NCBI GenBank assembly: GCA_017860455.1
Contig: JAGDMF010000007.1
Coordinates: 1-64,000 of the forward strand
Source: Bacteroidota bacterium
Lineage (GTDB): Bacteria; Bacteroidota; Bacteroidia; Bacteroidales; WCHB1-69
DNA length: 64,000 bases
Reading direction: 5' to 3'
In this document: piece by piece, positions 1 to 64,000 of the stretch
Layout of the letters: each line of letters begins with the position of its first letter
How positions within the stretch are numbered: the stretch's first letter is position 1
Notes under the pieces: model-generated
The model's database searches: none
What the model was told of the DNA's origin: nothing
The model's input: the letters and a program-made list of their open reading frames with translations, nothing else
Program-made: the position numbers and the translations under genes

Positions 1-150
1 GGCGAAGCCGGAAAGCCCGCAAAGGAAGAAGCCGATGGGATGCAGGGAGTTAAAGAGCGAGCCTGTGAGCTACTTTAACGACCATGCAGTCCCACGGCTT
101 ATTACTGCGGACTTGCAGGCGGAGACCGACGGCGAGCCTGCGAGCCGGAA
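1..150. other. GC-rich structured intergenic element
   Basis: This stretch is far more GC-rich than the rest of the window and encodes no recognisable protein. Bases 31-47 can pair with 82-98 and 49-55 (GTTAAAG) with 73-79 (CTTTAAC), giving a long hairpin. A second hairpin pairs GCAGGC at 115-120 with GCCTGC at 136-141. The motif GCGAGCCTGYGAGC occurs twice (57-70 and 132-145), and the window opens with a related GGCGAAGCCGG. It could be a REP-like element, a structured RNA or the end of a larger element cut by the window edge. Function unknown. Confidence 0.5.
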
Positions 151-200
151 TGCCAAAAAAAAAGACTACAGACTAATGAATAGTAAAAGAGATAATAAAT

Positions 201-298
201 AAAAGGTAAAAGGTAAAAGGTAAAAGGTAAAAAGTAAAAGGTAAAAAGTAAAAGGTAAAAAGTAAAAGGTAAAAAGTAAAAAGTAAAAGATAAAAGTT
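201..298. repeat. Heptamer tandem array (AAAAGGT/AAAAAGT), 14 units
   Basis: Fourteen consecutive 7-bp units, mostly AAAAGGT alternating with AAAAAGT, run without interruption. No open frame of interest spans it. It is one of several heptamer arrays confined to intergenic gaps of this window. Confidence 0.9.
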
Positions 299-490
299 TT
301 TAATGGTAATTTTTTGTTCAGACTTATCTAGTTTGCTACGAGTATTCTATTCTAATAAATGATTGTTACTGTAGATATGAAAAAAATGAAAATTTATATC
401 TATTAACTAATCAGTTATTTGTGATTTTTTTACCAATCTTTTTTTAGATTAGGATATAATTGCTCCGCCTGATGAATTTCCCCTGCATTT
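299..490. other. AT-rich intergenic spacer, nothing recognised
   Basis: The stretch between two repeat arrays is AT-rich, with no convincing coding frame, tRNA or strong hairpin. I see nothing functional in it. Confidence 0.5.
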
Positions 491-540
491 GAGCAATCGA
501 GCATTCGAGCAATCGAGCATTCCAAGCATTCCGAGCATTA
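491..540. repeat. Octamer tandem array (GAGCAATC/GAGCATTC)
   Basis: Alternating 8-bp units GAGCAATC and GAGCATTC (four units) are followed by two 9-bp variants. It lies just upstream of the promoter of the thioesterase gene. The same GAGCATTC unit recurs at 55332-55363 and, on the other strand, near 32412-32430. Confidence 0.85.
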
Positions 541-561
541 ATTTGAGACTATTTTTATTTT

Positions 562-592
562 TTTGCTAAATGCTATTTTTTTATTACTTTTG
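562..592 (+). promoter_or_regulatory. Bacteroidota-type promoter of the thioesterase/ABC run
   Basis: TTTG (562-565), a 19-base spacer and TACTTTTG (585-592) match the phylum consensus TTTG-N19-21-TAnnTTTG. Transcription would start near 599, so the in-frame ATG at 563 cannot be the start and the ATG at 614 is preferred. Confidence 0.75.
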
Positions 593-613
593 CTTTTTAA
601 CTTATTTAAAACA

Positions 614-1048
614 ATGGAGGATTTACACTTCAACTTCTCGATACCTATACAAATAAGAATGAGTGACTTAGACCCATTTAATCATGTAAATAATGGCGTT
701 CAATGCAGCTATTTTGATATAGGTAGAAGTGCTTATATTGAGAAAATTTTGAATGAAAAAATTGACTGGCTCCAAATTGATCTCGTTTTAGCTCATATTT
801 CTATCGATTTTATCGCTCCTATTAATTACGAAGATACAATTGAATGTGCTTGTAAAGTAGTTCATATTGGAAATAAAAGTTTTAAAATGGTGCAATATTT
901 GATTGATAAGAATGAAAAAATTATAAAAACAAAATCTGAATCTGTAATTGTTGGTTTAGATCGGGAAAAATTAATTGCTATTCCTATCAAAGATCATTAT
1001 AGAGATAAATTAAAAATATTTGAAAATCAATATGATAAACATAACTAA
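614..1048 (+). CDS. Hotdog-fold acyl-CoA thioesterase (YbgC/FadM-like)
   Basis: A 144-residue single-domain protein of the 4-hydroxybenzoyl-CoA thioesterase (hotdog) superfamily, expected to hydrolyse acyl-CoA or acyl-ACP thioesters in the cytoplasm. The motif DLDPFNHVNN near residues 17-26 matches the catalytic D-x-D-x-x-x-H-V-N-N loop of YbgC/FadM-type enzymes, and the length fits the family. An upstream in-frame ATG (563) lies inside the promoter, so 614 is used as the start. The end overlaps the start of the ABC ATPase gene by 17 bases, suggesting co-transcription and perhaps translational coupling. Substrate cannot be told from sequence. Confidence 0.85.
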   Translation: MEDLHFNFSIPIQIRMSDLDPFNHVNNGVQCSYFDIGRSAYIEKILNEKIDWLQIDLVLAHISIDFIAPINYEDTIECACKVVHIGNKSFKMVQYLIDKNEKIIKTKSESVIVGLDREKLIAIPIKDHYRDKLKIFENQYDKHN

Positions 1049-1691
1049 TTTACACAAAACATACTTTGGAGCTGCCCCTTTGCATGTGCTTAAAGGGATC
1101 AACCTAAAGATAGAAGATGGTGCGATGATCTCTATTATGGGAGCTTCCGGTTCTGGAAAATCTACTTTACTCAATATTCTTGGAATTTTAGATAATTATG
1201 ATCAAGGAGATTATTCACTGGATAATCTTTTAATCAAAAACCTTAACGAAACAAAAGCTGCGGAACTTAGAAATAAATATATTGGATTTGTTTTTCAGAA
1301 TTTTAATTTGATTCCATACAAAAATGCAATGGAAAATGTCGCTCTTCCTTTATATTTCAGAAATATTTCGAGAAAAAAAAGGAATAGTATTGCTATGGAA
1401 TATTTGGAAAAAGTGGGATTAGCTCCATGGGCACACCATTTCCCTAACGAAATGAGTGGTGGACAAAAACAACGTGTGGCTATTGCCCGTGCTTTAATTA
1501 CAAATCCAAAAATAATTCTGGCAGATGAACCTACCGGTGCATTGGATAGCAAAACTTCTGAAGAAGTAATTCAACTTCTGAAAGAAGTGAACCAAACAGG
1601 AATGACTATCATTATTGTTACACACGAGCAAATGGTTGCAGAAAACACCCATAGAATAATTAGAATTAAGGACGGAATAATTGAAAATTAG
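1032..1691 (+). CDS. ABC transporter ATPase, MacB/LolD type
   Basis: The nucleotide-binding subunit of a MacB/LolD-type ABC system, about 219 residues. It shows Walker A GASGSGKS (residues 37-44), the signature [15 protein letters not shown], Walker B plus D-loop [11 protein letters not shown] and the switch histidine in VTHE. It begins inside the thioesterase gene; an alternative ATG at 1020 would add four residues. Two permease genes and a membrane-fusion protein follow directly, so this is the energy module of a tripartite export or mechanotransmission pump. Family members move macrolides, peptides, lipoproteins or siderophores; the substrate here is unknown. Confidence 0.93.
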
Positions 1692-1692
1692 T

Positions 1693-2937
1693 ATGTTTGG
1701 AATTTTCTCTGAGATCGCAACTACTTTAAAAAGAAATAGACTCCGTACTTTTCTTACAGGATTTTCCATCTCCTGGGGGATTTTTATGTTGATTATTCTT
1801 TTAGCTGCCGGAAACGGACTCAAAAATGGGGTGACTTCCAATTTTGGCGACAGAGCTGTCAATAAAATCACTTTATGGGCTGGTATGACTTCAATCCCAT
1901 ACAAAGGATATCCCAAATGGAGAGAAATCAAATTTGATCAAACTGACTCCATTTATTTATCAACAGGGTTAAAACAAGTGGATCAGGTTGTTCCAACATT
2001 TGATCTCGGGGGTAAAACTATAACCAGAGACAAACAAAGTACGACTGTAAGTTTAAGTGCTGTAATTCCTGAGTTTACAAAATATAATAATGTTAAAATT
2101 AAAAATGGAAGATTTATCAATGATATTGATATAAAGGAGTTTAGAAAAGTAATGGTAATTAGTGACAAAGATGCCCCTATCCTTTTTGGACAGGATGATC
2201 CTATCGGTAAAGAAGTAGTATGCGATCAGATTTCTTATACCGTTGTTGGAATTCATAAAGCATCAAACCGTTGGCAAAACGAATTTTATGTCCCATTTTC
2301 TACATTAAACGCCATTTATAATCCTTCCGGAAAATTAAGTCAGTTCACAATTACCGTAAATGGATTAAAAACAGCCGAAGAAAATAAAAGCTTTAATCAG
2401 GAAGTCAAAAAAACCATGGCTCGTAAACATGAGTTTTCTCCGGAGGATGAAAATGCTATATACATTTGGAATATGTTAGAAGATTATCTCCAAACTATGA
2501 AAATTTTCAATGCGATCAGTCTTTTTGTTTGGATTGTAGGAATTGGAACTTTAATAGCCGGAATCGTTGGAGTTGGGAATATTATGTTGATTACTGTAAG
2601 GGAAAGGACAAAAGAGTTTGGTATTCAAAAAGCATTGGGAGCAAAACCTTCCAAAATATTATCTCAAGTGGTACTTGAATCATTAATCATTACTTCCATT
2701 TTTGGGTATATCGGAATGATCTCCGGAATTATTCTCACAGAAATTATCAATTTGGGGATGACTAAATATGCAGTTGGACAAACCGAAGAGTTTGCCATAT
2801 TTAAAAACCCAACTGTTGATTTAGGAATTGCCATTTCGGCTACATTGGTATTAATAATTGCCGGTGTATTAGCTGGTTATTTCCCTGCAAGAAGAGCTGT
2901 AAAAATTAAACCTATTGAAGCACTAAGATACGAATAA
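1693..2937 (+). CDS. MacB-like ABC transporter permease (first of two)
   Basis: A 414-residue MacB/FtsX-type permease: one N-terminal membrane helix (about residues 18-40), a large periplasmic MacB_PCD domain and three C-terminal helices, ending in the family-typical tail PARRAVKIKPIEALRYE. The cytoplasmic coupling motif VRERTKEFGIQKALGA is clear. ATG at 1693, one base after the ATPase stop, is chosen over the TTG at 1681. It is followed 16 bases later by a paralogue of the same architecture, so the transporter probably uses a heterodimer of permeases. Substrate unknown. Confidence 0.9.
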   Translation: MFGIFSEIATTLKRNRLRTFLTGFSISWGIFMLIILLAAGNGLKNGVTSNFGDRAVNKITLWAGMTSIPYKGYPKWREIKFDQTDSIYLSTGLKQVDQVVPTFDLGGKTITRDKQSTTVSLSAVIPEFTKYNNVKIKNGRFINDIDIKEFRKVMVISDKDAPILFGQDDPIGKEVVCDQISYTVVGIHKASNRWQNEFYVPFSTLNAIYNPSGKLSQFTITVNGLKTAEENKSFNQEVKKTMARKHEFSPEDENAIYIWNMLEDYLQTMKIFNAISLFVWIVGIGTLIAGIVGVGNIMLITVRERTKEFGIQKALGAKPSKILSQVVLESLIITSIFGYIGMISGIILTEIINLGMTKYAVGQTEEFAIFKNPTVDLGIAISATLVLIIAGVLAGYFPARRAVKIKPIEALRYE

Positions 2938-2953
2938 TACTACAATCCTGAAT

Positions 2954-4195
2954 ATGATAGATTCTGATAAATTTAAAGAGATTTGGCAAACCATCACCCG
3001 GAACAAAACCAGGAGTTTTCTTACTGCTTTTGGTGTTTTTTGGGGCATGTTTATGTTTATCGTATTGATTGGTATTGGGAAAGGATTTGAAACTGGTATG
3101 CGGAAAAATGTAGGGAATATTGCACCTAACTCCATGTTTGTATTTGGTGGACAAACATCTATCGCATATAAAGGTCTCAATTCCGGACGTTTTTGGCGAA
3201 TGAATAATGATGACCTTGAGATTCTAAAAAAACAACTTCCTGAAATTGAAAATATTTCAGGATTGGTTTTTGCCGGAGCTCCTGCAAAAACTACCCGAAA
3301 AGAAAGATCGGGTGATTTTTCCTATCGGGGAAATGACCACATTTATTACAATATTGAACACCAGACCGTTTTATATGGCAGAGTTTTTAATCAGATTGAC
3401 CTGAAAGAAAAAAGAAAGGTTTGCTTACTCGGTAATAAGGTTTATGATCAGTTGTTTAATCCGGGTGAGGATCCCATTGGAGAAGAGATCTGTTTAGGTG
3501 GAATCTACTATAAAGTGATTGGAGTTGTTAAACCATCCGGCAATATCAATTTTGGAGGTGATGGTGGGTCAACCATTTATATCCCAACAACTACTCTGCA
3601 ACAATTATTTAATAGAGGCAATGATGTTGATATTATAGCCATTTCTGCCGGTGATGATGTAAAAATTAAAGATTTGGAAAAAAAAGTGATTGAAATTCTT
3701 AAATTTAAACATCGTATTGCCCCGGAAGATCCAAAAGCAGTCAATACCTTCAATTTACAAGATATGTTTTTGATGTTTAAATACTTATTTTTAGGTATTA
3801 ACATTTTAATCTGGATTGTAGGTATGGGAACTTTATTGGCAGGTGTTATTGGAATTAGTAATATTATGCTGGTTTCTGTAAAGGAAAGAACGAATGAAAT
3901 TGGTATCAAGCGTGCATTAGGCGCAAAACCGAATGTAATCACCAACCAGATTGTATGGGAAAGCCTGGTATTAACTTTCATTTCAGGATTTGCCGGCATG
4001 TTTTTCGGAATTTTAGTTTTAGTTATAACTGAAACACTATTAAAAGATGCTGAGATGTTTTCAAATCCAACCATCTCATTTACAATGGCTGTTGTATCCG
4101 CTGTAATCATCATTTTATCAGGAATACTTGCCGGGATCATTCCGGCTAAAAGTGCAATAAAAATCAAAGCTATTGATGCTTTAAGAGACGAATAA
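2954..4195 (+). CDS. MacB-like ABC transporter permease (second of two)
   Basis: A 413-residue paralogue of the preceding permease with the same layout: N-terminal helix, MacB_PCD periplasmic domain, three C-terminal helices and the coupling motif VKERTNEIGIKRALGA. The C-terminal tail again ends in an ...IKAIDALRDE sequence. Two unequal permeases with one ATPase and a downstream membrane-fusion protein fit a heteromeric MacAB-like pump. Nothing points to a substrate. Confidence 0.9.
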   Translation: MIDSDKFKEIWQTITRNKTRSFLTAFGVFWGMFMFIVLIGIGKGFETGMRKNVGNIAPNSMFVFGGQTSIAYKGLNSGRFWRMNNDDLEILKKQLPEIENISGLVFAGAPAKTTRKERSGDFSYRGNDHIYYNIEHQTVLYGRVFNQIDLKEKRKVCLLGNKVYDQLFNPGEDPIGEEICLGGIYYKVIGVVKPSGNINFGGDGGSTIYIPTTTLQQLFNRGNDVDIIAISAGDDVKIKDLEKKVIEILKFKHRIAPEDPKAVNTFNLQDMFLMFKYLFLGINILIWIVGMGTLLAGVIGISNIMLVSVKERTNEIGIKRALGAKPNVITNQIVWESLVLTFISGFAGMFFGILVLVITETLLKDAEMFSNPTISFTMAVVSAVIIILSGILAGIIPAKSAIKIKAIDALRDE

Positions 4196-4201
4196 AATTT
4201 A

Positions 4202-4209
4202 TATATTTG
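4202..4209 (+). promoter_or_regulatory. Possible -7 element (TATATTTG)
   Basis: TATATTTG followed by CA, 18 bases before the adaptor ATG, matches the -7 consensus. The nearest upstream TTG (4173-4175) is 26 bases away, longer than usual. It may be an internal promoter for the adaptor gene. Confidence 0.4.
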
Positions 4210-4227
4210 CAATTCAATTTTGGAACA

Positions 4228-5334
4228 ATGAAAAAGATACTCAAAACCACGTTATTCATAATTTTTGGACTAATCGTTGTAGGAACATTTGTTTTTTTAT
4301 GGAGTAAATCAAGAGTAAAAGAGGTAGAATATGAAATGATCTCCGCTGAAACCAAAACAATACAAAAAAAGACTGTTATTACAGGAAAAGTAGAACCTCG
4401 TAATGAAGTTGCCATTAAACCTCAAATTTCCGGAATTGTGATCGCATTGTACAAGGAAGCAGGTCAATTGGTAAAAGCGGGTGATGTAATAGCTAAAGTT
4501 CAGGTGATCCCCGATATTTCTCAGTTAAATAGCGCCGAATCTCGTCTCAATGTAGCCAATATCAATCTGGATCAGGCTAAATCAAATTACGAAAGAATCG
4601 AAAAACTATACAAATCAAAGGTTTCTTCTAAAGAAGCCTACGAGCAGGCTTTAACTTCATACAAAAGTGCAAAAGAGGAAGTGTCAAATGCCACTGAAAG
4701 TATCCAGATTATCAAAGAAGGAATTTCCCAAAAAACCGCTCAATACAGTAATACTTTGATCAAGGCAACCGTTTCCGGAATGATTCTCGACATCCCTGTT
4801 AAAGTAGGTAATTCTGTGATTCAATCTAACAATTTTAATGATGGAACCACCATTGCTACTATTGCCAATATGGGAGACTTGATTTTCATAGGGCAAGTTG
4901 ATGAAACTGAAGTGGGTAAGATTAAAGAAGGAGATCCTGTTGTTTTAATAATTGGAGCCATGCAGGATGCCCGTTTTGATGCTGTTTTGGAATATATTGC
5001 ACCCAAAGGGTCAGTCGAAAATGGTGCAACTGTATTTAGTATCAAAGCTGCTGTTACTCTAAACAAAGATGGCGGTTTTATCAGATCAGGTTATAGTGCC
5101 AATGGAGAAGTTATTACTCAAAAAGTGGATAGCGTAGTTGCCATCCCTGAATATGCTCTTGAATTTTCCGGTGATAGTGCTTTTGTTTATGTCGAAAACA
5201 CTGGCAATAAAAAAGAAAAATTTAAAAAAGTACCAGTTAAAGTGGGTCTCTCAGATGGTTTTTATATTCAAATCAAAGAAGGAATCACGCTGAATACTAA
5301 AATTAGAGGAAAAGCAAAATTACAAAATATTTAA
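4228..5334 (+). CDS. HlyD/MacA-type periplasmic adaptor (membrane-fusion protein)
   Basis: A 368-residue membrane-fusion protein. One N-terminal membrane anchor (about residues 4-24) is followed by a split biotinyl-lipoyl-like domain (VAIKPQISGIVIALYKEAG), an alpha-helical hairpin around residues 95-165 and a beta-barrel region. In MacA-like systems this protein joins the inner-membrane ABC permease to an outer-membrane channel. The ATG at 4228 is used; the frame-upstream TTG at 4207 is part of a -7 element. No TolC-like channel gene lies in the window. Confidence 0.88.
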   Translation: MKKILKTTLFIIFGLIVVGTFVFLWSKSRVKEVEYEMISAETKTIQKKTVITGKVEPRNEVAIKPQISGIVIALYKEAGQLVKAGDVIAKVQVIPDISQLNSAESRLNVANINLDQAKSNYERIEKLYKSKVSSKEAYEQALTSYKSAKEEVSNATESIQIIKEGISQKTAQYSNTLIKATVSGMILDIPVKVGNSVIQSNNFNDGTTIATIANMGDLIFIGQVDETEVGKIKEGDPVVLIIGAMQDARFDAVLEYIAPKGSVENGATVFSIKAAVTLNKDGGFIRSGYSANGEVITQKVDSVVAIPEYALEFSGDSAFVYVENTGNKKEKFKKVPVKVGLSDGFYIQIKEGITLNTKIRGKAKLQNI

Positions 5335-5343
5335 TTTATAACT

Positions 5344-5955
5344 ATGGATTCATTATTCTCAATTTTTTACAGATCAGTCTTTATTGACAATATGGTCTTT
5401 GCCTATTTCTTAGGGATGTGCTCCTATTTAGCTGTTTCAAAATCAGTTAAAACATCCTTTGGGTTAGGAATTGCCGTTTTTTTTGTGATGGTAGTTACAG
5501 TTCCATTCAACTATTTGATAGATAAATATCTATTAAAAGAGGGTGCGTTGATTTGGATCTCTGACTTTTTCATGGATATTGATTTATCTTTCCTTTCTTT
5601 AATCATTTTTATTGCAGTTGTAGCTTCTATTGTTCAATTACTTGAGATGATTATTGAACGTTTTTCTATGAAATTATACAATGCATTGGGAATCTTCCTC
5701 CCATTGATCGCTGTAAATTGTGCTATCTTAGGGGGATCATTATTTATGCAAGAAAAAAACTTTACTACTGTTTGGCAAAGTACTTCTTACGCTGCTGGTT
5801 CCGGCTTAGGTTGGATGTTAGCAATCGTAACTTTTGCCGCTATTAATGAACGTATCAAATATTCTGCCATACCTAAACCGCTTCAAGGTCATGGTATATC
5901 ATACATTATCACCGGTTTAATGGGACTAGGTTTTATGGCTTTCTTAGGGCTTTAA
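5344..5955 (+). CDS. nqrE: Na+-translocating NADH:quinone reductase subunit E
   Basis: A 203-residue six-helix membrane protein that matches NqrE, one of the two paired antiparallel subunits (NqrD/NqrE) of the sodium-pumping NADH:quinone oxidoreductase. The conserved cysteines that bind the intramembrane iron-sulfur centre are present at C26 (GMCSYL) and C126 (VNCAIL). RnfA is the close homologue, but the C-terminal SAIPKPLQGHGISYIITGLMGLGFM is NqrE-like. It stands nine bases after the adaptor gene and twelve before the nuclease gene; none of the other nqr genes is in this window, which is unusual because they normally form one operon. Confidence 0.85.
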   Translation: MDSLFSIFYRSVFIDNMVFAYFLGMCSYLAVSKSVKTSFGLGIAVFFVMVVTVPFNYLIDKYLLKEGALIWISDFFMDIDLSFLSLIIFIAVVASIVQLLEMIIERFSMKLYNALGIFLPLIAVNCAILGGSLFMQEKNFTTVWQSTSYAAGSGLGWMLAIVTFAAINERIKYSAIPKPLQGHGISYIITGLMGLGFMAFLGL

Positions 5956-5967
5956 AAAACATAAAAA

Positions 5968-8820
5968 ATGCATGAATCTACTACTTTTCTAAGAGATTTA
6001 GCGACCCAAATTGTTCAAAACAAAGCTATTTCTCTTGAAAAAAACCTCATCATTTTACCAAACAAACGTGCTAAAAGAGTACTTCAAAAGGAGATTGCCC
6101 TCCTTATTGATCAACCGTGCTTCTCCCCTACTATTTTAACCATTAACGAATTTATAGAATCTCTGTCCCCGCTTCGATCTATTCCAAAAGAGGAACTTAT
6201 TCTTATCCTTTTTGATACATATATTACGCTGGATTCCTTTAAAAATGAAACATTTCAGAGGTTTTTATCATGGGGCTCCATTTTTTTAAGCGATATCAAC
6301 GAACTTGACTTGCAATTAGCTGATGCACCTCTCATTTTTACTAATCTTTCTGAAGCTAAAGAGATTGAAACCTCTTTTTTAAAAGAAACTCTTACGGAAA
6401 ACCAAATCAGTTACCTTCAGTTCTATGTTCAACTTAGTGAAATATATCTTGTTTTTCATCAGAAACTGATTTCAAAAGGAGTTGGTTATGAAGGAATGAT
6501 CTATCGGGATGTGGCAGAACATCTTTCAAAATCAGACCATAATGATTCTGAAATAATCCAGCAATATCATTTTTATAAAAAATTTATTTTTGCCGGATTT
6601 CATGCCCTCTCCCCTTCTGAAATGACCATTTTAGAATATTTCTATCACAGGTTTGATACCTCCTTCATTTTTGATATTGACCATTTTTATGATACTCAAT
6701 ACGCTCCGTTTGTGAAATCGCTTCAAAACAAACTGCGCATTCCGGATATTCATATTAAAGATCATTTTAGAACAATTCCTAAAGAGATCCATATTTCAGC
6801 AGTTCCGGGTCAAATGAATCAAATTTATCATGCCATTGATATTTTAAATTCTATACAACAAACTCAAGGGGATTTAAATGACACAGTTTTAGTTTTTGGA
6901 GATGAAAGTTTAGTTGTTCCTTTCGTTCATGCTTATGATTGTACGAAAGCTAATCTCACCATGGGCTATCCTGTAAAAAACAGCAACCCATACCTTTTGA
7001 TTCAATTGATATTCAGATTATTAAAGAATGGAAATCGATTTTATAAAATTCAGGGAAACAAAGAACTTATATACTATCACAAAGATGTAATTGCATTTTT
7101 ACAAAATCCTCTAGTTGTCAAAGGGATCATTGAAAGTGACTTGAAAGCCGGTAATTTGGTAAATGATATCATCGCTAAAAATCAAATATTTATTAATCAG
7201 TCGAATCTTCCTGAAGAGATCCCACTCTTTTCACTTGATGGGTTTTCTTTACTTCAAGAATTGATCCGATTTATAGAAAAGATTGAATCCCATTATAACT
7301 ACGATTCCCCCGATTTTAATATTTTAGGGATGATTAAGGAACAAATAGATAACACCATTCAATTGTTACAAAACAATCCTCATTTAGATCAATTTTCAGA
7401 TTTATCTTCAGTAGAATTTTTTCTTTTTTCTAAATTAGATACCCTTTCCATTCCTTTTATGGGTGATTTTGACAAAGGGTTACAAGTGTGTGGATTATTG
7501 GAAACCAGAACACTGGATTATAAAAATATTATTTTTCTTTCCATAAATGAAGGGATTCTTCCAAAAGGAAAATCACAACCCTCATTGATTATGTTCGATA
7601 TTAAAAATCATTTCAATTTACCTACATCAACCTATAAAGATTCAATTTTCGCCTATCATTTTTTCAGGTTAATGCAAAGGAGTAAACTCGTGCACATTTT
7701 ATACAACAACGATTCCGGCAATTCATTAACAGAAAAAAGCAGATTCATTTCTCAACTTGAATTTGAAATTGAACGCAGAAAACTCACCGATTCAATTCAT
7801 ATTTTTAAACACAATATTAACAATCCTGTTAAATCTAAAAATATCGAATCGCAGTCTATTACAATTCCAAAAGATGATCGGATTTTAACAAAATTAAAAG
7901 ATATAAATTACTCTCCTTCAGCAATTTCAACGTTTATTCGTTGCCCATTGGCATTTTATCTTTCTAAAGTAGAAGAACTTGAACTTCCTGATAGTGTTGA
8001 TGAAAATGTTGACAATAAGTTAGTGGGTATCATTATTCATACCATTTTAGAATCTATTTTCGAAAAAATTAAAGAAAATCCCTCAGATTGTGACATGATT
8101 TTTGATCAGGTTTCAAAAGAGATTGATTCTATTGTTCAAAAAGCATTTCAAAACAATCCTGATATTAAAAATGCCGATATTTCTAGAGGAAAAATATATT
8201 TAGCCACTGAAATTGTCAAAAAAAACATCATAGCATTTATTCAGATTTCAAAATTAGATTTTTCCAATCATGATATTCATGTTATAGGTAATGAAGTAGA
8301 ATTATTGAATCAAATGCAAACCAAATTTGGGACTGTAAATCTAAAAGGAAAAGTGGATCGAATTGATTTAAGGGATGGGGTCATTACCATTTTAGATTAC
8401 AAAACCGGCACTGTTGATCCAAAAAAATTGCAATTGGAAGATCCTGAAACATTACTTACAGATGAAAAGCAAAAACAGTTACTACAATTATTGGTTTACA
8501 TATATATGTTTCACAAGAGTGATAGCAATCATAACTTACTGAAAACTAATCAATATCAAGCCGGAATTGTTGCATTTAGAGAAGTTCTATTGCAAAACAG
8601 TGATTTTATTTTATATGCAACTGATGCTCGTGATAAAAAAAATAAATCATCAATTCTTGGCATTGAACAAATTGACATAATGGAAGAACTTATTGTTACA
8701 ATCATTGAAAAAATTCTCAATCCAGATATTCCATTTACACAAACTGAGGAGTTATCCCATTGTACATATTGTGATTTCAGTAATATATGTCGCAAAGGAA
8801 TAAGTGATTCAAACAATTAA
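5968..8820 (+). CDS. AddB-like PD-(D/E)XK exonuclease with Fe-S cluster cysteines
   Basis: A 950-residue protein resembling the helicase-like/nuclease subunit of AddAB. The N-terminal half looks like an inactivated helicase scaffold. The C-terminal PD-(D/E)XK domain begins near residue 655 with C659 (RCPLAFY) and contains GIIIHTILE, D797 (KVDRID) and D810-x-K812 (LDYKTG). C932, C935 and C941 (CTYC-x5-C) complete the 4-cysteine cluster site known from AddB. The expected role is processing double-strand breaks for RecA loading. No AddA gene follows; IspG starts three bases after its stop. Confidence 0.85.
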   Translation: MHESTTFLRDLATQIVQNKAISLEKNLIILPNKRAKRVLQKEIALLIDQPCFSPTILTINEFIESLSPLRSIPKEELILILFDTYITLDSFKNETFQRFLSWGSIFLSDINELDLQLADAPLIFTNLSEAKEIETSFLKETLTENQISYLQFYVQLSEIYLVFHQKLISKGVGYEGMIYRDVAEHLSKSDHNDSEIIQQYHFYKKFIFAGFHALSPSEMTILEYFYHRFDTSFIFDIDHFYDTQYAPFVKSLQNKLRIPDIHIKDHFRTIPKEIHISAVPGQMNQIYHAIDILNSIQQTQGDLNDTVLVFGDESLVVPFVHAYDCTKANLTMGYPVKNSNPYLLIQLIFRLLKNGNRFYKIQGNKELIYYHKDVIAFLQNPLVVKGIIESDLKAGNLVNDIIAKNQIFINQSNLPEEIPLFSLDGFSLLQELIRFIEKIESHYNYDSPDFNILGMIKEQIDNTIQLLQNNPHLDQFSDLSSVEFFLFSKLDTLSIPFMGDFDKGLQVCGLLETRTLDYKNIIFLSINEGILPKGKSQPSLIMFDIKNHFNLPTSTYKDSIFAYHFFRLMQRSKLVHILYNNDSGNSLTEKSRFISQLEFEIERRKLTDSIHIFKHNINNPVKSKNIESQSITIPKDDRILTKLKDINYSPSAISTFIRCPLAFYLSKVEELELPDSVDENVDNKLVGIIIHTILESIFEKIKENPSDCDMIFDQVSKEIDSIVQKAFQNNPDIKNADISRGKIYLATEIVKKNIIAFIQISKLDFSNHDIHVIGNEVELLNQMQTKFGTVNLKGKVDRIDLRDGVITILDYKTGTVDPKKLQLEDPETLLTDEKQKQLLQLLVYIYMFHKSDSNHNLLKTNQYQAGIVAFREVLLQNSDFILYATDARDKKNKSSILGIEQIDIMEELIVTIIEKILNPDIPFTQTEELSHCTYCDFSNICRKGISDSNN

Positions 8821-8823
8821 AAA

Positions 8824-10188
8824 ATGAATATAAAACATACCCATATAACTAAAATTGGACCCATTGAATTAGGGGAAGGATCACCGATTGTGATTCAAAC
8901 CATGACGAACACCAACACTTCTGATATTCATGCTACTGTTGAACAAACAAAACGAGTGATTGAAGCAGGAGCTGAGATGGTTCGGATCACTGTACCAACC
9001 TTAAAAGAGGTGGAACCGCTTCGCGAAATTATAAACATATTGAGAGCTGAAGGAATCAAAACCCCCATTATTGCTGATGTCCACTATTTACCTGAAGTAG
9101 CTGAAGCAGTAGCTGTTTTCGTTGATAAAGTAAGGATTAATCCTGGTAATTTTGTTGATAAAAGAGAGTTTAAAACGATTGAATTAAGTGATTCTGAATA
9201 TCAGGAATCACTCGAAAAAATGGCTCAAAAGGCTCAGCCATTCATTGAAATCTGTAAAAAACACAACACAGCCATTCGGGTAGGTGTCAATCAAGGATCC
9301 CTTTGTGACAGAATTGTTAGTCGTTATGGGAATACCCCGGAAGCAATGGTACATTCAGCTTTGGAATGGATAGATCTATGTGAACGTTTTGAATTCACAA
9401 ATCTGGTTTTCTCATTAAAGTCAAGTAATGTTAACACCATGATTAGGGCCACCCGATTGTTATATGAAATGATGAACCATAGAGGGTTTAATTTCCCAAT
9501 CCATTTAGGGGTTACGGAAGCAGCAGATGGGATGGAAGGAAGAGTAAAATCAGCTATCGGAATTGGTGCATTATTACTTCATCAAATTGGAAATACCATT
9601 CGAGTATCTTTAACAGAAGATCCTCAAAATGAGATTCTATTTGCAAAAAAATTGGTTCAAGCCATTTCATTATTTGAAGTTACTCATTATACCGTTCAAG
9701 ATCAAACTTTACTTATAACAAGTGACCAAAAAGATAAAGAATCTTGGTGGGCTGAATGTGGTGCTGTAGCCGGATATTTTCATTACGATCAGGTTTTCCG
9801 GGATGTGATCATCCAAAATAAAAATTTCAGCAAAAAGGAGTGTACCGATTTAGCTAACACTATTTTGCAAGGCTGTAGAATCAAATTAAGTAAAACGGAG
9901 ATTATCGCTTGTCCTTCTTGTGGAAGAACACAGTATGATATTCAGAAAGTGCTTTCGTTAGTTAAAGAGCGGTTTTCACAATATCCCAATTTAAAAATTG
10001 GGGTAATGGGTTGTGTTGTAAACGGCCCTGGTGAAATGGCTGATGCTGATATCGGAATTATTGGAAGTGCTAATGGTAAAATGGCCGTTTATAAAGGGAC
10101 TCAAAGAATATCACCCTTTTTAGCCATTGATGATGCTTTCCAGATTTTAGAAAATGAGATCAAAAAATTAAATTTAAAACAAATATAA
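8824..10188 (+). CDS. ispG: 4-hydroxy-3-methylbut-2-en-1-yl diphosphate synthase
   Basis: IspG (GcpE) converts 2-C-methyl-D-erythritol cyclodiphosphate to HMBPP in the MEP isoprenoid pathway, using a 4Fe-4S cluster. The TIM-barrel start (IVIQTMTNTNTSD) and cluster ligands C363, C366 (ACPSCGRTQYD) and C397, with E404 in GCVVNGPGE, are all present with E. coli-like spacing. At 454 residues it is longer than the E. coli type (about 370) but much shorter than the roughly 600-residue form common in Bacteroidota and plants. The extra residues lie mainly between about 285 and 350, where the large A* insert would be. Confidence 0.95.
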   Translation: MNIKHTHITKIGPIELGEGSPIVIQTMTNTNTSDIHATVEQTKRVIEAGAEMVRITVPTLKEVEPLREIINILRAEGIKTPIIADVHYLPEVAEAVAVFVDKVRINPGNFVDKREFKTIELSDSEYQESLEKMAQKAQPFIEICKKHNTAIRVGVNQGSLCDRIVSRYGNTPEAMVHSALEWIDLCERFEFTNLVFSLKSSNVNTMIRATRLLYEMMNHRGFNFPIHLGVTEAADGMEGRVKSAIGIGALLLHQIGNTIRVSLTEDPQNEILFAKKLVQAISLFEVTHYTVQDQTLLITSDQKDKESWWAECGAVAGYFHYDQVFRDVIIQNKNFSKKECTDLANTILQGCRIKLSKTEIIACPSCGRTQYDIQKVLSLVKERFSQYPNLKIGVMGCVVNGPGEMADADIGIIGSANGKMAVYKGTQRISPFLAIDDAFQILENEIKKLNLKQI

Positions 10189-10190
10189 TA

Positions 10191-12650
10191 ATGAAAAATT
10201 GTCTCAGTAAATTTTTTTTCCTTCTATTGGTGATCTTTCCATATTCAGGAATTGCACAATTTACTAATTCCGATCAACAACAGTTGCAAACCGTTTCCAA
10301 TCTATCCGTTTCAGATATCGTTTTAAATACACCTATCCCCTATTCTGTAAATAATGCAAATTCATATTATTTTCCTTATGTATTTTATCAGGAAGAGTAC
10401 TCCTGTGCGCAGGCAAGTTCATTAGTTTATCTATTTACTTATGAATTAGCTGTAAGAAGAAATAGATTTGTACTATTCGATGATCCATACAATAAGTATC
10501 ACATTCCGAGTCACTTTGCCTGGAATTTTTTCAATGAAACCAATAGTTTTAAAGGAGTAAGTTTCATGGATACCTGGCATTTGATTAGAACTGCAGGATC
10601 TCCATTTACTCCGGATTGGGGGACTACTTACTTTGGAGGGTCTTCCAAATGGATGACCGGATACTCCAAATACTACGAAGGAATGAAAAACAGAATTTCT
10701 GAAATGAAAGCGATTCCAACGGATACTGAAACAGGAATTTTAACATTAAAACATTGGTTAGCAAACCACTGCTCAGATGATGTAATGGGAGGGTGTGCCA
10801 ATATCTTTGTTTCCAGTAATCAACCAAATGGGATTTTACAACCAGGAACTGAAGAAGCGGGCAAACATATTTACACTTATTTTTCATCTCCTACTCACTC
10901 TATTACTATTGTTGGGTATAATGATTCCATTCGGTATGATTTTAATAATGATGGACAATACACGAATGGAATAGACATCACAGGTGATGGTGTTGTAAAT
11001 GTGAAAGATTGGGAGATCGGTGCCGTGTTGATTGTAAACAGTCATGGTCCAACTTTTGGAGATAATGGTTTTTCTTATTTACCCTATAGATTGCTGGCCA
11101 ATACAAGCTCTAACGGAGGGGTTTGGAATGCCTGTACTTATGTTGTTGAAGTAAGAGATGAAGTGTTCCCTCAAATTACATTTAAAGCAACAGTCAAACA
11201 TAATCGCCGGAATATGGTTAAAATTTCTGCAGGAATATCTTCTGATACATCAGCAACAAATCCTGAAACAATCATAGACTTTGGCGTTTTTAATTATCAA
11301 GGTGGCCCTTACTATATGCAAGGAGCTGCTTATGAGGGATATCAATCCTTAGAGTTGGGTTTAGATGTAACTCCATTGCTAAACGCTATGAATCCTGACC
11401 AACCTTATAAATTCTTTTTTATTATTGATGAAAATGACCCATCCGGGTTAGGGACAGGTGAGATTACAAAATTTGCTTTAATGGATTACACTTCCGGAAT
11501 GGGTACCGAATTTGCGGCTACTCAAACCAATGTGAATTTAACAAACAATAATAGAACAATGGTTTCTGTTGTCAGATCAATTCACTTTAGTAAACCTGAG
11601 ATCTCAACCGGAATCGTGAATACGATCATCAACACTCCTTTTCAAGTGCCGTTAACTGCCACACAGGGAAAACCACCCTATCGTTGGGATTTTAATTATG
11701 ATTATAGTATAGAAGAGTTTTCGGGTAGTTTTCCTACTATAAATGGGACAAATTTGGTATTGAGTAGTAGTGATAACGGTTATGGGACTCTCAATATTCC
11801 TTTTAATTTTCCATTTTTTAATCAAAAATACAATCAAATTGTAATCAATGCGGATGGATTTATCACATTCCGTTACGAAGAATTAAACTGGCCCTATTTA
11901 TGTTCTAAAGAAAATCAAAATAGAGCAACCAAAATGATGGCCCCATTTTTAGCAGACTTGGTTTTATCTTCTGTCAAATATGAAATGGATACAAATATTG
12001 TTACTTTATTTATTACCGGTAAAGTTAAAAATGAGATTGATAATGGAATAAGATTTGTTGTCAAATTATATAAATCAGGAGTTATTGAGTTTTATTATGG
12101 GGATATGATCTATTTGAGTACCAACTTTGAATCCGTCATTTCAAGGGGAGATGACACCCATTATTTTAGAACTGAAATTTCAGGAGCAGCAGCACCACTA
12201 TGCAGCAATCGCAATTTTAGATTTATTCCACCTGCTCGAATCGATGGACTCAATATTTCCAGAACCGGTATTGTATCAGGAAATTTTCCAAACTCCATTT
12301 ATAGTGGTTTATTTAGTGTAACCTGTTATGATAACAATGATGTTAAATGTAATAAAAATATCTATTTTAACTGCACTCCCGTTAGTATTTCAGAAAATCT
12401 TACTTCTAATATGATCCAGGCTACACCAAACCCCAGTTCAGGAGTTTTCAAAATAGCTAATCCAAATAGTTCCTATTCGATAAAAGAGATTTTCATTTAT
12501 AACTTAGCAGGAAAAGAGATTCGGTCATTTTCAATAAATCAATACAGTACAGAAATAAATTTAACAGATTTACCTTCTGGTGTTTATATTGCAAAAATCG
12601 TATTAGAAACAGATCAGGAACAAAAAATTAAATTAATAATTGAACATTAA
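10191..12650 (+). CDS. T9SS-secreted papain-like cysteine peptidase (819 aa)
   Basis: It has a signal peptide ending near SGIAQ (residue 23), a papain-like (C1A-type) core and a C-terminal T9SS type A sorting domain (about residues 740-819, starting ATPNPSSGVF). The catalytic set is inferred as Q67, C72 (SCAQASS), H236 (THSITIVGY) and N283 (VNSHG). Between His and Asn lies an EF-hand/dockerin-like calcium loop pair (D250-x-N-x-D-G and D262-x-x-x-D-G...D273). A beta-sandwich region follows. It is expected on the cell surface or outside. It starts two bases after ispG and is followed by an SGNH protein and an acylation cassette. A larger paralogue is at 25731-29648. Substrate unknown. Confidence 0.8.
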   Translation: MKNCLSKFFFLLLVIFPYSGIAQFTNSDQQQLQTVSNLSVSDIVLNTPIPYSVNNANSYYFPYVFYQEEYSCAQASSLVYLFTYELAVRRNRFVLFDDPYNKYHIPSHFAWNFFNETNSFKGVSFMDTWHLIRTAGSPFTPDWGTTYFGGSSKWMTGYSKYYEGMKNRISEMKAIPTDTETGILTLKHWLANHCSDDVMGGCANIFVSSNQPNGILQPGTEEAGKHIYTYFSSPTHSITIVGYNDSIRYDFNNDGQYTNGIDITGDGVVNVKDWEIGAVLIVNSHGPTFGDNGFSYLPYRLLANTSSNGGVWNACTYVVEVRDEVFPQITFKATVKHNRRNMVKISAGISSDTSATNPETIIDFGVFNYQGGPYYMQGAAYEGYQSLELGLDVTPLLNAMNPDQPYKFFFIIDENDPSGLGTGEITKFALMDYTSGMGTEFAATQTNVNLTNNNRTMVSVVRSIHFSKPEISTGIVNTIINTPFQVPLTATQGKPPYRWDFNYDYSIEEFSGSFPTINGTNLVLSSSDNGYGTLNIPFNFPFFNQKYNQIVINADGFITFRYEELNWPYLCSKENQNRATKMMAPFLADLVLSSVKYEMDTNIVTLFITGKVKNEIDNGIRFVVKLYKSGVIEFYYGDMIYLSTNFESVISRGDDTHYFRTEISGAAAPLCSNRNFRFIPPARIDGLNISRTGIVSGNFPNSIYSGLFSVTCYDNNDVKCNKNIYFNCTPVSISENLTSNMIQATPNPSSGVFKIANPNSSYSIKEIFIYNLAGKEIRSFSINQYSTEINLTDLPSGVYIAKIVLETDQEQKIKLIIEH

Positions 12651-12655
12651 TTATA

Positions 12656-13564
12656 ATGAAAAAATTCTTTAACCAACTTTTTTTATTTAGTATTCCCGGG
12701 CTTACATACATTATTTTAGCAGTCTTATTGATGCCCACTTTGCTTTCATTACAAAATGGCCCATCAACAAAAAGACAGATCGATACTTCATTTAAAAATG
12801 CCATTAAGCGGGATTATGAAATGCTCATCTTAGGAAATAGCAGAACTTACAGAGGAATTAATCCAGATTTTATCAAAATGAAATGTTATAATTTTTCGCA
12901 TGATAATGATTCCTATAATCAATCCTATTATAAACTGGATTTTATTATTAAAAAACATAAAAAAATTAAATACTTGATTCTTGGAATGGACTATTTTCAA
13001 TTCAGTATTAAGTCTGATACCAGAAATTATGTTTATGCTGATTTTTTTGCTAAAGAGTATTTGAATGATTATGAAAATGAAAATATTTTAAAGAAGAAAA
13101 TTGAATATTATTGTGGGAATGCAGATCCCAAAAAGTTGTTATCCCTATTTCCAAAAGAAAAAAAACCTGTTTTAAGAAAAAATGGACAGTTAGCTATGTT
13201 TGGATTTTCAAAAGAAAGTGATAAAATTGAAAGGAATATTAAACGTCTGGATTTTCAAGTTGACTATTTTGAAAAAATTCTTAGATTATGTAAAAATCAA
13301 AATATTAAAGTAATCATTGTAACACTTCCTACAAGAGTTAATGAATTAAAATCTTACAATGAAAAACAGCTAATTGAATTCTATTCATTTTTTAATAAAT
13401 ATATTGACAACAAAAATACTTTCTATTTGAATTACTGTTATCATGAAGATTTTAAAACTTTTGATTATGCAGATGCTACGCATTTAAATGAATCCGGAGC
13501 AAATCATTTTTCACATTTATTAAATCAGGATTTAATGCATCTGATCTACCCACAAAGTAATTAA
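12656..13564 (+). CDS. Membrane-anchored SGNH-like protein
   Basis: A 302-residue protein with one N-terminal membrane helix (about residues 8-32) and an extracytoplasmic domain of SGNH hydrolase type. The nucleophile block is LGNSRTYRG (S62) and the C-terminal block is D273-x-x-H276 in DATHLNESG. Proteins of this shape (DltD-like, or the SGNH partners of MBOAT enzymes) transfer acyl groups to surface polymers. It lies five bases after the T9SS peptidase gene and just before the FkbH-ACP-MBOAT cassette, with a separate promoter between. Role inferred from motif and neighbours. Confidence 0.65.
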   Translation: MKKFFNQLFLFSIPGLTYIILAVLLMPTLLSLQNGPSTKRQIDTSFKNAIKRDYEMLILGNSRTYRGINPDFIKMKCYNFSHDNDSYNQSYYKLDFIIKKHKKIKYLILGMDYFQFSIKSDTRNYVYADFFAKEYLNDYENENILKKKIEYYCGNADPKKLLSLFPKEKKPVLRKNGQLAMFGFSKESDKIERNIKRLDFQVDYFEKILRLCKNQNIKVIIVTLPTRVNELKSYNEKQLIEFYSFFNKYIDNKNTFYLNYCYHEDFKTFDYADATHLNESGANHFSHLLNQDLMHLIYPQSN

Positions 13565-13631
13565 TATTTAAAACAATTTTCTAAAACACGATTTTATAAT
13601 TAAGAATAAAAAAAATGTCTTCAAAAATTCT

Positions 13632-13639
13632 TATATTTG
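13632..13639 (+). promoter_or_regulatory. -7 promoter element of the FkbH-ACP-MBOAT cassette
   Basis: TATATTTG followed by CA matches the -7 consensus, 22 bases before the chosen ATG at 13661. No clear TTG is found at the expected -33 position. Its TTG would otherwise be read as an in-frame start codon at 13637. Confidence 0.6.
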
Positions 13640-13660
13640 CATAAAGAAAAAGTAAACCAT

Positions 13661-15388
13661 ATGATCCAAACATTTAATCAACTCAAAAAAAATCTCAAAA
13701 AAGATTTATCTTTATTACCGGTCATTAAAATAGCATTACTCGGTGATACAGCTACACAGTTTTTATCTACAGCTTTAAAGGGTGTCGGCGTCGAAAAGGG
13801 TTTTAATTTTGATTTATTTGAAGCAGATTATAATCAAGTTGAGCGCCAATTTTTAGATACTACTTCTGAACTGTTCCAATTCGATCCAGAATATATCATT
13901 GTTTTCCAATCTACTCATAAACTTTTATCGAAATTTAATACCACTTCTATAGAAAAACAAATCTCGGTTTTTAATGATCGAATAGCGTTTATTAAAACAA
14001 TTTGCAGCACAACTTCAACCAGAATTATTTATTTTAATTATCCTGAGATTGATGATCAGGTGTTTGGAAGTTATGCCAACAAAGTTGAAAATTCGTTTAT
14101 TTACCAAATTCGTCGATTGAATTTGGAACTTATGAATCTTTCACAGCAATTTCCTAACCTATTTATTTGTGATATCTCATCAATTCAAAATAAATTGGGT
14201 AGAGATTTCATGTTTGATTCTTCGGTATATGTGAGTACAGAGATGGTTTTATCAATTGATACCATTCCTTATATAGCATACAGAACAATCGATATTATTT
14301 CTGCGGCACAGGGATATTTTAAAAAATGTCTGATTTTAGATTTGGATAATACGTTATGGGGTGGAATAATTGGAGATGATGGAATTGAAAATATACAACT
14401 GGGACATGAATTAGGCATTGGCAAAGCATTCTCTGAATTTCAACAGTGGATATTAAAATTAAAAAACAGAGGTATTATTCTAGCTATTTGTTCTAAAAAC
14501 AATGAATCAATTGCAAAAGAACCATTTGAAAAACATCCTGAAATGGTTCTTCATCTAGATGATATTGCCGTTTTTGTTGCGAATTGGGAGAATAAAGCCG
14601 ATAATATTCGTAAAATTCAATCTATTTTGAATATTGGTTTTGATTCAATGGTTTTCATTGATGACAATCCATTTGAAAGAAATCTGGTACGGGAAAACAT
14701 TCCCAATATTACAGTTCCGGAACTTCCTGAAGATCCGGGTGAATATCTGGAATATTTATATAGTTTAAATCTTTTTGAAACCATTTCCTATTCCAATGCA
14801 GATTTAGAGCGAACTAAACAGTATCAGGTTGAATCTCAAAGAGCTGCTTTACAGTTTAGTTTTACTAATGAAAAGGACTTTCTAAAGAGTTTAGCTATGG
14901 TTTCAGAAGTGGCTCCCCTTAATCCATTTAATATACCCCGTGTTGCACAATTATCACAACGCAGCAACCAGTTTAACTTAAGGACTGTTCGCTATACTGA
15001 AGCTGAAATTGAAGCTTTGGCACAAAATGATCAATTTCAAAACATTACATTTACACTTTCAGACAAATTTGGTGAACATGGGCTCATTTGTGTTATCATA
15101 TTAGAAAAACAAAACTCTGATACCCTGTTTATTAACACTTGGTTTATGAGTTGTCGTGTTTTAAAAAGGGGAATGGAAAACTTTACTTTGAATACAATTG
15201 TAAATTATGCCAAAAAGAATGGATTCAAAAAAATATTGGGTGAATATATTCCAACATCTAAAAATGGAATGGTTGAAAATCATTATATCCAACTTGGGTT
15301 TTCACCGGTTGAAAATATTAACCATCACCTTTTTGAACTAGATGTTGAACATTATATGGATAAAGAAACTTATATAACTATTAAATAA
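13661..15388 (+). CDS. HAD-IIIC (FkbH-like) enzyme, probable acyl/glyceryl-ACP loading
   Basis: A 575-residue FkbH-family protein. The N-terminal region (about 20-210) carries a GDT block like an SGNH fold, as in the FkbH_N domain. The HAD core starts at LDLDNTLWGG (D227, D229) and has FIDDNPFERN as the acidic motif. The C-terminal GNAT-like region contains WFMSCRVLKRGME. Known FkbH enzymes take 1,3-bisphosphoglycerate and load a glyceryl unit onto a carrier protein. The carrier-protein gene follows six bases later, then an MBOAT gene, so the loaded group is probably handed to a membrane acyltransferase. The ATG at 13661 is chosen because the upstream TTG is in the promoter. Confidence 0.85.
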   Translation: MIQTFNQLKKNLKKDLSLLPVIKIALLGDTATQFLSTALKGVGVEKGFNFDLFEADYNQVERQFLDTTSELFQFDPEYIIVFQSTHKLLSKFNTTSIEKQISVFNDRIAFIKTICSTTSTRIIYFNYPEIDDQVFGSYANKVENSFIYQIRRLNLELMNLSQQFPNLFICDISSIQNKLGRDFMFDSSVYVSTEMVLSIDTIPYIAYRTIDIISAAQGYFKKCLILDLDNTLWGGIIGDDGIENIQLGHELGIGKAFSEFQQWILKLKNRGIILAICSKNNESIAKEPFEKHPEMVLHLDDIAVFVANWENKADNIRKIQSILNIGFDSMVFIDDNPFERNLVRENIPNITVPELPEDPGEYLEYLYSLNLFETISYSNADLERTKQYQVESQRAALQFSFTNEKDFLKSLAMVSEVAPLNPFNIPRVAQLSQRSNQFNLRTVRYTEAEIEALAQNDQFQNITFTLSDKFGEHGLICVIILEKQNSDTLFINTWFMSCRVLKRGMENFTLNTIVNYAKKNGFKKILGEYIPTSKNGMVENHYIQLGFSPVENINHHLFELDVEHYMDKETYITIK

Positions 15389-15394
15389 TAAATT

Positions 15395-15634
15395 ATGGAA
15401 AAAACTGCAATTTTAAGTCAAATACAAGAAATTTTTCGTGATATTTTAGATGATGATACTTTAATATTACAATATGAAACAACGGCTCAAGATGTTGAAG
15501 AATGGGATTCTTTAACACACATACAATTAATTGTAGCAATCGAAAAACATTTTAAAATTAAATTTACTTCAAGAGAGATTTTATCATGGAAAAATGTCGA
15601 AGAAATGGTAGAAAGTACATTTATAAAACTGTGA
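15395..15634 (+). CDS. Acyl carrier protein of the MBOAT cassette
   Basis: A 79-residue carrier protein with the phosphopantetheine attachment serine S39 in EEWDSLTHIQLIVAIE, where W-D-S-L is typical of dedicated carrier proteins. It sits between the FkbH gene and an MBOAT gene with gaps of six and four bases. It is probably not the fatty-acid synthesis ACP but the shuttle carrying the group loaded by FkbH, comparable in position and size to DltC. Confidence 0.9.
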   Translation: MEKTAILSQIQEIFRDILDDDTLILQYETTAQDVEEWDSLTHIQLIVAIEKHFKIKFTSREILSWKNVEEMVESTFIKL

Positions 15635-15638
15635 TAAA

Positions 15639-17093
15639 ATGATCATTAATTCTCTTTCATTTCTATTATTCTTCATTTCTGTAATTCTCATATATTATAC
15701 CTTTTTAAAAGAAAAAACGGTTCTCCAAAATTGGTTGATATTTTTTGCTAGTTACTTCTTTTACGGAATGGCTAATTGGAAAATGATTCCAATATTATTC
15801 CTAACTACCGTAATTTTTTTTATTTTAGGCCAACTCATTCAAAAACATAAAGGGCTTCCAGCTACTTTTTATACTACTTTTGGAGTCATTTTAGGTGTTG
15901 GTATTTTATTGTATTTTAAATACTTGAATTTCTTCATCCAATCTTTTACCGATTTGCTGAATGGGATGGGTTTTCAAGTCAATTTTGAAACATTTGCTAT
16001 TATTTTACCGCTAGGTATCAGTTTTTTTACATTTAGGTTAATCAGTTATATCATAGAAATCAATAGAGAAAAGATTGAAGCCACAACCAATTTTATAACT
16101 TTTGCTACCTATATTTCTTTTTTTCCATCATTAATGTCTGGGCCTATTGATAAACCCAACGGATTTATTCCCCAATTAGAAAAAAAACGTAGTTTTGACT
16201 ACAATTTAGCAGTTGATGGAACACTTCAAATCATATGGGGAATGTTTAAAAAAATGGTAATAGCCGACCATTTAGCTCATTTCATTAATCCTGTTTGGAA
16301 TGATATTTCTCAGCATAGTGGAATTACACTGATCCTCACTGCTCTTCTTTATTCCATCCAAATGTACACTGATTTTTCGGGTTATTCCGATATGGCAATT
16401 GGGGTAAGTAAAATTTTAGGATTCAGAATTTCTAAAAATTTCAATTATCCATTTTTCTCAAGAAATGTAGCTGAATACTGGAGAAATTGGCATATTTCTT
16501 TAACATCATGGTTAACAGATTATATTTTCATGCCGTTAAATGTCAAAATGAGAAATTATGGGAATACCGGATTAATTGTTGCAATTATGATAAATATGTT
16601 GGTAGTTGGATTATGGCACGGATCAAATTGGACTTTTGCCCTATTTGGATTTTACCATGGTGCTCTTTTTATTCCTCTGATTTTAACAGGTTCTTATAAT
16701 TCCAGAAAAAAATTAAAAACTAATACATGGGGATTAGCTAGTTTTCAAGATACATTAAGAATTGTTGGAACATTTTTACTGGTTACTTTGGGATTAGTCA
16801 TATTCAGAGCAGATTCAATTTCTCAGTTTTTTGAATTTATTCGTGGTATTTTTAATGTTGCAAATCCTTATTTCCATTTGAATTCTGAAATAAATAAATT
16901 AACACCCATTTTTATTTTTACAACCATCATGTTTGCTTTAGAATGGATATACAGATCATACGAATTTCCTTTGCTAAAAATCATTGAAATAAAAAAGAGC
17001 CCTTTAAAATGGATTTTTATTTATGGAATAATAATGATTATCATTTTGTATGGCAAATTTGATCAATCCAGTTTTATCTATTTTCAATTTTAA
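15639..17093 (+). CDS. MBOAT family O-acyltransferase (DltB/AlgI-like)
   Basis: A 484-residue polytopic membrane protein of the MBOAT family (DltB/AlgI/PatA group). The hallmark histidines are H327 in GLWHGSNW and H285 in WRNWHISLTSW, and the PLGISFFTFR and YTDFSGYSDMAIG blocks are present. Such enzymes move an acyl group from a carrier across the inner membrane towards an extracytoplasmic acceptor. Lying directly after a carrier-protein gene and before an SGNH/DltD-like gene strongly suggests the donor is the loaded ACP. It differs clearly from the second MBOAT at 29667-31088. Confidence 0.9.
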   Translation: MIINSLSFLLFFISVILIYYTFLKEKTVLQNWLIFFASYFFYGMANWKMIPILFLTTVIFFILGQLIQKHKGLPATFYTTFGVILGVGILLYFKYLNFFIQSFTDLLNGMGFQVNFETFAIILPLGISFFTFRLISYIIEINREKIEATTNFITFATYISFFPSLMSGPIDKPNGFIPQLEKKRSFDYNLAVDGTLQIIWGMFKKMVIADHLAHFINPVWNDISQHSGITLILTALLYSIQMYTDFSGYSDMAIGVSKILGFRISKNFNYPFFSRNVAEYWRNWHISLTSWLTDYIFMPLNVKMRNYGNTGLIVAIMINMLVVGLWHGSNWTFALFGFYHGALFIPLILTGSYNSRKKLKTNTWGLASFQDTLRIVGTFLLVTLGLVIFRADSISQFFEFIRGIFNVANPYFHLNSEINKLTPIFIFTTIMFALEWIYRSYEFPLLKIIEIKKSPLKWIFIYGIIMIIILYGKFDQSSFIYFQF

Positions 17094-17098
17094 CAGTT

Positions 17099-18253
17099 AT
17101 GTTTAAAAAATATATAATTTTCATTTCTTCTATTTTTGTTCCTATTCTTTTGATTCTTTTATTGGTTAATATAAAAGTTGATAGTGGATTTGTGGTAAAT
17201 AATAGAAGTAATGAAATTTCAAATATCCTATTGTCCGGAAAGAATGCTGCTGTTATTGTTATTCCTTCGCAATGGGGAAGTTTGCAAAAAGCATTGGTTA
17301 AAAACAAGTTACAATCAGACAATAAAACCCCTTCTGAAATTGTCGTTTTTGGGAACAGTAGATCTTCAGAAATTCATTCCGGTTTATTTCCTAACAACAC
17401 TTTTTTTAATTGTGCGTTACCTGGAGGAAATGTTTTAGATATGATTGCAATTTATGGTCTGTATAAAAAATCGAATTTACTCCCAAAATATGTTCTGATT
17501 TCTATTGATCCATGGTCATTTTATGCCAGAAAAAAATCAACAATCAATAATGATATCCATTATTTTGCTGATACTACATTACCATTAACTGTTAATCTAG
17601 ATTTAATTAATGAATATAACAATGGTTTAAATTATTTAAACATCAATGAACCAAAACTAACAGAAAAAAAAGATTCAAAATGGAATCTTAAAACCTTTAA
17701 AGAAATTTTAAATCCAACTTATTTTCAGTTAAACATTAAATATTTAATAAAAAAAACAGTTTTGGCCACAGATCAGTTGAAAAAGAAATCATATTTTGTA
17801 ATAAGATCGGATGGCGGTTATTCTTTAGCTTTTCCAAATCAAATTGATTCAATTGCCCTGAAAGAAAAATCAAATCAATTTGTAGAAATCCATAAATCAA
17901 ACTATTTTATAACCATTGATAATCATTGTATTTATTGGACTTATTTTAAAAAATTATTAACCCAACTTCAAAAAGATGGGGTTACACCAATAATATATAT
18001 TTCTCCTTTGAATCCAATTGTTTATGACAACTTAGCCCAAGTTGATGAAATTGACTTAGAATCAAAAATACGTCAATTTTGTGAGGAAAAATCAATAATA
18101 GTATTGGGATCATTTAATCCTCACAGGTATGGGTATCATACCATCGGCCATAATTTTATAGACTACTATCATCCAACTAAATCAGTTGTTGAAACTATTT
18201 TTAAATTTCACCAAATTGAATTGGATTCTATTGGAATTCAAATAAAAGATTAA
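17099..18253 (+). CDS. Membrane-anchored SGNH/DltD-like protein
   Basis: A 384-residue protein with an N-terminal membrane helix (about residues 5-25) and an extracytoplasmic domain with the SGNH-type block VVFGNSRSSE (S87) and a C-terminal D355-x-x-H358 (DYYHPTKS). Size, topology and place after the MBOAT gene match DltD. It would complete transfer of the acyl group to the final polymer. It starts five bases after the MBOAT stop. Overall similarity to DltD is only in the fold motifs, so the role is inferred. Confidence 0.65.
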   Translation: MFKKYIIFISSIFVPILLILLLVNIKVDSGFVVNNRSNEISNILLSGKNAAVIVIPSQWGSLQKALVKNKLQSDNKTPSEIVVFGNSRSSEIHSGLFPNNTFFNCALPGGNVLDMIAIYGLYKKSNLLPKYVLISIDPWSFYARKKSTINNDIHYFADTTLPLTVNLDLINEYNNGLNYLNINEPKLTEKKDSKWNLKTFKEILNPTYFQLNIKYLIKKTVLATDQLKKKSYFVIRSDGGYSLAFPNQIDSIALKEKSNQFVEIHKSNYFITIDNHCIYWTYFKKLLTQLQKDGVTPIIYISPLNPIVYDNLAQVDEIDLESKIRQFCEEKSIIVLGSFNPHRYGYHTIGHNFIDYYHPTKSVVETIFKFHQIELDSIGIQIKD

Positions 18254-18298
18254 AATTTCTTCTTATTTCATTTTTTAAAATGTAAATGATATAAAACA

Positions 18299-18862
18299 AT
18301 GAAAACAGCATTACTCATTATTGACATTCAAAATGATTACTTTGGAAATGGCGCTATGCCTCTTTGTGGTGCAACAAAAGCAGCCGAAAATGCAGGATTA
18401 ATCCTGGCTCATTTCAGAAAAGAATCAAAGGAAATAATTCATATACAGCACATTGCAACAAGACCATCCGCTACTTTTTTTCTTCCGGACACTTTTGGGG
18501 CAGAGATTCATAATTTAGTAAACCCATTACATACAGAAAAACGGATTACCAAACATTTTCCCAACAGTTTCAGGGATACTGATTTAGACATCCATTTAAA
18601 AAGTCAAGAGATTACAGAATTAGTGATTTGTGGTATGATGACTCATGTATGTATTGATTCTACAGTTAGGGCAGCTAAGGATTTCGGGTACAATATTACC
18701 CTCATTGGAGATGCCTGTGCTACCAAAGATTTACAGATTGGTGAAAAAACAATCCCTTCTGAAGAGGTGCACTATAGTTTTCTTGCTGCATTAAATTATT
18801 TTTATGCATCAGTAATCAGTACAAAAGAGTTTTTAAAACTTAATCAGAATGAATTAAGTTAA
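18299..18862 (+). CDS. Isochorismatase-family cysteine hydrolase
   Basis: A 187-residue single-domain protein of the isochorismatase-like superfamily (nicotinamidase, isochorismatase, ureidoacrylate hydrolase relatives). The catalytic triad is visible as D9 (LIIDIQNDY), K85 (RITKHFPNSF) and C118 (GMMTHVCIDSTVRAA). It is cytoplasmic, with no signal sequence. The isolated setting gives no substrate. It follows the acylation cassette after 45 bases and may be read through from it. Confidence 0.88.
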   Translation: MKTALLIIDIQNDYFGNGAMPLCGATKAAENAGLILAHFRKESKEIIHIQHIATRPSATFFLPDTFGAEIHNLVNPLHTEKRITKHFPNSFRDTDLDIHLKSQEITELVICGMMTHVCIDSTVRAAKDFGYNITLIGDACATKDLQIGEKTIPSEEVHYSFLAALNYFYASVISTKEFLKLNQNELS

Positions 18863-18943
18863 AAGATTTGATACTCAAATTGATTATATTTAAGAGTTTA
18901 TTTTTCAACTATGAACTTTTGGATCGTTTATTGTAAATAAAAT

Positions 18944-18978
18944 TTTGCATTCATTGTATTAAAAAATTACTATATTTG
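18944..18978 (+). promoter_or_regulatory. Promoter before the DUF975-like gene
   Basis: TTTG (18944-18947) and TATATTTG (18971-18978) are separated by 23 bases, slightly longer than the usual 19-21. The expected transcript would begin near 18985, leaving a leader of about 80 bases that contains a short open frame. Confidence 0.55.
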
Positions 18979-18990
18979 CAAATCATATAT

Positions 18991-19050
18991 ATGGAGTTCA
19001 GAAACCATTTAAACGAGGCGAACCGAAAAGCCAAAAGAGTAGGGATTTAA
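18991..19050 (+). CDS. Possible 19-residue leader peptide
   Basis: A short frame, ATG at 18991 to TAA at 19048-19050, would give a basic 19-residue peptide (MEFRNHLNEANRKAKRVGI). It lies between the promoter and the membrane-protein gene. The piece GAGGCGAA...AAAAGCC inside it recurs as AAGGCGAA...AAAAGCC before the next gene (about 19707-19724), and the two halves can pair as a small hairpin, so the conserved thing may be RNA structure rather than peptide. Speculative. Confidence 0.25.
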   Translation: MEFRNHLNEANRKAKRVGI

Positions 19051-19068
19051 AATTAAAAAAATAAAAAA

Positions 19069-19668
19069 ATGAGTACAGAAAATGTAGAATTAATGCGCAT
19101 GGCCAGAGAATCTCTAAAAGGGAAATGGGGTTTGGCAATTGGAACTTTTGTTGTATGTATGATCATAGTCGGAGCTATCCAATTGATCCCAATGGGTGGT
19201 GGTCTCCTTGCCATTTTCATTACAGGTCAGTTTACATTAGGATTGACAATCTTTGCTTTGTCTATTTCCAGAAATCAAGAAGCAAAATTGGAACAAATTT
19301 TCTTAGGCTTTAACAGATATGGTACTGCATTAGGAGCATATCTCTTAATGGCACTTTTTACATTTTTATGGACTTTACTTCTTATTATTCCCGGAATCAT
19401 TGCAGCACTTTCTTATTCCTTAACTTACTTTATTTTAGCAGATGACGAAACTATTGGTGCCAATGACGCTATAGACAAAAGTAAAAAAATGATGGATGGG
19501 TATAAATGGAAATTATTCTGTTTAGGATTAAGATTCTTCTTACTAGGGTTACTTTGTATTTTAACTTTAGGAATTGGATTCTTTTGGTTATTTCCTTATA
19601 TACAAGTTACTTATGCGAAATTCTATGATGATGTTAAAACTAACTATATAGAATCTCAACAAGTTTAA
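19069..19668 (+). CDS. DUF975-like integral membrane protein
   Basis: A 199-residue membrane protein with about four to five hydrophobic segments. The layout resembles the DUF975 group: short N-terminal amphipathic piece (MRMARESLKGKWGLAIG), pairs of helices and a central DDETIGANDAIDKSKKMMDGYKW motif between helices. The function of the family is not known to me. It is preceded by its own promoter and a possible leader element, and followed by another small membrane protein with a similar leader. Confidence 0.7.
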   Translation: MSTENVELMRMARESLKGKWGLAIGTFVVCMIIVGAIQLIPMGGGLLAIFITGQFTLGLTIFALSISRNQEAKLEQIFLGFNRYGTALGAYLLMALFTFLWTLLLIIPGIIAALSYSLTYFILADDETIGANDAIDKSKKMMDGYKWKLFCLGLRFFLLGLLCILTLGIGFFWLFPYIQVTYAKFYDDVKTNYIESQQV

Positions 19669-19729
19669 GATTTTTTCAAAAAAATGTACATCAATAAACA
19701 TTGAAACAAGGCGAATAAAAAAGCCGACA

Positions 19730-20317
19730 ATGAAAAGTATTACAAAATATCAAAATTCTGTATCTTTTACAACAATTGACGATCCTCAAACAGTTAAAAA
19801 TGAACTATTTGAAGTGTTTATATCTAAACTTGAAGAAAGGAAAGCATCCTCAATCAAACAGGAGGAAGATTATATTTTGTACAAAGTAAATTTTTTTAGA
19901 TTTGTTTCAAACTGGAATCTATTGAACACCATTTCTGATGGATATATTCATTTTGAAATTACAGATCATCAAATTGAAGTCAATTACCAGATCAGATTCA
20001 ATGACATTTTTTTCATTTCCTGCTTTATGGCTTTTGCTTCAATATTAGCAGGATATGACATTGTTGCTAAGATAATCATACCAATTCTCATTTTTTTAAT
20101 ATATTATGGATTAAATGTTTCTATTTGTATTTTAAGATATAAACATTTTATAAAAAAAACCATTACAGAATATTTAGAAAAAGATATATGTTCCTTAACT
20201 AAAGAACAAGAAGAATGGATCGCTGATGATTCAAAATGCGATGCGTGTGGAGCCACCTTAAAACCATCAGATAAATATTGCCAGAATTGCGGATTATTGG
20301 TGAGAATTGATATGTAA
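19730..20317 (+). CDS. Small membrane protein with C-terminal zinc ribbon
   Basis: A 195-residue protein not assigned to a named family. Two adjacent hydrophobic segments (about residues 88-130) follow a cytoplasmic-looking N-terminal domain. The C-terminus carries a zinc-ribbon pattern, CDAC-x11-CQNC, typical of zinc-ribbon tails on bacterial membrane proteins. A small hairpin-forming motif shared with the preceding leader lies just upstream. Function unknown. Confidence 0.6.
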   Translation: MKSITKYQNSVSFTTIDDPQTVKNELFEVFISKLEERKASSIKQEEDYILYKVNFFRFVSNWNLLNTISDGYIHFEITDHQIEVNYQIRFNDIFFISCFMAFASILAGYDIVAKIIIPILIFLIYYGLNVSICILRYKHFIKKTITEYLEKDICSLTKEQEEWIADDSKCDACGATLKPSDKYCQNCGLLVRIDM

Positions 20318-20338
20318 CTCGTTATAAATAAAATAAAA

Positions 20339-21568
20339 ATGAATCAAATAAAAAAGAAAACATTTCATTTATTAATTATCATTTTTGGATTATTCTTTTG
20401 TAATTCAATTTTTTCTCAAGAACAAACAGTTGGTAAAGTGAAAAATATTGATTATGAGAATATGGACATTGTTCTAAATGGCAAAGTAAAATCAGTAATG
20501 ATCATAACACATGAACCTGATTATTCTTGTGATACAATAAAGCCATACTTTGATTACACAATATTTGAAGGATTCATTCCGGGTGTATGTTGGGTTGTAC
20601 AATGTAAGGTTGATACTCTAATTTATAATTTCGACTCCCACTTGGTAATATCCCAAATAATAAAAAATAACTTTTTAGTAATTAAAGAAAATGTTGGGAA
20701 AATTGAAAGAACAGAATATAACTTTACAAATGGCTTAATTCAATCACAAAAAACTACTATAAATGGCAAAAAGGATCATTTTATTCGATATAAATATGAT
20801 TCTCATTGTAATTTAATTAAAAAAACTGTGGTTTCTAAAAACTATAAATCAATTGTTTATTATCAATATGATGAAAGGGACAATTTAATCGAGAAAAAAG
20901 AATATTTGCAACATAAAAATGATCTCTTTTGGCCCAGATTACGTAGTCAGGAAAAATACAAATATGATTCTTCCAGTCATCTTATTGAAAAGAAATGGGC
21001 CGGAAATAGAGTTAATGTTTTCAAATATGATACTTTAGGAAACAAAATCGAAGAAGGATACTATTCCAAATTTACTGCAAAGAGTTCAATCTATTATCCA
21101 AGTAAAGGATTTGAATATGATTCAAATAATAACTTAATAAAAAGTTATTGTTTAAGTGATGTAATGCCATATAAAACTGATTGTTATTACATCTATGACA
21201 ACCAACAAAGGATAATTGAGAATAAAGGTTTAAAAATCGGGAATGATACTGTGGTTGATTACCATTATATTTTTGCATATAATGAAAATGGAAAATTAAT
21301 CAAAAAAGAAGCGTTAATTGGAAGAGGATTTTGGGAAAATAATTATGAAAAAAGTTTTAATATGATCATCTATCAATACAATGAATATGGTAACATCATT
21401 AAGCAAGAAAATTATGGTAGTGAAAATAATAAAGATCCCAATATTATTCAATTTTTTTACACATACGATTCTCATGGTAACTGGATCAAAAAGGAAACCT
21501 GGATGGGAAAAACAAAGGATAAATTAGAGAGAACAAAAATTGAAGATCGAATTATTGAATATTATTAA
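20339..21568 (+). CDS. Secreted protein with YD-repeat-like units
   Basis: A 409-residue protein with a signal peptide (cut near NSIFSQ, residue 26) and then at least eight irregular units of the type Y-x-Y-D-x-x-x-N-L-I-x-K, for example YKYDSHCNLIKK and YQYDERDNLIEKK. These resemble the YD repeats of Rhs-type proteins, but there is no Rhs core motif, toxin domain or T9SS tail. It is probably periplasmic or surface-associated. Role unknown; downstream is a convergent helicase gene. Confidence 0.6.
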   Translation: MNQIKKKTFHLLIIIFGLFFCNSIFSQEQTVGKVKNIDYENMDIVLNGKVKSVMIITHEPDYSCDTIKPYFDYTIFEGFIPGVCWVVQCKVDTLIYNFDSHLVISQIIKNNFLVIKENVGKIERTEYNFTNGLIQSQKTTINGKKDHFIRYKYDSHCNLIKKTVVSKNYKSIVYYQYDERDNLIEKKEYLQHKNDLFWPRLRSQEKYKYDSSSHLIEKKWAGNRVNVFKYDTLGNKIEEGYYSKFTAKSSIYYPSKGFEYDSNNNLIKSYCLSDVMPYKTDCYYIYDNQQRIIENKGLKIGNDTVVDYHYIFAYNENGKLIKKEALIGRGFWENNYEKSFNMIIYQYNEYGNIIKQENYGSENNKDPNIIQFFYTYDSHGNWIKKETWMGKTKDKLERTKIEDRIIEYY

Positions 21569-21583
21569 CATATCCCAATCCCT

Positions 21584-23692
21584 CTATTTTTTACTGATCT
21601 TATATAACTCCGTAATCATCTGTCCTCGTTGGGTTGACCAATATTCCAAATCACAGACAATAATCAGATTTTTTCGGGCACGACTTACAGCTGTATTGAT
21701 GAGATGCATCCCTTTACTGATAGGCCTTTGGGTATCCACAAACCACTTGTCGAACGTATCCACTACACTCAAAATGACCGTATCCCACTCCCTACCCTGC
21801 GAACCATGAACAGTAAGAAACTTGTATTCATTTCGTTCCTGAGGCATGTTTTTCCCCAATAATTTTACCTGATTTTTATAAGGCGTTAATACAATATAAT
21901 CCGTATTTCCCTGCTTTTTAAGATTGAAAATCAAGTTTTTAATCTCTAAAACTTCATTGATAGAACATCTCGATCTTAATTCATCCACTTTTTTTGCATC
22001 TATAAAGTGTATTTGTGTTTCACCATTAGGATTTAATGAGTGAAATGATGGAGTATATACATTTCGGGCTAATAATCTGGCCAGATTGTCACCAAAACGA
22101 TACGTGGCATCTAATGAAGTTTGTACCATATAAGAGGGTGCATAAGGTGCATTTTTCAGGTATTGATCTCTGCAAATATCTCTTTCAAATCTAAATAGCG
22201 TATCTAGAAAAATGGATGATTGAGCCCATAAGAAGACATTGTGGTATTGTTCCTCTTTTTCAATATCAAAATCATTAATTTCACATACCGGCGGTAATTG
22301 TTTGTGATCCCCAAAAAAAGTTATGGGTGTAGAACGATTGAAGAGGGTGAGCGTTTTGGCCATATTAGCATAGCCTGCTTCATCTAAAAACAGATGATCT
22401 ACAATCAACTTTGTGTCTGTATAACGTCCAATATAGCCATCAATTGTGCAGGCAACCAGATTGACCAGTCTTAAACGTGCTTCCGTGGAATTGGCAGCAA
22501 TATGATTCCGTTTTATTTGCAATGCTTCAATTTGTGCCTCCAAAATATCCCAACTGGTATTCATATATTCTTTGAACAGAGGCTCATCTGTTTCCAATTG
22601 CTTTTCAATCATCTGAATCGAAGTAACTAATTGTTTGTGAACCATTTTACAATTAAAGAGGGAAAGTTCTTCCATTAACATCTCCCATTCAGGGAACTGT
22701 ACAAACTTTTGCTTTATGGAATCAATAATGGGTTCTGCTTTCTTATGAATTTTGATCCGCTCCTTTTTATCACTTGGCATAGTTTTCGAAAGCTCCATCA
22801 ATTCATCAAAAAGTGGAGGCAGATTCTTGATCTGATCGTACATTTCCCAGGTTTCGTTGAAGTCTTGTACCCTTTTCAATATATCGATCTGATTGTCAAA
22901 ATCGGTGAGATTTTTAGTAATTCCCTGATCTTCACATACTTCAGGAAACATCTCTACAAAATTTTTGGAAGGAGATCCCAATCGTAAAATTTTACTTCTT
23001 TTTACACCTGCTTTGTCTGTCATTTTAATGACAGCCCGCAGCACTTGTTCCAAGGCATTATTAGTTGGTGCAATTATGGCTACTTTATCCCCATTTTTGA
23101 TATAATGGAGTATGGCATAAGAGAGTACAAACTGTGTTTTACCGGTACCTGGCGCACCCCAAACATAGGTAAAAGGATTTGTAAACACCGTTTTAATAGC
23201 TTCTTTCTGATTATCTGATGGTTGTAAATGCTTTTCTTCAAAAAATGTGATATTGTCAACCGATTCTGCATATTTGGATGGCAATGAAGGAAGTTCAATC
23301 TTCGCTCCATTCATCTTAAACCAGGACTTAACCCTTACAACCAGAAATTTTAAATCAGAAATTACTTTTAAATCTGTATGTCTTAGCGATTCAAATGCAG
23401 GTTTGGCCTTTTCTCCCGGTTTAATCAACAGAAAATTTTTATCAGTATCGTATTCTACTACTTTGACTGCTAATGTATCATACCGTTTTCCATTTCTTAA
23501 ATTTTTAAAAAAGAGGGCCTCCGTATCAACTATTTTTCCTGCAATTCTAATTTTGAGGAGCATATCAGATTTATGAATATATTCCAATTCAAGGACATCC
23601 AATTCCTGAATCCCTTTATCATTTTGATTTAAAAAGTTGTAATACGCTTCGGCGCTGTTGATTCCTATTTCTCTGATTTCAGGTATGGTCAT
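21584..23692 (-). CDS. Superfamily 1 DNA/RNA helicase (Upf1/Dna2-like AAA)
   Basis: A 702-residue SF1B-type helicase. Motif I is GAPGTGKTQ (residues 179-187), motif II FLDEAG, motif III GDHKQLPPV, then VLTPYKNQ, motif V VHGSQGREWDTVILS and motif VI NTAVSRARKNL. An N-terminal beta-rich region (about 35-125) resembles the accessory barrel of Upf1/IGHMBP2-like enzymes. No nuclease domain is visible. It is likely a nucleic-acid translocase in repair or RNA metabolism. A good promoter is 47 bases upstream, and the gene stands alone, so there is no context clue. Confidence 0.88.
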   Translation of the reverse strand: MTIPEIREIGINSAEAYYNFLNQNDKGIQELDVLELEYIHKSDMLLKIRIAGKIVDTEALFFKNLRNGKRYDTLAVKVVEYDTDKNFLLIKPGEKAKPAFESLRHTDLKVISDLKFLVVRVKSWFKMNGAKIELPSLPSKYAESVDNITFFEEKHLQPSDNQKEAIKTVFTNPFTYVWGAPGTGKTQFVLSYAILHYIKNGDKVAIIAPTNNALEQVLRAVIKMTDKAGVKRSKILRLGSPSKNFVEMFPEVCEDQGITKNLTDFDNQIDILKRVQDFNETWEMYDQIKNLPPLFDELMELSKTMPSDKKERIKIHKKAEPIIDSIKQKFVQFPEWEMLMEELSLFNCKMVHKQLVTSIQMIEKQLETDEPLFKEYMNTSWDILEAQIEALQIKRNHIAANSTEARLRLVNLVACTIDGYIGRYTDTKLIVDHLFLDEAGYANMAKTLTLFNRSTPITFFGDHKQLPPVCEINDFDIEKEEQYHNVFLWAQSSIFLDTLFRFERDICRDQYLKNAPYAPSYMVQTSLDATYRFGDNLARLLARNVYTPSFHSLNPNGETQIHFIDAKKVDELRSRCSINEVLEIKNLIFNLKKQGNTDYIVLTPYKNQVKLLGKNMPQERNEYKFLTVHGSQGREWDTVILSVVDTFDKWFVDTQRPISKGMHLINTAVSRARKNLIIVCDLEYWSTQRGQMITELYKISKK

Positions 23693-23738
23693 AATGGTAA
23701 GTTTTATTTAGTTTTATGAGTTCGTGATATTAATCGTG

Positions 23739-23770
23739 CAAAGATAGAAAATAATTTAACAGATAACAAA
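23739..23770 (-). promoter_or_regulatory. Promoter of the SF1 helicase gene
   Basis: Read on the minus strand, TTTG (23770-23767), a 20-base spacer and TATCTTTG (23746-23739) fit the phylum consensus well. Transcription would start near 23732, about 40 bases before the ATG at 23692. Confidence 0.75.
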
Positions 23771-23806
23771 TAAAAAGTAATAAGTAAAAAGTAAATGAAA
23801 AAGGTA
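23770..23806. repeat. Degenerate heptamer array (TAAAAAG-like)
   Basis: About five imperfect units of the TAAAAAG/TAATAAG type lie between divergent promoters, next to a hairpin element. It looks like a decayed version of the 201-298 array. Confidence 0.5.
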
Positions 23807-23807
23807 A

Positions 23808-23833
23808 TAGCCCTGTACTTTAGTGCAGGGCTA
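23808..23833. repeat. 26-bp near-perfect inverted repeat (REP-like hairpin)
   Basis: TAGCCCTG and CAGGGCTA flank TACT/AGTG-type inner arms, giving a stem of about twelve pairs with one G-T pair and a tiny loop. There is no T-run to make it a terminator. It resembles hairpins mobilised by REP-associated tyrosine transposases, but no transposase is present here. Confidence 0.6.
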
Positions 23834-23892
23834 TGATTGAAAAAAGTGAAAGTAATAAATTCATAATGAAAAAATTACATTTTAACATTTTA

Positions 23893-23925
23893 TTTGTAAA
23901 AGTGATCATTTTTTTACTATTTTTG
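23893..23925 (+). promoter_or_regulatory. Promoter of the histidine kinase gene
   Basis: TTTG (23893-23896), a 21-base spacer and TATTTTTG (23918-23925) match the consensus. Transcription from near 23932 rules out an in-frame ATG at 23833 and supports ATG 23983. Confidence 0.72.
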
Positions 23926-23982
23926 CAATTGAATTGTAAATTAGTCAAAATTTGCATCATTGTAAAACACAAAAATAGTTAT

Positions 23983-25674
23983 ATGGATTTTAAGTCTAAA
24001 TTAGAAAAAATGAAAAAGAGATCTATCCCTTTAGATCTTTCATTTTTTAAAACAGAATATGAAGACACTCATATAAAATATTATCGGTTAGCATTACTCT
24101 ATATCGGAATATGTTTTCCTTTGACTGCATTTATATATAAATTTTTATCTATTCATTTTATTGATCCCTTTTGGTTGAGGGTAATCATTTCATTTTTGTT
24201 TTTATCGGTTTGTATTACAAGCTTTAAAATTAAATTCATATATCATAACATCGTTGCACTATTTAATTTTTGTCTTTTTACAATATTCCTATGGTCTTTA
24301 TATATAGCCAGTATTAACGATTTTTCATTGGTTACATCGATCACCTTTATTATAGTTGTATCGATTAATTGTGCTGCTATAAAGAAAACACGATACATTT
24401 TATTTTATATTGTTTTTTCAACAATAATAATGGTTCTATTCTTTATCAGATTTAAAATTGATTTTGAATTAGGTTTCACCATTCTATTATTAACTATGAC
24501 TATTCAATTTGTGGTATATCTTATTATAAAATCAAAAAATGAAGCAGAATTATTATTGATTGATAGTGAAATGAAAATGAGGTATTTGATTGATGCATTG
24601 GGTGAGGGAATCGGAATTATAAATGAAAAAAATATTATTCTATATGCAAATCCTTCTGCTCATCAAATATTTGAAATTCAGGCAAATCAGTTATTTCAAT
24701 CACCAATATCCTCTTTTTTAATTGAAGAATCTATTAAATCATTTATTCAACGTCCAAAACTAGATAAAAACTTTAATAGCCAAACATTTGAACTACTTAT
24801 TCAAACCAAAAATAACGAATGTAAAACATTACTTGTTACAGAATCTTTATATAATATGGAATATCATGATTTTTATGGTACTATCATGGTTTTTAGAGAT
24901 ATTTCAGATCGCAAAATTAAAGAGATAGAATTAAAAGAGGCTAAAAAAAAGGCGGAAGAGAGTGAACGGTTAAAATCTTCATTTTTAGCTAATATGAGTC
25001 ATGAAATTAGAACTCCAATGAATGGAATCATTGGATTTACTGACCTAATGAGCCAAACAGAATTAACGTATGAAGAACAAAAACATTACAGTTCGATCAT
25101 ACATCAATGTTGTCATAAGTTATTGAATGTGATCAATGATATTATTGACGTTTCCAAGATTGAAGCAGGAATGGTTGAAGTACGAAAAGATGCAATGGAT
25201 GTAAATGATCAGCTCCAATTAATTTATCAGTTTTTTAAACCGGAAGTGGAAGCAAAAGGGATGGAATTGATTATTAAATATGGATTAAAAGATCATGAGT
25301 CTTCAATTATTACTGATGCAGATAAATTTTATTCCATATTAACTAATTTGGTTAAAAACAGCATCAAATATTCTCATCAGGGTTATATCGAGTTTGGATA
25401 TCATGTAATCAATGAAAATTCAAATATAAAAGAACTTCAGTTTTATGTTACGGATACCGGAATAGGGATTCCTATTGATCGTCAAGAATCTATCTTTGAG
25501 CGTTTTATACAAGTAGATTTAGATAATAGAAGATCTTATCAAGGTTCAGGCTTAGGGCTTTCAATCGCAAAATCTTATGTTGAAATGTTAGGTGGAACAA
25601 TTGGAGTTGAATCTGTAGAAGGGATCGGTTCAACTTTTTATTTCACAATACCTTATCATACTGTTCAAAATTGA
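23983..25674 (+). CDS. Membrane-bound PAS sensor histidine kinase
   Basis: A 563-residue sensor kinase. About five to six membrane helices (residues 30-190) form the sensory part, then a PAS domain (about 200-310), a HisKA domain with phospho-accepting H340 in ANMSHEIRTPMNGIIG, and an ATPase domain with LTNLVKNSIKY (N box), TDTGIGIP (G1) and GSGLGLSIAK (G2). There is no receiver or output domain, and no response regulator in the window. It lies directly before the second T9SS peptidase/MBOAT locus, which has its own promoter, so a regulatory link is possible but unproved. The start at 23983 avoids a 50-residue extension lying upstream of the promoter. Confidence 0.9.
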   Translation: MDFKSKLEKMKKRSIPLDLSFFKTEYEDTHIKYYRLALLYIGICFPLTAFIYKFLSIHFIDPFWLRVIISFLFLSVCITSFKIKFIYHNIVALFNFCLFTIFLWSLYIASINDFSLVTSITFIIVVSINCAAIKKTRYILFYIVFSTIIMVLFFIRFKIDFELGFTILLLTMTIQFVVYLIIKSKNEAELLLIDSEMKMRYLIDALGEGIGIINEKNIILYANPSAHQIFEIQANQLFQSPISSFLIEESIKSFIQRPKLDKNFNSQTFELLIQTKNNECKTLLVTESLYNMEYHDFYGTIMVFRDISDRKIKEIELKEAKKKAEESERLKSSFLANMSHEIRTPMNGIIGFTDLMSQTELTYEEQKHYSSIIHQCCHKLLNVINDIIDVSKIEAGMVEVRKDAMDVNDQLQLIYQFFKPEVEAKGMELIIKYGLKDHESSIITDADKFYSILTNLVKNSIKYSHQGYIEFGYHVINENSNIKELQFYVTDTGIGIPIDRQESIFERFIQVDLDNRRSYQGSGLGLSIAKSYVEMLGGTIGVESVEGIGSTFYFTIPYHTVQN

Positions 25675-25702
25675 TTTTTTTCTAAAATAAATCGTATATT
25701 TG
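25671..25702 (+). promoter_or_regulatory. Promoter of the second T9SS peptidase locus
   Basis: TTG (25671-25673), a 21-base spacer and TATATTTG (25695-25702) match the phylum consensus. The start ATG is at 25731, about 22 bases after the expected transcription start. Confidence 0.75.
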
Positions 25703-25730
25703 CAGGTTAATATTCGTAATATACCGGTTT

Positions 25731-28700
25731 ATGAAAAAATTTTTATCTGTTATTTTATTTGTCATTTTAACCTATTCAGGTTATAGTCAACAACCTGTAA
25801 ATGAGATCTTTTTAGATTCATTATACTCAATTGCTCCGCAATTACTTTCAGTCAAAGATCAATCAATATTGCAGGACTTGCCGGTTTTTTCAATGGATGT
25901 TGTTCAAAGAAATTCTTCAATTCCTTCTATGGTTGACAATTCACAAACCTATTATTTCCCTTACATTTTTTATCAATCAGCTTTAGAGTGCGGACAAGCC
26001 AGTACGCTCACTTATTTATTCACTTATGAATTAGCTGTAAGAAGAAATCGTTTTGTACTATTTGACAATCCAATATACACCTATCATATTCCTTCCCATT
26101 TTGCATGGAATTTTTGTAATGGGGGAGCCAGTTCCGGAGTAAGTGCAATGGATACCTGGCAGGTGATCAGGACAGCAGGTTCTCCTTTTACACCCGACTG
26201 GGGAACTTCTTATGCTGCCGGTGGTGCCAGTAAGTGGATCTCCGGATATGACAAGTATTATAGAGCTATGCAAAACAGAATTGTGGATATGTACGCAATT
26301 CCTACTACAACAGCAGAAGGAATCAATACTTTAAGACATTGGATTGCAAATCACTGCACTGGTGAAGGACAAGGTGGAATGGCCCATTTTTACTGCACTT
26401 ATCAAGGAACAAACGGCACTTTACCCGCTGGAACTCCTGAAGGTGGAAAAGCTGTGATGACCACTTTCTCGTCTTATGTAAATCACTCTCAAACCATTGT
26501 TGGTTATAACGATTCCATTCGATATGATTATAACGGAGATGGTCAATATACAAACAATATTGATATCAATGGAGATGGAGTTCTTAATGTAAAAGATTGG
26601 GAAATTGGAGGTGTGATTTTTTGTAACTCATTCGGAACCGGTTGGGGGAACAACGGATTTGCTTACCTACCCTACAAAAAATTAGCAGAAACACATACCG
26701 AAAACGGAGGAATCTGGAATGCCTGCGTTTATATCGTAAATCTTAGAGATGAAGTGTTCCCTCAAATCACCTACAAAGCAACCATCAAGCACGATAAACG
26801 TGGAATGATCCGATTAACCGCCGGAATCAATCCTGATATAAATGCCACAACACCTAGTACTACTATTGGATTTAACGTTTTTAATTTTCAAGGAGGTGAA
26901 ATGTCAATGCAAGGTGGTAGTTTAGAAGCTGATAAAATACTGGAATTAGGTTTGGATGTTACCCCTTTACTAAACTCCATGGAACCAGGTGCCCCTTATA
27001 AGTTTTTCTTAGGCGTTACTGAAAATGATCCAAGTGGAACAGGAACCGGTCAAATCGCAAATTTCTCTGTAATGGATTATACTGGATCAACTCCTGTAGA
27101 AATTCCATGTAACAGTACTAATACTGTAATTGCTAACAATACAACAACTTACCTTGGAGTTAGTCATACTTTAAACTTTACAAAACCCAATATTACTACT
27201 GATACTGTTACTGTAAGTGCTTTTGAGAATTTTTCTAAACAATTAGAAGCTGAAAATGGAGTACCTCCTTATCGCTGGGAACTTTCTCATGAATACAATC
27301 TGGAAGAATTTACTGCACCTTACCCTACAAATGATGGTACAGTTGTTTCTTTATCCAGTACAGACAATGGGTATGCCACCATTCCACTCCCTTTTAGTTT
27401 TCCATTTTTTGAAACCAAATACAATCAAATTGTGGTTTTTGCAGATGGATATATCGCATTTCGATACGATACATACAACTGGCCATTTTTAAAAGATGCT
27501 GATAATCAATTAAGAACTTCCAGATTTATTGGACCTTTCAGAGGTGATCTGGTGGTTTCTTCCTTGAAAAAAACGTCAGATGCCAATAGTATCACCTTAA
27601 CTTTCAGTGCTAATATTAAAAGTCAAACCGCTAACAGTGTTAAATTTACTGTAAAATTATACAATACAGGCGTAATTGAATATTACTACGGAGATATGAG
27701 TTACACCGGATCCAGTTTTATCTCTGTTTTATCCAGAGGTGATGCTATTATTTTTGCCAAAACGGCGATTTCAGGCGTACCTGCTGCTTCTTGTGCTAAT
27801 AGAAATTTCAGATTTACTCCTCCCCCTTCAATTGCAGGATTAACTTTAACTCGAACCGGTGAACTTACCGGAAGAATGGATATGGCTTTAGATCATGTAC
27901 CTGTGGCCGTTACCTGTTGTGATAACAACGAAGTTAGGACTACTAAAATTATTAATTTCTCAAGTACTTATAATTCTGCTTTATTGATATCAAACATTGA
28001 TGTAAATGCCAACGGAAGCACAAACATTTGTGCCGGTGATACCGTTATTTTATCAGTTACTGTTAGAAATGTGGATACAATTGGATTAGATGGTTGTAAT
28101 CTTAAATTCTCTATACAAGATGATTATATCACCTTATTAGATAGTACAGAATATTTTGGATATATTGCAGGAGGAAATGAATATATTTTAAACAATAGTA
28201 TTAAATTCGTTGTTGATGGAACCACTCCTAACAACTATAATGCCGAATTTGCTACTCTAATTACGACATCAAGTAACATCAATTCCAGTGGTGTTCAAAA
28301 TTTTATTATCAAAGGAAGAGATATTGATGTGATCGATTTTAGTTTAGTATCCGGAAATAATAATGTATTTGACCCGGGAGAAAATAGCAATTTTACAGTT
28401 GTAGCAAAAAATACAGGAGCATCTGAAATCAATAACTTACGCTTTGTAGTTCATTTTGCTGAACCTGAATTAACCCCTACTGTCGCTCAAGTAGATATTA
28501 CTACTTTAGGGATTGATGCAACAACCAATTTGCCTTTTGAAATCGGTGTCAATAATAATTTTGTATCAGGAACAACTGTTGATGCCCTTATAGATGTTTA
28601 TATAAATAATAATTTCTTTAAAACAATCATTATTACATTGGTCGGAGAATCTAATTGTTTTGGATTTGAAGACGGATTTCCTGCTCCTATAACCTTTTCA

Positions 28701-29648
28701 GATACAGCCTGGGTGATATCCAATACAATAAGTGCTGGAGGTTTACAAGCTGCTGAATCAGGTGTAATAACTCACCTACAACAATCCAGTATGTATTGGC
28801 AAAAAAATATTGTAGTAGATGGCGAAATCAGCTTCCAAAGAAAAGTTTCTTCTGAAAATACTTATGATTTCCTCCGTTTCTTTATCGATGGAGTGAAGAA
28901 AGCAGAATGGAGCGGAGAACAAAATTGGGCTTTAGTTTCATACCCTGTTACAGCTGGGAACCACTTATTCCAATGGCAATATTATAAAGATTTATCTGTA
29001 AATACCGGAAGTGATAAAGCCTGGGTTGATGATATCTGTTTCCCAACAGATAATAGTGCAATCCCCACTTTAAGTGTAACTCCTGAAACGGTTTATATTG
29101 AATTACCTATGGGCTCCACTTTAGATTCAAATGTAACATTAACCTCTACAACACCTATATATGCCATTTTTACCAATACTATATCAGATACACTTAATAA
29201 TCCTGTAAACTGGTGTACGTTAAATTATCCAAACGGGAGTGTCAACAGTCTGCAATCCAGACAAATAAGATTATCTTTCAACACCCGAAACAAAGTAGTA
29301 GGCGAAGTTTATCTTGCCAATTTGACTACCAATGTGACTGATGGAAATCAGGTGATTACACCTATTCAGATGAAAGTTGTGTCTGGATTAGGAGTAGATG
29401 ATAATAACATCTCCAATGTTTCTTTAGTTTATCCAAATCCTACCAAAGACTTCATAACCATAAGTAACAAGGATCAAATCATCGAATCTGTTCAGGTTTT
29501 TGATGTAAATGGGAAACTATTATGGGAACAATCTGTAAATCAAAATATGGTTGATCTTAACCTTAGTTCAATCAGTTCCGGAATTTACTTTGTGAAAATC
29601 ACAACTGAAAACCAAGCAGTTCAAAATGTAAAAGTGATCAAAAACTAA
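25731..29648 (+). CDS. T9SS-secreted papain-like cysteine peptidase (1305 aa)
   Basis: A larger paralogue of the protein at 10191-12650, clearly similar over about 750 residues. It has a signal peptide ending near GYSQ (residue 20) and a papain-like core with inferred Q82, C87 (LECGQAST), H252 (NHSQTIVGYND) and N299 (CNSFGTGWGNNGF). Two EF-hand-like loops (from D266 and D278, DINGDGVLNVKDWE) lie between His and Asn. It adds a further region (about 775-1215) of beta-rich, probably adhesive or carbohydrate-binding domains absent from the shorter paralogue. The T9SS type A sorting domain occupies about 1225-1305 (VYPNPTKDF...SGIYFVKI). An MBOAT and an AlgX-like gene follow. Substrate unknown. 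Confidence 0.82.
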   Translation: MKKFLSVILFVILTYSGYSQQPVNEIFLDSLYSIAPQLLSVKDQSILQDLPVFSMDVVQRNSSIPSMVDNSQTYYFPYIFYQSALECGQASTLTYLFTYELAVRRNRFVLFDNPIYTYHIPSHFAWNFCNGGASSGVSAMDTWQVIRTAGSPFTPDWGTSYAAGGASKWISGYDKYYRAMQNRIVDMYAIPTTTAEGINTLRHWIANHCTGEGQGGMAHFYCTYQGTNGTLPAGTPEGGKAVMTTFSSYVNHSQTIVGYNDSIRYDYNGDGQYTNNIDINGDGVLNVKDWEIGGVIFCNSFGTGWGNNGFAYLPYKKLAETHTENGGIWNACVYIVNLRDEVFPQITYKATIKHDKRGMIRLTAGINPDINATTPSTTIGFNVFNFQGGEMSMQGGSLEADKILELGLDVTPLLNSMEPGAPYKFFLGVTENDPSGTGTGQIANFSVMDYTGSTPVEIPCNSTNTVIANNTTTYLGVSHTLNFTKPNITTDTVTVSAFENFSKQLEAENGVPPYRWELSHEYNLEEFTAPYPTNDGTVVSLSSTDNGYATIPLPFSFPFFETKYNQIVVFADGYIAFRYDTYNWPFLKDADNQLRTSRFIGPFRGDLVVSSLKKTSDANSITLTFSANIKSQTANSVKFTVKLYNTGVIEYYYGDMSYTGSSFISVLSRGDAIIFAKTAISGVPAASCANRNFRFTPPPSIAGLTLTRTGELTGRMDMALDHVPVAVTCCDNNEVRTTKIINFSSTYNSALLISNIDVNANGSTNICAGDTVILSVTVRNVDTIGLDGCNLKFSIQDDYITLLDSTEYFGYIAGGNEYILNNSIKFVVDGTTPNNYNAEFATLITTSSNINSSGVQNFIIKGRDIDVIDFSLVSGNNNVFDPGENSNFTVVAKNTGASEINNLRFVVHFAEPELTPTVAQVDITTLGIDATTNLPFEIGVNNNFVSGTTVDALIDVYINNNFFKTIIITLVGESNCFGFEDGFPAPITFSDTAWVISNTISAGGLQAAESGVITHLQQSSMYWQKNIVVDGEISFQRKVSSENTYDFLRFFIDGVKKAEWSGEQNWALVSYPVTAGNHLFQWQYYKDLSVNTGSDKAWVDDICFPTDNSAIPTLSVTPETVYIELPMGSTLDSNVTLTSTTPIYAIFTNTISDTLNNPVNWCTLNYPNGSVNSLQSRQIRLSFNTRNKVVGEVYLANLTTNVTDGNQVITPIQMKVVSGLGVDDNNISNVSLVYPNPTKDFITISNKDQIIESVQVFDVNGKLLWEQSVNQNMVDLNLSSISSGIYFVKITTENQAVQNVKVIKN

Positions 29649-29666
29649 TTGCTGCCACTCTGACTA

Positions 29667-31088
29667 ATGGTTTTCTCTACTCCTCTATTCCTGTTCTACT
29701 TTTTACCTGTATTTTTGGTATTGTATTACATCTCCAATCATAAAATTCAAAATATTTTATTATTGGTTTTTAGTATTTTCTTCTACACCTGGGGCGCCCC
29801 TAAGTTTATCCTGATTGTTCTTGGTTCATTGCTGATCGACTTTTATATCATCAAAAAGATGAGCCACTATGAAGGGAATAAAAGAAGATGGTTCCTAATC
29901 GCTTCCATTATTTTAAATACAGGTTTTCTGTTGTATTTTAAATATGCCAATTTCTTTGTTGAAAATGTGAATAGCATCATGAGTTGGTTTGGAATAGAAG
30001 CTGTTTCGTGGACCAAAGTGTTACTACCGATTGGAATCTCGTTTTTTACATTCCAAAAAATGTCCTACACGATTGATGTGTATCGCAAAAATGGAAATCC
30101 ATTGAAAACGGTTTTTGATTATGCTCTTTACATTCTAATGTTTCCACAACTTATTGCAGGTCCAATCGTTAGATACAAAGAAGTGGAATCACAATTATAC
30201 GATAGATCTCAAAATAATGGATTCGATAATCGTTTAGTTGGATTTATACGATTTTCAATTGGGCTTTCCAAAAAAGTTTTAATTGCTAATGTATTGGCGG
30301 AACAAGCGGATGCCATTTTTGCAGTATCACCCGATTATTTCTCTACGGGAACAGCATGGATAGGATTATTAGCATATACATTCCAGATCTATTTTGATTT
30401 CTCTGGATATTCAGATATGGCATTAGGAATTGGAAAAATGATAGGATACGAATTTCCTGAAAATTTTAATTTCCCCTACATTTCACAGAGTATTTCAGAG
30501 TTTTGGAGAAGATGGCATATCACTTTAGGAAACTGGATGAAAGATTATCTTTATATTCCATTGGGTGGAAATCGGGTTAAAATTCAAAGGATATATCTAA
30601 ATCTGATCATCGTTTTTACCATTTCCGGTTTTTGGCATGGTGCAGCCTGGACATTCATTGCCTGGGGTGCTTATCATGGCATTTTCCTGATTGCTGATCG
30701 GGTTTTTCTTCTCAAAATTCTTCAAAAAATCGGTAAAATACCTGCAACCATCATCACATTCTTCTTTGCAATCATGGGATGGGTTCTGTTTCGTTCCGAA
30801 TCAATCTCTTATGCGATAAGTTTTTATCGGAAACTGTTCAGCTTTGACAATCGTATGGATGAATTCTATTTTGATAGCCGATTAGTTACTATTCTTTCTT
30901 TGGCTGCTCTTTTCTCTTTTATGGGAATTATTAAAAAAGTGGAACTCTATCAATATGATCTTTATAATAAAAATATAAAACTTAAACCTTTAATTGTCTC
31001 CGTTTTATGTGCTGTTGTTTTATATGTTTTATGCGGAGGTTCTTTGATGGCAGGAGGTTTTAATCCTTTTATCTACTTCAGATTTTAA
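29667..31088 (+). CDS. MBOAT family O-acyltransferase (AlgI-like)
   Basis: A 473-residue polytopic MBOAT protein with H324 in SGFWHGAAWTF and H284 in RRWHITLGNW; PIGISFFTFQKMSYTIDVYR and YFDFSGYSDMALG are AlgI-group hallmarks. With the next gene (AlgX/AlgJ-like) it forms the classic pair for O-acetylating an exported polysaccharide in the periplasm. No carrier-protein gene lies next to it, unlike the other MBOAT in the window. It starts 18 bases after the peptidase stop. Confidence 0.92.
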   Translation: MVFSTPLFLFYFLPVFLVLYYISNHKIQNILLLVFSIFFYTWGAPKFILIVLGSLLIDFYIIKKMSHYEGNKRRWFLIASIILNTGFLLYFKYANFFVENVNSIMSWFGIEAVSWTKVLLPIGISFFTFQKMSYTIDVYRKNGNPLKTVFDYALYILMFPQLIAGPIVRYKEVESQLYDRSQNNGFDNRLVGFIRFSIGLSKKVLIANVLAEQADAIFAVSPDYFSTGTAWIGLLAYTFQIYFDFSGYSDMALGIGKMIGYEFPENFNFPYISQSISEFWRRWHITLGNWMKDYLYIPLGGNRVKIQRIYLNLIIVFTISGFWHGAAWTFIAWGAYHGIFLIADRVFLLKILQKIGKIPATIITFFFAIMGWVLFRSESISYAISFYRKLFSFDNRMDEFYFDSRLVTILSLAALFSFMGIIKKVELYQYDLYNKNIKLKPLIVSVLCAVVLYVLCGGSLMAGGFNPFIYFRF

Positions 31089-31096
31089 TTGTAACT

Positions 31097-32410
31097 ATGA
31101 CAAAAATTAGAGATTCTTTTAACAATAGAAATTTGATCACTAAAATATTTTTTGGGGTTATCCTTTTTGTTTTATTGATTCCTGTAGGATTTTCATGGTT
31201 CAAACATGGATATGGTCCTGAATTAAACAGCATCAATAGATCGAAAGTATCAATCAAAGATCTAACTTTAAAAGATTTTATCAATAATAGTTTTCAGGAT
31301 AAAATGGAATCTGCCTGTAAAAACCCCATCTCTTTTGGAAACTATTGGGTACGGTTTCACAATGAATGGCAATATAGGTTATTCAGAGCATCCAAAACTG
31401 AAAAACTGATATTAGGGAAAGAGGATTATTTCTATGAAGAGATGTATATTACAGAATATCTTGGGCATAATTTTATCGGGGATCAACTGATGAAAAAACG
31501 GGTTGAAGAGTTGAAAAATCTTCAGGATATCCTAAAAAAAGAGTATCAAATTGATTTAATTCCTGTTATTGAACCCGGTAAAGCGTATTTTAGCCCGGAA
31601 TTTATACCGGACAGATACCGTCCCGACCAAAAAGGGCGTTCCAATTATGAAAGTTTTATTGATTGGTCTAAAAAACTTGGAGTTACCTATTTAGATATTA
31701 ATCAATATTTTAGAGAATTAAAAAAGAATGCTCCTCATCTGTTGTATTCAAAATATGGAGTTCATTGGAGTACTTTTGGATTGTGGAAAGCTGCTGATAC
31801 TTTAACTCATTTCATAGAAAATCAATGTAACATCAATTTACCGAAGATCATCCATTTGGGAGATACCAATTCCACATTCAACAAAGACTTGGATTTTGAT
31901 TTAGAGCCACCTATGAATTTGTTATGTGAACTTCCTCATGAAAAGATGAATTTTCCTATCAAAAAAATAGTGGCAAGCAACAACTCAACAAGACCTAAAG
32001 TATTAACTATTGGCGATAGTTACTATTGGGGACTGATCAATTCAGGATACACCGAACAAATGTTTTCTCAGCACGACTATTGGTATTACAATAAAACAAA
32101 ATGGCCCAATATTTGGGCATGGAACGATACCGTTAATATATCACAGTTAAAGCAACAGGTTTTGGAGCATCAGATCGTATTGATCATGATCACGGATGCT
32201 AACATATACAAATTTGGATGGGAGTTTTTAGAACAAGCATTAGTACAATTTGCCCCTAACACCAAAATAGATCCTGATTTACTGATTATCAACGATTTAT
32301 TTCGGGATAGCAACTATTACAATCAACTTCGGATTGAAGCTATTCGTCAAGGAATTTCATTTGAAAAATATCTTCAAATCAAAATTCAGGAGATTAAACA
32401 ACGAAAATAA
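31097..32410 (+). CDS. AlgX/AlgJ-like periplasmic O-acetyltransferase
   Basis: A 437-residue protein with one N-terminal membrane anchor (about residues 17-34) and an AlgX/AlgJ-type SGNH domain. Visible blocks are ILGKEDYFY (106-113), VIEPGKAYF, YGVHWSTFG with H223, and TIGDSYYWG with S308. In AlgX the histidine belongs to a D-x-H motif; here that position is G221, so the triad acid must differ or lie elsewhere. It would accept acetyl groups through the preceding MBOAT protein and place them on a surface polysaccharide. A long repeat array starts right after its stop. Confidence 0.82.
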   Translation: MTKIRDSFNNRNLITKIFFGVILFVLLIPVGFSWFKHGYGPELNSINRSKVSIKDLTLKDFINNSFQDKMESACKNPISFGNYWVRFHNEWQYRLFRASKTEKLILGKEDYFYEEMYITEYLGHNFIGDQLMKKRVEELKNLQDILKKEYQIDLIPVIEPGKAYFSPEFIPDRYRPDQKGRSNYESFIDWSKKLGVTYLDINQYFRELKKNAPHLLYSKYGVHWSTFGLWKAADTLTHFIENQCNINLPKIIHLGDTNSTFNKDLDFDLEPPMNLLCELPHEKMNFPIKKIVASNNSTRPKVLTIGDSYYWGLINSGYTEQMFSQHDYWYYNKTKWPNIWAWNDTVNISQLKQQVLEHQIVLIMITDANIYKFGWEFLEQALVQFAPNTKIDPDLLIINDLFRDSNYYNQLRIEAIRQGISFEKYLQIKIQEIKQRK

Positions 32411-32411
32411 T

Positions 32412-32613
32412 CGAATGCTCAGAATGCTCAATGTGCTCGTGTGCTCAATGTGCTCATTATTCATTATTCATTATTCATTTGCCTTTCGCCTTTCGCCTTT
32501 TGCCTTTCGCCTTTCGCCCTTCGCCTTTTGCCTTTCGCCTTTCGCCTTTCGCCTTTCGCCTTTTGCCTTTCGCCTTTCGCCTTTCGCCTTTCGCCTTTCG
32601 CCTTTCGCCTTTC
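32412..32613. repeat. Composite tandem-repeat array (octamers, ATTATTC and 19 x GCCTTTC)
   Basis: Three blocks are fused without gap: 8-9-bp units ending in TGCTC (32412-32455), three ATTATTC heptamers (32456-32476) and nineteen GCCTTTC-type heptamers (32481-32613, a few with one change). It fills the gap between two convergent genes. Read on the minus strand the order is GAAAGGC, then GAATAAT, then GAGCAC-type units, the same order as at 54335-54460. Confidence 0.93.
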
Positions 32614-32620
32614 GCCTTAA

Positions 32621-34261
32621 TTAAATTCCATAAACTTCTTTAATCGCATCAGAGGTTCTTTCAAAGATTTTATTTTCAGTTAATTTTATTTTATAGAATG
32701 GCTCATTTTCAATGGCTTTCAAAATCAACTCATTAACACCGGCAAGGTAAACTGTTTCGTTTGAAGCTTTTAATATCTCAACCAACTCACCCAAATATTC
32801 TACACCGTCATTATCCGCATAAAAAGCATTTCTAAGAGAGATAACGACATATTTATTATTGATTATTTTATTTACTGTTTCAATATGAGCTGGCATATTG
32901 ATATAAGTAAGTGTCCCGGTTATTTTATAAACTACCAGTTCTGCAGTCAATGTTTCTCTTTTGGCAACTGCAGGGCTCAATAAAGTCTCTTCCAATTTAC
33001 CATCTTTCCATAATGTAACTTCTGTACTCCCGTAAGAAACATGATTCACAAAAATAAGTAATGAAATAAAACTACCTACCAAAAGTGCAGTGATTGGATC
33101 TTCAATAACGGTAATAACTGCAACTGTTGTAGTGATAGCGAAAGCTGCTTTTTTGTTATAAATCAATTTAATAAAGTGTTTTACTTCAGACATACGGATG
33201 GCAACCACAAACAAAATAGCCCCAATGATTACCATAGGTAACATTTTAAAGAAAGTTAGTAGAAATAAGACGATGATTGCTAAAAAGAGAGCACTTATAA
33301 TACCTGAAACTCTACTGGTTGCGCCACTTTTAATGTTTAAAGCAGTTCTTGCTAAAGCAGCAGTAGCAGGTATCCCACCCATCAATCCGGAACCTAAGTT
33401 AGCGATAGAGAGTCCTAATACCTCTTTAGATCTATTGAAAGGAACCTTCGTCATCTGTTTTGCAATCTGACCAGAAAGAAGTGTTTCCAAAATACCGATC
33501 ACTGATACTGCAAACGCAGTTGACCATATTTTTTTTGTGAAAAATATGGAAGGGTTAATTTCTTTATAGAAGTTTTCGAAAAAAACAGGTTTGATATCCG
33601 CAAACTTATCAGATAGTATAGTTAATGAAAAGGTTGAGTTTGTTTTATCTAAAATAATAGCTGCAATAATTCCAATAAAAGCTATAATGATAGATCCCGG
33701 AAGTTTTTTTATTTTTTTATCCCAAAGAATGATAAACAAAACACTAAAAATGAAAATGGCAAAAACAGCCCATCGAATTTTAGAAAAGTGGGATAAAGTA
33801 GCCACAATATTATCGATCATATTCTCTGTTTTTGCAACACCTGTTACCCCTAAAATGGAGTCCAACTGTCCAAATGCAATTAAAAAAGCAACCCCTAGAG
33901 TAAATCCTTGTACAACACTTCTGGGGATAAAGATGATATACTTATCGAATTTAAAGATATAGAAAAGGAAAATGATGATACCGGCAACAATGGCGATGAT
34001 TGGTAAAGCAAAAGAGCCATTTGTTATGGCAAAAGAGATTAAAATACCTGAAAGGGCTCCGGTTGGTCCAATAATATTAAACGGACTTCCCCCTAGAAAT
34101 GCACCAATTAGACCCGCCCAAAATGCGGTTATAATCCCTTGCACAGGAGTTGCACCTGATGCAATGGCAAGTGCTAGTGATAAAGGTATGCTGATAAACG
34201 CAACTGTAAGCCCTGATTTCCAATTTAATTTTAGTTGATTTTTGAGTAATTTAGAATCCAT
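32621..34261 (-). CDS. SulP family anion transporter with STAS domain
   Basis: A 546-residue SulP/SLC26-type carrier. It opens with the typical SGLTVAFISIPLSLALAIASG (written in two parts by family alignments: helix 1 then SLALAIASG), has ten or more membrane segments and ends in a cytoplasmic STAS domain (about residues 425-546, NMPAHIETVNK...VVISLRNA). SulP proteins move sulfate, bicarbonate or other anions. There is no carbonic anhydrase or sulfate-assimilation gene beside it to decide. The repeat array lies immediately downstream. Confidence 0.9.
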   Translation of the reverse strand: MDSKLLKNQLKLNWKSGLTVAFISIPLSLALAIASGATPVQGIITAFWAGLIGAFLGGSPFNIIGPTGALSGILISFAITNGSFALPIIAIVAGIIIFLFYIFKFDKYIIFIPRSVVQGFTLGVAFLIAFGQLDSILGVTGVAKTENMIDNIVATLSHFSKIRWAVFAIFIFSVLFIILWDKKIKKLPGSIIIAFIGIIAAIILDKTNSTFSLTILSDKFADIKPVFFENFYKEINPSIFFTKKIWSTAFAVSVIGILETLLSGQIAKQMTKVPFNRSKEVLGLSIANLGSGLMGGIPATAALARTALNIKSGATSRVSGIISALFLAIIVLFLLTFFKMLPMVIIGAILFVVAIRMSEVKHFIKLIYNKKAAFAITTTVAVITVIEDPITALLVGSFISLLIFVNHVSYGSTEVTLWKDGKLEETLLSPAVAKRETLTAELVVYKITGTLTYINMPAHIETVNKIINNKYVVISLRNAFYADNDGVEYLGELVEILKASNETVYLAGVNELILKAIENEPFYKIKLTENKIFERTSDAIKEVYGI

Positions 34262-34401
34262 AATTGAAATTTTTTAAATAATAAATGACAAAATTAAAAA
34301 AATGTCAAAGTTTATAAAAAGTTATAAAATATAGATTATCAATAATTTACGAAGAGTAAATAATAAATAATGATCAATTTTTTAGATAAGAATTTGTTTG
34401 G

Positions 34402-34409
34402 CAAAGGTA
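34402..34409 (-). promoter_or_regulatory. Possible -7 element of the SulP gene
   Basis: On the minus strand TACCTTTG matches TAnnTTTG. No good -33 TTG is seen. It would give a leader of about 130 bases for the SulP gene; the rest of the 34262-34430 gap holds nothing I recognise. Confidence 0.4.
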
Positions 34410-34430
34410 ACGAAATCTTTTGAAATAGGA

Positions 34431-35321
34431 CTACTTTTCTTTGATTCTGTTATGGATCTCCTGAATTGCCAGAATATTTCTTGGTGATATTACATCTATC
34501 CATCCTGATTCAATGGGAAAGGTTCTTTTATTTTTTACTGCTTGAAGTTCGGTATAAGGGTATGTGGTAACAAAATATTGGAAATCCTCTTTTCTGACAA
34601 AAATCAGATCAGGATTTTCATCAAAAAGGAATTCTCTGCTGACACTCCATGTTTTTAGTTTTTCACCAACATTTCTTCCACCTGCCCGAATGATTATATC
34701 ATGAATGTGGGTGTTTTTGGGAGCAGTAAAATCTCCTGCAGGGCCATATCCGACAACGTAATATACTGATTTTCGTTTTTTGGTTGTGTCTATTTGAATT
34801 TGTGCCATTTGCTGTTTCAGTTCTGATACTTTTTGAAATGACAATGACTCTTTATTCACTATTTTACCCAAATTTAGGAGAGCTGAGTAGATTCCTGAAA
34901 TTTCATTTTCCTCTTTTATTGCGATCACTTTGATCCCCGATTTTTCCATTTTATCCACATCTGCTTTGGAAATAATGGAACCAATGAGTACTAGGTCGGG
35001 GTTAAAAGAGAGTAGTTTTTCAATATTAATCTGAACAAGGCCTCCTGTTTTGGGCAGTTTTTCAGTTTCTGGCGGGTATTTACAAAATTCAGAAACGGCA
35101 ACTAATTTTTGTTCTGATTCGAGTAAATAAATAAGTTCGGTAATAGCCGGTGAGAGGGAAATAATTCTAAGTGGCTCTTTTTCAAGTGTTACCGTTCTAT
35201 TGTACGAATCATGAACTTCTAAAAAGAAGCCCGCCGACTCCTTTTGGGGGGAGCGGCAGGCTACACACAGAGAAATAAAATAAAAATATACTATTACCTT
35301 TAACAGGTGGATAGCCTTCAC
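34431..35321 (-). CDS. BtuF/FepB-like substrate-binding lipoprotein
   Basis: A 296-residue class III (TroA/BtuF-fold) periplasmic binding protein. It starts with GTG and has a lipobox ending in C22 (LCVAC), so it is a lipoprotein. The blocks PLRIISLSPAITELIYLL and LLSFNPDLVLIGS are typical of cobalamin and siderophore binding proteins. It starts six bases after the mutA stop; as methylmalonyl-CoA mutase needs cobalamin, a BtuF role is attractive. Permease and ATPase genes are not beside it. Confidence 0.82.
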   Translation of the reverse strand: MKAIHLLKVIVYFYFISLCVACRSPQKESAGFFLEVHDSYNRTVTLEKEPLRIISLSPAITELIYLLESEQKLVAVSEFCKYPPETEKLPKTGGLVQINIEKLLSFNPDLVLIGSIISKADVDKMEKSGIKVIAIKEENEISGIYSALLNLGKIVNKESLSFQKVSELKQQMAQIQIDTTKKRKSVYYVVGYGPAGDFTAPKNTHIHDIIIRAGGRNVGEKLKTWSVSREFLFDENPDLIFVRKEDFQYFVTTYPYTELQAVKNKRTFPIESGWIDVISPRNILAIQEIHNRIKEK

Positions 35322-35327
35322 AACGTT

Positions 35328-37175
35328 CTAATTTAGGAGTAACTCGTTATATTTTCTGAGGGTGTCCAATACATTCACTTTTACATGAACAAAATCATCA
35401 GTACCTGCAGATTTTAGAGTTTCGATGCATTCTGAAGGGTAACCGGCGATCACAAAGAGTGCATTTTGCATTTTTTCTTTGGATAATTGTGCCGCTTGAA
35501 CACCTAAATGAGCATACTCTTCATCAGAACTGCACATTACAATAACATTGGCCTGTGCATTTTTCGCAGCTTCAATACCCTCTTCAATGGTATTAAATCC
35601 TGCATTATCAATAATTTCATAACCTGAACATCCGAAAAAGTTAGTGATAAAACCAGCTCTTGCTTGTCTCATAGCCAAATTGCCTATTTTGAACAAGAAA
35701 ACTTTTGGTCTTTCATTTTCTTTTGCAAACTGTTCAGTTGCGATTCTAAGATCTTCAAATGCTTTAGCGCCATGGTAAGATTGTAATCCGGATGAATCGG
35801 AAGCACAATATCTTTCCATTTTGTCAAGCATCATCTCATTAGTATTTGGATATTGATTGGTTCCCAATAAAATATATTTACGGGTTGCAATATCCATATT
35901 TCTTTTATTACAACTTTGTAATATTTCAGCTTTCACTTCACCATTTTCAACCAATGCAATCATCCCACCATTCTTTTCAACATGTTGGAATAATTTCCAT
36001 GCATGTTCAGCGATAGAATTGGTTAAATTTTCAATATAGTAGGAACCTGCAGCAGGATCAACAACCTGATCAAAGTAAGATTCTTTTTTAAGAATAACCT
36101 GAATATTTCTGCTGATTCTGGAAGAGAAATCATCTTCTTGTTTGTAAACCATATCAAATGGTTTCAATGCAATAGAGTCGGCCCCACCAATAGCAGCTGC
36201 CATTCCCTCTGTTGTTGATCTTAAAATATTAACATAAGGATCATACAATGTTTTATTCCAGGAAGAAGCAACGGTATTGATTTTAAGTTGATAAGCACAA
36301 TCACATTGAGGATTATACTGATCAACAATAGTTGACCAAAGTAATCTGATGGCTCTAATTTTAGCTATTTCCATGAAATAGTTGGTGCCAACTGAGAGGG
36401 TAAATTGTAATTTACGGGTAATTTCATGAACAGGAACCCCTTTTTCAGAAAGATAAGCAATATACTCCCCGGCAATTCCGAGTGCATATCCTAATTCCTG
36501 AATGATCGTTGCTCCGGCGTTATGCAATGCCAACCCGTTTACATTAATAATTCTGAACTTTTTAAGATCTTTAGTTAAATCAAGTAATTCTTGAACCTGA
36601 TCAAGATCTTCTTGTTTAGAACGGTAAAATTTACCTTGTTTTAACGCAAAAACAATAGCATCAAAGTTAATGGCTCCGATGATTGTTTCTTTATTAAAGT
36701 TATGTTTATCAATATAAGCTACAAAAAGCTTAACTAGTTCAATATAGGATTTGGAGTGGTTAAACTGTACTCCATTTTTTTCAAGATCAATACCGTTTAA
36801 AAGCAATTCCATATCAGTAGCAGAAGTGATGTCAGCACTATTAAATGCTATCATATTGGCACCTCTGGTTAAAGCATCAATGGCAATCATATTTGCTTTT
36901 TTGGGATCTTTTTCGGTAATTTCCTGAACAACTTCCCAATCATTAGTATGAGTTTTATACCCTCTGGTATAAGGAAATTCATTAGGAAGTGAGTCTAAAT
37001 AAGAGATATTCAACAGATCTTCAGCTCTATAATATGGACGAACATCAAATCCCTCATCAGTGTGCCAAACCAACTTTTTGTTATAGTCGGCACCCTTGAG
37101 ATCTTTCAAGATCACCCCTTCCCATTCTTGGGTAGAGACTTCAGGAAACTGCTGAAACAAATTTTGGTTACTCAT
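35328..37175 (-). CDS. mutA: Methylmalonyl-CoA mutase small subunit
   Basis: A 615-residue protein matching the beta (small) subunit of methylmalonyl-CoA mutase. The TIM-barrel part has PYTRG-like and GGADSIALKPFD blocks. The C-terminal flavodoxin-like domain lacks the cobalamin-ligating D-x-H-x-x-G, as expected for the small subunit, which does not bind B12. The enzyme interconverts succinyl-CoA and methylmalonyl-CoA in propionate metabolism. The large catalytic subunit gene mutB, usually directly downstream, is absent; a cobalamin-type binding protein takes its place. ATG at 37175 is used because the upstream TTG lies at the transcription start region. Confidence 0.9.
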   Translation of the reverse strand: MSNQNLFQQFPEVSTQEWEGVILKDLKGADYNKKLVWHTDEGFDVRPYYRAEDLLNISYLDSLPNEFPYTRGYKTHTNDWEVVQEITEKDPKKANMIAIDALTRGANMIAFNSADITSATDMELLLNGIDLEKNGVQFNHSKSYIELVKLFVAYIDKHNFNKETIIGAINFDAIVFALKQGKFYRSKQEDLDQVQELLDLTKDLKKFRIINVNGLALHNAGATIIQELGYALGIAGEYIAYLSEKGVPVHEITRKLQFTLSVGTNYFMEIAKIRAIRLLWSTIVDQYNPQCDCAYQLKINTVASSWNKTLYDPYVNILRSTTEGMAAAIGGADSIALKPFDMVYKQEDDFSSRISRNIQVILKKESYFDQVVDPAAGSYYIENLTNSIAEHAWKLFQHVEKNGGMIALVENGEVKAEILQSCNKRNMDIATRKYILLGTNQYPNTNEMMLDKMERYCASDSSGLQSYHGAKAFEDLRIATEQFAKENERPKVFLFKIGNLAMRQARAGFITNFFGCSGYEIIDNAGFNTIEEGIEAAKNAQANVIVMCSSDEEYAHLGVQAAQLSKEKMQNALFVIAGYPSECIETLKSAGTDDFVHVKVNVLDTLRKYNELLLN

Positions 37176-37216
37176 AACTTTTTTTAGTTCTAAAAAAATA
37201 GGACACAATCAGGCTG

Positions 37217-37224
37217 CAAAGATA
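37217..37224 (-). promoter_or_regulatory. -7 element of mutA
   Basis: On the minus strand TATCTTTG followed by CA matches the consensus, 41 bases before the mutA ATG. No convincing -33 TTG is present. Confidence 0.5.
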
Positions 37225-37235
37225 TAAAATAATTT

Positions 37236-37826
37236 TTAATTTTCACGTATCAGAACTTTTATTATTTTCCCGATATACATTTTATGAAAATCGTTCTTTG
37301 GATATACCGATTCAGGGATACTTTTATCTACAAATCCTTGATATTCAATATTATCTGAATATATCTTTTTACATTCAATAACTAAGCGTGCCTGTTTATA
37401 ATAAACATTTCCCAAATCTGTTGCAATTGGGATTAGTCCGGTTTCGGAAATTTTATTCACAAATTTGCCGGATGTCGACCCACAAAAATTCAAAATGGAC
37501 CGATCTTTTTCTTCAAAAAAAGTAAGGGTAAAATACTCTTCTTTTTCAGTAAATTGATAAGTATATCTTTGAGGGCGAATAAATATGAAGGCAACAGGTT
37601 CATTCCAAAGATTTCCAATTCCGCCCCAGCTTGCTGTCATCATATTACAAGAGTCGATTTGACCTGCAGTTATCAACATCCAATCATCTGCAATCAATTT
37701 AACAACATTATCATTCAGATCTCTGATTGAGATCTCTTTAAAAATTTCATTTTGGGCATTGCTATTCATAATAGTCATTAAATTTAGGAATAATAAAAAG
37801 ATGGTATAAAATGAAAAATTTTTCAT
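37236..37826 (-). CDS. Exported flavin-reductase-like (split-barrel) protein
   Basis: A 196-residue protein with an FMN-binding split-barrel domain of the flavin reductase family (DDWMLITAGQIDSCNMMTASWGGIGNLW and FIRPQRYTYQF are the two halves of the flavin site). Unusually, it has a clear N-terminal signal sequence (about residues 1-25, ending MNSNAQ) that the cytoplasmic relatives lack. Its ATG overlaps the malic enzyme stop as TAATG, so the two are translationally coupled. The periplasmic role and flavin source are unknown. Confidence 0.75.
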   Translation of the reverse strand: MKNFSFYTIFLLFLNLMTIMNSNAQNEIFKEISIRDLNDNVVKLIADDWMLITAGQIDSCNMMTASWGGIGNLWNEPVAFIFIRPQRYTYQFTEKEEYFTLTFFEEKDRSILNFCGSTSGKFVNKISETGLIPIATDLGNVYYKQARLVIECKKIYSDNIEYQGFVDKSIPESVYPKNDFHKMYIGKIIKVLIREN

Positions 37827-39283
37827 TATTGTACTTTTTGTATCACTTTATTCATGATTTCAATAATGATATCATCAGTGATTGGTTTAATAAACTCTTT
37901 ATCTTGAAGTATTTTTGTTATTTCATGAGTATCCATAATATCTTTTTTAGCTTCCTGATACACTTCATCCCAGGTTAAATTTTTAAGAGCAACACCTTCT
38001 TTGATCGCTTGCAGAGCCACATCTGCTGCCACTTTGGGGAACAATTCCCATTCAAGCATATTGGGCATAATGTTTTCAATAGTGATTCCTCTATTTTCAG
38101 CAAAATCAGCAATAGAGTGTGCTGCTTTTATCGCCATGGTATCGGTAATTTTTCTGGCTGACACCAACAGGGTTCCTTTTAATATTGATGGAAAACATAC
38201 TGAGTTATTTACTTGATTAGGAAAATCTCCTCTTCCAGTTGCCACGATATAAGCACCGGCCTCTTTAGCCTGATAGGGATAGATTTCAGGAACAGGATTA
38301 GCACATACAAACACGATTGATTTTTCAGCCATTAATTTGATCCATTCAGGTTTGATGGTGTCGGGACCCGGTTTTGATAAGGCTACCAATACATCTGCAT
38401 CTTTAAACGCTTCTTCAGGTTCTGTCACACAATCCGGATTGGTAATCTGACACAAATTCCATTGTACATAAAAACGAGGATCATTTTTGTATCTATCATT
38501 ATTGATATGTAAAGTTGATTTACTATCAAACATAATAATCTTCTTAGGATCAACACCATCTGTGATCATTAATCTGGCAATACTGGTATTGGATGCTCCG
38601 GCTCCATATAAAACCACTTTGATTTCAGACATTTTTTTACCTACTAGTTTAAGCGCGTTGATCACTCCTGCTAAGGTAACACAAGCTGTTCCCTGAGCAT
38701 CATCGTGCCAAACAGGAATATCACATTCTTTTCTAAGAACATCTAATACTTTAAAGCAATTGGGCTGAGAAATATCCTCTAAATTGATCGCTCCGAAACT
38801 AGGTTGTACCATTTTTACAAATTCAATAATCTTGTCTGGATCAGGTTCTCCATTGGCATCTTTACTATTGATACAAAGCGGCACCGCATCAACGCCACCC
38901 AAATATTTCATTAACATAGCTTTGCCTTCCATCACACCAAGTCCACCGGAAGGAGTACAGTCACCATCACCCAAAACTCTTGTGGAATCACTAACTACAG
39001 CAACCATATTTTTCCGATTACTGAGTTGGAAAGAGGAATCATTATTATCTCTTATCGTTGTAGAAACAGCAGAAACACCTGGTGTATACCATACATTAAA
39101 CCAATTAAAACCATAAATCGGAGCTTTAGGAAGGGTTTGCATTTTGCCTCCATAAAATTCGTGCATCGCTAAAGCCATCTCTTTATAAAAGAGGGTTTTA
39201 GATTTAGCTATCTGTTCTTCTGTAAACTCTTTCGGAAGTAAATCAGTGATATTGTCTAAGTTGATAAATTGATTATTTTTCAT
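37826..39283 (-). CDS. Malic enzyme (NAD(P)-dependent, short form)
   Basis: A 485-residue malic enzyme that oxidatively decarboxylates malate to pyruvate. The block PGVSAVSTTIRDN, the metal/substrate region VWHDDAQGTACVTLAG and the nucleotide site VLYGAGASNTSIARL are present. It lacks the phosphotransacetylase tail found on MaeB-type enzymes. It follows fumC after 24 bases and precedes the flavin-reductase-like gene, so fumarate to malate to pyruvate is encoded in sequence. Cofactor choice cannot be decided by eye. Confidence 0.9.
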   Translation of the reverse strand: MKNNQFINLDNITDLLPKEFTEEQIAKSKTLFYKEMALAMHEFYGGKMQTLPKAPIYGFNWFNVWYTPGVSAVSTTIRDNNDSSFQLSNRKNMVAVVSDSTRVLGDGDCTPSGGLGVMEGKAMLMKYLGGVDAVPLCINSKDANGEPDPDKIIEFVKMVQPSFGAINLEDISQPNCFKVLDVLRKECDIPVWHDDAQGTACVTLAGVINALKLVGKKMSEIKVVLYGAGASNTSIARLMITDGVDPKKIIMFDSKSTLHINNDRYKNDPRFYVQWNLCQITNPDCVTEPEEAFKDADVLVALSKPGPDTIKPEWIKLMAEKSIVFVCANPVPEIYPYQAKEAGAYIVATGRGDFPNQVNNSVCFPSILKGTLLVSARKITDTMAIKAAHSIADFAENRGITIENIMPNMLEWELFPKVAADVALQAIKEGVALKNLTWDEVYQEAKKDIMDTHEITKILQDKEFIKPITDDIIIEIMNKVIQKVQ

Positions 39284-39307
39284 TGTAATGTATTGTAATA
39301 TAGATTA

Positions 39308-40660
39308 TTAATTCATAAATTGATCGAATTGTTCTCCTGTTAAAAGTTGAAGTTCAATAGCTGCTTCTCTTAAAGTTAAACCATTTTTATGCGCGTGTTG
39401 TGCAATTTTGGCAGCATTATAGTAGCCAATATGGGGATTTAATGCCGTTACCAGCATGAGTGAATTTCTTAAATGTTTGTCAATAACCGACAAATTTGGT
39501 TCAATCCCAATGACACACTTATCACAAAAGGAGTCCATGGCATCAGATAAAAGGGTAATAGAATGAAGAATATTTTTGGCAATAAGAGGCATAAAAACAT
39601 TCAATTGTAAGTGACCTTGCATAGCTCCTGTTGTAATCGCCGTATCATTTCCAATCACCTGACAACAAACCATGGTAAGGGCTTCACTTTGAGTGGGATT
39701 CACTTTTCCGGGCATTATAGAAGATCCGGGTTCATTTTCCGGGATAGTGAGCTCCCCAATTCCACATCTTGGACCTGATGAGAGCAACCGGATATCGTTT
39801 CCGATTTTCATGAGAGAAACAGCCAGTCTTTTTAGAGAACCTGAAAGTTCCACAAATGAATCATGAGAAGCCATCGCTTCAAATTTATTGTGAGCCGGGA
39901 TAAATGGTAGTTTAAGGTTTTCGGAAAGAATTGCAACTACTTTTTGATCATAACCGTCAGGAGCATTGATTCCATTCCCTACGGCAGTTCCGCCGGTTGG
40001 CAATTCATATAAATGAGACAATCCATTTTGAATTGCCTGAAATGAGTGTTCTAATTGAGATACATAGGCAGAAAATTCATCACCCAGTGTTAAGGGAGTG
40101 GCATCCATTAGGTGCGTTCTGCCAATTTTTTTGATTTCTGCAAAATCAGTTTGTTTTTGTTTAAATGCAGTTGTTAACTTTTGTAATGAAGGAAATAATT
40201 GATTTACAATACTCTCAACAGCTGCTATTCTCATTGCGGTTGGGAATACATCATTGGTAGACTGGGATTTATTCACCTCATCGTTAGGGGACAATTTAGG
40301 AGCATCCGGGAACAACTGTAAGGCCAGATTAGCAATCACTTCATTGACATTCATATTGGTTTGGGTACCGGAACCGGTTTGCCATACACACAAAGGAAAT
40401 GATTCAACATTTTGATCTTTAAGCAATTCCAATGAAGTAGATTCTATCATTTGGGCTCTTTCTGCCGGTAGAACACCACACTCAAAATTAGCATTTGCAG
40501 CAGCTCTTTTCACTTCAATAAGTGATCTTATCACCGCGTAAGGCATTCTTTCATGGGCAATATGAAAGTTTTCAACAGATCTTTGGGTTTGTGCACCCCA
40601 TAAGGCATCTATTGGAATTTGCACGTCACCTAAAGTATCTTTTTCAATTCTATATTTCAT
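39308..40660 (-). CDS. fumC: Fumarate hydratase class II
   Basis: A 450-residue class II fumarase, interconverting fumarate and malate. Signature GSSIMPGKVNP spans residues 312-322; the second active-site block is GRTHLMDATP with H183; TGSGTQTNMNVNEV lies near 96-109. Length is normal. It begins 11 bases after the porin gene and is followed by malic enzyme. Confidence 0.96.
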   Translation of the reverse strand: MKYRIEKDTLGDVQIPIDALWGAQTQRSVENFHIAHERMPYAVIRSLIEVKRAAANANFECGVLPAERAQMIESTSLELLKDQNVESFPLCVWQTGSGTQTNMNVNEVIANLALQLFPDAPKLSPNDEVNKSQSTNDVFPTAMRIAAVESIVNQLFPSLQKLTTAFKQKQTDFAEIKKIGRTHLMDATPLTLGDEFSAYVSQLEHSFQAIQNGLSHLYELPTGGTAVGNGINAPDGYDQKVVAILSENLKLPFIPAHNKFEAMASHDSFVELSGSLKRLAVSLMKIGNDIRLLSSGPRCGIGELTIPENEPGSSIMPGKVNPTQSEALTMVCCQVIGNDTAITTGAMQGHLQLNVFMPLIAKNILHSITLLSDAMDSFCDKCVIGIEPNLSVIDKHLRNSLMLVTALNPHIGYYNAAKIAQHAHKNGLTLREAAIELQLLTGEQFDQFMN

Positions 40661-40671
40661 AAAACTCTTTT

Positions 40672-42537
40672 TTAATCGTGAAATCTCCAGTTGATACCCA
40701 AATTAACAAAATAGGGTTTGATCGGATATCCCGGAGTGGTAATCATATTGTAATTTTGTATGGAAGATAACAAATTTCCAATTCTTGCAAAAATGTAAAG
40801 TCTTGAAATTCTTAAAGTTGCATGTGCATCAATAAACCAATAGTTCCCAATTTGGGATGAGTTTTGATAATAGAATGAATAGATGGCTGGAGAATAACCA
40901 TTAGCAAAATAGGTCGTATTATACATCAAATCTACTCCTATCTGAAGTTTTAATTTACGTTTAAAAATATCAAAAATGTAGAAAAAGTTCATCTTTCCTG
41001 CAAAAAGGGGAACCTGAATGGAATCTGAAGAGGCATTTTGTAAAGTTAAATGAGTAGTCATTCCAAATCCTTTATATCTAAATGGAGCATACAAATTAAG
41101 TTGCACTAATCTGGAAAATTTTGTCAATTGAATAGGAGTCATCTCCGGTCCAAAAAGTACCATTTGATCTAAAAGGAATATTTTAGCAGTAAACTTAAAC
41201 TCTTTGAATTTTACATAAGCATCAAGAATAGCAATATTTTGTTTTTTAAAAGTGGTATCCCATTGAAAATGATTGGATTGAAAATGGGTATAGATATAAT
41301 CAGGGGAAACCCGATAAAAATCAGTCTGTACGCCAACCGTAAGTTTTAATTGGGGAAATTTCCATTCTCCGGATAGATTTGCAATAGCATCGTTATGAAT
41401 ATACCCACCAAAAGAGTATGAAAAATTACCATACAAATCCACATTTTTAATTAATCTGATGTTTCCTCTGATAAAAGGAGTAAAAGAGTGAAAAGAGTAA
41501 TAAGTTCTTTGATCTTCAAAATATTCATGCATAACACCTGTTGCCACTTTTATGAAATTATTGGCTGTACTAATGGGTGTAAAAGGTGTAAAATTGGACC
41601 ATTGAATTGAATTCACAATCTTATAACATCTCAAGGTATCAAAAGTGGAATCAGATGCAAATGTGTAAATTTGAGACAAGGCATTGGTGTCCAGAAAATC
41701 AAAAAAACTCGATGTAATAGTTTGAAATTGTGCATTATGTGTTATTGTTCCTAAGTTTAATTTTGCAGTTTTAATAGTATAAAAATGTTGCCAGTTCATA
41801 TCTTGAGTTAAAACATGCATAACACCATTATTAGAATTAACTGGATAACCTTCCGGTTGTTGGATTGTATCAAGACTCCCACCAGTATTGGCTAATCCAT
41901 TATTCTCATTATTAGCTGTTCTATTAATTATATAACTTGCTCTAAATCCATATTTTTTATTGGGCAACAAGTATTGAATCTGCGCATCTCCTACAATCCC
42001 TTGAGTTTGCTGATGAACATAATATCCAATATTGCTATTAGCTGCAATATTGATCGAAACAATAGCATTTTTTACATTTTGAGCAAAATTAACCTTTAAT
42101 GAATTTTCTGAAGAAAATCCATAAAAATAGCCAATTTTTGTATAGGAGGTTTCCAATTTATAGAGGACTAAATCATCCTGGGTTTTAAATAACAAAGGGT
42201 AAGGATATTTGATATATTGAAATCCCATGGATCTTGAAAAATCGAAAATCATAGATTGATGAGCTTGTCCAAAGATTCCGAGTGTTTGGTATATATTTTC
42301 AGAAAGAAGAGTCGGAGAATAGTGATTCACTTCAACCATCTGAGTATCTATCTCTTCGAACTTCAAAGGAAAGAAAAAATGTTGTTTAATAGGAGCTGTA
42401 TAAACGGGTAGGTATTCAGGTGATAAAGTTTTGGTAGAATCCTTAAGTTGTTCATTTGAATTAGATTGTCCTTGTGTAGGTATAACAAACCAAACTAACA
42501 GGATGAACAATAGATAAGAATTTAATTTACAAGACAT
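40672..42537 (-). CDS. Putative porin (outer-membrane beta-barrel)
   Basis: A 621-residue protein with a signal peptide (hydrophobic stretch then PTQGQ near residue 24) followed by many alternating beta strands ending in aromatic residues and a terminal strand INWRFHD. It matches the Bacteroidota 'putative porin' family in size and layout. The ATG at 42537 is preferred to TTG at 42561. It leads the fumC-malic enzyme-mutA run, so it may import a dicarboxylate, but that is only context. Confidence 0.78.
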   Translation of the reverse strand: MSCKLNSYLLFILLVWFVIPTQGQSNSNEQLKDSTKTLSPEYLPVYTAPIKQHFFFPLKFEEIDTQMVEVNHYSPTLLSENIYQTLGIFGQAHQSMIFDFSRSMGFQYIKYPYPLLFKTQDDLVLYKLETSYTKIGYFYGFSSENSLKVNFAQNVKNAIVSINIAANSNIGYYVHQQTQGIVGDAQIQYLLPNKKYGFRASYIINRTANNENNGLANTGGSLDTIQQPEGYPVNSNNGVMHVLTQDMNWQHFYTIKTAKLNLGTITHNAQFQTITSSFFDFLDTNALSQIYTFASDSTFDTLRCYKIVNSIQWSNFTPFTPISTANNFIKVATGVMHEYFEDQRTYYSFHSFTPFIRGNIRLIKNVDLYGNFSYSFGGYIHNDAIANLSGEWKFPQLKLTVGVQTDFYRVSPDYIYTHFQSNHFQWDTTFKKQNIAILDAYVKFKEFKFTAKIFLLDQMVLFGPEMTPIQLTKFSRLVQLNLYAPFRYKGFGMTTHLTLQNASSDSIQVPLFAGKMNFFYIFDIFKRKLKLQIGVDLMYNTTYFANGYSPAIYSFYYQNSSQIGNYWFIDAHATLRISRLYIFARIGNLLSSIQNYNMITTPGYPIKPYFVNLGINWRFHD

Positions 42538-42624
42538 TGAAATATTTGATTTAGATTTCAAATTAATCTGCTAAATTACAACTTTTTTCAATTCTATATT
42601 TTAAAAAAATTGAATGGTTTTTCA

Positions 42625-42632
42625 TATTTTTG
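42625..42632 (+). promoter_or_regulatory. -7 element of the DUF6427 gene
   Basis: TATTTTTG followed by CA, 14 bases before the ATG at 42647, matches the -7 consensus. The -33 element is not clear. It implies a very short leader. Confidence 0.55.
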
Positions 42633-42646
42633 CAAAAAATAAATGA

Positions 42647-43606
42647 ATGTTTAAAATTTTAAATAAAAATATCATTTTTCAATGGTTTTTATTGGCTGTT
42701 GGGTTATTCATTTTAGGATATCAAATCACCAATATTCAATTACCAAAAGAGCCAATAGGGTTTCCTGTTTTTTTTAATTTTATTTTTCAGATTGCCCAAA
42801 AATCTTTAATAACCTATAAAATAATTGTTACTTTCATCATTTTATTAACGTTGTTGTTTATTCAAATTTACTATTCCAACAATAAATATTCTCAAAAACC
42901 ATCGATTATTCCCTCCATTGTTTATGTTTCGGTTTTACTATTAACACACTCATCAACAACCGTTACGCCTATTTTATTTACCAATTTATTTATCATATTA
43001 ATATTGGTTATCAATGATTATTATTTCAGATTTAATTCAAAAAGCAACATTTTTTATTCCGGCATCCTGATCGGCATTGCTATTCTGTTTGATCCTTCTG
43101 CCATATTTTTGATTCTATTTCTCATTATTGCCATGATTATCAACACTGTCATTAATCCTAAAGATTTATATATTGCCTTAATGGGATTATTAACAGTTCT
43201 TATATTTATTCTAGCTTTTTTCTTTTTCTTTGATCAATTGGATATTTTGTTCACTAATTTCAAACAAATTCAACTATTTTCCATTTTCAGAAATCCAATC
43301 AAATTGTCGGTATTCCAGTGGGTTTTTATCCCTTTAAATATTTTCATTTTCCTATTTATTGTTTTTAGAATCAATCAATACTATGACAACAAAGTGATTG
43401 TACTCAGAAAAAAAATCATCACTTTTAATGCTTTGATTTTTATTTCATTTATAACATTTTTTATTTCAAACTGCACTATTCTTCAACTCATTGGGTATTA
43501 TTTTATCCCGTTTTCAATCGTAATCAGTCTTTTCTCGCAGTTAAAAAGCAAATTTTTTATCAGCGAGATTATTGTTGCACTTTTCTTAATCGGATTATGT
43601 CTTTAG
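42647..43606 (+). CDS. DUF6427-like integral membrane protein
   Basis: A 319-residue protein with about nine hydrophobic helices and short basic loops, matching the Bacteroidota-restricted DUF6427 family. The function is not known. The RNase HII gene begins inside its last codons (ATG 43597, stop ending 43606), so the two are probably translationally coupled. Confidence 0.75.
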   Translation: MFKILNKNIIFQWFLLAVGLFILGYQITNIQLPKEPIGFPVFFNFIFQIAQKSLITYKIIVTFIILLTLLFIQIYYSNNKYSQKPSIIPSIVYVSVLLLTHSSTTVTPILFTNLFIILILVINDYYFRFNSKSNIFYSGILIGIAILFDPSAIFLILFLIIAMIINTVINPKDLYIALMGLLTVLIFILAFFFFFDQLDILFTNFKQIQLFSIFRNPIKLSVFQWVFIPLNIFIFLFIVFRINQYYDNKVIVLRKKIITFNALIFISFITFFISNCTILQLIGYYFIPFSIVISLFSQLKSKFFISEIIVALFLIGLCL

Positions 43607-44202
43607 CATCCCATTATTCAGAAACTTCTCTCATCGAGTGTGGTTGTGATGAGGCCGGGAGAGGATGTTTAGCCGGCTCATTATTTGCAGCTGCGGTGAT
43701 TTTTCCTTACGATTATGTTAATCCACAAATCAATGATTCTAAAAAACTTAATGAAAAATTAAGAGAAAAATTGAGAGAGGAGATCATTAAAGATGCCATT
43801 GCTTATGCGGTTGTAGAGATTAGCGCTCAAACCATTGATTCCATTAACATTTTACAGGCTTCCATAAAAGGGATGAATGATGCTATTTTACAATTAGCTA
43901 TTAAGCCTGAACTGCTCCTCATTGATGGAAACCGTTTTCATACTCAGACCGGAATTCCATATCATTGTATCGTAAAAGGGGATGGAAAGTATATATCTAT
44001 TGCAGCGGCATCCATATTAGCTAAAACTTTCAGGGATGACTATATGAAGAATTTGGATCAGGAATATCCTCAATACAATTGGAAATCAAATAAGGGGTAT
44101 CCGACTGAAGAGCATCAAAATGCTATTTTTCAATACGGCAGAACGATACATCACCGAAAAAGTTTTCAGTTAAAAAGTCAATTGAAACTAATTTTTCCTT
44201 GA
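43597..44202 (+). CDS. rnhB: Ribonuclease HII
   Basis: A 201-residue RNase HII, which cuts RNA in RNA-DNA hybrids and removes misincorporated ribonucleotides. The first active-site block CDEAGRG contains D18 and E19; LLIDGNRF carries the third acidic residue, and SIAAASILAKTFRDDYM the fourth. Length fits the family. The last 15 bases overlap, tail to tail, with the convergent lipoprotein gene. Confidence 0.96.
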   Translation: MSLASHYSETSLIECGCDEAGRGCLAGSLFAAAVIFPYDYVNPQINDSKKLNEKLREKLREEIIKDAIAYAVVEISAQTIDSINILQASIKGMNDAILQLAIKPELLLIDGNRFHTQTGIPYHCIVKGDGKYISIAAASILAKTFRDDYMKNLDQEYPQYNWKSNKGYPTEEHQNAIFQYGRTIHHRKSFQLKSQLKLIFP

Positions 44203-44775
44203 TTTGTTCTTTTTAACAATCTCCTGATAGATCTCTTCTTCTGATTTACCTAGACCAAAGTTCAAGTACTCCTTTAAAGAAACAGATAATGTATCGTCCG
44301 GATATTTATGGATATAGTCTCTAAATTCAATTTCAGCACTTTTATAATCCTGAATTAAATCATAGGTTGTCCCTCTGAAATAGATACAAGCTTTAACGCC
44401 TTCATACTCAGGGTATATTTTTTGGATGTTGTTAAATATTTCAATAGCTTCTTTCGCATATATTTTCCTATTTTCCTGATTATCTGCAATATCTGCCATA
44501 ATTTTCATAAAGCGACCTGCTTCCAATAAATATTTAGGAACAATAGGTTCTTCCGGATATTTCAAACCAAATATTTTGGCATGATCCACAAAATTGAGAA
44601 AGATATTGGTATCAACAACACCAATTTTACGGATAGAATCAACGGATAAATAGGATTGAATCAATTCCGACTGCATTTTACTTTTCTCTTCAATTGGGTT
44701 GACATCCTTTGCTTTTTTGCAAGAATTCAATGAAATCAGTAAAATTAGAAAAACAAAAAGTAGATTTTGCTTCAT
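44188..44775 (-). CDS. Lipoprotein with TPR-like repeats
   Basis: A 195-residue protein with a lipobox ending in C19 (SLNSC) and helical repeats resembling tetratricopeptide units (AKEAIEIFNNIQKIYPEYEG, then YKSAEIEFRDYIHKYPDD in the next unit). It is the last gene of the RuvX-Def run, starting four bases after the def stop. Probably a periplasmic scaffold protein; function unknown. Confidence 0.7.
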   Translation of the reverse strand: MKQNLLFVFLILLISLNSCKKAKDVNPIEEKSKMQSELIQSYLSVDSIRKIGVVDTNIFLNFVDHAKIFGLKYPEEPIVPKYLLEAGRFMKIMADIADNQENRKIYAKEAIEIFNNIQKIYPEYEGVKACIYFRGTTYDLIQDYKSAEIEFRDYIHKYPDDTLSVSLKEYLNFGLGKSEEEIYQEIVKKNKSRKN

Positions 44776-44779
44776 GTGC

Positions 44780-45325
44780 TTAAATTTTTGATTTATATCT
44801 GGGTTTTACTTTCCCGTTGGTAATATCGGTTAATTTCTTTTTAAGAATCATTTTTTTGATTGTTGACACTTTATCGGTAAATAATTTACCTTCGAGGTGA
44901 TCGTATTCATGTTGGATCACTCTGGCATTTATTCCGGAGAAATGTTCAGTATGTTGATCCCCTTTTTCATCTTGGTAAGTGATTTTGATATTCGATTTAC
45001 GAATCACTTCTTCATGAATTTCAGGAACGCTTAGGCATCCTTCAGTAAATGCGAACAATTCACCATACTCCTCTTCTATTCGTGGATTGATGAACACTTT
45101 TTTAAGGGGTACCAATTCAGGATATGACTCAACAAATGGGTGAGAATCGATCACAAAAAGCCGAATATTAAAACCCACTTGAGGAGCTGCTAAGCCAACA
45201 CCTTCAGCAGCGTACATGGTTTCAAACATATCATCGATTAACACTTTCAGATTTGGGAAATCCATCGGGATATCATAAGATTTTCTTCTAAGAATAGGAT
45301 TTCCTATTAAATATACTGGTAACAT
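44780..45325 (-). CDS. def: Peptide deformylase
   Basis: A 181-residue deformylase that removes the formyl group from nascent proteins. All three motifs are intact: EGVGLAAPQVG (residues 41-51), EGCLSVPE with metal ligand C97, and HEYDHLEG with H139, E140 and H143. It starts ten bases after the RuvX stop. Confidence 0.97.
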   Translation of the reverse strand: MLPVYLIGNPILRRKSYDIPMDFPNLKVLIDDMFETMYAAEGVGLAAPQVGFNIRLFVIDSHPFVESYPELVPLKKVFINPRIEEEYGELFAFTEGCLSVPEIHEEVIRKSNIKITYQDEKGDQHTEHFSGINARVIQHEYDHLEGKLFTDKVSTIKKMILKKKLTDITNGKVKPRYKSKI

Positions 45326-45335
45326 AGTTTACATT

Positions 45336-45779
45336 TTAGTTTTTAGATACGTTTCTTTCTGCTTCAATTTCCAATTGTTGTAGATAAGATTGCAAGATGA
45401 TGGTAGCGCTAATCTTATCCACTAAACCTTTATCAGCTCTTTGTTTTTTACTAAGACCTGCATCAATCATGGTTTGGAAGGCCATTTTGGAAGTAAAACG
45501 TTCATCAAAGCGGTCAATTTTAAGATTGGGGAATGTTTTTTTCAATCTGTTAACAAAAGGTTCAATAAATCTGGCCGAAGCAGAATCATTAAAATCCATA
45601 GTTTTAGGTTCCCCGACTACGATGATATCAACATTTTCTGAAGCGATATATTGAGTAAGAAAATCAAACGCTTTAGAGACATGAACTGTATCCAATCCAT
45701 TGGCGCAAATTCTAAGTTCGTCAGTAACGGCGAACCCCACGCGTTTTTGTCCATAATCTATTGCCAATATTCTACCCAA
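45336..45779 (-). CDS. ruvX: Holliday junction resolvase-like RuvX/YqgF, TTG start
   Basis: A YqgF/RuvX RNase H-fold protein of 147 residues, linked to 16S rRNA 5' end processing and Holliday junction resolution. Blocks ILAIDYGQKRVGFAVTD, VVGEPKTMDF and FDERFTS are typical. No ATG precedes the conserved core. The TTG at 45800 is part of a -7 promoter element, so the TTG at 45779 is chosen; it gives (M)GRILAIDYG, the normal N-terminus of the family. Confidence 0.93.
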   Translation of the reverse strand: MGRILAIDYGQKRVGFAVTDELRICANGLDTVHVSKAFDFLTQYIASENVDIIVVGEPKTMDFNDSASARFIEPFVNRLKKTFPNLKIDRFDERFTSKMAFQTMIDAGLSKKQRADKGLVDKISATIILQSYLQQLEIEAERNVSKN

Positions 45780-45797
45780 TTTTACAATTTTGGATTG

Positions 45798-45805
45798 CAA
45801 AAATA
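45798..45805 (-). promoter_or_regulatory. -7 element of the ruvX-def run
   Basis: On the minus strand TATTTTTG followed by CA matches the consensus. It overlaps the first TTG of the frame and thereby argues for the start at 45779. -33 element unclear. Confidence 0.5.
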
Positions 45806-45847
45806 CCCCTTTTTTAGACTCTATTTTATTAAAAAACCTTAAATAAT

Positions 45848-45863
45848 CTTTTCACGTGAAATA
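45848..45863. other. parS-like palindrome (TTTCACGTGAAA core)
   Basis: A perfect 12-bp palindrome, TTTCACGTGAAA (45850-45861), is the core of the ParB-binding parS site. Over the 16-base consensus 13 positions match. It lies in the gap upstream of the ruvX promoter. It could be a real centromere-like site or a chance transcription-factor palindrome. Confidence 0.45.
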
Positions 45864-45916
45864 AGGGTTCCCTTTTTTTAATTAATTTATTATAAATTCT
45901 AATCAATCAGTTATTT

Positions 45917-45951
45917 AAAGGGCAAAGGGCAAAAGGCGAAAGGTGAAGGGC
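45917..45951. repeat. Heptamer array (AAAGGGC/GAAAGGY), 5 units
   Basis: Five 7-bp units: AAAGGGC twice, AAAAGGC, GAAAGGT and GAAGGGC. The same unit class as the large GCCTTTC block at 32481-32613 read on the other strand. Confidence 0.75.
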
Positions 45952-45974
45952 GAATAAAGGAGAATTAAATACAG

Positions 45975-46454
45975 TTATTTTTTTGAATTGATATAATTTA
46001 TAAGATCTTCAATGTCTTCTAAAAACATATTTTCACCAAAGTAATATCTACGGCACCACTTATATTTAATTTTGATGAATCCCTGATATGAAAAATCCCA
46101 AAATTCAAACATTTTTTGAATTGTCCATAATTTAGATCTATCCATTATTGATATTTGTTTTATAGTATTCAGTTTAATAGTTTTTTTCTTTCTAAAAATT
46201 CTATTTTTTTTATAAATCGTAATCAACTCATCTGTAATAATGATCTCTTCTTTTCCATAATTACGCCATAAAAAAATATCTATTGCAAATAATGAAGGTA
46301 ACAAAAAGAAAAATAATGAAAACAGAATAGCAAATAGATCAATATTGGAAAGCTGTGAAATATAAAATATTCCAAAAAAGATAAAAAAAATGGCAAAAAG
46401 GACTAAAAAGAATGATAATCCATCTGATGATTTTTTATAGTTTGTTATTTTCAT
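45975..46454 (-). CDS. Small membrane protein with PH-like tail
   Basis: A 159-residue protein not assigned to a family. Two adjacent hydrophobic helices (about residues 13-65) are followed by a basic beta-rich domain (EEIIITDELITIYKKNRIF...) of the kind seen in bacterial PH-like membrane proteins. It is flanked by repeat arrays on both sides and is not obviously part of an operon. A TATTTTTG on the minus strand (46497-46490) could be its -7 element. Confidence 0.55.
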   Translation of the reverse strand: MKITNYKKSSDGLSFFLVLFAIFFIFFGIFYISQLSNIDLFAILFSLFFFLLPSLFAIDIFLWRNYGKEEIIITDELITIYKKNRIFRKKKTIKLNTIKQISIMDRSKLWTIQKMFEFWDFSYQGFIKIKYKWCRRYYFGENMFLEDIEDLINYINSKK

Positions 46455-46593
46455 ATTTAGTAATTTCCTATTACTATTTTATAGGTGCTCAAAAATACAA
46501 TTTTTTCATCATTTTTTTAAAAAATATTATTTTACCTCAAAGATCACAAAGAGATTAAATCACCAAGAACACAATGAAACTCTCAGCGGATTT

Positions 46594-46639
46594 CATCGAA
46601 CATCGAACGTCGAACATCGAACGTTTAACGTCGAACGTC
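46594..46639. repeat. Heptamer array (CATCGAA/CGTCGAA), 6 units
   Basis: Six and a half 7-bp units of CATCGAA, CGTCGAA and one CGTTTAA, ending six bases before the LptD stop codon. The preceding bases (about 46537-46590) also look like degenerate short repeats built on CACAAAGA- and CTCTCAGCG-type words, the latter also near 55243. Confidence 0.85.
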
Positions 46640-46644
46640 CCTGT

Positions 46645-49329
46645 TTAGAAAATATTATCTCTAAAATCTTGTTTAAGTGGTAATTTTAAGTCTTTGAGAA
46701 CGGAAGCTTTTACATTGATAGTAAAACTCCAGCCTCTTCTGTAGCCAAATGGGATCCACTTAAATGACATTTCCCAACAGTGAAGATCCCGGTAAATATC
46801 AAATGAAGTGTATGAAAAATCTTTGGCTTTAAAATCGTATCCTGTAGTGAAACCCACTTTCCATTTTTTAGTAATATTGAAATCTCCTTCAATACCTAAT
46901 GTCTGTACGATCGACTGATTGTAATGGATCGCTGTATCAACGATAAAATAGTTGTAATTTTCGTTGACATTATAGTTAAAGGTATAGTTCAAGGTTACAT
47001 GCCATGGATTTGAAAAATCGGGCCGTGTGTTAGGAATTCCAAGTGTACTTTCTGTAAATAGCGAACTGGATTCAGGAGTTTGTGTTGTAGGAACAGTTTG
47101 TTCTTTTTTAATTCCTTTGAAAAAATCGTTATCTAACCGCCAATTTACCCCCAACTGAAAGGAAGAGGAACTAAATCTAAACAGTTTTTTATTCACCTCC
47201 CACTCGGTTTTATTAATGCTTATTCCTTTATTATTAACAACATAAGGGTCAAACATGAAATTGAAAGTCATATCTAAAAACTGGGTAAATTTTGATCTTC
47301 CCGAGATGGAAACCGGACTCCAGCCCATTGAATCTGCTGCAAAATCGTATCCTCCAGACAAAGTAAGGTTTTCCAAAATCACAATTTTTCGAACACCGGT
47401 AATAGTATCTCTTCTGGACGGAACTTTCATTTCAATATTATTGGAAATTGAAAATCTTGTAATCGCCTGATCATTAGATGACACATTTCCGTACATCGCA
47501 TTGCTGAAATAGGAATATTCTTCATAAACCCCTTTGATGGTATTGAAATACCTGCCATAAGTGTTTCCACTTAAATTCGGACGATACACAAAACTGGCAT
47601 CTGGCGTCACAACATGACGTATTGCTTTAATAAAGCCTCGTTTAAAGCCATAAGTGAAAAATATTTTGGTATTCACTGAAGTTTGTGCTGAAACATCGTG
47701 AAGTGCATAAAAACCTTTCTGATAAACGTTTGTGATAACGGGTGAAATGTAGGTATCGTTCGTATCTGTAGAAAACTCTTTTGTTACTGATTGTAAATAC
47801 CATTTTTCAGTAATGTTAACTGAAGTATTCCAGTTGATCGACTTTCCAATTTTAACCGGAATCTGAATCGGAATGTTATGTTTGATTCCGGTTTCCATAT
47901 TATTCCAGGTTTCCTCTTTTAAAAACATGGAATCTACCCCGGATAAATGATTTCCCATTTGGGATGACCATTTAACTGAAATATTTTCATACCATTTGGG
48001 CGTTCCCACTCTTTTTTTCTTTCTAAAAGGATAGATCTGATTGATTGACATACTCAAATCAGGTAATCCCAAATTCACATTTTGATTTTGAGTGTTTTGA
48101 GAATAAGAAGCACTCGCATCTAAGAAGAAAAACCCTTTAATATTAGTCGTAATACTTACTGATGAATTGTATTGATTCGATAAATAATCGTTCACATTCG
48201 ACAAAGTATTTTTATTATACGTATTACTAATCAGCTTAATATGAGCAGAGAATGTGAAATTTGGATTCATTTTAGGATCCTGTTGGTGATTCCACTCCAC
48301 TTTAAAGTCATTTTTCCGATTAAAAAGTGGGGTTCCTCTCTCCCCTTCCAGTGTTTGCGCAAAACTGATAAATGCATCTCCCCTATATTTGTACCGAAAC
48401 ACATAATTGGATTTCCCTTTGATCGCCCAACTTCCACGTGTATAGATATCAGCGAGAAGTGTTAAGTCAAAATTGTCGCTAATTCCTAAATAATATCCAA
48501 TATTTTCAAAATAGAAACCGCGTGTACCGGATATCCCGAATGTGGGCATCACCAAGCCGGAAGCTCTCCCTTTTTGCATTGGAAAATAGCCAAACGGGAT
48601 CGCTAAAAAAGTGGGGATGTCACCAAAACTAAGATAGGCAACACCTGTAACAATTTTATCATTCTGAATCGCTTTTGCTTTATTGAATTTTATCTGGTAG
48701 TGTGGACAATCAAGGTCACAAGTGGTATATTGTCCATTCGCAATAAAAGAGGTTTTTTCGTCAATTTTCTTTACATATTTACCATGAATATACCCTTCCC
48801 CTTCAGAGGTGATCACTTTGGTAATCTTCCCTTTTTTAGTTGTAAAGTTGTATTTAATCTCCTGAGCCCTATATTTGGATTCCGCTTGTGTAAAAATGGG
48901 AGCACCATGAACATGTCCGCTATCTGTTGCAATTCCGGAAGCGTACAATTCATTTTTTCCAAAATTGATTTCAATATAATCCGCTTCCAGATTCATATCG
49001 TCATATCCTGTTTTGGCATTTTGAAACAAAACTGCTGTTTTATCCTTAAAATCGAAATAAATAGAGTCATTACATTGATAAGAAACACTATTTTCGAGTG
49101 CGTCTTTAGAGATTTTTTTGGGACTTTTCGGAGTTTTTGGAAGAGAATCGATCAAAACAGCCGCAACAGTATCCGGTTTTATGGAAAGTGAAACTGAATC
49201 TGTATGTTGTTGAATTATTGAATTATTTTCATCCTGAGCATAAGTTTGAAATCCGAAAATACTGAAAATAAAGAGTATAATAATCCTCCAAAGATATAAA
49301 CATTGAAATAGGTATAATTTTCTTTTCAA
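46645..49329 (-). CDS. LptD/OstA-like LPS assembly outer-membrane protein
   Basis: An 894-residue protein: signal sequence (about residues 14-31, ending TYAQ), an OstA/LptA-like beta-jellyroll region (about 75-240) and a long C-terminal beta-barrel. It corresponds to the 'putative LPS assembly protein LptD' of Bacteroidota, which inserts lipopolysaccharide into the outer leaflet with LptE. No ATG is in frame near the 5' end; TTG at 49329 is the best start but is uncertain. It is divergent from the amidase gene. Confidence 0.82.
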   Translation of the reverse strand: MKRKLYLFQCLYLWRIIILFIFSIFGFQTYAQDENNSIIQQHTDSVSLSIKPDTVAAVLIDSLPKTPKSPKKISKDALENSVSYQCNDSIYFDFKDKTAVLFQNAKTGYDDMNLEADYIEINFGKNELYASGIATDSGHVHGAPIFTQAESKYRAQEIKYNFTTKKGKITKVITSEGEGYIHGKYVKKIDEKTSFIANGQYTTCDLDCPHYQIKFNKAKAIQNDKIVTGVAYLSFGDIPTFLAIPFGYFPMQKGRASGLVMPTFGISGTRGFYFENIGYYLGISDNFDLTLLADIYTRGSWAIKGKSNYVFRYKYRGDAFISFAQTLEGERGTPLFNRKNDFKVEWNHQQDPKMNPNFTFSAHIKLISNTYNKNTLSNVNDYLSNQYNSSVSITTNIKGFFFLDASASYSQNTQNQNVNLGLPDLSMSINQIYPFRKKKRVGTPKWYENISVKWSSQMGNHLSGVDSMFLKEETWNNMETGIKHNIPIQIPVKIGKSINWNTSVNITEKWYLQSVTKEFSTDTNDTYISPVITNVYQKGFYALHDVSAQTSVNTKIFFTYGFKRGFIKAIRHVVTPDASFVYRPNLSGNTYGRYFNTIKGVYEEYSYFSNAMYGNVSSNDQAITRFSISNNIEMKVPSRRDTITGVRKIVILENLTLSGGYDFAADSMGWSPVSISGRSKFTQFLDMTFNFMFDPYVVNNKGISINKTEWEVNKKLFRFSSSSFQLGVNWRLDNDFFKGIKKEQTVPTTQTPESSSLFTESTLGIPNTRPDFSNPWHVTLNYTFNYNVNENYNYFIVDTAIHYNQSIVQTLGIEGDFNITKKWKVGFTTGYDFKAKDFSYTSFDIYRDLHCWEMSFKWIPFGYRRGWSFTINVKASVLKDLKLPLKQDFRDNIF

Positions 49330-49356
49330 GTATGACGTTATTATAGTACTTATATA

Positions 49357-49364
49357 TATTTTTG
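49357..49364 (+). promoter_or_regulatory. -7 element of the amidase gene
   Basis: TATTTTTG matches TAnnTTTG, 39 bases before the ATG at 49404. Its own TTG would be a false start codon at 49362. No good -33 TTG seen. Confidence 0.55.
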
Positions 49365-49403
49365 TATTTACAAACCTTCAAAAATACGCAAAAATTTCAT
49401 GAT

Positions 49404-50690
49404 ATGAACAGAAAAAATGTGATTTTAGTATTAACGCTTCTCACTTTTTTAAACCTCATTGGGTTTTCACAAGTTTCCGACAAGGTGAACAAAATAGTTA
49501 TAGATGCCGGTCATGGTGGAACAATGCCGGGATGTGTAGGTAAAAAGTCTAAGGAAAAGGACGTTACATTAGCTGTTGCTCTCAAGTTTGGGAAATTAAT
49601 CGAAAAAAATTGTCCTGATGTGAAAGTGATTTACACCCGTAAAACTGATGCCACTGTTGAAGTGTATAAAAGGGCAGTGATTGCTAACGAAAATAAAGCG
49701 GATCTGTTCATCTCCATCCATTGCAATGCCAGTGAAAGCAAAACTGCACATGGGATTGAAACTTTTGTAATGGGACTTGAAAAGTCTTCCGCCAGCATTG
49801 CGATTGCTAAAAAAGAGAATGCTGACATTTTGAATGAAAAAGACTATAAAAACAACTATGGTGGTTTTGATCCCAACTCAAGTGAAGCGAGTGTTGTTTT
49901 TTCGCTCTATTCAACAGCGTATTTAAAGAACTCTGCCATTTTTGCGTCCAAAGTACAAAATAACCTGTTGAGAAACACAGGATTATCTGATCGTCGTGTA
50001 CAACAAGCGGGTTTTTGGGTTTTGTATAAAGTGGCTATGCCGAGTATTTTAGTGGAATTGGGATTTTTATCACATCCTAAAGAGGAAGATTTTCTTATCA
50101 AAGAGAGTACTCAAGATATTATGGCAATTTCTCTTTATAATTCTTTTATTGAATACAAAAATCAGGTGGAAGGGACACACCTTCCTTTATTACCTGTTCC
50201 TGAAATTCCACAAAAAGAAGAAGATAAACCTAAAAATGAGAAACCAGAAATCAATAAAAAAGATTCTGTGGTAGTCATTAAAGATACTATTCAGCTACCT
50301 AAAAAAGAGACTCCGATCACAAAACCGGTTGTTGAGGTAAAAAAAGACACGGTTATTACTACTCCTAAAGATACTGTAGTTCCTAAAACCGGAAATCCAA
50401 ATAATACTGGCAACCAAGGTAATACTGTAATTGACAGGACCATTTATTTCCGAGTCCAATTTATGGCTACTCCGGAGAATATCAGTGTGGAGAGTTCCAA
50501 ATTCAAAGGGATTCCGGATGTCAAGAAATACTTTGAAAAAAACTTATGGAAATATACGGCGGGAAATGTTACGAAATGGGAAGAAGCACAGGCGATCCTG
50601 AAAAATATCAAGAAACAGTATCCGGATGCCTTCATCATTGCATTTAAAAATGGGGAGAAAATTCCTATTTCTGATGCTCGACCAAAATAA
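49404..50690 (+). CDS. N-acetylmuramoyl-L-alanine amidase with SPOR-like tail
   Basis: A 428-residue periplasmic amidase. A signal peptide (to about GFSQ, residue 23) precedes an Amidase_3 zinc domain (about 29-235): IVIDAGHGGTMPG (zinc His), E in the KEKDVTLAVAL block, FISIHCNAS and the catalytic-glutamate block SILVELGFLSHP. A long Lys/Pro/Thr-rich linker leads to a C-terminal SPOR-like domain (about 345-428, FRVQFMATPE...) that would target denuded septal peptidoglycan. Family role: splitting of daughter cells. Confidence 0.93.
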   Translation: MNRKNVILVLTLLTFLNLIGFSQVSDKVNKIVIDAGHGGTMPGCVGKKSKEKDVTLAVALKFGKLIEKNCPDVKVIYTRKTDATVEVYKRAVIANENKADLFISIHCNASESKTAHGIETFVMGLEKSSASIAIAKKENADILNEKDYKNNYGGFDPNSSEASVVFSLYSTAYLKNSAIFASKVQNNLLRNTGLSDRRVQQAGFWVLYKVAMPSILVELGFLSHPKEEDFLIKESTQDIMAISLYNSFIEYKNQVEGTHLPLLPVPEIPQKEEDKPKNEKPEINKKDSVVVIKDTIQLPKKETPITKPVVEVKKDTVITTPKDTVVPKTGNPNNTGNQGNTVIDRTIYFRVQFMATPENISVESSKFKGIPDVKKYFEKNLWKYTAGNVTKWEEAQAILKNIKKQYPDAFIIAFKNGEKIPISDARPK

Positions 50691-50726
50691 AACCCAAGAT
50701 TTTTGATCTAAACTACGTTTATATTA

Positions 50727-51299
50727 ATGGAAACCAAACTGAAACAAGAAAAGGATTTCACGCAATTGATTGCTGATTGTATCTCTGAGAAGAGGGAGGC
50801 GCAACATAAGTTGTTCAAAACCTTTTACAGTAAAATGTTTCATGTTTGTTACCGCTACGCCTCATCGTACGAGGAAGCTCAGGATATGCTCAATGAAGGG
50901 TTTTTGAAAATATTTTCAAATCTCGACAAATACAAAAATGAAGGTTCTTTCGAAGCTTGGATGAAAAGGGTTATGGCTAATGCAGCATTGGATTATCAAA
51001 GGAAATTCAAAACCAACATTGATACGGTTGAATACGATTCAGTAGAGAGTAGTTCGATGATTCAATTTGATGAAAACAATGCGATCAGTAAAATCTCCAG
51101 TGATGAGTTGATGTTGTTGATTCAAAAGCTCCCTTTCATGAGTAGGTCTGTCTTTAACTTATATGTTTTTGAAGACTACTCCCATGCAGAGATTGCTGAA
51201 ATTTTACAAATGAAGGAAGGCACCTCCCACTGGCATTTGAATTTTGCCAGAACCAAACTAAAACAACTCATATTACAACAAATCAACCCCAAAAAATAG
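50727..51299 (+). CDS. RNA polymerase sigma factor, ECF type
   Basis: A 190-residue sigma-70 family protein with region 2 (CYRYASSYEEAQDMLNEGF, then SFEAWMKRVMANAALD) and region 4 (FEDYSHAEIAEILQMKEGTSHWHL). Regions 1 and 3 are missing, as in ECF sigma factors. The next gene starts one base after its stop and encodes a single-helix membrane protein, the typical place of an anti-sigma or stress partner. Target promoters are unknown. Confidence 0.92.
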   Translation: METKLKQEKDFTQLIADCISEKREAQHKLFKTFYSKMFHVCYRYASSYEEAQDMLNEGFLKIFSNLDKYKNEGSFEAWMKRVMANAALDYQRKFKTNIDTVEYDSVESSSMIQFDENNAISKISSDELMLLIQKLPFMSRSVFNLYVFEDYSHAEIAEILQMKEGTSHWHLNFARTKLKQLILQQINPKK

Positions 51300-51300
51300 A

Positions 51301-51792
51301 ATGGATCAATTTGACGAACTGATAAAAGAGAAAGCTGAAAAGAAGGTTTTTAAATACAAACCTCTTTTTTGGATTTTGTTTGCTAAAAGTGCTGGAATCT
51401 CAGCATTTTCAGCAGTACAGATCATCTCTACCGTTTTAATTGTTGGTGGATTAGCAGGTAGCGGAACCTATTTAGGAATTCACAGTTACAATAAATCCAA
51501 AATTAAAAAAACCACCAGACAGACCGAGCAGATCCAACCCAAACAAGATCCTATCATTGCAACAGATACTTTACTGATAGATACTGTTTCCTCTCAACCG
51601 GAGATTGAAAAGCCAATCGATAAACATCACAACACAGCTCCCAAAAGCGCACCAACAGTGATTTCTGAACCAATAAAGCCGGTTGTTTCACCAAAACGGG
51701 ATACAGTTCCCAAAAAGCAAACTCCCCGAAACCCCTACGAAGGTATGCGGATCATGACGATCAACCCGGACACGATTAAGAGTAATTATTAG
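51301..51792 (+). CDS. Single-helix membrane protein, candidate anti-sigma partner
   Basis: A 163-residue protein: a short charged N-terminus of about 40 residues, one membrane helix (about 44-62), then an extracytoplasmic Lys/Thr/Pro-rich low-complexity tail. No zinc-binding anti-sigma motif or FecR domain is visible. Placement one base after the sigma gene suggests it binds that sigma factor through its N-terminus, but this is inference from context only. Confidence 0.55.
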   Translation: MDQFDELIKEKAEKKVFKYKPLFWILFAKSAGISAFSAVQIISTVLIVGGLAGSGTYLGIHSYNKSKIKKTTRQTEQIQPKQDPIIATDTLLIDTVSSQPEIEKPIDKHHNTAPKSAPTVISEPIKPVVSPKRDTVPKKQTPRNPYEGMRIMTINPDTIKSNY

Positions 51793-51891
51793 ACAGCAGT
51801 CAGCGGACATTCAGCTACCAGGTTAACCAAGAGATTATACCAGCCGATGAGCACTTATTGTATTCAGTTTTGATTGCTATGATCAGATTTT

Positions 51892-52896
51892 TTATATTTG
51901 ATTTAACTCAAAAGCATATTCGTAACTGATTTCGCTTTTTCCTTTTTCGTTTTTCTTCCATGCTTCCTCTAAATGACTTAACTCAATCATGTTATGCGTA
52001 CTTGTAGACTTGAATGCACTTGCCACTTTTTCTAATGTTTCTAATTCTTTAGAAGAGAATAATTCTGCATTAAAAGATCTGTTTTCTCTTATTTTGAATT
52101 TTTCACCTGTATAACCTGTTGGAAATTCAGTTGTGTCAATATCTATCTCTTTATTGTTGGCTAAATATTCAAAAATACTTTGAAAATTATTAGGAACAGG
52201 CCCCATGTCAATTGCTTTATACCGCATCCCACTGATTGAAAAACAACTTTGTTTGAACATTAAAAAATCTGCATAAAATAGGAGCTTATTCATTTTGGTT
52301 TTATATGGTTCCAATTTTTCAGAAAAGAAAACGATCATTTCAGTAAATTTTTCAAAGTTGGGATTCCTATATCCTGAATAGATATCTGCTAAATGATTGC
52401 CCATTAAATAACCCTTGAAATTTAAATCAAAAATATTTCGTTTTCTTTCTTCTAGCAACAGCTGAGCTTTTTGGATGTATTTTTCTTTAATTTTTTCATC
52501 TAATGTTCCACATAATTCAACCATATCAATAAAGAATTTTGGGTCGTCCATCATCTGAATTAATTTGGCATTAGCGATACTGGGCATTTCTCCAGCTTCA
52601 TATTGTCGGTAACTATTTATCCCAAATCCTAGAATTTCTGACATTTTGACGGCAGATGAATTATATCGCTCTCTAATTCTTGTAATTTCATCCGGAAATG
52701 GAATGTTGAATTTATCACGGTATTGGTTATATACCTGATTCATATTTACTTCATCCAGAGATGTAGTTGTGAACTGTTCTCCACTATCCTCGCATAAATA
52801 ATAATGAAAAACAATTTCAAATGTTTCTTTTCTGAAATCCATTGACCTACGTTCTTTGGTCAGTTTCATTTCTTTACCGGTTATTGGACTTTTCAT
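51892..52896 (-). CDS. Antitoxin: MqsA-like HTH fused to Panacea (DUF4065) domain
   Basis: A 334-residue protein. The N-terminal part follows the MqsA plan (a MK-x-P start, then HYYLCEDSGEQF, then an HTH around residues 65-115 with SSAVKMSEILGFGINSYRQYE). The zinc-ligand positions corresponding to MqsA C3, C6, C37 and C40 read S3, T6, C35 and S38, so zinc is probably not bound. The C-terminal part (about 175-320) is a Panacea/SocA domain, with MNKLLFYADFLMF and YKAIDMGPVPNNF. Panacea domains act as antitoxins or protease adaptors. The toxin gene is six bases upstream. Confidence 0.82.
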   Translation of the reverse strand: MKSPITGKEMKLTKERRSMDFRKETFEIVFHYYLCEDSGEQFTTTSLDEVNMNQVYNQYRDKFNIPFPDEITRIRERYNSSAVKMSEILGFGINSYRQYEAGEMPSIANAKLIQMMDDPKFFIDMVELCGTLDEKIKEKYIQKAQLLLEERKRNIFDLNFKGYLMGNHLADIYSGYRNPNFEKFTEMIVFFSEKLEPYKTKMNKLLFYADFLMFKQSCFSISGMRYKAIDMGPVPNNFQSIFEYLANNKEIDIDTTEFPTGYTGEKFKIRENRSFNAELFSSKELETLEKVASAFKSTSTHNMIELSHLEEAWKKNEKGKSEISYEYAFELNQI

Positions 52897-52902
52897 ATTG
52901 TT

Positions 52903-53250
52903 TTATTTTAAAGGATATTGCATTTTTTGTTGAGCTAAGTGAAAAGAAATACAGATGACACTATTACCTAATTTTCCCATTGTTATTTTAATGTACACTT
53001 CTTTTTTTTTAACAGTTTTTCCAAACACCCACATATCTGTACCTCCATAGAGTTTTTCAAAAATCGGACCTTCGCAATAATCTTCGGATTCCAATGTCTC
53101 TAAAATTTCTTTTCGTTCAATAGGTCGTATTTCTAGTTCAATAAGTGTCTGAGCATTTTTACCTCTATCATCACGAAAAAGCACATCCCAAATCTTCATT
53201 TTTTCTTTGAAGTCTTTTAAAAAGGATTTTACTTCTGTTTCCGAGCTCAT
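52903..53250 (-). CDS. MqsR-like toxin
   Basis: A 115-residue basic protein whose C-terminal half aligns by eye with the MqsR/RelE-fold ribonuclease toxin: SEDYCEGP, then DMWVFGKTVKKKEVYIKITM and VICISFHLA, against MqsR's SDFYK, Y-L-K-I-T-V and LIVSF. It precedes the antitoxin gene, the same order as mqsRA. Similarity is short, so the toxin function is inferred from fold motifs and the antitoxin next to it. Confidence 0.75.
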   Translation of the reverse strand: MSSETEVKSFLKDFKEKMKIWDVLFRDDRGKNAQTLIELEIRPIERKEILETLESEDYCEGPIFEKLYGGTDMWVFGKTVKKKEVYIKITMGKLGNSVICISFHLAQQKMQYPLK

Positions 53251-53271
53251 TCAGAAATGATTTTAATGCTG

Positions 53272-53302
53272 CAAAGATACTATTATTTATTTGAAAATGC
53301 AA
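53272..53302 (-). promoter_or_regulatory. Promoter of the toxin-antitoxin operon
   Basis: On the minus strand TTG (53302-53300), a 20-base spacer and TATCTTTG (53279-53272) match the consensus. An 8-bp inverted repeat TATTATTT/AAATAATA (53281-53288 and 53314-53321) brackets the -33 element and is a possible operator for the HTH antitoxin. Confidence 0.68.
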
Positions 53303-53446
53303 CGATAAAGTTGAAATAATAAAAAATTAATTAAATAAAAACAATTATAAAGTGTTTTGTTAATAAGGTTTTGATAAATCAATAATAAAGAAGTTTTTAA
53401 AACGTTTTATATCCTTAAAAACCAAAGTTAAATAAAATATGAGCCC

Positions 53447-54253
53447 ATGAAAAGATCTGCTAAAATATTGATTTTCCTTTTTTGGATTCCTTTTTCTTTA
53501 TTGAGTCAAACCAATGAAGGATATCCTGAATTAAAAAAGTACAGCAACTTTGGATTTACTTTTGGAGGAGTTCTATTTGACAAAGCAAAAATTGAATTTG
53601 AGGAAGGATCATATCCAATTTCTTCATTTGCTGTACCAAGTTATAGTTTTGGATTTAATTACCATTTGCCAATTTTCGGCAAATGGTCTATTCAAACTGG
53701 ACTTTTGTTTGCCAATGAGGCTGCCTTAAACATAAAATATAAATTTTTAGATGAAGATATTCAATTTTTAGAATATAATGAAGAGGTTAAATCAATTTCT
53801 TATGCATTAATAACTCCTTCTATTCCATTGTCAGTCCAATATAAAAGTAAAATTGGAAATAAATCATATCTTGATTTAAAATTGGGAATGAAAATGATGT
53901 TATTACTTCCTTCAGGTGCTGGTTTAACAAACTTAATGTCAACTGATACTGGTTACTGTCCAAATTTTAGAATTGAAGTGATTTCACCCGTTGATTATTT
54001 CATAGTTAGCAGTTTGATAACAAGTATTGGCTATACTATTGATTTAAATAAAGTACTAATTGGATTTGAACTTTCCAGAACCATTAATTTTCAAAATACA
54101 TTTTCCGGTAGATTTCGTTTTTATAATCTCTTAATCAATCCTGATGCTTATGGATATTATAATTTGTCCGGAAATTATTGGGCATTGAATATTAATATAA
54201 ATTTTCTGAAAACAAAATATTGGAAAAAAGGAAAAAATGTAATACTTAATTGA
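53447..54253 (+). CDS. Outer-membrane beta-barrel protein, unknown
   Basis: A 268-residue protein with a signal peptide (ending near SLLSQ, residue 22) and alternating amphipathic strands with glycine and aromatic residues (SFGFNYHLPIFG, NFGFTFGGVLF), as in small porin-like or OmpW-like barrels. I do not recognise a family. It stands alone between the toxin-antitoxin promoter and a repeat array. Confidence 0.55.
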   Translation: MKRSAKILIFLFWIPFSLLSQTNEGYPELKKYSNFGFTFGGVLFDKAKIEFEEGSYPISSFAVPSYSFGFNYHLPIFGKWSIQTGLLFANEAALNIKYKFLDEDIQFLEYNEEVKSISYALITPSIPLSVQYKSKIGNKSYLDLKLGMKMMLLLPSGAGLTNLMSTDTGYCPNFRIEVISPVDYFIVSSLITSIGYTIDLNKVLIGFELSRTINFQNTFSGRFRFYNLLINPDAYGYYNLSGNYWALNININFLKTKYWKKGKNVILN

Positions 54254-54334
54254 TAAATAAGTAATATTTACAGTAATGTATTTCTTGTTTTTTAAATTAT
54301 ATACAAAACCAACACTATTTAATTAGTGAATAAA

Positions 54335-54460
54335 GAATAATGAATAATGAATAATGAATAATGAATAATGAATATTGAGCACATTGAGCACACGAGCACA
54401 TGTGCACATGAGCACATGAACACTGTGAACCATCGTTTAACACTGTGAAACACTGTTTAA
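54335..54460. repeat. Composite repeat array (GAATAAT heptamers then GAGCAC-type octamers)
   Basis: Five perfect GAATAAT units plus one GAATATT (54335-54376) run into GAGCACATT, GAGCACAC and GAGCACAT units and then degenerate AACACTGTG words to about 54460. The GAGCAC part is identical over 24 bases to the minus strand of the array at 32412-32455, with the same heptamers beside it. Confidence 0.9.
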
Positions 54461-54516
54461 TAATTATTTATGTTATCTGTAAAAGATTTTTGATTTCGTT
54501 TATAAATGTATTGAAA

Positions 54517-55143
54517 TTAAAATTTGTAGCCAATAGAAAATGAAAAGAAATCATGAAACTCATATTCTGTTTTAAATTTACTCAAATCAATCTCATCACC
54601 AATTATAAAATGAATCCCAAAACCAAATTTCTGTGTGATAAAAAAATGTTGATTGATCATTATTTTCAGCCCAATTCCTATAGTATTTTCTACCCATAGA
54701 AAGGGCCCAAAATATTCAATATATCTTCTGTATAAATATGGATCCACAACATCAGAAAAATTATTCATTGTATCTATAGAATAAGGGGAATACATACTTG
54801 ATCTTGTCGTCGAATATTTCATTTGCAAATCATAAAATAAAAAAGGTTTAAATTGTCCAAGTTTGTTAAAAACATATTGATTATAATACAGATTAAAATT
54901 AAGAAAATGTAATGGTTTTGTGGCAAATAATCTTTTATAATAAATATTTGACTGATCATCCGGTTGTTTAATCGAGTTGATATTACAACCTAATCCTATG
55001 CCAAACTCCATTGTTTTAATCTCTTTTGAATAAGCCAGGGTTATGTTTTTTCCTGCTCCGGTAGAGTAATAGTTTAGACTAACATTTTGAGCATTCACAC
55101 TTAAAAAAAAGAAGGCAAAATAAATAAAAGTAAAATTTTTCAT
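54517..55143 (-). CDS. Outer-membrane beta-barrel protein, unknown
   Basis: A 208-residue protein with a signal peptide (ending near VNAQ, residue 19) and a series of beta strands ending with FSIGYKF, the aromatic C-terminus typical of barrels. It is not assignable to a family. It ends close to one repeat array and starts next to another. Confidence 0.55.
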   Translation of the reverse strand: MKNFTFIYFAFFFLSVNAQNVSLNYYSTGAGKNITLAYSKEIKTMEFGIGLGCNINSIKQPDDQSNIYYKRLFATKPLHFLNFNLYYNQYVFNKLGQFKPFLFYDLQMKYSTTRSSMYSPYSIDTMNNFSDVVDPYLYRRYIEYFGPFLWVENTIGIGLKIMINQHFFITQKFGFGIHFIIGDEIDLSKFKTEYEFHDFFSFSIGYKF

Positions 55144-55260
55144 AGGAATTTATTCAAAGGATTTTTATAATTTCTTCTTTTAAATAACTGAAAAGGGTAC
55201 TCATATATTGTATCTGAAATCATTATCTTTAAATAAAATTATTCTCAGCGACCTCAGCGA

Positions 55261-55370
55261 GAAATAATGAATAATGAATAATGAATAGTGAAAAATGAAA
55301 AATGAAAAATAAAAAATAAAGAGTAATTAATGAGCATTCGAGCATTCGAGCATTCGAGCATTCGAGCACA
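55261..55370. repeat. Composite repeat array (GAATAAT, GAAAAAT, then GAGCATTC)
   Basis: Heptamers GAATAAT grade into GAAAAAT and A-rich variants (55261-55331), followed by four perfect GAGCATTC octamers and GAGCACA (55332-55370). The array abuts the tRNA terminator. Same block order as at 54335-54460. Confidence 0.9.
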
Positions 55371-55406
55371 AAAAAAAGGTGTGTCGCAATTTGGACACAC
55401 TTTTTT
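55371..55406. terminator. Bidirectional intrinsic terminator of the tRNA
   Basis: GTGTGTC (55379-55385) pairs with GACACAC (55394-55400); an A-run precedes and a T-run follows, so it can terminate in either direction. It lies 35 bases downstream of the minus-strand tRNA gene. Confidence 0.85.
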
Positions 55407-55440
55407 AATACTTTGTATAATTACTTGTCTTATAGTGTAG

Positions 55441-55514
55441 TGGCGGGAACGAGAGTTGAACTCGTGACCTCCGGGTTATGAATCCGACGCTCTAACCAAC
55501 TGAGCTACCCCGCC
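55441..55514 (-). tRNA. tRNA-Met (anticodon CAT), elongator type
   Basis: On the minus strand the sequence folds as a full cloverleaf: acceptor GGCGGGG, D-arm with AGCTCAGTTGGTTAGAGC (two halves of the arm), anticodon loop TTCATAA and T-arm with GTTCAACTC. The anticodon is CAU. The first acceptor pair is G-C, unlike the mismatched end of initiator tRNA, so an elongator tRNA-Met is likely; an Ile2 tRNA with modified C cannot be excluded. CCA is not encoded. A TATTTTTG element lies upstream (55535-55528). Confidence 0.95.
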
Positions 55515-55527
55515 TTTTTCGAGGGTG

Positions 55528-55535
55528 CAAAAATA
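55528..55535 (-). promoter_or_regulatory. -7 element of the tRNA gene
   Basis: On the minus strand TATTTTTG followed by CA lies 14 bases before the mature tRNA 5' end. The rest of the gap up to 55618 holds nothing recognised. Confidence 0.5.
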
Positions 55536-55618
55536 CAAAAAAATCTTTTACATTCCGCTATTTCCTAAAACAAAAATCAAACTCATTTATTGTATTGATT
55601 TCCTGAATATTAGATATA

Positions 55619-57136
55619 CTATCTGTATTGCAATCTGTTTATAAAGAATATATTCCTCTTCCCGTTTTTGCCGTAAAGTGGGTTTTTAATCACCTGATAC
55701 CCCGTTACCAGAAAATTGTTTCCATACCATCTTTCAACCCTTACCTGTCCACTCGCTTCAATGATATCTTTGGCATGTGCCGTACCTAATTTTTCAGTCA
55801 TTAATGGCTCGATAACAGTGTAACTATTTACTAACGTGGATGTTATCGTACTGTTGTTGGGATAGTATATGTATCCGTTGTTTTGTTCATCTAAATATAA
55901 ACCCACTTTGGAATTGAGGGTTTGGGTTAACATGTCATTGATAGGCATATAGTTGTCCCACAACAAGTTTCCTTCCTTATCAAATGTCGTGATATAAGCA
56001 TTTAAAAACCGGTACCCTTCAAATGTGGAGACAGGTGTGGAAACATAATAACTTCCGGGAGCGTAATAGTTGGTTGTGGAGTATTCAGGATAATACACTT
56101 CCGTCACAAAACCATATTGATGATTGTTGGTGTATAAATCTCCTATCACAAGATTCAGATTGAGTGCATTGGATTGTGCTTTGATCAGTTCTTTGGTGTC
56201 TTTTGTTTTTAAAGAAGTGTAATTGAAAAAATTGGGATACCCCATTTTTCCGTTTTTATATGTTAATGTATAAACACCAGAGTGTAAATTGGAAGGTTTT
56301 TTTTCGGTTGCATTATTGTAAGTTCCAATGATTACATAGGAAGCGGAGTCGGTTTTGGCCATTCGGGCAGATTTAAACTGATACGAATCGTATTCCGGAA
56401 ATTTGGTATAAGTTCCATTTTGTCCTGAAAAATTAGATTCAAATAATAAAAACCCTTTATTTAATCTTTCAATCGGCTTATTGTAATTATTAATGGTTAT
56501 GAATATTTTCTGTAGGGAAGTATCAATAATAAAGGACTCCGTATAACTATTACTCAACAATTCTTTATGACTTATTTTATTGGTTTGCGCATCATAAAAG
56601 CAGATGGCATTATTTTCCTCTTCCGAACTAAAGAGAAATAGTTGGGAACCTACAGCACTCATCTGTTGAACCGTGTTAAGTTCCGGAAAAATCTCTAATG
56701 GATTGAATGAAAGGTTTTGAGGAGGGCTCACTTGTAAATTTTCCTGAATCAGAAACCATCTGGGGGTTGTTTTTCTGGTGTTTGATGTTTGAAAAAGGAG
56801 ATAAAAACCGGAGCCGGAGAAATGAGAAGATGCTAATAATAAGCTACTCAATAATTTAACATTAAATTGTTTTATTTTTAAGAGATTGGTATCGTAAAGG
56901 GTAAAATTCCATAAAGCAGTATCCTGATGGATCAGTTTTTCGCGGGTAATTACAACAATACCATATTGACCAACAGGTAGATAGCTATAATCGTACCAAT
57001 CTTTATCTGACTCCAGCTCCAGACGTATCGGATTATTGTTTTCTGTCTGGGAGTTTGAAATCAATGGTAAAAGTGTGTATAACAATAAGATACCCACTTT
57101 TACCCAATTGTTTATATGTTTGATATTACATACCAC
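55619..57136 (-). CDS. Secreted protein, probable beta-propeller, unknown
   Basis: A 505-residue protein with an N-terminal hydrophobic signal (about residues 12-28, ending SNSQ) and repeated beta-rich segments with aromatic and Gly/Asp turns, suggestive of a propeller. No T9SS tail or lipobox is seen. I do not recognise a family. The start appears to be GTG at 57136, overlapping the fabG stop, so it is likely the last gene of the TonB receptor-DUF4249-fabG run. Confidence 0.55.
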   Translation of the reverse strand: MVCNIKHINNWVKVGILLLYTLLPLISNSQTENNNPIRLELESDKDWYDYSYLPVGQYGIVVITREKLIHQDTALWNFTLYDTNLLKIKQFNVKLLSSLLLASSHFSGSGFYLLFQTSNTRKTTPRWFLIQENLQVSPPQNLSFNPLEIFPELNTVQQMSAVGSQLFLFSSEEENNAICFYDAQTNKISHKELLSNSYTESFIIDTSLQKIFITINNYNKPIERLNKGFLLFESNFSGQNGTYTKFPEYDSYQFKSARMAKTDSASYVIIGTYNNATEKKPSNLHSGVYTLTYKNGKMGYPNFFNYTSLKTKDTKELIKAQSNALNLNLVIGDLYTNNHQYGFVTEVYYPEYSTTNYYAPGSYYVSTPVSTFEGYRFLNAYITTFDKEGNLLWDNYMPINDMLTQTLNSKVGLYLDEQNNGYIYYPNNSTITSTLVNSYTVIEPLMTEKLGTAHAKDIIEASGQVRVERWYGNNFLVTGYQVIKNPLYGKNGKRNIFFINRLQYR

Positions 57137-57869
57137 CGTCGCAAACTAAAACTTGTCCTGTCATATAATCTGATAAATCAGATGCTAAGAAAACAGCAGT
57201 GTTAGCGATGTCAGTAGGTTTTCCGGTTCTTCTCAAGGAGATGGTTTTCATGTAAGCATCTTTCACTTCCTGAGGAAGTACATGGGTCATTTCAGTTTCA
57301 ATGAAACCGGGAGCAATCACATTACATCTGATGTTGCGGCTTCCTAATTCACGAGCTACAGATTTGCTTAATCCAATGATCGCTGCTTTAGAAGCAGAGT
57401 AGTTGATTTGTCCTGCATTTCCGGTAATTCCAACGATAGAACCCATATTGATAATGGAGCCAAAACGTTGTTTTAACATAATAGATTGAATCGCTTTGGT
57501 ATGGTTAAATATCGATTTAACATTAACATTCATCACCATATCCCAATCGGTTTCGGTCATGCGCATTAATAAGGTGTCTCTAGTGATTCCGGCATTATTT
57601 ACCAAAACATCAATCTTTCCAAAAGCTTCCATTGCTTGTTTTACTGCAGCTTCAGTTTGGTCTAATTTGGAAACATCATAAGCGAGGAATAATCCTTTTA
57701 CTCCTAGATTTTCAATCTCTTTCATCAATTCAATTGAACTTTCAGTTTCTTTCAAATCTGTAACAATAAGATCTGCACCGTGTTGTGCAAAAGTTAAAGC
57801 GATCTGTTTTCCGATTCCTCGTCCGGCTCCTGTAATCATAGCCGTTTTTCCTGTTAATAGTTTGTTCAT
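57126..57869 (-). CDS. fabG: 3-oxoacyl-[acyl-carrier-protein] reductase
   Basis: A 247-residue short-chain dehydrogenase matching FabG, which reduces 3-oxoacyl-ACP with NADPH in fatty-acid synthesis. It has the cofactor loop TGAGRGIG (residues 13-20), NNAG (91-94) and the catalytic S144, Y157 and K161. The C-terminal block SDYMTGQVLVCDGGM is typical. It lies 19 bases after a DUF4249 gene rather than in a fab cluster, so a broader SDR substrate is possible. Confidence 0.9.
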   Translation of the reverse strand: MNKLLTGKTAMITGAGRGIGKQIALTFAQHGADLIVTDLKETESSIELMKEIENLGVKGLFLAYDVSKLDQTEAAVKQAMEAFGKIDVLVNNAGITRDTLLMRMTETDWDMVMNVNVKSIFNHTKAIQSIMLKQRFGSIINMGSIVGITGNAGQINYSASKAAIIGLSKSVARELGSRNIRCNVIAPGFIETEMTHVLPQEVKDAYMKTISLRRTGKPTDIANTAVFLASDLSDYMTGQVLVCDGGM

Positions 57870-57888
57870 AATTATTAATTTTGGTTTT

Positions 57889-58818
57889 TTACTTTGTATC
57901 AGTAAATAGTATTTGTCGTGTTGTTGAAGCTAATCCCATCCAGGCTCCCAGACACTTATCGTTAGTTTCTGATGTGATATTGGAGTATATCTGAGGGGGA
58001 TTCGTAAATGGGTTAACTCCAAAATACATGGTTGTTCCGGCACTAGAGAGAAACCGAAATGATGGATAGTCAATTTTGGCAGTTTTGATATAAATGGTAT
58101 CTCCCGGTTGATAAAAAGGTCTTTTATATGCAAAATCTTCATCCGGTGATAAATTGGTAGGTTTATAAAAATCTGAAGTACCAAATCTTAAAACATCGGC
58201 TGTATAAGGGATTCCCGAAAAGGCTACATCATCCAAAGCAATAGGGAAAGAGGTGAGCCAAACCCGGTCTTTGTATTTAGCATTGGCTACTTTAACCTTA
58301 AACATGTAATAATCCTTTTGTCCTGCAGGATCTGTAAATTTTAACTTCAAAGTTTTAATGCTATCGATTGGAATTCCCTGAAAATAGTCTAAGTAAAGTG
58401 AATCAATAGTCATAGTGTCAGCTATGGTTGTGATGGCACTGTATTTTTTGGAGTTCCAGTCAATTTTCAACGTATAGGAAGTATTGAGTTTTCCTTTCAT
58501 TGTATTAGATGTATAATACCAATATAAAGGTGCTTCATCATTTTGAACCAAATGTAAGGTGTCGGTTTCTCCATCTCCGGAAGTAACGGTTACCAAAGCG
58601 TCTTTTATAATAACATCCTCATAAAGTGTTGTTAGATTGATTGTTGATAGGTAAGGAACGCTTTTATAGAGACTCACTTTTGGTGCTTCATCAGGTTCAA
58701 TCCATCCTTCAACCACTAATTCATTTTTATATTCGGGTAATGAAACATCAATCTCTGTTTCACAAGAAACAAAAAGGATCAAGATTGCAAAAAACCAATA
58801 TTTTTTTAACTGTTTCAT
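57889..58818 (-). CDS. DUF4249 lipoprotein
   Basis: A 309-residue lipoprotein (lipobox FVSC, cysteine near residue 19) of the DUF4249 family, recognisable from the start of the mature region (ETEIDVSLPEYKNELVVEG). Members occur in Bacteroidota next to TonB-dependent receptors and are thought to be surface partner proteins. Its ATG overlaps the receptor stop codon as TAATG, a strong sign of coupled expression with the receptor. Confidence 0.9.
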   Translation of the reverse strand: MKQLKKYWFFAILILFVSCETEIDVSLPEYKNELVVEGWIEPDEAPKVSLYKSVPYLSTINLTTLYEDVIIKDALVTVTSGDGETDTLHLVQNDEAPLYWYYTSNTMKGKLNTSYTLKIDWNSKKYSAITTIADTMTIDSLYLDYFQGIPIDSIKTLKLKFTDPAGQKDYYMFKVKVANAKYKDRVWLTSFPIALDDVAFSGIPYTADVLRFGTSDFYKPTNLSPDEDFAYKRPFYQPGDTIYIKTAKIDYPSFRFLSSAGTTMYFGVNPFTNPPQIYSNITSETNDKCLGAWMGLASTTRQILFTDTK

Positions 58819-61202
58819 TATTTAATTTTAAAATTCCAGGTTATGGAAGGAATAATTGGGAAAAGGCTCACTTTGTAGGCTTTGGTAGTTAGTTCAGAAG
58901 GGGTATATTCTTTGGTACTGAAATAGATATAGAATGGGTTTTTCCTGTTATAAACGTTATAAACGGAGAAATTGATACCTGATTCGAAATTTTTTCTTTT
59001 CCAGAACTGCCAGTTAATCGAAAAATCTAACCGATGGTATGCAGGCATTCTATAGGCATTTCTATCACTAAATTCTGTCATCATGTGACCATTATAGAAA
59101 TAATATCCTACAGGAATGGTCATTGTATTTCCCGAAGCGTATATCCAGACTACAGATACCGTTAGTATTTTAGGTAAAATATCATAATTCAGATTGATAG
59201 AAACATCGTGTCTGCGGTCATATTTTGCATAAAACCAGTTGCCATTATTCAGATCATCAAATTGTCGTTGGGTATAAGAGAGTGTGTATCCAATAAATCC
59301 ATGAAATTTTCCTTGTGATTTATTCAAAAAAACTTCCACACCATAAGATCTGCCTCTGCCGAATGTGTACATCTGATCCTGATTTCCCATTAAAGACGCA
59401 AAAGCAAGATTATCCTTATATTCGGCCAGATTATTCATAATTTTATAATACCCGTCAATGTAGGTTTCATAGGTATTATCTTTGAAATTTTTAAAGATTC
59501 CCAAAGAAAAATGGTGTCCTTGCTGCGGTTTAATGATGTCAGTTGATGGGATCCAAACATCGGTTGGAAGCGTAATGGAAGCAAGTGAAATTTGATGAAG
59601 TGGCTGATAATTAATAGTATAGGAAGCTTTTATGGATGTGTTTTTATCTAAAGTTATCCTTGCAGAAATACGGGGTTCCAGATAGTTGTATTGTTTAATT
59701 ACTTGCCCTTTTTTATATACAATGGAATCCACAATATATCCTTCCTCATCAAGCACAAACCGGGTAAATGATCCAATATGTTGAAAAATCGTAAAACGCA
59801 AACCAGCATTGATAGACAACCATTTCGTAACATCATATTGATCAGTAACATAGAATGATAAATCATTGGCATAATAAGGAGGAGCATCAGGAAGTTTAAT
59901 GGCATTTTGGTTATTGTCGGAATCAAATTTTGTAGGATAAAAACTATGATAAATATAGTGTACTCCTGCTTTTATAACATGCTTAGGATTTGGTATATAC
60001 GAAAGTTCGGTTTTTAAGGTATAGTCACGAATTCCTGAATTGATGGAAAACTTAGTTTGATCTTGTTGCATAAGGGTTTCAAACTCATAATTGCTGTAGA
60101 TGGCAGTCGTATGTAAGAACATTTTAGGTGAAACGATCCAGGTCCATCGGGCGGAAAGGGCGCTGTTACTCCATAAAAAGTTAGCACTCATCCCCTGATC
60201 TTTGGATTTAAAACCGTAAGTATCATCCCCAAAATAGCCTCCAATAAAGATTCTGTGTTTATCATTTAAAATCACATTCACTTTGGCATTAAGATCGTAA
60301 AAATAGAACTTAGTGCCTTTCATAGGAGAAGAATCTTTCAGAAAAGGTTGCACCAGATAATCGATATAGGTTCTTCTTCCGGAAACGATAAAAGAGGCTT
60401 TATCTTTTTTGATGGGTCCCTGCACTGTCAATCGGGAAAAAATCAGCCCAACACCACCATCCACTTCATACTTTTTCATATTTCCCTCTTTTTGAGTCAC
60501 ATCGAGAATGGAAGAGAGTCTGCCTCCGTAATTAGCAGGAATTCCTGACTTTAAAATATCCACACTTTTAACGGCATCCGCATTAAAGATGGAGAAAAAT
60601 CCGAATAGGTGACCCGCATTGTAAATAGGAGCATCATCCAATAAAATCAGGTTTTGGTCTGCATTTCCACCTCGAACATAAAACCCGGAGTTACCTTCTG
60701 ACCCTGATTGAATGCCGGGAAGCAGCTGTATTGACTTCAAAATATCCACTTCGCCCATTAAAGCCGGTAAGGTTTTGATGGTTTCAATTTTCATTTCCAT
60801 TTTTCCAACCTGCGCTGTGGAAACATTTTGATCCATTTTCTTTCCCGTTACTTCTATCTCATCAACCTGGATAGCTGCAGGTTCCAATTCTATATTAAGC
60901 GTTTGGTTACTAGTGAGTTTTACTATTTTTTCAAACTTTTTGTACCCCATATATTGGACATTCAACAGATAAATACCTTTAGATAAAGAGATTGAAAAAA
61001 ATCCGGATGAATTGGTATAGTTTCCCTGTATAATGGACTTAGTAGCTGTATCTTTAGCCAATACTACAACCCCGACAATAGTTTCCCCATTATCTTTATC
61101 TTTAATGATACCGGAGATCGTAAATTTCTGAGCATTTGCAGTAAATACTGAAACGATTAAAACACAAAATACTAATAATAAATGTTTTATATTCAATAAC
61201 AT
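58818..61202 (-). CDS. TonB-dependent receptor with N-terminal CarboxypepD_reg-like domain
   Basis: A 794-residue outer-membrane receptor. Signal peptide (ending TANAQ), a carboxypeptidase-regulatory-like beta domain (about residues 27-110, ISGIIKDKDNGETIVGVVV), a plug domain (ALMGEVDILKSIQLLPGIQ... GFYVRGGNADQNLILLDDAPIYN) and a 22-strand-type barrel. It pairs with the DUF4249 lipoprotein downstream, a known Bacteroidota receptor/partner unit distinct from SusCD. ATG 61202 is preferred; an upstream extension would cross the promoter. Ligand unknown. Confidence 0.9.
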   Translation of the reverse strand: MLLNIKHLLLVFCVLIVSVFTANAQKFTISGIIKDKDNGETIVGVVVLAKDTATKSIIQGNYTNSSGFFSISLSKGIYLLNVQYMGYKKFEKIVKLTSNQTLNIELEPAAIQVDEIEVTGKKMDQNVSTAQVGKMEMKIETIKTLPALMGEVDILKSIQLLPGIQSGSEGNSGFYVRGGNADQNLILLDDAPIYNAGHLFGFFSIFNADAVKSVDILKSGIPANYGGRLSSILDVTQKEGNMKKYEVDGGVGLIFSRLTVQGPIKKDKASFIVSGRRTYIDYLVQPFLKDSSPMKGTKFYFYDLNAKVNVILNDKHRIFIGGYFGDDTYGFKSKDQGMSANFLWSNSALSARWTWIVSPKMFLHTTAIYSNYEFETLMQQDQTKFSINSGIRDYTLKTELSYIPNPKHVIKAGVHYIYHSFYPTKFDSDNNQNAIKLPDAPPYYANDLSFYVTDQYDVTKWLSINAGLRFTIFQHIGSFTRFVLDEEGYIVDSIVYKKGQVIKQYNYLEPRISARITLDKNTSIKASYTINYQPLHQISLASITLPTDVWIPSTDIIKPQQGHHFSLGIFKNFKDNTYETYIDGYYKIMNNLAEYKDNLAFASLMGNQDQMYTFGRGRSYGVEVFLNKSQGKFHGFIGYTLSYTQRQFDDLNNGNWFYAKYDRRHDVSINLNYDILPKILTVSVVWIYASGNTMTIPVGYYFYNGHMMTEFSDRNAYRMPAYHRLDFSINWQFWKRKNFESGINFSVYNVYNRKNPFYIYFSTKEYTPSELTTKAYKVSLFPIIPSITWNFKIK

Positions 61203-61219
61203 TTCGTCAAAATTAGCGG

Positions 61220-61227
61220 CAAAGATA
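61220..61227 (-). promoter_or_regulatory. -7 element of the TonB receptor run
   Basis: On the minus strand TATCTTTG matches the consensus, 17 bases before the receptor ATG. The -33 element is not clear. Confidence 0.5.
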
Positions 61228-61293
61228 CAAAAAAAACCTGTATAAAGTGCTTTTTTGATTCTTCTGAGGAGTAAAGGTTTCAAAAAAATAGTG

Positions 61294-61301
61294 TAATTTT
61301 G
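61294..61301 (+). promoter_or_regulatory. -7 element of pssA
   Basis: TAATTTTG matches TAnnTTTG, 12 bases before the pssA ATG at 61314. Its TTG would be a false in-frame start at 61299. -33 element not found. Confidence 0.45.
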
Positions 61302-61313
61302 CCAAAAAAAAGT

Positions 61314-62027
61314 ATGAAAAAACATATCCCCAACATCATCACCTGTTCCAATCTGATTACCGGCTGTATTTCGATTGTTTTAGCTATAAAAGGACACATT
61401 GATACAGCTGCTTTATTGATCATATTAGCTGCTATTTTTGACTTTGGGGATGGCTTAAGTGCCCGATTACTTCATGCAAAGTCAAAAATTGGGGTTGACT
61501 TAGACTCCCTCGCAGATGTCGTTTCTTTTGGAGTTGCCCCTTCTATGATCCTTTTTTCCTGGATGGAGATCAATTTTTACAACCTCGCTCCTGCCCTTCA
61601 AATTCCTATCATTGAGAATCTAAAATATTTGGTTTTTCTGGTACCTGCGATATCTGCCGTACGTTTAGCCAAATTCAACCATGACGAAAGACAATCCGAA
61701 AATTTCATTGGGTTAGCAACACCTGCCAATGCTCTATTTTTGGGATTTATCCAATATGCCGCCGTTAAAATTCCAATTTTTGCCAACTATTGGGTTATTA
61801 TTGGGGTTACAATCGTATTTTCTTTACTTTTAGTCTCTAATTTACCCATGTTTTCTTTGAAGTTTAAACATTTTAAGTTTAAAGAAAATTTACCAAGATA
61901 TATCCTGATTGGACTATCAGCGCTACTTTTGATCATATTTCAATGGGGAGCATTTCCGGTAATCATTTTAACTTATATTTTGATCTCTTTGATCATGGTG
62001 ATGGTCTCTAAACTACATTGGATATGA
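61314..62027 (+). CDS. pssA: CDP-diacylglycerol-serine O-phosphatidyltransferase
   Basis: A 237-residue integral membrane CDP-alcohol phosphotransferase. The full catalytic pattern D-G-x2-A-R-x8-G-x3-D-x3-D is present (DGLSARLLHA... GVDLDSLAD, near residues 49-71). With NIITCSNLITGC at the N-terminus it is the PssA type, making phosphatidylserine for phosphatidylethanolamine synthesis. The stop overlaps the next start as ATGA. It starts at ATG 61314, after the promoter TTG. Confidence 0.92.
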   Translation: MKKHIPNIITCSNLITGCISIVLAIKGHIDTAALLIILAAIFDFGDGLSARLLHAKSKIGVDLDSLADVVSFGVAPSMILFSWMEINFYNLAPALQIPIIENLKYLVFLVPAISAVRLAKFNHDERQSENFIGLATPANALFLGFIQYAAVKIPIFANYWVIIGVTIVFSLLLVSNLPMFSLKFKHFKFKENLPRYILIGLSALLLIIFQWGAFPVIILTYILISLIMVMVSKLHWI

Positions 62028-62611
62028 AATTGGAATCAATCGCTCTTTTTTGCGGATCTTCTGAAGGGAACGATCCAAAATATGTGTCCCTTGCTGAAGC
62101 ATTTGGAAAAGCATGTGCTGAAAAAAACTTATCCCTTTACTACGGCGGTGCTGCTTTAGGGCTTATGAAAGCAGCAGCTCACTCCTGCAGAAATGAGGGA
62201 GGACGCATTATTGGAATCACTCCCAGCTTTTTCTCTGACGGAACTGTAGTTGACAATAGTTTGCAGGAATTGTATCTTGTTGACACTATGAGTGAACGCA
62301 AACAACTTCTGGAACGCTCCGCTGATGCTTTTGTGATTCTTCCCGGTTCTTATGGCACTATGGATGAATTTTTTGAAGTGCTCACCGATGCCCAGTTAGG
62401 ACTACACCATAAACCGATCGCTATTTTGAATGTATTTGGGTACTATGATCATCTGATTGCACTTATTAAACACTTTGAAACAGAAGGGTTTTTGCGTGAT
62501 TTTCATCATAAACTAGTGATTATAGCAGATTCTGTTGAACAACTTTTTCAAAAACTGGATCAATACGAGAATCCTAACAATTTTCATTGGTTAGATAAGA
62601 TAAAAAAATAG
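62024..62611 (+). CDS. LOG family (TIGR00730) Rossmann-fold protein
   Basis: A 195-residue protein of the LOG/TIGR00730 family, whose members release free cytokinins or hydrolyse AMP to ribose-5-phosphate and adenine. It has the N-terminal FCGSSEGNDPKY block, YYGGAALGLM, and the catalytic region LPGSYGTMDEFFE. The canonical motif is PGGxGTxxE; here the second glycine is serine. It overlaps pssA by ATGA and is followed four bases later by a TonB receptor gene. Confidence 0.88.
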   Translation: MKLESIALFCGSSEGNDPKYVSLAEAFGKACAEKNLSLYYGGAALGLMKAAAHSCRNEGGRIIGITPSFFSDGTVVDNSLQELYLVDTMSERKQLLERSADAFVILPGSYGTMDEFFEVLTDAQLGLHHKPIAILNVFGYYDHLIALIKHFETEGFLRDFHHKLVIIADSVEQLFQKLDQYENPNNFHWLDKIKK

Positions 62612-62615
62612 TCAA

Positions 62616-64000
62616 ATGTTACAAAAATGGGCAATTTTTATCGGTTTGCTTGGATTTCTTTTGGGTCTTAAGGCTCAAAATGACACCCTTTTAACAGGAA
62701 AAATGTCCGAATTTGTAGTGGAAGCGGATCCGATTCCGACTCAAATTTTTGCTATTCAACCGATTCAAAAAATGAGCAAAGAGGAGATGAAGCAGATCTC
62801 TACTTTTCAGCTTTCAGATATCATCAAACATTTTGCCGGCACAATTGTTAAGGATTATGGTGGTGTTGGGGGAATTAAAACAGTATCCGTCAGAGGGTTA
62901 GGATCACAACATACCGGAGTTTTATTTAATGGAATTCCATTAACAGACTCCCAAACCGGGCAAATTGATATCGGTAAAATGGCGATGGAATATTTAGAAT
63001 CGGTGTCTTTATCCAACGGATCAACCAACAACATGCTGGCATCTGCCAGAGAGCACGCTTACGGAGCTGTTTTAAATATTGTATCTGAAAATCCGGTATT
63101 TCAAAACAACAGAAAATCGGATATCAAAGGGTCATTCTCTTTCGGTTCATTCGGTTTTTTGAATGGTTCTTTGAAAATCAATAACCGATTGTTTACCTCA
63201 TCCCTGAAAAACTGGAATTGTATCACTTCTTTAGTAGGACACTATACGCAATTCAAAGGAAACTATCCGTTTACTCAATTTTTTGGAGGAGCCAATGATA
63301 GTACTTCTCAGGAGATTCGATCCAATTCTGATTTAAGATCATTACAAACGGAAGGATCTATACTGTTCAGTCATAAAACCAAAAAAGAGATCTTTCGGAT
63401 CCATCTTTTCTATTTTCACTCTGAGCGGGGATTGCCGGGAGCTGCACTTTTTTACAACATAGAATCTGACCAAAGGTTATGGGATGATAATCTTTTTGTA
63501 CAATCCAGATATTACAAGCTATTCTCTAAGAAATGGAGTTATTTGAATTTATTAAAATACAATCAATCGTATATTCGTTATTTAGATCCATCCTATCTGA
63601 ATGAGGATGGAAAATTAGAGAATAAATATACTCAAAACGAATGGTATATCTCCAATATTCTACATTATAAAGGTGATTTTATCCAAATATCTTTAGCTAA
63701 TGATTTGTTTTACAACAATTTATTTTCCAATGCTCCCCAATTTATCGCGCCATCCAGAATATCCTGTTTAACTTCATTATCATCAGAATGGAATTATAAA
63801 TGGTTGAAAATCAATGTTAACTTATTACATACTCTTGTTTTTAATCATGCAAAATATGGAGAAGCAGCACCCAACAACAATAAGTTATCACCAACGGCAG
63901 GAATCTCTATAAAACCTTACTCTAAAAAGGAGTTTTATATCAGAGCATTCTTTAAAAACATTTTCCGTTTACCCACATTTAATGACTTATATTACCGGGA
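62616..64000 (+). CDS. TonB-dependent receptor, cut by the window end
   Basis: An open frame from ATG 62616 runs to the last base (about 461 codons). It has a signal peptide (ending near LGLKAQ), a plug domain (DIIKHFAGTIVKDYGGVGG, then TVSVRGLGSQHTGVLFNGIPL) and barrel strands, with FRLPTFNDLYYR at the cut end, a block typical of vitamin B12/siderophore receptor-like TonB receptors. No CarboxypepD_reg domain precedes the plug, unlike the receptor at 58818-61202. The C-terminal barrel is outside the window. Ligand not determinable. Confidence 0.85.
   Translation, partial: MLQKWAIFIGLLGFLLGLKAQNDTLLTGKMSEFVVEADPIPTQIFAIQPIQKMSKEEMKQISTFQLSDIIKHFAGTIVKDYGGVGGIKTVSVRGLGSQHTGVLFNGIPLTDSQTGQIDIGKMAMEYLESVSLSNGSTNNMLASAREHAYGAVLNIVSENPVFQNNRKSDIKGSFSFGSFGFLNGSLKINNRLFTSSLKNWNCITSLVGHYTQFKGNYPFTQFFGGANDSTSQEIRSNSDLRSLQTEGSILFSHKTKKEIFRIHLFYFHSERGLPGAALFYNIESDQRLWDDNLFVQSRYYKLFSKKWSYLNLLKYNQSYIRYLDPSYLNEDGKLENKYTQNEWYISNILHYKGDFIQISLANDLFYNNLFSNAPQFIAPSRISCLTSLSSEWNYKWLKINVNLLHTLVFNHAKYGEAAPNNNKLSPTAGISIKPYSKKEFYIRAFFKNIFRLPTFNDLYYR

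Follow-up and report, generated by a model that had tools for sequence, protein, structure and literature searches.

A predicted carrier-protein-dependent acylation cassette combining FkbH-type, MBOAT and SGNH-like proteins in a Bacteroidota genome

In the Dlt system (DltA, DltC, DltB, DltX and DltD), which D-alanylates teichoic acids, one operon encodes a carrier protein, an MBOAT acyltransferase and the SGNH protein DltD, together with the adenylating enzyme DltA and a separate microprotein, DltX, that carries the FxYxxF acyl-shuttle motif defined in PMC12148441. The O-acetylation systems PatA/PatB and AlgI/AlgJ/AlgX likewise join an MBOAT to an SGNH partner, with more than one periplasmic partner protein in the case of alginate; PatA, which takes its acyl group from acetyl-CoA, bears FxYxxF at its own C-terminus, and neither system includes a dedicated carrier. 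According to PMC12148441 (2025), Dlt alone among MBOAT–SGNH systems uses a carrier protein, the others evidently relying on acyl-CoA.

FkbH-like enzymes paired with stand-alone acyl carrier proteins (ACPs) are found in the tetronate glycerate-utilisation operons (FkbH-like, ACP, FabH-like; Mad7, Mad8, Mad16), where the formation of glyceryl-ACP from 1,3-bisphosphoglycerate is accepted chemistry (PMC7489565) and the product is handed to a FabH-like enzyme and ends in a polyketide chain. The locus described here has the FkbH enzyme and the stand-alone ACP of those operons, with the same catalytic residues, but an MBOAT in the place of the FabH-like enzyme; with Dlt it shares a carrier protein, an MBOAT and a DltD-like SGNH protein encoded together, but it has an FkbH enzyme instead of DltA.

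Organization of the locus and its proteins

The window analysed is a 64,000 nt stretch of a Bacteroidota bacterium genome (GCA_017860455.1, contig JAGDMF010000007.1, positions 1–64,000, forward strand). An earlier note on this DNA had described a set of four genes, FkbH-ACP-MBOAT-SGNH-like, with gaps of 4–6 bases, and the ORFs are present as described (Table 1), the gaps being 6, 4 and 5 bases in our ORF reading. It overlooked a second SGNH-like gene upstream, which from its position is possibly part of the cassette. Nor is the gene order a strict mirror of Dlt, as had been suggested, because the canonical order is dltXABCD (PMC5541007). The replacement of the adenylating enzyme is borne out: FkbH stands where DltA would, and no DltA-type enzyme was recognised beside the cassette.

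Table 1. Coordinates of the cassette features in the window
Feature	Position	Strand	Remarks
Second SGNH-like membrane-anchored protein, 302 aa	12656..13564	+	Directly upstream of FkbH; motifs G60-N-S62, DATH near C-terminus, H276
FkbH-type HAD-IIIC enzyme, 575 aa	13661..15388	+	FkbH_N, HAD core, C-terminal acyltransferase-like part with C498
Dedicated ACP, 79 aa	15395..15634	+	PF00550; phosphopantetheine site S39 in WDSL
MBOAT acyltransferase, 484 aa	15639..17093	+	PF03062; H285, H327
C-terminal FxYxxF acyl-shuttle motif FIYFQF of MBOAT (F479, Y481, F484)	17073..17090	+	Putative built-in DltX equivalent
Membrane-anchored SGNH/DltD-like protein, 384 aa	17099..18253	+	S87, D355-x-x-H358; predicted SGNH fold

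Profile searches place the FkbH enzyme in the HAD-IIIC family, matching it to PF21211 (7e-88; 294 bits, cut-off 27) and TIGR01686 (304.8 bits, cut-off 146.65), both far above the curated cut-offs. Its N-terminal and HAD parts (residues 2–379) are matched by 3slr (Bacteroides fragilis BF1531), a homologue of the 62% class with a solved structure. Seven residues (D227, D229, S278, K312, D334, D335 and C498) are identical in 81/81 FkbH proteins and are present also in operons of Streptomyces (L211), Methylosinus (L212) and Pseudalkalibacillus (L214) that are laid out like the tetronate glycerate-utilisation operon. From the OzmB literature, C498 is the predicted acyl-carrying residue. The candidate substrate, 1,3-bisphosphoglycerate, is inferred from family membership, at 25–30% identity to the tetronate-type enzymes. 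A pattern scan of viral contigs gave no FkbH relative. In Sinorhizobium meliloti 1021 (pSymB, L208) the FkbH frame is read as two overlapping ORFs; that of strain 2011 aligns in one piece.

The ACP matches PF00550 (4e-8), and its phosphopantetheine serine, S39, is present in 89/89 ACPs; four bases separate the end of its stop codon from the start of the MBOAT gene. The MBOAT, correctly recognised before, matches PF03062 (1.8e-18), and across an alignment of 24 relatives neither H285 nor H327 varies. Against the DltB model it scores 189.7 bits, below the equivalog cut-off of 375. Cassette MBOATs score 172–211 bits against this model, compared with 154–160 for the non-cassette MBOATs scanned (156–160 for the others of the source genome), which is only suggestive of a closer relationship to DltB; a DltB fragment used as outgroup in the tree of 113 rows described below had a very long branch.

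FxYxxF lies at the extreme C-terminus of 76 of the 80 MBOATs in the loci compared here, where 0.10 per 28 aa would be expected from its frequency elsewhere in these proteins. No separate DltX microprotein is present in the cassette, the gaps of which are so short, and to judge from the motif the DltX function is fused to the C-terminus of the cassette MBOAT. The cassette would in this way unite a carrier of the Dlt kind with a shuttle built into the MBOAT, as in PatA.

While the product of 17099–18253 has no Pfam match over the cut-off (DUF1574, at 1e-4, falls below it), its AlphaFold (AF2) model (pLDDT 80.3) shows an SGNH fold with an N-terminal helix at residues 2–27. Foldseek places DltD structures first, and all nine matches with E<=0.001 are DltD. 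VIA-align gives a Z of about 13 against DltD over 247–257 residues and an equal Z for smaller SGNH esterases over about 185 residues; that AlgX is missing near the top of the structure list is no evidence against a relation. With regard to the active-site residues named earlier (S87, D355-x-x-H358), S87 and H358 never vary among the 33 relatives aligned, but D355, albeit frequent, is not invariant. The second SGNH protein aligns with the SGNH proteins of the cassettes (S62 and H276 invariant in 20 rows), and its AF2 model (pLDDT 82) matches SGNH structures in Foldseek, including PatB (7tjb). Its closest relative found (L054:7767-8735, 1.6e-53) is encoded directly behind an MBOAT and directly before FkbH.

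Glycan biosynthesis genes were not recognised near the cassette in the window; the FkbH loci of relatives often lie inside glycan clusters. Five bases before the second SGNH gene ends the gene for an 819 aa T9SS-sorted protein (10191–12650, +), which has no Pfam domain except the sorting tail and in which SCAQAS and THSITIVGYND recall, by eye, papain-like peptidases. Beyond the cassette, a DUF805 RNA motif (RF03081, 62.4 bits; 18986–19049, +) lies just upstream of a gene with a DUF975 match (19069–19668), and a single protein encoded at 51892–52896 (-) matches both the MqsA antitoxin and the SocA-like Panacea domain.

Co-occurrence and the FkbH-linked MBOAT clade

The earlier note had named co-occurrence of the four genes in other genomes as a test of its reading, and many genomes prove to carry the set. 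GTDB species genomes were scanned with the FkbH protein and the best 80 loci kept, of which 78 have an ACP within 3.5 kb and 63 a same-strand MBOAT no more than 4.5 kb away; in 57 an ORF of 270–420 aa comes directly behind the MBOAT. Since three loci (L055, L063 and L075) come from one Flavobacterium paronense assembly, have identical MBOATs and are not independent, counts over the 80 loci are slightly inflated. With MBOATs occurring about once per 5 Mb in the Bacteroidota sampled, we estimate that a gene picked at random would have one on a given strand in the 4.5 kb around it with a chance of roughly 0.001, as against the 63/80 observed. The 17 loci with no MBOAT within 4.5 kb, four of which have less than 4.5 kb of downstream sequence, indicate that FkbH-ACP can have other uses. 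Near three FkbH-ACP pairs with no nearby MBOAT (L027, L045, L085) there is a gene of 505–624 aa; the three are of one family, and the L045 member looks like an adenylating enzyme.

Gene order varies, and the MBOAT-SGNH pair may precede FkbH-ACP (L019, L021). Outside the Bacteroidota, cassette genes are found in Methylobacter (L081) and a Campylobacterota bin (L056), and the quartet recurs in permuted order in alphaproteobacteria at about 33% FkbH identity: VOC, MBOAT, SGNH-like, ACP and FkbH on S. meliloti pSymB (L205), and ACP, FkbH, MBOAT, SGNH-like and VOC in Rhodobacteraceae SC52 (L206). The MBOAT tails there read FLYQGF and FIYFNF respectively. The S. meliloti gene directly after the MBOAT (L205:7215-8444) is annotated as a TonB-dependent receptor; with GGST, DPGH and an N-terminal hydrophobic stretch, it is, read by eye, probably a misannotated SGNH partner. 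Its Rhodobacteraceae counterpart, with GSSR and DAAH, also appears SGNH-like by eye, and an SGNH profile detected neither protein.

The MBOATs themselves track the FkbH-ACP pair. A tree of 113 rows gathers 52 of the 55 cassette MBOATs, together with four more MBOATs of FkbH/ACP loci, into a single group (SH-aLRT 100) that includes 0/32 control MBOATs; the three cassette MBOATs outside it are from Ferruginibacter. A reciprocal search from the MBOAT side covered 392 Bacteroidota genomes, and in the 40 neighbourhoods read an ACP lay near the MBOAT in three loci only, every one with FkbH. When 48 MBOATs from this search were added the group grew to 59 rows, all FkbH/ACP-linked, with 0/73 unlinked MBOATs inside it (42 new and 31 controls; the controls have short flanks, were called unlinked before their whole neighbourhoods had been read, and in a few cases repeat genomes of the new set). 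A more careful tree of 92 rows supports the clade, to which the cassette MBOAT of the window belongs, at 100/100 (bootstrap/SH-aLRT).

By HMM, none of the 42 unlinked reciprocal-set MBOATs has an ACP within 4.5 kb, and a motif check of the same loci gave a single small ORF with a DSL-like match, unlike an ACP. The source genome encodes four further MBOATs with neither ACP nor FkbH next door. One of these four is the second MBOAT of the window (29667–31088, 473 aa, ending FIYFRF), which served as an internal control; its gene comes after that of a large T9SS-sorted protein and is paired with a downstream gene for an AlgX-like SGNH protein (the pair spanning 29667–32410, +).

Proposed relay and its alternatives

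We regard it as likely that these genes form a carrier-protein-dependent envelope acylation cassette with a glyceryl cargo, passed from FkbH to ACP to MBOAT to SGNH protein. On the strength of its family and conserved residues, FkbH would take 1,3-bisphosphoglycerate, remove phosphate and charge the ACP, attaching D-glyceryl via Cys498 to the carrier's phosphopantetheine arm. On the model of DltB/DltX and PatA, the ACP would dock on the cytoplasmic face of the MBOAT, where His327 would move the glyceryl group to Tyr481 of the FxYxxF tail. From the tail the group would pass to the DltD-like SGNH protein, at Ser87, and from there into an ester with a hydroxyl group on a glycan outside the cytoplasm. 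The upstream SGNH protein may take part in this last transfer or redirect it. In the literature searched we found no biochemistry for any cassette member. The acyl transfer through ACP and MBOAT to a surface polymer suggested earlier stands in so far as the parts match such a relay, but the modification itself is not new, as set out below.

Tailoring genes, which could alter the cargo, were scored within 4 kb at the 63 MBOAT-positive loci. No extra gene was recognised in 22, nor in the window; 23 have MaoC and SDR only, 11 a methyltransferase and/or VOC protein without MaoC or SDR, and the remaining seven are mixed or have transketolase halves. In L033, L035, L036 and L040, split transketolase subunits are encoded in or beside the FkbH-ACP-MBOAT cassette. 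We infer that MaoC would dehydrate glyceryl-ACP to an enol/pyruvyl thioester and SDR reduce this to lactyl-ACP, and that the methyltransferase would yield O-methylglyceryl; the VOC protein could epimerise the alpha carbon, like methylmalonyl-CoA epimerases. A lactyl route from FkbH is associated with the bryostatin loading module; the open-licence literature searched gave no support for such a route. Because no recognised tailoring gene accompanies the window cassette, unmodified glyceryl is the simplest cargo to predict for it. That the same relay here carries another cargo, with glyceryl-ACP remodelled before transfer (to lactyl-ACP by MaoC and SDR, for example) by enzymes encoded elsewhere in the genome, seems to us unlikely: more than a third of the MBOAT-positive relatives have exactly MaoC and SDR, others have methyltransferase, VOC or transketolase genes, and the source genome is only 65% complete, but the 22 relatives and the window lack any recognised tailoring gene nearby.

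More doubtful still is that two separate systems share the operon by chance or co-regulation, FkbH-ACP feeding a cytosolic N-acyltransferase or other sugar-biosynthesis enzyme and MBOAT-SGNH performing ordinary O-acetylation from acetyl-CoA. In its favour, 17/80 loci have FkbH, mostly with an ACP, and no MBOAT within 4.5 kb, the O-polysaccharide of Flavobacterium psychrophilum is believed to involve an ACP together with a cytosolic N-acyltransferase (PMC6519341), and acetyl-CoA is the PatA donor (PMC12148441). It is the MBOATs that argue otherwise, being in their own clade that tracks FkbH-ACP while 0/42 unlinked MBOATs of the reciprocal set have an ACP within 4.5 kb; nor was another acyl-using enzyme or acyltransferase recognised beside the cassette in the window. 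A small secondary-metabolite pathway of tetronate or methoxymalonate type, in which MBOAT and SGNH protein would together serve as a tailoring enzyme, would account for the FkbH and ACP pair that such pathways contain (PMC7489565), but it is highly improbable, since polyketide synthase, FabH-like and matching oxidoreductase genes were not recognised around the window cassette.

Relation to known systems and implications

While the relay would be Dlt-like in its working, we would not class the cassette with Dlt, as it has no DltA and no separate DltX, and its MBOAT falls far below the DltB equivalog cut-off; its host, moreover, is a diderm Bacteroidota member, with no evidence of teichoic acid here. 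It differs from PatA/PatB and AlgI/AlgJ/AlgX in its conserved ACP and FkbH. The dedicated ACP makes the FkbH-linked systems an exception to the statement in PMC12148441 that Dlt alone among MBOAT–SGNH systems uses a carrier protein.

The modification, which the earlier note did not know to be described, is already known chemically, with both glyceryl and lactyl decorations reported on polysaccharides. Gellan gum has a glyceryl ester of the kind proposed for the cassette, in the form of an L-glycerate substituent (PMC9104527, PMC4432689), whereas 1,3-bisphosphoglycerate would give D-glycerate unless it were epimerised. What seems to be undescribed is the enzyme route, or gene combination: in the open-licence literature we found no account of FkbH working with an MBOAT on a surface polymer, and the only two papers naming both deal with cyanobacterial peptides.

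We would give roughly even chances to a broader reading, in which these loci belong to a widespread family of Gram-negative glycan acylation systems that depend on a carrier protein and had gone unrecognised. FkbH would channel an intermediate of glycolysis to the surface, and the hydroxyacyl group displayed there, be it glyceryl, lactyl, O-methylglyceryl or others, would depend on exchangeable tailoring genes (none, MaoC+SDR, methyltransferase, VOC epimerase-like or transketolase). If true, FkbH and an ACP would constitute a second, unrelated way of charging MBOAT–SGNH systems, one that links glycolysis directly to surface decoration and offers a candidate route to the glyceryl and lactyl groups that bacterial polysaccharides are known to bear. 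Among laboratory strains, S. meliloti has a diverged version of the cassette on pSymB.
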